From a virus, in IMG/VR virus record IMGVR_UViG_3300042890_000814, positions 1 to 24,740 of that record: DNA of 24,740 nt, one strand, 5' to 3'. Made by a program: the position numbers and the translations under genes. The notes beneath the pieces were generated by a model. The model worked only from the letters and a program-made list of their open reading frames with translations, ran no database searches and had not been told where the DNA came from. Shown one piece after another: positions 1 to 24,740 of this stretch (position 1 is the first letter of the stretch; each line of letters starts with the position of its first letter).

Positions 1-1043
1 GCGAGGGAACCAATCCAGCAGCGGAAGCTGGTACTCGTATTCACGAAGCTCTCGAAGTACGTAACCCATCAGCACTACAGAGTGACGAAGAGGTTGCCAT
101 CTATGAGCGTATGTACGCCGAAGAACTAGAAGTATTCCAGAACGTCTTTGGTGGTGAAGAAGGCGTGACGATCCACCGCGAGATGCGTCTTGTGCTGGAG
201 CTTGACTGCAAGACTCCAACCTTTGGGACTTCTGACATCGTTGCATGGAAAGGCGACATCGGTTTACAGATCGACTACAAGACTGGCATCAGTAAGATTG
301 ATCCGCCTCTCACCAACTGGCAGGCTAAAGCTTACGTCCTCGCATCTTTCCAGATGTATCCCAATCTTAACACGATCCATTTTGCATTTTTGGTGCCTAA
401 GCGCAATGAGATTCTTATTGGCACGTTCAATCGCGCTGAGATGAATACGCTCCGTAAAGAGATCTCTGATGTAATCATTGGGGCAGAAGTCACGCGAGCC
501 AAGTGGGAGGCAAGCGCACCGGAACTGGAGGAACTCAACCCCTCTGTCAACTGCCGCTTCTGCCGCCACGAAGATCGCTGCCCTGCATTAGGAGCCGTCG
601 CCATCGACATCGCCAAGAGGTATCGCCCTGACCTCATGCCTTCTGGCTCGATTGATCCTAACGACATCGACAGTCCTGCAATGGCAGAGAAGCTATACAT
701 GGTTGCCAAGATCATGGAGAGCTGGGCTAAAGGAACCAAGTTCAAGGTTACAGGAATGGCTCACGAAGGTACTGAGTTCGACGGACTATATCTTCGTTCT
801 ATGGGTGCGCTAAAGAAAACGCTAGAGAAAAACTACCTAGCACAACTAGCGATTCAGCACGGCTTGACCCTGCAAGAAGTGATCGAAGCAGCCGATCTAA
901 CGCTGAATCAGCTCTCGGAAGCCCTTCATGCTAAGGCTCCTAAAGGAAAAAAAACTTTTGTTGTTGACTGCTTCCAGAAAGAAGCGATTGATACAGGCGT
1001 TGTCGAGGTTGGCCCGACACGATATACACTTTCCTCACGATGA
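1..1043 (+). CDS. RecB/Cas4-like PD-(D/E)XK nuclease, 5' end missing
   Basis: The reading frame is open from the first bases of the window, so the true start lies upstream; the first internal ATG is at 111. The upstream part encodes GTRIHEALE at 30-56, the usual N-terminal His motif of RecB-type nucleases. Counting from the ATG at 111, GTSD42 and D55-Y-K57 form the metal-binding core, and Q71-x3-Y75 matches the QxxxY motif of the RecB/Cas4/AddB branch. Cys148, Cys151 and Cys157 (CxxCx5C) look like the C-terminal part of a 4Fe-4S cluster, as in Cas4; the fourth Cys would lie in the missing N-terminus. Phages often carry such proteins (DUF2800 group) at the head of a replication cassette, where they are thought to process DNA ends. 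The gene is followed by a putative SSB, PolA and primase-helicase, which agrees with this. Family assignment is firm; exact function is inferred. Confidence 0.85.
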   Translation, partial: EGTNPAAEAGTRIHEALEVRNPSALQSDEEVAIYERMYAEELEVFQNVFGGEEGVTIHREMRLVLELDCKTPTFGTSDIVAWKGDIGLQIDYKTGISKIDPPLTNWQAKAYVLASFQMYPNLNTIHFAFLVPKRNEILIGTFNRAEMNTLRKEISDVIIGAEVTRAKWEASAPELEELNPSVNCRFCRHEDRCPALGAVAIDIAKRYRPDLMPSGSIDPNDIDSPAMAEKLYMVAKIMESWAKGTKFKVTGMAHEGTEFDGLYLRSMGALKKTLEKNYLAQLAIQHGLTLQEVIEAADLTLNQLSEALHAKAPKGKKTFVVDCFQKEAIDTGVVEVGPTRYTLSSR

Positions 1044-1093
1044 GGCAATGGGAGTTTCGGTTGTCCCCACAAGCATAAAGCAACAACCCAAGC

Positions 1094-1114
1094 ATATACC
1101 ATATACCATAAACC
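1094..1114 (+). repeat. Three 7-bp tandem repeats abutting a start codon
   Basis: ATATACC, ATATACC and ATAAACC follow each other directly and end at the base before the ATG at 1115. No Shine-Dalgarno motif is present, so this AT/ACC-rich repeat is the whole local initiation context. Confidence 0.7.
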
Positions 1115-1783
1115 ATGAGCACTAAAGCCATAAGCACTGAAACCGCAAGCACTGAAACCGCAAGCACGGAAACCCTAAGCACAACGACGAATCAAGGTCT
1201 TGCATTCGTATCGCAAGACATCGACATCCCGCGCCTCAACGTCATCCAAAAGATGTCGGAGATTACTGGCCCGATTGGTTCGATTGTGCTCGATAAAGAA
1301 GAAGTTCTGCTCGAAGCAGAACAAAAAGCACCTGTTATTATCATCGGTGCAACTAAGCGTTGGAAAGAAGATGTTCCTTTCGGCGAAGACTACATCCCAA
1401 AGATCGTTGCTACTGAAGATGCAGCAAAGGCTTTGGCAAACGAGAGTAGCTACGACGTTACTGAGTTTGCGGAAATCATCCTACTTATCCCACAAGTAGG
1501 CGAAGATGATAACTTGTTCCCCTACCCAATCGGTGACAAGAACTACCAGATCGGACGCATCACTGTCCAGAAGGATGCCTATCGTTTGACCTTCAAACGC
1601 TTGTTCACCTTCCAGACGTTTAACCCAACTGTGCCTGTATCTTCCCGTCTGTGGAACTTTGGCACTGAGCTGATGTCGAAGGGCAAGTATAGCTGGTATG
1701 TCCCAACACTCTCGATTACCCGCGAGGAAACTCCTCAAGAAGCAATCGACTTCGCCGCTCGCCTTACCGCTGGTTCCAACTAA
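1115..1783 (+). CDS. Putative single-strand DNA-binding or recombination protein
   Basis: This 222-residue protein begins with a low-complexity Ser/Thr/Glu leader (about residues 2-26) encoded by a 15-bp tandem repeat. A compact domain follows, with a PRLNVIQKMSE motif near residue 35 and alternating hydrophobic strands (for example APVIIIGATKRW). There are no obvious catalytic motifs and no membrane segment. The function is proposed from position: in many phages a Cas4/DUF2800-type nuclease is followed by an OB-fold single-strand DNA-binding protein (DUF2815 group) and then by PolA, which is the order here. I do not recognise the sequence itself with certainty. The ATG at 1115 is the only good start after the preceding stop; it lacks a Shine-Dalgarno motif. 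Confidence 0.5.
   Translation: MSTKAISTETASTETASTETLSTTTNQGLAFVSQDIDIPRLNVIQKMSEITGPIGSIVLDKEEVLLEAEQKAPVIIIGATKRWKEDVPFGEDYIPKIVATEDAAKALANESSYDVTEFAEIILLIPQVGEDDNLFPYPIGDKNYQIGRITVQKDAYRLTFKRLFTFQTFNPTVPVSSRLWNFGTELMSKGKYSWYVPTLSITREETPQEAIDFAARLTAGSN
1118..1192 (+). repeat. 15-bp tandem repeats inside a gene start
   Basis: Five consecutive 15-bp units start with AGCAC. The units at 1133-1147 and 1148-1162 are identical (AGCACTGAAACCGCA) and the others are diverged. They encode the pentapeptide S-T-E-T-A with variants. Being a multiple of three, copy-number change would keep the frame. Confidence 0.85.
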
Positions 1784-1795
1784 TTATTAACATTT

Positions 1796-2029
1796 ATGAT
1801 GACACTTGATAATCCACTAGCCGCCCTGAAAAAAGAAGCGGACCAAATCCGTTCCGTTGTAGCCTCCATCGCTGAAAAGATTGAGGAGCTGCACGAACAG
1901 GAAATCGAACTCGAAGCTCAACGCGCTACACTCAGCCTTGTTGCTGAGGGCATTGACCTGAAGATGGACGAGATCCGCGTACACAGTAAGATCGACAAGG
2001 ACCAGCTTCAGCTAGTACTCGAAGACTAA
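1796..2029 (+). CDS. Small coiled-coil protein, function unknown
   Basis: A 77-residue protein made almost entirely of charged heptad-like helix (repeated E/K/Q with I, L and V spacing, for example around residues 15-60), with no Cys, membrane segment or known motif. It starts 12 bases after the putative SSB gene and ends just before a strong terminator, so it is the last gene of the first transcription unit. It could be an oligomerisation or accessory factor for the neighbouring recombination proteins; no function can be assigned. Confidence 0.65.
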   Translation: MMTLDNPLAALKKEADQIRSVVASIAEKIEELHEQEIELEAQRATLSLVAEGIDLKMDEIRVHSKIDKDQLQLVLED

Positions 2030-2042
2030 CGATAAAACCATA

Positions 2043-2081
2043 CTGCACACTAAACTCGTGTTGTTTAGTGTGCAGTTTTTT
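2043..2081 (+). terminator. Rho-independent terminator
   Basis: A perfect 13-bp stem (CTGCACACTAAAC at 2043-2055 with its complement at 2063-2075), a 7-base loop and six T's at 2076-2081. It follows the coiled-coil gene by 13 bases and separates the nuclease/SSB unit from the polymerase unit. A small C4/G4 hairpin just downstream (about 2086-2100) lies in the polymerase leader. Confidence 0.92.
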
Positions 2082-2127
2082 ATTGCCCCTTATCTGGGGG
2101 GTATAAACACACCATTAGAAAAAGAAT

Positions 2128-3897
2128 ATGATTACTTACGCTGTGGACTTCGAGTCCTATTATGATACGGAATGCTCTATCACGACCTTGGGTCCGAGGG
2201 GCTACTTCTCCCACCCGCTATTCGATGCCTACATGGTAACTGTAGTGGGCGATGACGGATACGTTTACGCTGGGTGCCCCAGAGCATTCGACTGGACTAT
2301 CCTTAATGGCCATGTTGTCCTTTCGCACAACGCATCGTTTGACGAATCTCTCTACCTATTTGGGGTATGCTCCAACTGGTGGAAGTCCTGCACGCCACAA
2401 GCATGGCATTGTACCGCCGACATGACAGCCTACTTAGGCTTGCCGCGCTCCCTCAAGAATGCTTCCTCCGTAGTCTTAGGTCTAACGGTTGAGAAGACAA
2501 CGCGAGACAACATGAAAGGAAAGCGTTGGGAGACAATGACCGACGACTTCAAGAAAGAAGTCACCGAGTACGCTGTCAAGGATTCTGAACTCTGCTTGCA
2601 GTTGTGGGGCAAGCTTTCCGATAGATGGTCTGGAGCCGAACGCAACATCAGTCTGCTCAATCGAAGAATAGGTCAAAGAGGATTGCCGATTGACACCGAC
2701 CTTCTTAAACATAACCTTGAACAGATTAAGACTGAGTTGTTCGCAGCAGAGCAGTCGATCCCTTGGATTCAAGACTACACACCGCTATCCCGTAAAGCCT
2801 TCAATGAACAATGCCGTAAACAAGGAATTGAGCCGCCAACTTCTCTTGCTCAAGATAGCGAAGATGCTGACAAGTGGTTTGCTGAACACCAGAAAGCTTG
2901 TCCTTGGGCACGAGCCGTTCAGAGTTATCGTCGCATCAACGCCTTTCTCAAAAAACTCGAAGCATTCAACAATGGAACAATGGCGGATGGGCGATACTAC
3001 GGAGGCTTCATGTACTGTGGAGCAAACCCCACAGCTCGTTTCAGCGGCAGCGGAGGAAACCTCAACCTCCAGAACTTGCCGCGTGATCCGATGTTCGGGG
3101 TCAACTTTCGTCATATGATTAAACCGAAGGACGGCTACAAATTTATCGTAGCTGACCTTTCACAGATTGAAGTCCGTACCCTTTGCTGGTTGGCGAAGGA
3201 CACAAAGGCTCTCGACCTTATCCGAGATTCCGAAGACATCTACCATGCGTTCGGCGTGCTCTTAGGACTACACGATCCAGCTAATGGGCAACTTAAAGAC
3301 TATGATAAGAATCTACGACAGAAGGTTAAGTCGATTGTCTTGGGTTGTGGCTACGGAATGGGGCCGAACAAGTTCGCGGCCTTTAGCAAGATGGGTCTGG
3401 ACGAAGCAGAAGTTTCCGTGAAGACCTACCGCGAGAGGATGTCATCGGTCGTCAAGCTGTGGCGTTCCCTCGATAAGGACATGACGATGGCTTACTCCCT
3501 CAGTGAACCCTTTGAACTGGATCTCCCATCCGGTAGGTCAATGCGTTACGGCACACTCAAACGAATGCGTGATAGCATGACTGGAGGTTTTCGCCATATC
3601 GGCAAGTTGATCCGCAACGGACAGCTTCGGGACTTCCCACTATGGGGAGGCATACTAACGGAAAATCTTTCACAAGGATTAGCGAGAGATATTTTCTCGG
3701 ACATGATGCTTCGTGTTGACGCAGCAGGATTTCCAGTCATCCTGCACGTTCACGACGAAATGGTCATAGAAGTACCTGATGCACAAGCGGAAGAAGCTTT
3801 CGCTAAGATCATGGAAATTATGCACACCCCACCGGAATGGATCTCTGATATTCCGGTCGCCGCTGAAGGACACATTCTCGATCTCTACTCCAAATGA
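2128..3897 (+). CDS. polA: Family A DNA polymerase with 3'-5' exonuclease domain
   Basis: A 589-residue replicative polymerase. The N-terminal DnaQ-like proofreading domain has Exo I D7-x-E9, Exo II N68-x3-D72 (HNASFDE) and Exo III Y148-x3-D152. The polymerase domain has motif A D343-L-S-Q-I-E348, motif B from R397 through K401 to Y409-G410, and motif C H542-D543-E544 in HVHDE. All catalytic residues are present. There is no 5'-3' nuclease domain, and the length is typical of phage PolA-like enzymes. The start is the ATG at 2128, after a terminator and a leader of about 45 bases with only a weak purine run. The stop overlaps the next start (ATGA at 3894-3897), so translation is probably coupled to the primase-helicase. 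Confidence 0.95.
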   Translation: MITYAVDFESYYDTECSITTLGPRGYFSHPLFDAYMVTVVGDDGYVYAGCPRAFDWTILNGHVVLSHNASFDESLYLFGVCSNWWKSCTPQAWHCTADMTAYLGLPRSLKNASSVVLGLTVEKTTRDNMKGKRWETMTDDFKKEVTEYAVKDSELCLQLWGKLSDRWSGAERNISLLNRRIGQRGLPIDTDLLKHNLEQIKTELFAAEQSIPWIQDYTPLSRKAFNEQCRKQGIEPPTSLAQDSEDADKWFAEHQKACPWARAVQSYRRINAFLKKLEAFNNGTMADGRYYGGFMYCGANPTARFSGSGGNLNLQNLPRDPMFGVNFRHMIKPKDGYKFIVADLSQIEVRTLCWLAKDTKALDLIRDSEDIYHAFGVLLGLHDPANGQLKDYDKNLRQKVKSIVLGCGYGMGPNKFAAFSKMGLDEAEVSVKTYRERMSSVVKLWRSLDKDMTMAYSLSEPFELDLPSGRSMRYGTLKRMRDSMTGGFRHIGKLIRNGQLRDFPLWGGILTENLSQGLARDIFSDMMLRVDAAGFPVILHVHDEMVIEVPDAQAEEAFAKIMEIMHTPPEWISDIPVAAEGHILDLYSK

Positions 3898-6050
3898 AAT
3901 ACCGTTACCTCAAGAACCACCGTGCTGTCGCCACGTCATCAATCGACGATCTTTCAACACTTACATTTAACACGCCGACCTTCGCGTCGAAGGCGGAATA
4001 TCGTGCATGGTGTGCAGAGTCTACCACCGACCATTGCTTCTACGCGATGGCAGAAGGTGACAACCCATCAGCAAGAATCAGTGAAGATAATCCAGTCAAC
4101 AAACTACACGGCTTCGTTGCCGACTTTGATGCGCCTGTCGATTGGGCTAAGATCGACGAAACCCTCAAGGTTCGATGCGACGGTGGGCATATGCCGACAT
4201 GGCGAACACGCACTCAATCCGGTTACATACGACTGGTATGGGAGTTCGAGTCTGCTCTTCCGATTGCTCCCGCCCTTGCGGAACCATTTCTCAAACGTCT
4301 ATGCGATGCCCTCAAGGCTTCGATGCTTCTTGCAGGGTTTGACCGGACCAGCCTAAAACCTTCTCAGTACTTTGAATTAGGTAAGGACTGGACACGTATC
4401 GGCGACCCGATTCCTGTATCCTTTGCCCGTACCATTCTCCTGAAGGCGGCGAACGATACCCCGATCAAGACAGAGGATACCAATATCCCTCTCGACGAGA
4501 TTGCTGCCGAAGTAGCGAAGCGGTTCCCTAACCGCTGGAAGAATGAGTTCATTGCAGGCTCACGAGGTCCACTATTCTGGATCGACGATGGCATCGACCG
4601 CGATGGCTGTCAGGTTCGTGAGGACGGAATGATCTGCTACTCTGACCGTGCAGGCAAAGGCTTCGTCGGCTGGCGTGAGATCTTAGGTAAGAAATTTGTC
4701 GAAGGCTTCGAGGAGAAGAAACTCTCTACCCTACTTGACCAGTACTGGTTTAATGGCAAGTCCTTCTACAAGTTATTGAACGGGGGTCCGGTTGCGATAC
4801 CCAAGGAACAGCTTGTGCTTGAGCTTAGGCGTGCAGGATTCAGTCCCAAACTGAAGAAGAACCAGACGATCTCAGAGATTGAGCAAGCTACCCTCAGTAT
4901 CTCGAATGACTGCCGCGTCGAAGAAGTCGCTCCGGTTGTCTTCTCAAAGGATCGGGTCGTCACGTTCAACGGTCGCAAGATTCTGAACAACTGCCGAGCT
5001 ACTCCTATCCGACCTGCTGACAACGGCGATCCGGCTAACTGGCCTTGGATTCACCAGTTCATTACTCCGTTCTTCGCACTTGATAACGATGGCAAAGAGA
5101 CGCTGCCATACTTCCTCGCATGGTATCAACGTCTGTATCTCGCCGTGTTAAACCACCGCTTAGATCAAGGTCAACTGTTTATCTTGCTAGGCCCAACAGG
5201 TCACGGCAAGACCCTACTGACAAACAAGATCATTGGTATGTCGGTCGGTGGTTTCAGCGATGCGTCCGATTATCTTTCAGGCAAGACCAACTTCAACCGT
5301 GACCTCTGCGGATCTGCCGCATGGGTTATCGACGACCAGACTGCTGCGGCAACGTATGCTGACCAGCGGAAGTTTGTCGAGCTAACGAAGCGGTGTGTAG
5401 CCAACCCACGTTTGGAGTACCATGCCAAGTACGCGGACGCAATTCCGCTGCCTTGGAGTGGTCGAGTGATGATGTCGCTCAACCTTGATGCTCAGTCACT
5501 TGCTGCTCTGCCTACCTTAGATAGTAGCAACAGAGATAAGATTATAGCACTACGCATCAACAGTGGGCACAAGATGAAGTTCGGTTCCAACGAGTGGGTG
5601 GAGAGTACTATCGCTAACGAGCTGCCTTACTTCCTCAAATGGCTATCCGATTGGACTCCGCCGATTGAGGTAAAGGATTCCAGCCGTTTCGGAGTAGCAA
5701 CCTACATCGACTCGTTTATCGAAGCTGCCGCCTATGACAACAGCTCGCGTTCAGCAATCGCTGAGATGGTTGAGTTCTTTGCCAAGAAGGTCCGCGAGCA
5801 TACGGACAAACCGAAGTGGAGAGGCACGCTCACCGAGTTCACCGTTACGTTGCACGACTGCAATGGTGGCCGCTCGGTAGGTAACTCAAACAACCTTGAG
5901 TTTGTCCGTCGAGGTATGACCGTGCTTGAGGAGGTCAGCTCACACAACAAAGGTATTCGTCAAGTCCGTAGTCGCGGCGATGGTGGTGGTAAGATTTGGG
6001 AGATTGATCTCTCGTCCGACTACGACATCGACAAGGGCATGGACTTCTGA
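3894..6050 (+). CDS. Primase-helicase fusion (AEP primase + SF3-like ATPase)
   Basis: A 718-residue protein. The N-terminal half carries an archaeo-eukaryotic primase signature: VADFDAP with D77-F-D79 as the metal-binding pair, followed by SGYIRLVWEF near residue 106. The C-terminal half is a P-loop ATPase of the phage/plasmid (D5/VirE-like, SF3) helicase type: Walker A GPTGHGKT at 433-440, Walker B WVIDDQ at 477-482, and an SNLD-like motif MMSLNLD before an Arg-containing stretch (SSNRDKIIALR). It should synthesise primers and unwind DNA for the polymerase encoded directly upstream, with which it overlaps by 4 bases. Its last 31 bases overlap the convergent nuclease gene. The ATPase domain is certain; the primase call rests on the DxD motif and family architecture. 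Confidence 0.88.
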   Translation: MKYRYLKNHRAVATSSIDDLSTLTFNTPTFASKAEYRAWCAESTTDHCFYAMAEGDNPSARISEDNPVNKLHGFVADFDAPVDWAKIDETLKVRCDGGHMPTWRTRTQSGYIRLVWEFESALPIAPALAEPFLKRLCDALKASMLLAGFDRTSLKPSQYFELGKDWTRIGDPIPVSFARTILLKAANDTPIKTEDTNIPLDEIAAEVAKRFPNRWKNEFIAGSRGPLFWIDDGIDRDGCQVREDGMICYSDRAGKGFVGWREILGKKFVEGFEEKKLSTLLDQYWFNGKSFYKLLNGGPVAIPKEQLVLELRRAGFSPKLKKNQTISEIEQATLSISNDCRVEEVAPVVFSKDRVVTFNGRKILNNCRATPIRPADNGDPANWPWIHQFITPFFALDNDGKETLPYFLAWYQRLYLAVLNHRLDQGQLFILLGPTGHGKTLLTNKIIGMSVGGFSDASDYLSGKTNFNRDLCGSAAWVIDDQTAAATYADQRKFVELTKRCVANPRLEYHAKYADAIPLPWSGRVMMSLNLDAQSLAALPTLDSSNRDKIIALRINSGHKMKFGSNEWVESTIANELPYFLKWLSDWTPPIEVKDSSRFGVATYIDSFIEAAAYDNSSRSAIAEMVEFFAKKVREHTDKPKWRGTLTEFTVTLHDCNGGRSVGNSNNLEFVRRGMTVLEEVSSHNKGIRQVRSRGDGGGKIWEIDLSSDYDIDKGMDF

Positions 6051-6574
6051 CCCGCAAAGGCTTTCTTCATCAACTTCATCGTTGGTGGATTAAGCTCTGA
6101 AATAGGCAGCGTGTACTCATCGGCAAAGGAAAGTTTTCCGTCGTTTGGGTCCACGTTGCCTCGCGGCAGGAACAAAGCACGATCAATAAACTCTCGTGCA
6201 GGGAGCCAGCCGACGATCGTAGCGAGGGACAGTTGCTGGTTGCACCTAACGAAGTAGTAGGCATCGCATTTAGTGCTGAGTTTCTCCTTATCGGTTTCAC
6301 TGCCATACACGCGAGCAACATAATGAGGCAGCGGTGGACCAGCAGCCTTCGTGGTTTTGACATCAACCTTGATTCCTTTCGGAGTCACAATGTCGTACGC
6401 AAAGCACCTTGCCCCAACACGGTCGCCGCCGATAAGATTCTGCACAAGAATCTCACCCATCATGCCAATAGCGTTACCCCCTCCTTTAGTGAAAGAGTTG
6501 TACAGGATACCCATGTCTTTCGCCTCACCTCTGGCTTCTTTACGCTGCGCCTGATTAGGCTCGATAGAGATCAT
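6020..6574 (-). CDS. PD-(D/E)XK endonuclease-like protein
   Basis: A 184-residue protein with a nuclease core: E41 in a helix (GMMGEILVQNLIG), D61 after a strand, and D71-V-K73 in KVDVKTTK. This fits small phage PD-(D/E)XK enzymes related to Holliday-junction resolvases or restriction-type nucleases; the substrate cannot be told. It is the last gene of the minus-strand virion block, and its ATG shares one base with the stop of the tail adaptor gene (TAATG). Its 3' end runs 31 bases into the 3' end of the convergent primase-helicase gene. A DNA-processing enzyme attached to the structural operon suggests a late role such as resolving DNA before packaging (inference). Confidence 0.7.
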   Translation of the reverse strand: MISIEPNQAQRKEARGEAKDMGILYNSFTKGGGNAIGMMGEILVQNLIGGDRVGARCFAYDIVTPKGIKVDVKTTKAAGPPLPHYVARVYGSETDKEKLSTKCDAYYFVRCNQQLSLATIVGWLPAREFIDRALFLPRGNVDPNDGKLSFADEYTLPISELNPPTMKLMKKAFAGQKSMPLSMS

Positions 6575-7521
6575 TAGTACAGATTTAGGATTCGTCCTTG
6601 CGCCCCGATGCCATAGGGATCGACGTTAAGCCTTGGCATTGCAGCACCTCTTGTGGAGGCCGCCTCCTCTTCAAGCAATAGTAGGCACTTGTTCCAGTGG
6701 TACTCACTACGCTCAATATCTCCGTTGTCTTCCATCAGTCGGCCCAACAAGCCTTGTTTGATCGCGCTGATGTTATTGACATAAGAGATGTCGTTGTCGT
6801 TGAGAAGGGGCTTAAACGCTCGTTTGCAAAGGACATGTACAGTAGTGGAACCATCTGTCGAATTATTAAGGCGGAATCGACGATAGCGGGTGACTCCGTC
6901 GTTGGGTCCGACTGTAGCTACAGTAGTGGTTGGGTCGTCATTTACTGTCCGTAGATCAAAAGCGTTCGCCAACCCAGCAAAGTGAATAGACATTACGTTA
7001 GTAACTGGTACGGCGAATGTAATCGTAGTTCCTGCGATTGTACCGTTATAGACTTGATTACCGTCTGTAGCCTGTACCGTGATACTGGAACCATCAGCAG
7101 TGCTAAATGCTGTGTTTGAAGTACTAACCGACGAAGGATCAATGTAGAGGGAAGTTACGCCGGAAGTCGGTAGGAGGACCACCGTTGGCGTAAAGCCTGC
7201 ATCTATTAGACCCCATGATAGATCCGCCTTATTGGAGTTAGGATAAGTTGAGTTGAAGCCTACGGATCTAAAGTCGTGCCACAATGCGCGAACAGGAGCA
7301 GGATTCCCGTTAATCATCGTATGCAAGATCGAGTCCGCATCGTCTGGTAGAGTGATACACCCGTCAATAACAGGCAGGCTGTACTGGACCGTCAAATCAC
7401 GGTACGTTCCCATATTGTACATACGGGCGAGAACCTGATTAAGACTGGCTTTGAAGTCGCCGGAAGGTTCAACGTATGTACCTAATAGGGAAGCGAGACT
7501 AGCGAGAGTGGTTGCAGACAT
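6574..7521 (-). CDS. Putative tail tubular / head-tail adaptor protein
   Basis: A 315-residue protein resembling phage tail-adaptor or minor tail proteins. The N-terminal helical part carries a typical sequence near residue 55 (CITLPDDADSILHTMINGNP). A beta-rich middle follows, and the C-terminal region CKRAFKPL...AIKQGLLGRLMEDNGDIERSE is followed by a Leu/Glu helix. The assignment rests on this overall pattern and on position within the virion block; no catalytic motif is expected. Its ATG overlaps the stop of the 46-residue gene upstream. The start is preceded by AAGGAGGAG, one of very few Shine-Dalgarno-like sequences in the window. Confidence 0.55.
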   Translation of the reverse strand: MSATTLASLASLLGTYVEPSGDFKASLNQVLARMYNMGTYRDLTVQYSLPVIDGCITLPDDADSILHTMINGNPAPVRALWHDFRSVGFNSTYPNSNKADLSWGLIDAGFTPTVVLLPTSGVTSLYIDPSSVSTSNTAFSTADGSSITVQATDGNQVYNGTIAGTTITFAVPVTNVMSIHFAGLANAFDLRTVNDDPTTTVATVGPNDGVTRYRRFRLNNSTDGSTTVHVLCKRAFKPLLNDNDISYVNNISAIKQGLLGRLMEDNGDIERSEYHWNKCLLLLEEEAASTRGAAMPRLNVDPYGIGAQGRILNLY

Positions 7522-7661
7522 TACTTAGGCTCCTCCTTTTTAATTTTCACCGCTCCAGAATGAAGCTCTTTCTTGAGCTTTCCTTGCTGCTTATCCGATA
7601 ACGGGCTTACTTTAGAGAGTAAGTATCGGACCTGTTGTTGGGTCTTTAGGGTAGGCTTCAT
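7521..7661 (-). CDS. 46-residue basic protein, unknown
   Basis: A short frame begins with ATG at 7661-7659 and ends with TAA sharing one base with the next ATG (TAATG at 7523-7519). The product starts MKPTLKTQQQVRYLLSKV and is Lys/Gln-rich, probably helical, ending KKEEPK. Support comes from the exact stop-start coupling and because it fills most of a 190-base gap. Its last codons supply the AGGAGG upstream of the adaptor gene, so it might act partly as a translated leader for that gene. Function is unknown. Confidence 0.55.
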   Translation of the reverse strand: MKPTLKTQQQVRYLLSKVSPLSDKQQGKLKKELHSGAVKIKKEEPK

Positions 7662-7711
7662 ACAAGGGATAGTATTGAGGATCACAGATTTGTGTCAAGG
7701 GTAAAGGCTAC

Positions 7712-8461
7712 TCAGTAGTAGGTGCCCACCATTGCCACTATAATTGTAACGGTTACTTCTGTATCATCAGCAAGAGTTTTAGGGTAAGTTAGAGTCATAC
7801 GACTTGAGGTGACTTCAAAACTAGAGTATTCTGTTTGAATGGGCGGCGGTGGAGAAGGCACAGAAGGCGTTGGATTGACGTAAGTCAATATGGGAGGGAA
7901 TCCAATGTAGTACTTCCCCCTATGAACAAACATTGAAAAAGGAGGTTTATTGGCCAGAAGCCATCGAGACACAGGCTCACCCTCGCCCTCGCCAGTATCG
8001 TATGTATACTTAAATTGCCGAACGCCTGATGGTATTACCCCAAGATCTTCGGGTGGATTTTTAGAGCTATCTTGGACGAATTGTAGGTTAGGTACAGGGT
8101 ACTTAGTAAACACAGTAGGTTCAACACCTGACTCATAAGTGTTTGTTCCTGAAGGAAAAACTGTACTGGATCCGCTTGATACTATAGTAAATTTTTTAGC
8201 ATTAAATTTCCAGTTTACCCAAATCTCTTTGGACACTTCTTTGTTACTCGATGGGTATTTAGCTATGTATTTATCAAATCCCTCAAGATTTACACCATAA
8301 GATATAGGACTATCATCACCACCACCACTACCCATACCTTCAGGGATGTTAATACCTGTTTGCGACACGGCTTCATTACCGTAGTATCCCCAGTCTTCTA
8401 TATGAGTTGGTCCGGTATACGGAAACATAATCATCAGCGGGTCGGATGTAGGCTCATTCAT
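7712..8461 (-). CDS. Hypothetical virion-block protein
   Basis: A 249-residue protein with no recognised family. It is rich in aromatic residues, Pro, Ser and Thr. It has a Gly/Asp-rich loop near residue 46, a poly-Pro segment near residue 202 (PSPPPPI), and a C-terminal 45 residues that read as beta strands (EVTVTIIVAMVGTYY). No signal peptide or catalytic motif is seen. It starts two bases after the stop of the preceding gene, in a tight run of tail genes, so a structural or tail-accessory role is likely but unproven. Confidence 0.6.
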   Translation of the reverse strand: MNEPTSDPLMIMFPYTGPTHIEDWGYYGNEAVSQTGINIPEGMGSGGGDDSPISYGVNLEGFDKYIAKYPSSNKEVSKEIWVNWKFNAKKFTIVSSGSSTVFPSGTNTYESGVEPTVFTKYPVPNLQFVQDSSKNPPEDLGVIPSGVRQFKYTYDTGEGEGEPVSRWLLANKPPFSMFVHRGKYYIGFPPILTYVNPTPSVPSPPPPIQTEYSSFEVTSSRMTLTYPKTLADDTEVTVTIIVAMVGTYY

Positions 8462-8463
8462 TA

Positions 8464-9348
8464 TTACTTCAGTTCCTCAAATTTTCCGTTAGCTGCAAGG
8501 TCAATAAAGCCCAACTTACCTTTCTTCCAACAGTAGAACTTAGTGCCAAATCCACCAAAGTAGTAATCGTTTGGTTGGGGTAAAACGTCATCCTCGTCGT
8601 CTTTATTGTCACTTTTTTGTACCATAACCCCTGAGGCAATGTCCATGTTTACCACTATCTTTTGACCGTGATCGGCGCGAGTAAGTAGTACACGAACATG
8701 ACCTTTACCAAAGTTTGATGGATTTAATTTGTCCTGTATATTACGCTTCTCGTTGATAAATCGAGCGGCATCCGAATCCTTTTCGTGATGTTGGTCCTTT
8801 TTCAAGGGCTTATCCTCCGTTTTCACCATGTTGCCATGTTGGTCCACATGCTGGCGGGTGAGCGGCTTGCCTCCTGATTTGTAGGAGCCTAGACCGGTAA
8901 CACTACCCATTACAGAGCGTTCGGGTGGGTTCGCTCTGTCATGTTCAGCCTTCTTTGCAATGGCATAATCACGTTTATCGCGATTATCCAGTTTATCGTA
9001 CTGCGCTTGTGTGAGGTTCTGACTCGCCCATTGCTCTGAGGCAGAAGCCTTAGCTGTAGTAACGGCGAGTCCATTCATTGATACTTGTACTGGATTGCCA
9101 TCTACTGTTACGTTTCGTAACGTCTGTGATATAACAGATTGCACCATATCACGAATCATCCCTTCCTGAGAAGAAGGAGCGGTCATAACTGTGGATGCTG
9201 GACGTACGTCGGGCATCGGTGGGGGTTGTGACGCCGCTTCACCTCTCGGATCTTTCGATGTCCGTCCTTCTGTCTGATTACGAATTACGTCCATAGGACG
9301 AGTATCCGTATTAGCTGGTGCATGTGGTGGTGTGTTTAACTCGCTCAT
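8464..9348 (-). CDS. Hypothetical protein with disordered N-terminus
   Basis: A 294-residue protein. Residues 1-60 are Pro/Thr/Ser/Asp-rich and probably disordered. Residues about 120-215 are very rich in Lys, Asp, Arg and His, with repeated D-K-R and H motifs. The final 80 residues look folded and contain an acidic run (DNKDDEDD) followed by aromatic-rich YYFGGFGTKFYCWKKGK. No known domain is recognised. The start overlaps the DUF3431-like stop by four bases (ATGA), so the two are probably co-translated. It may be a virion or tail-accessory protein. Confidence 0.6.
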   Translation of the reverse strand: MSELNTPPHAPANTDTRPMDVIRNQTEGRTSKDPRGEAASQPPPMPDVRPASTVMTAPSSQEGMIRDMVQSVISQTLRNVTVDGNPVQVSMNGLAVTTAKASASEQWASQNLTQAQYDKLDNRDKRDYAIAKKAEHDRANPPERSVMGSVTGLGSYKSGGKPLTRQHVDQHGNMVKTEDKPLKKDQHHEKDSDAARFINEKRNIQDKLNPSNFGKGHVRVLLTRADHGQKIVVNMDIASGVMVQKSDNKDDEDDVLPQPNDYYFGGFGTKFYCWKKGKLGFIDLAANGKFEELK

Positions 9349-9941
9349 AGCTTATGTTGGAATACATTACCCCAATGACCTTCGATAAGGTGGCCAAAAC
9401 TGTAGTCTGGCTTTCTCGCAGCTTCGAGTAACTTCTCGTAATACTCTTTTGGCATAGCTAGAATAACTTCGCGAGTCACGTAGAATTGAGCACCTACTGA
9501 GAATCCAATACCGTTTGGGTAGCTAGAAGACCCCCAGCAATCTTTTAAGATCTGATCTATAATACTATTTGGCGTGGGGTTTAGACCTGCTGATTTGTAT
9601 TGGCGACCTAAATAGCTTATAGGATCTGGGAACTTTGCGTCCCCAAAGAACATCTCCAGTAGCTGGGGTATGTACGTATACGCATGGGGCCAAGGATCGG
9701 ATTGCAAGAAGACGGTTACAGGGTGCAGGTTATCATAGTTTTCAACGATAAAATTGAGGTAGTGCCCTGCTTCACGCCCACCGTTAGGTATGCTAATAGT
9801 GCGATCTGCTGTGGGTACGTCTGCAATACTGCCGCTATTGCTAACAGTAATAACGTATTTTCGTTTAGCCTTTTTAGGGAGGTAATCTAGCCACGCTAGC
9901 GACTCCCGATGTGAGGCTAGTACTATTTCAAAATTTTTCAT
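9345..9941 (-). CDS. DUF3431-like protein
   Basis: A 198-residue protein that matches, from memory of the family, the DUF3431 pattern: an N-terminal strand EIVLASHRE, then NGGREAGHYLNFIVENYD near residue 53, VTVFLQSDPWPH near residue 75, FSVGAQFYVTREVI near residue 147, a YYEKLL helix, and a final GHWGNVF motif. The family occurs in fungi and bacteria; its function is not established, and its layout resembles sugar-transfer enzymes only loosely. No signal peptide is seen. It sits between a serine-rich structural protein (upstream, 18 bases away) and an unknown protein with which it overlaps. Modification of a virion protein or a host glycan is a reasonable but untested idea. Confidence 0.75.
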   Translation of the reverse strand: MKNFEIVLASHRESLAWLDYLPKKAKRKYVITVSNSGSIADVPTADRTISIPNGGREAGHYLNFIVENYDNLHPVTVFLQSDPWPHAYTYIPQLLEMFFGDAKFPDPISYLGRQYKSAGLNPTPNSIIDQILKDCWGSSSYPNGIGFSVGAQFYVTREVILAMPKEYYEKLLEAARKPDYSFGHLIEGHWGNVFQHKL

Positions 9942-9959
9942 GCGAGAAAAAAGCTATGC

Positions 9960-12053
9960 TTAGATTGCAGGAATGTAAACCTCAATAATTTCAGTAACCC
10001 AAATACCGTACTTCCAGTGTTCGGCTTGACGAGATACTTCAAACCACCCCTCTACAAGGGTTGGGGGGATTGTCGCAGGGACGGATATTGTTTGGTTGTC
10101 AGGAAGAATAATTTCTATGGCGTCGTGTAGACACTTTGGGATAGACAGACTGAAAATAGTCTTCCCTATGGAGACGGATGTGGACGAACTAGTCGAAGAT
10201 GAGTTGCTGGTATTTGTCCCCACGGAGATACTACCACTTGTTCCCGTACTCTTAGAATAACTCGTACTTGTTTGAGAGCCATCGCTAATTGAGTAGTTAG
10301 TAGAATTAGACGTACCGAACTGGTACGAAGTGCCGGAGGAAGCCGAAGTTCCGCTACTTTCTGTTGTACCAGTACTCGTACTAGTACCAGAGCTCGTACT
10401 ACTACCAGACGAAGCACTTGCCGAAATACTTGAAGAGGTACTAGATCCCGATTGTGTTCCAGAATTACTACTTGAATTAGTCCCCTGACTATTACCATTA
10501 CTATCTTGAATAGTTGAACGGGTGATCGTAGGATCTCCCACGAGGGGCACACCACTATCTGATGTAGTAGTAATATCCTTCGAGCTACCAACACTTGAAG
10601 AAACCGATTCACTACTGCCCGAACTAGTACTCGAACTAGAGCCGGACGAAGTACTTGCACTGGTACTATTGCCAGTATTAAAATTATTAGAGGTCTGCTG
10701 ACTAGCCTGCGTACCTGAAGAAGAGTTGAAGCTAACGCCACTATTAGTACCGTTACTGCTAGATGACGAGTTGCTAGTACTTGAGCTATTGTTGGACGAA
10801 TTGGATGTACTGCTGCTCGATCCGCTGCTCTCGTTATTAGATTCGGAAGTGTTAGTGGACTGATTATTGCCCTCACTACTGGAGATCGAGATGCTCGTAC
10901 CCGACGATGTTGAGATCGTTTGCGATGAAGCCGTGTACTCGATTGCAGATTGGAACGACTCTGTGCCATAAGGCACACGAAGGTTTGTTGGATCGTAGTC
11001 GGCGGGTGTACCGAAGGAAAACTTACGAGTAAACTTCGCCTTGAGCGGACCATCAGGCACACGCTTAAATGTAGGTACGGCAACCCAACGCTCGGTGCCA
11101 ACGATAGCAATCGACTCAAGGATGTCGGGCAAATTCTCACGGCGAAGACCGTACCATACTTGATCTTCAGGCAATGAGACTAGTCTAGTCTGAGTCTTCC
11201 ACGAACGCCATTGGTCTTTTGGTTCAACCTCAACCGCGATAAGCTCTGCACCGTTTTGGGTAATCTCACCTTCAACTGAACCTGCCTCGACGATCTGGCG
11301 TGTGTAGTCGAATATCACACCGTAACGTGAGTCAATCTGATTTCCTTCAAGCGTCGGGTAGTTGGGATTCCCATTCTCATCTACAGGCGCACGAACGATA
11401 CTTTGGACACTTTTCCCGTTACCCAATGAGGTAGTGGAGGCTTCGATAATTCCAAAGCCTGTTTCTGATTGTAACCCTTCAGCGACGATATGGTCTCGTT
11501 TAGTAGCAAGAATGCCACCGAAGTCATTAGTAGTAAGATCGCTAATGGCTACGTCAGAGAGATCGACGTAGACATGCTTCTCCGTAACAAAAATTGAATC
11601 CAGTTCCTTCTCGCCTGTGCGTGATTGGATTTTCTCGAAGAACGTGTATGTGCCATTAAATACCCCAGCGGGAACGTCAGGCATTACAGTATCCAGTTCA
11701 GGGGATTCCTGAACAAAGTCGTCACGGAGCGTTAGATAGGTGCGAACAACGGAGTCGTACTTTACCCCTCTAATTTCAGTCTTGGAATACTCCCAGTTAT
11801 AGAGGTCTTGGTTGGCTCGATCCGCTGCGTAGAAGAATTCAAAGATCTCATTACGCTCGATGTCCACAGGTTTAATGTAGACTAGCTGGTGGTTAGGCCA
11901 CTTTACAGCATTAGGGTGTGGTGTGCCGTATGCAGGAAACTCGGAGCGGTTACAGTCTCGGATTTCGCTGAAAAGAATATCGGCAATTAAGGGCGTAGGC
12001 AGTATCTTACGATCCTGCCGATACGGAGCTTGGGGTAATTGAGAGACAGCCAT
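9960..12053 (-). CDS. Structural/tail protein with large Ser-rich insert
   Basis: A 697-residue protein if the ATG at 12053, four bases after the upstream stop, is used. The frame can extend to a TTG at 12098, but that would overlap the previous gene by 41 bases. The N-terminal ~380 residues are globular and contain a pattern I associate with a phage structural family (HPNAVKWPNHQLVYIKP, then YAADRANQDLYNWEYS near residue 75). About 255 residues (DNA 10170-10935) are then almost purely Ser, Thr, Gly and Asn. A conserved-looking C-terminal ~70 residues follow (LPDNQTISVPATIPPTLVEGW). No sortase signal, signal peptide or membrane segment is seen, so this is a virion protein rather than a host cell-wall adhesin. 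The insert is probably an extended stalk or linker and could be glycosylated. Confidence 0.65.
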   Translation of the reverse strand: MAVSQLPQAPYRQDRKILPTPLIADILFSEIRDCNRSEFPAYGTPHPNAVKWPNHQLVYIKPVDIERNEIFEFFYAADRANQDLYNWEYSKTEIRGVKYDSVVRTYLTLRDDFVQESPELDTVMPDVPAGVFNGTYTFFEKIQSRTGEKELDSIFVTEKHVYVDLSDVAISDLTTNDFGGILATKRDHIVAEGLQSETGFGIIEASTTSLGNGKSVQSIVRAPVDENGNPNYPTLEGNQIDSRYGVIFDYTRQIVEAGSVEGEITQNGAELIAVEVEPKDQWRSWKTQTRLVSLPEDQVWYGLRRENLPDILESIAIVGTERWVAVPTFKRVPDGPLKAKFTRKFSFGTPADYDPTNLRVPYGTESFQSAIEYTASSQTISTSSGTSISISSSEGNNQSTNTSESNNESSGSSSSTSNSSNNSSSTSNSSSSSNGTNSGVSFNSSSGTQASQQTSNNFNTGNSTSASTSSGSSSSTSSGSSESVSSSVGSSKDITTTSDSGVPLVGDPTITRSTIQDSNGNSQGTNSSSNSGTQSGSSTSSSISASASSGSSTSSGTSTSTGTTESSGTSASSGTSYQFGTSNSTNYSISDGSQTSTSYSKSTGTSGSISVGTNTSNSSSTSSSTSVSIGKTIFSLSIPKCLHDAIEIILPDNQTISVPATIPPTLVEGWFEVSRQAEHWKYGIWVTEIIEVYIPAI
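10170..10935 (-). repeat. Low-complexity Ser/Thr/Gly/Asn-coding tract
   Basis: About 255 codons are dominated by Ser, Thr, Gly and Asn with short irregular motifs such as SSGTS and SNSS. The tract is interrupted once near 10530-10590 by GVPLVGDPTITRSTI. Several Ser codons (AGT, TCG, AGC, TCT) are mixed, so the repeat is conserved at protein rather than DNA level. Confidence 0.9.
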
Positions 12054-12057
12054 TAGG

Positions 12058-14118
12058 TTAAGGATTGTAGCGAATGTAGCTAATAGTGTGCGAGTCAACC
12101 GTGTTGGAGCTATAAATTGTGAAGCCCGTTCCAGCGGTCTTCTGTACGGAAATACGATTTAGGGTAGACGGTGTATTAGTAACAAGCACATCACTAGCGA
12201 TTTTAAGTCTAGGAAACATTACATTAGTTTCAACACCATTGACATAGATAGACTGCGGAACTACTGTTGAAGGATACTCCAAGAGAGTTGGGTTCATTGG
12301 GAACTGTGGAAAATAGTTAACAAAGGTCGATGGCACGAATCCTCCATCAAACCAGTAGCACTTCTCGTTAGGCACTGTATTGAAATAAGGATTGTAATTT
12401 GAACTACCAACAACAAAAGAATCACCCTTTGGGGAATCAACACCCCAAGCAGACATTTGTAAGTTTCTAGGTATGATAGCTTTCATACCGCCAAGTTGTA
12501 TCGGATCAATAATCATAGTCCCACCCCTGCCCACCCCCCATGTATAAGCCTCCAGTACTCTAATCTTGTTACCGCTGTCCCTTGTGCAGTAAGCTAAATC
12601 ATATTGAGCTTCAACGTCGTAGTTCCAAAGGCCACGTTTTTTTAACATAACTTCAGATTCCCAGAACGAATGACCTATATCTACTGGGTCTGGGGGCCCA
12701 TCACCACCTCTGAATAGCGCAATAAAATCAGTAGCTGACACGGAATACGCTGCATCAGTAAAGAAAGAAAGCGCCGCGTCTAGTGCTTTTTCGTTATAAG
12801 GATCGAGCGCGTAGTACTTAGACCCAGTATACTCTACAAGTTCTGTGGCTACGACAACCGACCCACCGGAAGTATCTTTAATACACCATTCGATCACAAG
12901 ATCGTCAGCACTGCCCATAGCACCAGTAGAAGTTCCCATGAACTCCTGAGTTGCAACAACAATCGAAGACGTTGTAATCGCAGAGTCGGCAACTGTTGCC
13001 ACTCCACTATTCACCGTGACGCGACCGGACTTGAAACCTAAAGCATTTACAGCAAGAGGAGCAGTAACTGCGCCAGTTCCTCCTTGGGCAATAGCCACAG
13101 TAGGGAGGTCCGTCGAGGCAATCGTACGGAAAGTTGGGTTTGCATTGGCACCAGATACGGGTCCGGCGTAAAAAGTCTTCGTGACTTGGGGTGATACCGT
13201 GGTAAGAGAGTCTAGTTTGGTCTTATCAGTGGACGAAAAGTAACCGTTCTGAGAAGTCGTCGCAGCCTGAATCGACAATGCTGGAGCAGTAGTGCCCGTC
13301 TTAACTAATGGCGACGATACTGTCACATCAGTGATTGAAGCTCCCGCAGTAACCCCATTGAGTTTGGTCTTATCGGCAGCGGACATATAGCCCAATACCG
13401 AAGTAGTTGCGGTAGACGCCGTAAGACTATCCAGTTTGTTCTTATCAGCAGCAAGCATATAGCCATCCGTGCTGGTGGTTACCGCAGGTAGGCTGATAGT
13501 CGGGGCTGTGGTACCTGTCTTGACCAAAGGTGCAGCGACAGAGACAGTGCTAACGGCTGCACCGGAAGTAACCGAATCTAGTTTAGTCTTATCGGAAGAA
13601 GAAAGATAACCATTAAGGGTTGTCGTAGCTGCTGAAACCCCCAATGTTTGGATGCCGCCACTACTCACAGTAGTCAGTGGAGACGATACCGCAATGGAGT
13701 TTGCCGTAGCACCAGTAGTAATCGACGCTAACTTCTGAAATTGAGATGCTGTCATATACCCATCCGCAGTAGCGGATGAGGCTGGTAATCCAATCGTGGG
13801 GTTACTAGTTCCAGTTTTAGTTATCGGAGCAGAGACAGATAGAGACAGAATCCCGTTATCTATACCGCCAATAGTATTGATGATGTCGCTAATATCAGAC
13901 GTGTTATCAGCAATAGCTGTAGTATGACTTTCAAGCGTAGTAATATGTGCCGCAGAAGCTAGACCGCTAATAGCATTAGTAGCTAGCGGAATAGGGTCGG
14001 ACCCGCCTACTCCATGGGAGCTGGCGTGGGGCGCAGGAGTAGCTACGCCGACATCGGATAGCGTGATTGAGATCTCGTTGTCGCCGGAAACAGTAATTTG
14101 GTAGGGGTCGCTAGGCAT
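12058..14118 (-). CDS. Tail fibre protein with repeated shaft
   Basis: A 686-residue fibre. The N-terminus has HASSHGVGGSDPI near residue 31, a frequent phage-fibre motif. From about residue 95 to 330 the shaft is built from repeats of the form T-x-x-GYMSAADKTKLDSVT-x-GA alternating with SSPLVKTGTTAP, a common trimeric fibre pattern. FYAGPVSGANANPTF and IAQGGTGA near residues 335-365 are further typical fibre motifs. The C-terminal ~300 residues are aromatic-rich and unrecognised; they are the likely receptor-binding part. The ATG at 14118 lies four bases after the stop of a small adaptor-like gene, suggesting the two are made together. Confidence 0.88.
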   Translation of the reverse strand: MPSDPYQITVSGDNEISITLSDVGVATPAPHASSHGVGGSDPIPLATNAISGLASAAHITTLESHTTAIADNTSDISDIINTIGGIDNGILSLSVSAPITKTGTSNPTIGLPASSATADGYMTASQFQKLASITTGATANSIAVSSPLTTVSSGGIQTLGVSAATTTLNGYLSSSDKTKLDSVTSGAAVSTVSVAAPLVKTGTTAPTISLPAVTTSTDGYMLAADKNKLDSLTASTATTSVLGYMSAADKTKLNGVTAGASITDVTVSSPLVKTGTTAPALSIQAATTSQNGYFSSTDKTKLDSLTTVSPQVTKTFYAGPVSGANANPTFRTIASTDLPTVAIAQGGTGAVTAPLAVNALGFKSGRVTVNSGVATVADSAITTSSIVVATQEFMGTSTGAMGSADDLVIEWCIKDTSGGSVVVATELVEYTGSKYYALDPYNEKALDAALSFFTDAAYSVSATDFIALFRGGDGPPDPVDIGHSFWESEVMLKKRGLWNYDVEAQYDLAYCTRDSGNKIRVLEAYTWGVGRGGTMIIDPIQLGGMKAIIPRNLQMSAWGVDSPKGDSFVVGSSNYNPYFNTVPNEKCYWFDGGFVPSTFVNYFPQFPMNPTLLEYPSTVVPQSIYVNGVETNVMFPRLKIASDVLVTNTPSTLNRISVQKTAGTGFTIYSSNTVDSHTISYIRYNP

Positions 14119-14122
14119 CTTG

Positions 14123-14482
14123 TTAGACGTTATTGGTTCGGTTTTGGCGTACAGTTACGGTCCCTTCGAGTAGGCGGGTAGTCTTACCCCCACTAATCAT
14201 AAAGACATCATACTCATAAGCGATAGGCTGATTAAGTACTTTCGTTTGGGCTGCTGTTAAAGAGATCGTAGCCTTGCCGTCGGTGCCCCCACCAGTAAAA
14301 CCGATTGTGAACTGCAATGCTCTCTTCTTTGTCAAAGTTTCACGGACGTCGCCCGTAAAAGTAGCATCAGCATTGAGGCCATTGGTCAGGTCAATAACGG
14401 CACCACTATTATCCTTTAACGTCATTACTAACGCAAAGGTCGCAGCTCTATCGATAATCAGGTTGTACTTTCCGGCGATCAT
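14123..14482 (-). CDS. Small beta-domain adaptor protein (BppU-N-like)
   Basis: A 119-residue protein with strands typical of the Ig-like N-terminal domain of phage baseplate/fibre adaptors: YNLIIDRAATFALVMTLKDNSG, then GKATISLTAAQTKVL, a Y-x-Y-D-V strand, and LLEGTVTVRQNRTNNV at the end. It is a paralogue of the 111-residue protein at 18568-18903: both share YNL-x-I-x-R at the start, DG/GDGT-x-x-x-SL in the middle and EGxVTVxxNxTNV at the end. Each copy lies immediately upstream of a fibre gene. Role as fibre attachment protein is inferred from fold pattern and position. Confidence 0.6.
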   Translation of the reverse strand: MIAGKYNLIIDRAATFALVMTLKDNSGAVIDLTNGLNADATFTGDVRETLTKKRALQFTIGFTGGGTDGKATISLTAAQTKVLNQPIAYEYDVFMISGGKTTRLLEGTVTVRQNRTNNV

Positions 14483-14503
14483 AGTTTCAAAAATTTCAAA
14501 GGG

Positions 14504-14749
14504 TTACCACTTTACTTTGTTAGCCCAGTAGGCAGCACTTAGGACTCCTTTGGAGATATTCTTGGCGTGGCGAGACTTGAAAGCGGCCCGACGTTTACGG
14601 TAAGCTTCACTCTCACCTTCTTTCTTTGGGGAACCTTTAACGCCTTGCTGACCAAAACGGATAATCTTCTCCGTACCACCGCTGCACGCTTTTACAACGT
14701 GGGATTTAGTTGGGTGGTTCGAAGTAGTACGCGGCTTATTACAAGCCAT
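14504..14749 (-). CDS. Small conserved basic phage protein
   Basis: An 81-residue Lys/Arg-rich protein beginning MACNKPR. It carries the string IIRFGQQGVKGSPKK, then R-K-R-R-x-x-x-K-x-R-H, and ends SAAYWANKVKW. I recognise this type as a recurring small phage protein of unknown function, probably virion- or DNA-associated because of its charge. The ATG at 14749 is preferred because AAGGA lies four bases upstream; an in-frame ATG at 14767 would add six residues. It lies between the tailspike and the second adaptor/fibre pair. Confidence 0.7.
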   Translation of the reverse strand: MACNKPRTTSNHPTKSHVVKACSGGTEKIIRFGQQGVKGSPKKEGESEAYRKRRAAFKSRHAKNISKGVLSAAYWANKVKW

Positions 14750-14863
14750 CTTATCCTTGTCGAGCATTGAATTGAGATGTTAGCACCAGAAGACAGTGGG
14801 TGCAAGCGTTTCGTCGGTTGGTCGCGGGATATTATTTGGGGTGGGTCAATGATTGATCTTATG

Positions 14864-16762
14864 CTAGTAAACAAGCCCAGCATTTACGAGATAATTTCCT
14901 ACGATAGTAACATTCGAATTAAATGTTTTATTCGAGCTTGCAGATGACGACAGAACAGTTCTTGCGCTATTGGCAGTAATTGAATTTGTTCCACTACTAG
15001 TATAGAAAAACGGATCACCGTGAAGTCGCAAAAGCTTGTTGGTTCCAGTTGTTGTTGTGAAACTTATGCACGGATTACTTGAATAAGTCATTGCACGCCC
15101 ACCCCTAATAGTTGTTAGGTTAGTTACAATACTATCCCCGTATTCAAATGAAAAGAATGTGCAATTATTAGTTGCATCAACAAGAGTTTCATAGTCAATT
15201 CCTAAAGTCCCACCAACAACTAGAAAGCATTTTGTTCCAAAGCATTGGATCGTCTGACAAACGCAACTGAACTGTGCGTAGGAATTGTTTGTTGGCATGT
15301 CAACCATTCTAGCGCAATAAGTAAAAGGAACTCTGTAATTTACATTGCTGCTGGTTCCAGCACAATACGCGATTGTTGAAGTCATAGCATAAACAGTTCC
15401 CGCTTCAACAACAAGCACACCAGTTGAAACGTCAAAGATTTTTGCGCTGTTGGAGATTGTCAGAATTGAATAGCATTCAATCGAACACAGTTGATTGGAA
15501 GTTGTGCCACCAGACTGCTGCCAGAATTTGGTTGTTGATCCTGAAACATTGAACTGACCACCCCCACTGATTACTTTGGATTGACCAACCGATAGAGTGA
15601 AAACGGGTGCGCTAGCAACACTACAGTTTACAACCACGCCCTCTTCAAGATGCAGGTTTCCTTCGTTATCAAGATTGATCGTGCTTGTGATCGAGTAGGT
15701 TCCAGCACGAACACGGACTGTGTCGCCAATAGCAGATGCAGTCATCGCCGCGCCAATAGTAGCGAACGGAATCGACATGCTGTATTTGCTAGTAGTTCCT
15801 CTTGTATCGTTTCCAGTTACAGCATCTACAAAGATTGTTCTGCCAGTGATTTGTTCAACAGACACAACTTTGTTCTTCCAAAGTTGTGTTGAATTTTCCC
15901 ATGTGAGGACTTGACCATCAGAGAGATTACTTATAGCAACGTCGTGCAGCTCGTTAAGCTCAAATCCATTTTGGACTTTAACGAAAATATCGGCAAGAGT
16001 ATTACCATTAATGCGTGTAACATACCCTAAAAACACTAAGTTATTTGGAGCTGTTGGCTTATTCGCTAAACCAAAAATCAATCCTCCAGCAGTTGTTGGT
16101 GATAACCAGATCGGATCACCTTCGACTATACCGTGACCAGACCCTAAGTTGATTGATAATCCAGTCAAATCACCGTCAGTTACCACATAACCAAAACCAT
16201 TTGTTGCGATATTTTGTAGCGCAATGCCGAGCGTCTTACTCGATGTTGATTCAATGTTGGCTTGTGCAAGTGTGACTAACTTGTTAGCTCCCGACGCGCC
16301 AGAAATATAAACGGCCTGCCCAGCGGTAATTGGCACACTAGCCTTAACGTAAATTTCTGAGTTCGTTACTGATCCATTCGCATTCTGAGTTAATGCAACG
16401 TATCCAGTTTTGTCTGGCAGGGTCCATGCTCTTGCTCCAGTCAACGTAGCGTTGTCAATGGTTCCCGTAAAACTACCATTAGGCAACAAGAATGCTCCAG
16501 CAGAAACATTGGAAGATGCATCGCGGATTGCAATAGTTGATGCAGTTGCAGACGTAGACCCTGATGTTGCGCCAGCAATGGTTGTTCCGTTGCCAAAAAT
16601 GTAACCAGCTAAATTTGTGCTTGTGCTGGTCGTGATTGTTCCGGATGCGCCAGCAGGGCCCGCAGGTCCAGTGGGGCCAACTGCTCCGTTTATGGTCAGA
16701 TGCGCGCTGTCTGTACCAGTTACAGTTAGTTTGTTCGGGGTGGTGGAAGGTGTGTTAGCCAT
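14864..16762 (-). CDS. Tailspike with collagen-like tip and beta-helix domain
   Basis: A 632-residue fibre or tailspike. It begins with a head segment containing a collagen-like stretch (GPTGPAGPAGASG, residues 29-41), then a shaft of short strands with motifs such as WTLPDKTGYVAL. From about residue 310, IFVDAVTGNDTRG, PFATIGAAM and GDTVRVRAGTYSI mark the entry into a right-handed parallel beta-helix of the pectin-lyase-like type. That fold is common in receptor-binding or glycan-cleaving tailspikes. No specific catalytic residues can be assigned. The ~96 bases between its stop and the next gene show only a weak GCACC/GGTGC hairpin. Confidence 0.82.
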   Translation of the reverse strand: MANTPSTTPNKLTVTGTDSAHLTINGAVGPTGPAGPAGASGTITTSTSTNLAGYIFGNGTTIAGATSGSTSATASTIAIRDASSNVSAGAFLLPNGSFTGTIDNATLTGARAWTLPDKTGYVALTQNANGSVTNSEIYVKASVPITAGQAVYISGASGANKLVTLAQANIESTSSKTLGIALQNIATNGFGYVVTDGDLTGLSINLGSGHGIVEGDPIWLSPTTAGGLIFGLANKPTAPNNLVFLGYVTRINGNTLADIFVKVQNGFELNELHDVAISNLSDGQVLTWENSTQLWKNKVVSVEQITGRTIFVDAVTGNDTRGTTSKYSMSIPFATIGAAMTASAIGDTVRVRAGTYSITSTINLDNEGNLHLEEGVVVNCSVASAPVFTLSVGQSKVISGGGQFNVSGSTTKFWQQSGGTTSNQLCSIECYSILTISNSAKIFDVSTGVLVVEAGTVYAMTSTIAYCAGTSSNVNYRVPFTYCARMVDMPTNNSYAQFSCVCQTIQCFGTKCFLVVGGTLGIDYETLVDATNNCTFFSFEYGDSIVTNLTTIRGGRAMTYSSNPCISFTTTTGTNKLLRLHGDPFFYTSSGTNSITANSARTVLSSSASSNKTFNSNVTIVGNYLVNAGLVY

Positions 16763-16790
16763 TAAGATTCTTTAGAGTAGCGAACTTTGT

Positions 16791-17324
16791 TCAGTACTTA
16801 ATTCGTAGTTCTCCTGTAGAGGTGCGGTAGACGGACCCAGTAGCTAGAGAAGCTGCTGCGGTATTACTTGCATAAACAGGCAAAGCAGATAAAATAACTG
16901 AAGCGTTAGAACTTGTAACGGGGCCGGTGAAAGTTTGAGTATCAGAGAAAGTTTGGGCGTTAGACGTGAGGGCTACAGTGCCAGAAAGAGGAGGCATTAG
17001 CCAATAGTGTCCGCTAACATCGTTTGTTTCCTGATAGTAAATATATCCATTAGCAATATTTGAATTATTTACATTTGAATTCAAGAAGTTAATAAAAGAA
17101 AACTCCAAACTTGGGTCAGCCTCCACAGTTAAACCTTTACAAAAAAGTCCTCCTGCTGAATCTCTAACGGCGATAGAGTTAGAAGAAGCCTCAGTATCGT
17201 TCTCTAGTGTGGCTAGGTGTGTCCACCTACCTTTCAGAGACTCGTAGAGCCACCTATTTAAGTTCTCATCTACCCACGGAGTTTCCGTATATGCTTGAGT
17301 GTTTGTAGGGAAAGTTAAAGTCAT
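16791..17324 (-). CDS. Short tail fibre protein
   Basis: A 177-residue protein from ATG 17324, one base after the stop of the protease-fibre gene (TAAAATG); an in-frame TTG at 17354 is a less likely start. It has SNSIAVRDSAGGLFCKGLTV near residue 48, PPLSGTVALTSNAQTFSDTQTF near residue 112, and the ending LPVYASNTAAASLATGSVYR-T-STGELRI, a familiar phage fibre C-terminal motif. It lacks the collagen-like head of its neighbours, so it may be a secondary fibre or a tip that joins another one. Confidence 0.7.
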   Translation of the reverse strand: MTLTFPTNTQAYTETPWVDENLNRWLYESLKGRWTHLATLENDTEASSNSIAVRDSAGGLFCKGLTVEADPSLEFSFINFLNSNVNNSNIANGYIYYQETNDVSGHYWLMPPLSGTVALTSNAQTFSDTQTFTGPVTSSNASVILSALPVYASNTAAASLATGSVYRTSTGELRIKY

Positions 17325-17325
17325 T

Positions 17326-18360
17326 TTAATTATGGGCCGGATCGTTAAATCCAATTACTGTAAACGGAGGTTTACCAGATACAGTAGATGCGTATGAGAG
17401 TAATAGGTTTATATTAGTGATGTATTGACCTATTGAGTCAAATGCTGTTGTATTGATCCTATCTAAATATAAAATATCATCTATTAAAATATATGAAGGA
17501 CATCCGCTATCCCCAAAGTATCGACCGTGGTAAAAATCAGGAAAAAAGGCATCGGGTGCATTTTGATAGTCGCCAACATAAACAACCCTATTATTTGGTG
17601 TGTTTTGGCTAGAATGTTGATTAACTACGTTGCCCATAGATACACATATTAAAGGCACAAGATTTTCAGCGAAGCTCGTTATTTTTTCTTGGGGTAAGAC
17701 TATAATTTTTTGTTTGCTAACCCATGATGGTAGAGGATTAGCAAAAACGTAAATTGAGACGTCACCTATAGGGAAACCTGTAAAATTACTTTCAGGGACA
17801 TCTGACCCTCTAATCCAGTGTGTGATTGTGTTTGTGTGGACCTCTCCTGTTACCGAAACATATTTAATAGAAATTGGGACTGGTTGGGGTCCGTTATGGC
17901 CGACACCTAATGCGTAGTAATCACTTAAAGCTAGTACCCCATAAGATTGAGTGTAGTTACCAGCTCCCATATGAACTCCGGTTAACTGGCTACGGAGATC
18001 GTTCAACCACATTGAGTTATTTGGAACGAAAGTAGAGCCAGTATACGCAGGGCCTATGTTAGAAAATAACGGTAGAGTTGTTGAAGACGCTACTTTGCCC
18101 TCTAATTTAGCATAAACTTGTGTTTTAATTCTATTACACCACTGCAATAATGAGGCTTCTTTTAGAGAACTTAAAGTAAGAGACGTTGGGTCAGATACCC
18201 ATTTCCCACCATAGAAGGATGAACTAATCCCCGTGTCTGTATCAAACCAAAGCGCGCCTTCTATTTGGTTTGGCGGAGGAGAACTTGAGTATATAGCTTT
18301 ACCTGACCCGCCGGAAGGACCAGCAGCTCGTTGTAAAGATATTTGTAGTTGACCGGACAT
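17326..18360 (-). CDS. Fibre protein with trypsin-like protease domain
   Basis: A 344-residue protein in two parts. Residues 1-66 are an anchor module with a GPSGGSG turn and YSSSPPPNQ...WFDTDTG...FYGGKWVS, almost the same as the 68-residue protein upstream. Residues about 90-320 match the chymotrypsin/trypsin (PA clan) order of catalytic residues: H155 in YYALGVGHNG, D200 in IGDVSIYVF, and S285 in GDSGCPS. The His-to-Asp spacing of 45 equals that of trypsin (H57-D102); the Asp-to-Ser spacing is 85 against 93. A strand pattern ILIDDILYL after the Ser also fits. Activity is inferred, not proven; the residue after GDSG is Cys instead of the usual Gly. It may cut a host surface protein or a virion component. 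Confidence 0.75.
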   Translation of the reverse strand: MSGQLQISLQRAAGPSGGSGKAIYSSSPPPNQIEGALWFDTDTGISSSFYGGKWVSDPTSLTLSSLKEASLLQWCNRIKTQVYAKLEGKVASSTTLPLFSNIGPAYTGSTFVPNNSMWLNDLRSQLTGVHMGAGNYTQSYGVLALSDYYALGVGHNGPQPVPISIKYVSVTGEVHTNTITHWIRGSDVPESNFTGFPIGDVSIYVFANPLPSWVSKQKIIVLPQEKITSFAENLVPLICVSMGNVVNQHSSQNTPNNRVVYVGDYQNAPDAFFPDFYHGRYFGDSGCPSYILIDDILYLDRINTTAFDSIGQYITNINLLLSYASTVSGKPPFTVIGFNDPAHN

Positions 18361-18575
18361 CAGTAGCGTTATGGTGCGAAAGAACTTAAAGTAAGGGACG
18401 TTAATTCAGATACCCACTTCCCACCATAAAAAAAGGACTTGATTCCTGTTTCTGTATCAAACCAAACTGCTCCGTCTGTTTGGTTTAGCGGGGGAGAACT
18501 TGAGTAAATAGCTTTGCCAGAAGCTCCTGCCGGACCAACAGGACCACTTAGCGTAAGTTTTAGAGAATCAGACAT
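18163..18575 (-). repeat. Duplicated fibre-anchor coding segment
   Basis: The first ~66 codons of the protease-fibre gene (18360-18163) and the whole 68-residue gene (18575-18369) are two direct copies. I count 45 identical residues of 68, with 38 of 47 between residues 19 and 65. The DNA is also clearly similar, with long shared runs such as GATACAGA, GGTGGGAA and TTACTTTAAGTTCT. Confidence 0.9.
18369..18575 (-). CDS. Free-standing fibre-anchor module (68 residues)
   Basis: The protein starts MSDSLKLTLSGPVGPAGASGK and continues YSSSPPLNQ...WFDTETG...FYGGKWVS, ending SSFAP. It equals the N-terminal anchor of the next gene and lacks any receptor or catalytic domain. It overlaps the adaptor-like gene by eight bases and is followed after eight bases by the protease-fibre gene. 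It may be a capping or competing anchor subunit, or a remnant of a fibre gene lost by recombination. The intact frame and good start-stop packing favour a real gene. Confidence 0.7.
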   Translation of the reverse strand: MSDSLKLTLSGPVGPAGASGKAIYSSSPPLNQTDGAVWFDTETGIKSFFYGGKWVSELTSLTLSSFAP

Positions 18576-18903
18576 TGGTAATGTTAGGGGTGACAGTTAC
18601 TTTACCTTCGATCTGCTTACTCAATAGGCTATTGGAATCAGCGAAGAAGAAATCCCATTTCAGTGACTTCTCAACCTGTAGACTTTTTGTCACAGCGGAG
18701 CTTAGGGAGAACTTAATTGTGCCGTCGCCAAGATTAGTCAGCGTAAATGAAGCGACTAATGGCTTCTTGTAGTCTTCTCGGATCTCCGCTTTACACGCGG
18801 AAAGGTTAAAGGGTACAGGTTCGTCAAAGGAGTCAGTGATACGCAACGTAAAGTTGAAGTCTTCGCCTCTTGCGATTTCTAAGTTGTAAGGTGCTGCGGC
18901 CAT
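18568..18903 (-). CDS. Small beta-domain adaptor protein (BppU-N-like), copy 1
   Basis: A 111-residue protein paralogous to the 119-residue protein at 14123-14482. It has YNLEIARGEDFNFTLRITD at the start, GDGTIKFSLSSAVTKSL in the middle, a WDFFFAD strand, and KQIEGKVTVTPNITNV at the end. The pattern resembles the N-terminal Ig-like domain of phage baseplate upper/fibre adaptor proteins. It directly precedes the anchor-only gene (8-base overlap) and the protease fibre, so it probably attaches these to the virion. The start is the ATG at 18903, without a Shine-Dalgarno motif. Confidence 0.6.
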   Translation of the reverse strand: MAAAPYNLEIARGEDFNFTLRITDSFDEPVPFNLSACKAEIREDYKKPLVASFTLTNLGDGTIKFSLSSAVTKSLQVEKSLKWDFFFADSNSLLSKQIEGKVTVTPNITNV

Positions 18904-18921
18904 GGCTCAGGAAGCATAGGC

Positions 18922-18935
18922 TCTAAACGTTTAGA
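18922..18935. promoter_or_regulatory. 14-bp perfect palindrome between genes
   Basis: TCTAAACGTTTAGA is perfectly self-complementary. It lies in the 50-base space between the endolysin stop and the adaptor start, just upstream of the adhesin region. It could be an operator-like site, or a chance palindrome. Confidence 0.3.
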
Positions 18936-18953
18936 AGTCAAGCTTTGTTTACG

Positions 18954-19520
18954 CTACTGCTGAGTAGCTTCGTGGTGCATCGCATCTCTTCCCCAAAAAG
19001 CTCCGCCAGAAATCCAGCCCTCTTTCGCAAACATCTCCATCACTTCAAACGGCATATTGGCGGCGTGGGGCCAGCTTTGGAAATTTCCGTTGTAGTTCGG
19101 ATTCAAATCGATGGCGGCTCCTCTGGCGTGAAGAGAAGGACTAGAACCATTACGCATGAGACGGTTATTAAAACAACCAGCGTATTGTTTAAGTAGGGGC
19201 TTGAACTGGCTATTGCTAATCTCAGACAGCACATTATGCAGAGAATTAGCAACGCGAGTGTGACATCTGATTGTTTTGACGGCTTGTCCTTCATACTCAA
19301 CTCCTAAGCCAGTAACAGGAAGATTGACGAGCTTCGACTCATCTCCGGCAGCTCCGTAGAATGCAGACAGACTCTTCTGGTCAGTGGCTGGCCAGATGAG
19401 TGCGTTCGGCATGAGTTCACGGAGATGTCGCTTTGCCGCAGCAATGCTTTTAGGGCCAAAGAATCCGTCGGCGACAACACCGATCTTCTTCTGGATAGCG
19501 ACAATTTCGTCGTGGTTCAT
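18954..19520 (-). CDS. Endolysin, M15-type peptidase
   Basis: A 188-residue lysis enzyme. Residues 1-32 resemble a short peptidoglycan-binding helix set (AIQKKIGVVADGFFGPKSI). The C-terminal domain has the zinc-peptidase signature of the M15 family (VanY / L-Ala-D-Glu or D-Ala-D-Ala peptidases): R119, SLHARGAAID with ligands H131 and D138, and the third ligand H182 in DAMHHE with E184. It should cut peptide cross-links of the cell wall at the end of infection. No signal peptide is present, so it depends on a holin; two small membrane proteins lie just upstream. Its ATG shares a base with the stop of the 50-residue gene (TAATG). Confidence 0.88.
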   Translation of the reverse strand: MNHDEIVAIQKKIGVVADGFFGPKSIAAAKRHLRELMPNALIWPATDQKSLSAFYGAAGDESKLVNLPVTGLGVEYEGQAVKTIRCHTRVANSLHNVLSEISNSQFKPLLKQYAGCFNNRLMRNGSSPSLHARGAAIDLNPNYNGNFQSWPHAANMPFEVMEMFAKEGWISGGAFWGRDAMHHEATQQ

Positions 19521-19672
19521 TACTTCTTAACGTCGCGGGCGTGATAGCCTAACAGAGAGAGTCCAACTGGCACGATCCAACTCTTCCAGTCAAGCAACGA
19601 GTTGCCAGCTTGAACAGAATTCTGAATCGCGTAAGCGGCTGCGGTAAATAAACCAAGTAGGGTAGTCTTCAT
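19520..19672 (-). CDS. Small membrane protein, holin-like candidate
   Basis: A 50-residue protein starting MKTTLLGLFTAAAYAIQ and ending SLLGYHARDVKK. Two hydrophobic stretches (about residues 4-16 and 32-43) are joined by a polar segment with a W-K-S-W motif, and the tail is basic. The layout matches small phage proteins often found beside endolysins. The TAA overlaps the endolysin ATG, so both are translated together. A holin or lysis-accessory role is inferred from size, hydrophobicity and location. Confidence 0.6.
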   Translation of the reverse strand: MKTTLLGLFTAAAYAIQNSVQAGNSLLDWKSWIVPVGLSLLGYHARDVKK

Positions 19673-19712
19673 AGGCGGACAGTTTACTTAAACTTCAGAC
19701 CTGTGGCAAGAC

Positions 19713-20024
19713 CTATTTCTTAGGACGCATCGCAGTCTCGATAGCGACCATGAAGCCGTTACCTTTTTTCTTGCCTTCGCAATCAGGACAGCTACAGCCC
19801 CCGCCGTGCTCCATCTCGCCCATGCCGTCTTCGGACTCTTCGCCTCCTTCTTCGGATTCGTACTCCTCGTCCTCCGACTCTTCCTCTTCCATCGAGATCT
19901 TCTGACCACCGATCATAAGTGGGACCAGCTTGCCATTAGCGACAATAAACTTGCCAGAAAGATCAAATGGCTTAACGTCGGAGTCTTCAGGGAGCGTGAG
20001 GCCGGAAGGAATAGGAATGAACAT
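19713..20024 (-). CDS. Acidic protein with CxCxxC cluster, unknown
   Basis: A 103-residue protein from ATG 20024, five bases after the previous stop; an in-frame extension to 20111 would overlap the membrane-protein gene and is not used. The N-terminal ~45 residues look folded (FIPIPSGLTLPEDSDVKPFDLSGKF). Residues about 47-75 are nearly all Glu, Asp, Ser and Gly. A Cys motif C-S-C-P-D-C lies near residue 81, followed by a Lys-rich end. The CxCxxC could bind a metal. I know similar short proteins from other phages but no function; the place between capsid and lysis genes suggests a virion or assembly protein. Confidence 0.6.
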   Translation of the reverse strand: MFIPIPSGLTLPEDSDVKPFDLSGKFIVANGKLVPLMIGGQKISMEEEESEDEEYESEEGGEESEDGMGEMEHGGGCSCPDCEGKKKGNGFMVAIETAMRPKK

Positions 20025-20029
20025 AGGAT

Positions 20030-20191
20030 TTAGAGTTTGCGAATTAGACGAATAAGAGAAACGACACCGACAAGGATACCGATGACAAGGGAAGCGATGC
20101 GGAGGGACCATTCAAGGTCCGCCTGTAGAGAGGTAATCAAGCCAATGGCCGGTGCAGTTGCACCAACAAATGAGTTAAAGATTCTGTCCAT
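20030..20191 (-). CDS. Small membrane protein, holin candidate
   Basis: A 53-residue protein starting MDRIFNSFVGATAPAIGL. It has one strong transmembrane segment (about residues 31-51, IASLVIGILVGVVSLIRLI), a weaker hydrophobic stretch at 8-20, and a basic C-terminus (RLIRKL). The ATG shares one base with the stop of the 266-residue gene (TAATG). The size, one to two membrane segments and basic tail fit class II-type holins. It lies two genes before the second tiny membrane protein and three before the endolysin. Confidence 0.6.
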   Translation of the reverse strand: MDRIFNSFVGATAPAIGLITSLQADLEWSLRIASLVIGILVGVVSLIRLIRKL

Positions 20192-20991
20192 TACTTACGT
20201 CCGTAAACTTTCATTGAAAATTGTGAGGGGGAGAGGCCGAGTAGAGACTTATCACCTGTAATCATGTCCTTAATCTTATTCATCATAAGGCGATCTTTTT
20301 TGGACTTAGAGTCAAAGCCTGATCCGGTAGTCTTCGCGAAAAAGCTATTGAGAGTCTCTTCAGGAATACCTGCTGGACGAGCACCTGCTGGACGAGCACC
20401 TGCTGTCTCATCAAAAAGCGAAGAGACCGCCATATTGGGCTGCATTGCCGAAACCATATCCATTTCAGGTTGAGGCTCCGTATTGGAGATAATCTGGTCA
20501 ATCTTGCTTGTATCAATTTTAGGTACAACAGAATTGTCAGTAGACACATTACCCATAGGGGCAGAATTGGTCTCATCGCCTACAGGCTGTGCAGAAAGTG
20601 CCGACTTACTCAAGTTAGCACTACCCATATTAGCGAAGTCTCCACTAGCTACAGGCTCTTCACCTGAAGTAATACGATCCACATTAGATCCAGTAGGGGC
20701 GTTCTCTGTGGAGACATTTCCCATAGGGGCAGTAGGTTGGATTATATCTTCTACTCCACCTGCTCCTACTTGTTTTAGCAACTCTTGTTGCACAAGCTTG
20801 TCCTGCAAGTCTTTGTAGGACACCTTATTGACATCTTCTTCTGCTGACTTACGACGAGCAAGTTCTCGTTCAGCAAGATCAGAATACTTAGGGCCACTAG
20901 TCGCAGTCCGAGGATTACCTGTAACAGGGCTACGGCCATATGTTGGCATAGCAGCCTCAACAGCCTGCATAAAGGATTGTGGATTAGCCAT
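20191..20991 (-). CDS. Hypothetical virion protein with internal repeats
   Basis: A 266-residue protein starting MANPQSFMQAVEAAM. A helical, charged segment (about 36-75) is followed by a long low-complexity region with two copies of APMGNVST-x-N (near residues 88 and 144) and a GARPAGARPAG repeat near residue 198. The C-terminal ~50 residues look folded (KDMITGDKSLLGLSPSQF). No known family is recognised. Position two genes after the major capsid protein suggests a minor head or head-completion protein. It is preceded by a strong stem-loop, which may set it apart from the capsid transcript. Confidence 0.6.
   Translation of the reverse strand: MANPQSFMQAVEAAMPTYGRSPVTGNPRTATSGPKYSDLAERELARRKSAEEDVNKVSYKDLQDKLVQQELLKQVGAGGVEDIIQPTAPMGNVSTENAPTGSNVDRITSGEEPVASGDFANMGSANLSKSALSAQPVGDETNSAPMGNVSTDNSVVPKIDTSKIDQIISNTEPQPEMDMVSAMQPNMAVSSLFDETAGARPAGARPAGIPEETLNSFFAKTTGSGFDSKSKKDRLMMNKIKDMITGDKSLLGLSPSQFSMKVYGRK
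20371..20405 (-). repeat. 15-bp in-frame tandem repeat
   Basis: TGCTGGACGAGCACC occurs twice in a row and is followed by five further bases of a third unit, giving the protein repeat GARPAGARPAG. The two full units are identical at DNA level, which suggests recent duplication. Confidence 0.85.
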
Positions 20992-21011
20992 CTAAGTAAT
21001 AGGGAAAGGGT

Positions 21012-21038
21012 TCCGGTAGCCCATTACAGGCTACCGGA
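21012..21038 (-). terminator. Strong stem-loop after the 69-residue gene
   Basis: A perfect 10-bp stem (TCCGGTAGCC at 21012-21021, complement at 21029-21038) with a 7-base loop. It lies seven bases beyond the stop of the 69-residue gene. The downstream sequence on the minus strand (ACCCTTTCCC) has only a poor U-run, so it is either a weak terminator or an RNA-stabilising/processing hairpin. Confidence 0.7.
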
Positions 21039-21045
21039 TGGGGGT

Positions 21046-21255
21046 TTAGGCAAGGGTAAGACCCAAAGCAATAGCAAAGTCACCAACTGAAATGGTACGT
21101 ACTTTACGTGTGCTCATATCATAAACTTGAACTAGGTCAAGTTTACTAAGTTGTGCTTCTGTTGGACTAGCAGTGCCACCAGTAAGTGAACTGCTGGTAA
21201 CGAGTTTCTGAGAACCCAATGGAGCAAGAGTAGGAGCGTCGTCAAGAGTAGGCAT
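21046..21255 (-). CDS. Small protein following the major capsid gene
   Basis: A 69-residue protein starting MPTLDDAPTLAPLGSQKLVT. The first half is polar and probably flexible; the second half (about 34-69) looks folded (LSKLDLVQVYDMSTRKVRTI, then FAIALGLTLA). No family is recognised. It is bracketed by two strong stem-loops, directly after the capsid gene, which is typical for a capsid-decorating or head-completion protein, though this is inference. Confidence 0.6.
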   Translation of the reverse strand: MPTLDDAPTLAPLGSQKLVTSSSLTGGTASPTEAQLSKLDLVQVYDMSTRKVRTISVGDFAIALGLTLA

Positions 21256-21281
21256 GATCGTATATAGTAGGGTTAAAGTAA

Positions 21282-21313
21282 GTGAGGGGCATCCGGTTAA
21301 GGATGCCCCTCAC
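21282..21313 (-). terminator. Strong stem-loop after the major capsid gene
   Basis: A perfect 13-bp stem (GTGAGGGGCATCC at 21282-21294, complement at 21301-21313) with a 6-base loop, eight bases beyond the capsid stop. On the minus strand it is followed by TTACTTTAA, a broken U-tract. It is likely a partial terminator or 3' stabiliser that limits read-through from the highly expressed capsid gene. Confidence 0.78.
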
Positions 21314-21321
21314 AGGTTAGC

Positions 21322-22650
21322 TTAGGCAGCAGGGGTGGTGCTATCGCGCTTGAAGAGAATCACGTAACCGAATTCGGTACGGATTGGCTTCGTAGCGGAA
21401 GCAAGAACACCACGGAAGAATCCAATCGTGCCATCAGGGTTGAGGTCAACGGAAGGGATATTCTTCCAGTTGAACTTACCGCGATAGTTGACAGGATCGA
21501 AGGTCAGACCATTCGAGCCACTGATAGGCTCAGGGATCTGGCTTTCCATCACGTCTTGGTGAAGGATATAAGCAGCCTCGTAGTTAGCAGTCTCATATGC
21601 CGCGTTCAGCGAGATAATGCCGCTACTAGCGGTGTAAGGCTGAACACGAGTTACAACGCCAGTACCAGATGTAGTAGTAATGGTGAAGCGAGGAGCCATG
21701 TCGTCGATCAGGTGGTAGAAGCCACGGAAGGACTTCTCGATACCCAATGGAGCGATAAGGTCACTGACCTTAGCGTTGTTATAACGAACGTCGTCGCGGA
21801 ATCCGGCTTCGGTTTGCAGCACGTAGGATGCTTCCGAGGAGCAGATCAGACCGAAGACAGGACGGGCGTTCTCACGACCGTAGGCATTCGTACCAGCACC
21901 TGCGCGAACCAAACGAAAGTAAATCGAATCAAGGATCTTGTTCGAGATGTTTGCGTTCGGAACAATCGATGGGTCGTTGTCGGAATCAATGAGGTCAAGC
22001 GAAGCTGTGTTCAGACCTTCAACAGTAGCACCAACAGCATCGGTGGTACGTGCAGCCGTTCCAGTACTAAGGCAAGAAACAAGGTTAGCGCAGACGCGAT
22101 CATACTCATCACGATAACGCTCTTCCCACGAGTACTTCGTCGATTCCGTCATGGAGTCCATGATGGCGCGAAGTTGTTCCGTGCGATAAGCGGCGAAGCG
22201 AAGGTCTTCGACGTTGATCTTAGGCGACTCAACAGTGGCACGCTTCAGCGAGTACTGTTTAAGTTGACGACCAAAAGCAACAAAGCCTTTACCAGTGCCA
22301 GCACCGATGTTGGTGTCTTGTGCTCCGGTGAGGATCTGATCGAGGGTGCTAGCAGTAGCAATCGACTCAGCGGCAGCATTGCCAATCGACTGCCAGATCG
22401 AACTTCCAGCGAGCGTGCTACCGTTAGCAGTAGTCGTTGGGAGCGCACGATCATAGATCAGCGTGCCAAGGGTGTAACCCATGCCATCAGGGAAGGCGGA
22501 TTGTTTGATAAGGTCCATCCACGGGGAGACGTGGAGGGTGCGCTTGTAGATGTCTTGCCCGATACGGTTAGCCTCTTGCGTGAGGATCGTGTCGATTGCG
22601 GTGGTCGAATCAGTTGGATTCGAGAAAGTTTGTCCAGCGTTTACAGCCAT
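21322..22650 (-). CDS. Major capsid protein
   Basis: A 442-residue protein of the size and layout of HK97-fold capsid proteins of short-tailed phages. It has an N-terminal helical arm (AIDTILTQEANRIGQDIYKR, near residue 18), a long helix (LRAIMDSMTESTKYSWEERYRDEYD, near 165-190) and a C-terminal beta region ending GFFRGVLASATKPIRTEFGYVILF. The call rests on its place directly after the scaffold gene, its length and the strong hairpins around it. The ATG at 22650 follows an unusual 265-base leader without a Shine-Dalgarno motif. A long antisense frame on the plus strand is a coding shadow. Confidence 0.85.
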   Translation of the reverse strand: MAVNAGQTFSNPTDSTTAIDTILTQEANRIGQDIYKRTLHVSPWMDLIKQSAFPDGMGYTLGTLIYDRALPTTTANGSTLAGSSIWQSIGNAAAESIATASTLDQILTGAQDTNIGAGTGKGFVAFGRQLKQYSLKRATVESPKINVEDLRFAAYRTEQLRAIMDSMTESTKYSWEERYRDEYDRVCANLVSCLSTGTAARTTDAVGATVEGLNTASLDLIDSDNDPSIVPNANISNKILDSIYFRLVRAGAGTNAYGRENARPVFGLICSSEASYVLQTEAGFRDDVRYNNAKVSDLIAPLGIEKSFRGFYHLIDDMAPRFTITTTSGTGVVTRVQPYTASSGIISLNAAYETANYEAAYILHQDVMESQIPEPISGSNGLTFDPVNYRGKFNWKNIPSVDLNPDGTIGFFRGVLASATKPIRTEFGYVILFKRDSTTPAA

Positions 22651-22787
22651 AATAGTAGGTAGTTAGAAGAGTTAAAAAAGGGTTAAAAAGAAAGAAGGTT
22701 AATACACGAGCGTTGCAGAAGCAGGCAACAGGCGCATAGGCCGTAGCTTCAAGGTTTTCCCTCTTTAGTTTCTCTACCTACTAGAAT

Positions 22788-22817
22788 CAAATTTACCCCT
22801 TTCGGAGATGGCTTAAA
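22788..22817 (-). promoter_or_regulatory. Candidate Bacteroidota-type promoter
   Basis: The minus strand reads TTTA, 18 bases, TAAATTTG. The second element matches the Bacteroidota -7 consensus TAnnTTTG exactly; the first matches the -33 TTTG in three of four bases. It lies about 140 bases upstream of the capsid start. No good sigma-70 pair was found here. This is one match in a short region, so chance is possible. Confidence 0.25.
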
Positions 22818-22855
22818 GCTGGCCTTCGGTGTCGCGACTATCAAGTTCGCGAGAA

Positions 22856-22901
22856 GCTTCGATAATAATTGGGATGCTGTCAACTCAATTATTACCGAAG
22901 C
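22856..22901 (-). promoter_or_regulatory. Long RNA hairpin after the scaffold gene
   Basis: Two 16-base arms (22856-22871 and 22886-22901) with a 14-base loop. On a minus-strand transcript all 16 pairs form (one G-U). On a plus-strand transcript the same site is an A-C mismatch. There is no U-run after it in the minus direction, so it looks like a stabiliser or processing element rather than a simple terminator. In the plus direction a T6 run follows a few bases downstream. Confidence 0.65.
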
Positions 22902-22915
22902 AGTTACTTTTTTAT

Positions 22916-24043
22916 TTAGCCACCGAATGCAGCAGCAACGGCATCGACAAAGGATTTCTTGCTGTCGGCATTATTACCGCTGTAAGGCGTAGCAGATCCG
23001 CCGCCTGCTTTAGGGGAAGCGCGATCAAAGTCAGCGAGACGTTCTGTCAGGTTATCAATCTCCTTCTGGAGTGAGATGTACTGTGCGGCCATCTTCGGCA
23101 GTAGCTTTGCAGCCATCGCCTGATACGTACCGGACACGGCATCCAGTTTGGTGAAGTCCGTACTCGCAGCATCCTTAGCGATCTGATCCATGTCCACGCC
23201 GTCAACCGTTGATAGGAAGGACAGCTTCGACTTGATCGTCTTAGCTACGGCATTTGCCGCTTCCTGACGCTGCTGGTGACGCTCAACTAACGTAGCTTGT
23301 TCACGCTGCTGGTCGAGGGCTTGAGCCTCGCGTAGGGCATCCTGCACGTTCTCCTGCAAGACGCGACGTTGTTCCAGAATCGGCTTGACCTCTTCAATGA
23401 TCTTGTAGACACGGAACTTATCACGGTCACTCGCTTGGGCGAGGATCTCAGAAAGTTGTTCCTCCTGAAGCGTATCGTCCGAAAGCGAAATGACATCGAG
23501 CAGGTTGTCCATATCGACGCCGTACTTCTGGGCAATCGCGTCGGCCTCAAGCACTAGCTGGCCCAAAGGCTGCTCAACCAAAGTCTTGTACGCATTACTC
23601 TGCTCAAGGTTGTTGAGCAACATACTTTGCTCATACTCCTGAACCTTGTTCTGAAGTTGCTGGAACTCAGGATTATTCGAGACGGCTTCAAGCTCTTGCA
23701 AGCGGCTCTCGCGTTGAGTTACCGTCTGCTCAAGCTCTTCAGCACGAGTCTTATAGTTCTTGAGCTCGTTCTTGAGTTCCTTGAAGCGACGCGCTGCTTG
23801 AGGAGTCCAGTCCTTTGGCTCATCGAGCGAGTCCAAGGAATCAAGATCCGTTACAGGCAGTTCAGGCTCGGCAGCGGCTTCGGTTTCTTTTACTGCTGGA
23901 ACATCCAATACGGATGGTTCAGCAGTACTTGTCGGATTATCTACTTCACTGAAGAAGGAATCCATGGATTCAATAAACCCGCCGAGATCGGCAGGAGCGG
24001 TATCTGCAACAGGTGCAGCTTCATTTGGCGTTGGTGCGTCCAT
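22916..24043 (-). CDS. Capsid scaffold protein
   Basis: A 375-residue, strongly acidic protein dominated by coiled coil (about residues 85-150 and 210-260, very rich in Glu, Gln, Leu and Lys). A disordered Pro/Ala/Glu N-terminus precedes it and a short Ser/Gly/Lys tail ends VDAVAAAFGG. This composition, and the place between portal and major capsid genes, are typical of phage scaffolds that guide procapsid assembly and then leave. No protease signature is visible in it. The ATG at 24043 lies three bases after the stop of the 96-residue gene. Confidence 0.82.
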   Translation of the reverse strand: MDAPTPNEAAPVADTAPADLGGFIESMDSFFSEVDNPTSTAEPSVLDVPAVKETEAAAEPELPVTDLDSLDSLDEPKDWTPQAARRFKELKNELKNYKTRAEELEQTVTQRESRLQELEAVSNNPEFQQLQNKVQEYEQSMLLNNLEQSNAYKTLVEQPLGQLVLEADAIAQKYGVDMDNLLDVISLSDDTLQEEQLSEILAQASDRDKFRVYKIIEEVKPILEQRRVLQENVQDALREAQALDQQREQATLVERHQQRQEAANAVAKTIKSKLSFLSTVDGVDMDQIAKDAASTDFTKLDAVSGTYQAMAAKLLPKMAAQYISLQKEIDNLTERLADFDRASPKAGGGSATPYSGNNADSKKSFVDAVAAAFGG

Positions 24044-24046
24044 AAA

Positions 24047-24337
24047 TTATTCGTAGTGTGACCATTCTTCTGGCACTTGGTTCCTGTTGGCGGGAGCTTT
24101 TACAAGTTTCATCAGATCGTTTGCGAAATCATTGTATCCTGCTAGCCATGCTTGGCGTAGACTATTCTGTTCTGAGGATGAAAGATTCCGGTAAGAGGGC
24201 TGTGCTGCTGCTAAAAGGGTAGCGGATGCAAGCTGAAAGGTAGGGTCTTCGATGATCTCTCGAAGACGTGAGACGGATACTATGTCGTTGAACCACTGAT
24301 CGAGTGGCTTCGGTGTAGACGTTTTACTGCGAAGCAT
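24047..24337 (-). CDS. Small conserved protein between portal and scaffold
   Basis: A 96-residue, mostly helical protein starting MLRSKTSTPKPLDQWFNDI. It has LREIIEDPTFQLASATLLAAAQPS (about residue 25), AWLAGYNDFANDLMKLVK near residue 63, and the ending VPEEWSHYE. Proteins of this pattern recur between portal and scaffold genes in short-tailed phages; their function is not known to me. A T6 run and imperfect hairpin lie just upstream of its ATG. Confidence 0.65.
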   Translation of the reverse strand: MLRSKTSTPKPLDQWFNDIVSVSRLREIIEDPTFQLASATLLAAAQPSYRNLSSSEQNSLRQAWLAGYNDFANDLMKLVKAPANRNQVPEEWSHYE

Positions 24338-24370
24338 GAAAAAAGACAGCCTTTATTAAGAGCTTTGTCA
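24338..24370 (-). terminator. Possible weak terminator after the portal gene
   Basis: On the minus strand an imperfect stem (GAC-AA bulge-AGCTCTT pairing with AAAGGCT-GTC) with a 3-base loop is followed by six T's directly before the ATG of the next gene. The bulge and mismatch make it weak; it could reduce rather than stop read-through. Confidence 0.4.
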
Positions 24371-24379
24371 ATAATTTAT

Positions 24380-24740
24380 TTAAGCAGATGCGTTACCGGA
24401 CATCTTCATGGCCCGTTCCGCGTCCTTCAGAGCCAACTCCTGATCGGCTTTGGACTGCTTGATCTGCATATCGAGCTGTGCTTTCTGCTGTGCAAGGTCC
24501 ATCTTCATCTGATGTTCTTGCATCTTCAGTTCGGCAGGAGTTGGGCCTGCTGGCTGGCCTTCTTGCGGAGTACCCTCTTGCTGGCCCTGTGCGCCCGCCT
24601 CAAGGGCTTTGCGCTGCTCGGCTTGGATCTTACGGGTGAAGTTGGTGATGATCTCCTGAGCGATCTGTAGGAGCTGTTTCGTCTCGGCAACTTGTGGCTT
24701 AGCAGCGGGATCATTAGCAAGGAATTGCGTGTGCTCGGAA
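24380..24740 (-). CDS. Portal protein C-terminus (5' part beyond the window)
   Basis: The minus-strand frame ending at the TAA at 24382-24380 is open to the window edge (about 119 residues). It reads EHTQFLANDPAAK near the edge, then a helical segment (LLQIAQEIITNFTRKIQAEQ). A Gly/Gln/Pro-rich linker and a long Gln/Lys/Met helix (ELKMQEHQMKMDLAQQK) follow, ending MKMSGNASA. A terminal Gln-rich helical tail after such a motif is common in portal proteins of short-tailed phages. Position upstream of scaffold and capsid agrees. Another frame across 24526-24720 is a shadow. The identification is good but rests on the tail only. Confidence 0.65.
   Translation of the reverse strand, partial: SEHTQFLANDPAAKPQVAETKQLLQIAQEIITNFTRKIQAEQRKALEAGAQGQQEGTPQEGQPAGPTPAELKMQEHQMKMDLAQQKAQLDMQIKQSKADQELALKDAERAMKMSGNASA

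Follow-up and report, generated by a model that had tools for sequence, protein, structure and literature searches.

A putative trypsin-like serine protease domain on a phage fibre protein, from an unnamed S1-like family shared with PVC bacteria

A gene in a 24.7-kb virus contig (IMG/VR record IMGVR_UViG_3300042890_000814; the whole stretch of 24,740 nucleotides is referred to below as the window) encodes a phage fibre protein whose C-terminal, trypsin-like domain belongs, by sequence comparison, to a previously unnamed family. The reading that explains the observations best, to which we give a probability of roughly 0.58, is that this domain would be a swappable serine protease at the fibre tip that cuts a protein on the host surface. 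Below, we present the gene and its neighbours, the homology, predicted fold and conserved triad of the domain, its distribution among phages and bacteria, and the other roles that it could have.

Results

Gene, strand and neighbourhood

The original prediction had placed an open reading frame (ORF) at positions 17326–18360. The ORF exists; its strand, however, is minus, since the plus-strand reading of this interval contains many stops, whereas the minus strand is open from an ATG at 18360 to a TAA stop at 17326 and encodes 344 amino acids (aa). The features of the gene and its surroundings are as follows.

17326..18360, minus strand: fibre protein of 344 aa, anchor module plus C-terminal trypsin-like domain (ORF, profile and fold)
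18163..18360, minus strand: N-terminal anchor module, residues 1–66 (68% identity to the adjoining ORF)
18103..18174, minus strand: predicted helical linker, residues 63–86, joining anchor and protease domain (AlphaFold helix, model residues 2–25)
17329..18108, minus strand: trypsin-like (PA-clan, S1-like) domain, residues 85–344 (family profile, AlphaFold and Foldseek)
17896..17898, minus strand: codon of His155, H57-like (invariant, 62/62)
17761..17763, minus strand: codon of Asp200, D102-like (invariant, 62/62)
17506..17508, minus strand: codon of Ser285, S195-like nucleophile in GDSGCP (Ser in 61/62, Cys in one)
18369..18575, minus strand: anchor-only ORF of 68 aa, directly upstream of the protease gene and a repeat of its anchor module (80% DNA identity over 161 bases)
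18568..18903, minus strand: phrog_1084 protein of 111 aa that also matches, more weakly, phrog_3304 (L-shaped tail fibre assembly protein)
16791..17354, minus strand: probable small fibre protein of 187 aa, directly downstream of the protease gene
14864..16762, minus strand: fibre-like protein of 632 aa with a GPTGPAGPAG stretch at the N-terminus (weak PHROG match only)

The protease gene thus sits within a tightly packed minus-strand run of structural genes (18903–18568, 18575–18369, the protease gene, and the 187-aa and 632-aa ORFs). The true start of the 187-aa ORF is probably a downstream ATG, because its longest frame overlaps the protease gene. The anchor-only ORF stops right where the linker of the protease gene would start, and it has the appearance of a tandemly duplicated fibre anchor or of a domain-swap remnant. 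A second phrog_1084 protein is encoded at 14123–14482 (minus strand); this gene and the one at 18568–18903 each precede a fibre cluster, both products resemble, more weakly, the L-shaped tail fibre assembly protein, and the two are possibly paired assembly factors. Elsewhere in the window, 9960–12098 (minus strand) encodes a 712-aa protein with a very long, low-complexity middle rich in Ser, Thr, Asn and Gly and with no PHROG match, and 18954–19520 (minus strand), located between the capsid and fibre genes, encodes an endolysin with an M15-type D-Ala-D-Ala carboxypeptidase domain.

The anchor module consists of a brief Gly/Pro stretch followed by SSSPPxNQxxGAxWFDTxTGIxSxFYGGKWV. It had been said to be shared with another fibre gene, and this gene is the 68-aa ORF at 18575–18369, 68% identical to residues 1–66. 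Related modules (WFDTDTGxxxxYYDxxWV) occur inside collagen-like GPTGATG phage fibres (L181–L192). Judged by the duplicate next door and by these collagen-like fibres, the protein has an N-terminal virion-attachment module of the kind common to fibre proteins. Its identification as a fibre protein is supported by these modules, by the adjoining fibre and fibre-assembly genes, and by relatives in which the domain stands on recognised fibre N-termini. The GC content is 38.8% in the protease domain as against 46% in its own anchor and 47.6% in the window, which is the pattern of an acquired module.

An unnamed protein family

The window protein showed no match in Pfam (E 1), PHROGs, NCBIfam or the PDB sequences. 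A single-protein search of IMG/VR found no relatives, tblastn against GenBank phages gave chance-level matches only, and a consensus sequence used as the query had no match among GenBank phages. In addition, a single-sequence AlphaFold model of the protein was meaningless (pLDDT 34). With the libraries and this model empty, the initial case therefore rested solely on three residues in plausible contexts.

The GDSGNPAF motif of this consensus, which similar metagenomic proteins carry, was then scanned over IMG/VR as a degenerate DNA pattern. It picked out 63 stretches, nearly all of which encode one coherent protein family with the motifs N..W, ISPWNS, AGTLISPRHxxxAAHY, DxxIxxLDSDLP, DQEEKAL and GDSGNPAFLI. 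A family profile built from 56 phage proteins, with the window protein left out, gave the window protein 41 bits, with positions 7–246 of its 267 aligned (E 8.5e-12, computed in a set containing 2000 shuffles of the window protein). The best of these 2000 shuffles reached 4.2 bits, and none of the other ORFs of the window exceeded 5.1 bits. In the reverse direction, phmmer from the window protein found fibre-borne relatives (L026, E 3e-10; L011, E 5e-10). The homology extends over the full domain, including the upstream N..W element, of which N114 and W118 are conserved, and the GDSGxP loop. As to other patterns, a GDSGC-type pattern gave one contig (L066), unrelated to the family, and the 21 loci found with the GDSGGPAF pattern had ordinary S1-type proteases as their recognisable matches, with no new fibre family members. 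No further copies of the window's particular variant were found by the IMG/VR relative search or phmmer. Note that Pfam (at its cut-offs), PHROGs and NCBIfam all miss the family.

Profile and structural link to trypsin

A 15-member family profile searched against PDB sequences found mostly trypsin-family chains (best E 8e-4), and a 62-row profile matched trypsins (E 9e-5) as well as factor IX (E about 4e-4 to 1e-3) in alignments that cover the His, Asp and GDSG regions. In the search with S1 profiles that had been put forward as a check on the prediction, the window protein alone had no Pfam match; the family as a profile reached the solved trypsins. The best family member scored 17.2 bits (E 0.0047) against Pfam Trypsin (PF00089), under the curated cut-off of 20.6, and no scanned member passes it. 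Because this cut-off was unreached, we file the domain as PA-clan S1-like and not as a member of S1.

Structure prediction followed by a fold search had been put forward as well. An alignment-guided AlphaFold model of residues 62–344, which leans on the family alignment, had a pLDDT of 80.5 and a pTM of 0.82. Foldseek of this model against the PDB returned 819 chains at E≤0.001, and the best 50 of the 819 were S1 proteases, with a probability of 1.00 and a best E of 1.5e-8. The TM-scores to S1 structures were modest (0.4–0.6), and by these the barrels superpose only roughly on those of the mammalian enzymes. Among viral models (BFVD), the best match was A0A6J7XEP5, which is uncharacterised and comes from an uncultured Caudovirales phage (TMq 0.62); other matches included insect-virus serine proteases and picornavirus-type polyproteins. 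By its pTM and the Foldseek matches, the domain is predicted to have the double beta-barrel chymotrypsin fold. The agreement of the family profiles, phmmer from the window protein, and AlphaFold with Foldseek supports the original call of a trypsin-like fold and triad, and places H155, D200 and S285 within a predicted domain of genuine trypsin fold (PA clan, S1-like).

Putative catalytic residues

The three residues stand at the positions that had been given for them. Their order and contexts (xxxH, D-[IVL]-x-[IVL], GDSGxP) are S1-like, as had been proposed, and could be aligned through the family with solved trypsins. In the profile alignment, the histidine of GVGHN falls on that of AAHY, the aspartate of GDVSIYVF on that of DLTIYTL, and GDSGCP on GDSGNP. 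The H–D and D–S spacings are 45 and 85 in the window protein, with family medians of 38 and 81; those of chymotrypsin are 45 and 93. The invariant columns of a 28-sequence alignment (A1) are N114, W118, H155, D200, G283, D284, S285, G286 and P288. In a 62-sequence alignment (A3), with about 20% identity to the window copy, H155 and D200 were found in every sequence and S285 in all except one, which has Cys. That the triad and the GDSG-P loop are kept at about 20% overall identity, window copy included, points to selection on catalysis. The sequence with Cys is a cellular member (L103:1972-2904, plus strand; MAG RUG10884) that reads GDCGDP, with Cys replacing the nucleophilic Ser, and is possibly a cysteine-nucleophile variant of a trypsin-like enzyme.

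The Cys after GDSG had been called unusual, and in the alignment it occurs only in the window copy; its relatives have Asn (59/62), Asp (one) or Ser (one). The missing signal peptide had been called unusual as well; it is indeed absent, yet this is expected in a virion protein. The window copy is without the DQEEKAL motif and without the first of the family's two conserved histidines, with Tyr149 in its place. As the core-family combination of DQEEKAL and a second histidine (PRH) is not found in it, the window copy is a divergent branch, and not a core member, of the GDSGNP family.

Position of the domain in other phages

In one phage relative (L050), the N-terminus of a long-tail-fibre distal subunit (phrog_1699, E 8e-11) is followed by the protease domain, and Mtd_N is found in the neighbours of this protease gene, one of which also has an RCC1 propeller. 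The latter (L050:1555-3879, minus strand; 203-kb phage contig) is a fibre gene with an Mtd_N anchor and an RCC1-type propeller that adjoins the protease-bearing fibre. Another relative (L091) adjoins a tape-measure-like gene. The sole relative among GenBank phages, UOF78081.1 of Podoviridae sp. ct3Et533, is located in a structural region directly after a gene annotated as rhamnogalacturonan lyase. As judged by eye, the domain of phage-borne members is usually C-terminal or followed by a short tail, and the parts N-terminal to it vary (Ig-like, collagen-like, proline-rich or simple-repeat).

We also inspected 59 IMG/VR loci with the window's major-capsid candidate, which was called from its genomic place and by eye, without a library match. 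A recognisable protease copy, very divergent, was present only in L162. The varied N-termini, the GC contrast and this patchy occurrence in the capsid lineage give the domain the look of a swapped receptor-contact module. The L162 copy (L162:4379-5368, plus strand) is a divergent trypsin-like domain within the window's capsid lineage that has HDSGDA for GDSGNP and a different N-terminal module.

Cellular relatives and host

A search of 84,980 bacterial and archaeal species, one genome per species, gave 25 confirmed loci, 21 of them in Verrucomicrobia, Kiritimatiellae, Lentisphaerae or Planctomycetes and 2 in Paceibacterota. By eye, three of the 25 (L091, L097 and L102) are phage-contig-like in context; the others resemble lipoproteins or proteins for export, some of them encoded next to housekeeping genes, and signal- or lipobox-like N-termini were seen in the cellular relatives. 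Matches occurred in 19/195 sampled genomes of the phylum of the Verrucomicrobia locus, 3/149 of that of the Planctomycetes locus and 1/145 of that of the Paceibacterota locus, counts that the centre genomes slightly inflate, the single Paceibacterota match being the centre genome itself. On the tree, the labels phage and cell need 7 changes, at least 5 of which are forced by well-supported branches, indicating that the domain moved repeatedly between phages and bacteria. Note that no row diverges more than the window copy, whose branch length is 7.4 and whose placement in this tree is unreliable.

The major-capsid candidate had no match in 289 genomes of the phylum of the Verrucomicrobia locus or in 294 of that of the Planctomycetes locus, and no tRNA was found in the window. 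A PVC host for the window phage is put forward as a suggestion only. The capsid-like protein itself (21322–22650, minus strand) has 59 relatives in IMG/VR and no match in 50,697 GenBank phage records; to judge from this comparison, the window phage is an uncultured lineage without isolates.

Discussion

In the reading that we favour, the gene product would be a tail-fibre, receptor-contact protein whose first ~66 residues anchor it to the fibre. The predicted helical linker would join this anchor to residues ~85–344, a putative serine peptidase of trypsin fold with an intact triad and GDSG oxyanion motif. Assembly would take place in the cytoplasm, and on the virion the protein would be exposed at the tip of the fibre, where the peptidase, hydrolysing peptide bonds, would most likely cut a proteinaceous component of the host surface, such as a receptor, an S-layer or a surface-anchored protein, during adsorption. 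Such a role would parallel that of tailspike glycosidases acting on capsule, and the module would be exchanged between phages and exported bacterial proteins.

Other roles have to be weighed, and we take them in falling order of likelihood. The one that survives best, itself unlikely, is that of an adhesin in which the trypsin fold is re-used for binding and proteolysis is weak or lost. Chymotrypsin-like folds are known as re-used binders elsewhere, the nucleophile position holds Cys in one cellular relative, and the window copy could have lost activity because it is very divergent, is without DQEEKAL and has Tyr149 for the first histidine; however, the retention of His, Asp, Ser and the GDSG-P loop across the family speaks against such a loss. 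Self-processing, in which the domain would cleave the fibre that bears it or another virion protein nearby, at assembly or on contact, ranks next and is also unlikely. Virion maturation by phage proteases is common, and a domain at the C-terminus of a fibre is placed such that it could cleave in cis; on the other hand, no common cleavage partner is apparent for a domain that follows many N-termini unrelated to each other and is also found in exported proteins of cells. We regard as improbable a different hydrolase chemistry on the trypsin fold, for example an esterase deacylating surface polymers, since the solved neighbours listed by profile and fold are peptidases, even though the peptidases characterised so far are only distantly related to the family and no curated family covers it. 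Finally, a host-derived cargo gene for a secreted or intracellular protease, carried in the fibre operon outside the virion, would fit the homologues in PVC bacteria and a protease domain AT-richer than the rest of the window, but is highly improbable given the missing signal peptide and the in-frame fusion to a fibre module with a second copy in the adjoining ORF and with relatives among phage-fibre modules.

The favoured reading, a fibre-tip protease, can be compared with several known systems. With peptidase family S1 (PF00089, PA clan), the domain shares the His-Asp-Ser order, the local contexts, the fold by Foldseek and the profile match. Trypsins have Gly after GDSG, whereas the GDSGNP family has Asn and the window copy Cys; unlike S1 proteins, moreover, the family is fused to phage fibre anchors or found in exported bacterial proteins. 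Enzymatic tailspikes (endosialidase, pectate-lyase-like, K1 lyase) resemble it in carrying a swappable receptor-contact enzyme domain on a fibre; these attack glycans, whereas the window domain has a predicted peptidase fold. Peptidase_S74, the intramolecular chaperone of endosialidase, is likewise a C-terminal, serine-peptidase-like domain on phage fibres; it differs in being a chaperone that cleaves itself, in its Ser-Lys dyad and in a fold unrelated to that of trypsin. We rejected it here, as the window proteins scanned gave no S74 match in Pfam and the fold of the window domain matches S1. The closest viral proteins, A0A6J7XEP5 as the best fold match (13% sequence identity to the window copy) and UOF78081.1 of ct3Et533 as the GenBank family relative, are neither of them annotated as a protease.

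Phage tail enzymes are known mainly as glycan- or peptidoglycan-degrading, and while the fold is old and fibre enzymes are an established kind, what is new, within the libraries and literature searched, is an unnamed S1-like family as a putative fibre-tip module, which PVC bacteria also have. In the papers searched, a set with few subscription journals and no preprints, we found no phage fibre described as bearing a trypsin-like domain. One paper (PMC10783043) mentions a trypsin-like serine protease of Sinorhizobium T4-like phages and states no virion role for it.

More tentatively, and at somewhat less than even odds, the family may mark a widespread, undescribed class of phages whose fibre tip bears a trypsin-like protease, taken from a common pool with the exported proteases of the PVC superphylum, that degrades protein receptors or coats. 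Since Pfam (at its cut-offs), PHROGs and NCBIfam miss the family, a new profile would annotate many nameless fibre genes. If the proposed role of the module is true, the family would also allow phages to be recognised by sequence as those of Verrucomicrobia, Kiritimatiellae, Lentisphaerae and Planctomycetes, from which few phages have been isolated. Some phages would then pass protein barriers or use protein receptors by proteolysis, and the domain would be a proteolytic counterpart to the capsule-degrading tailspikes.
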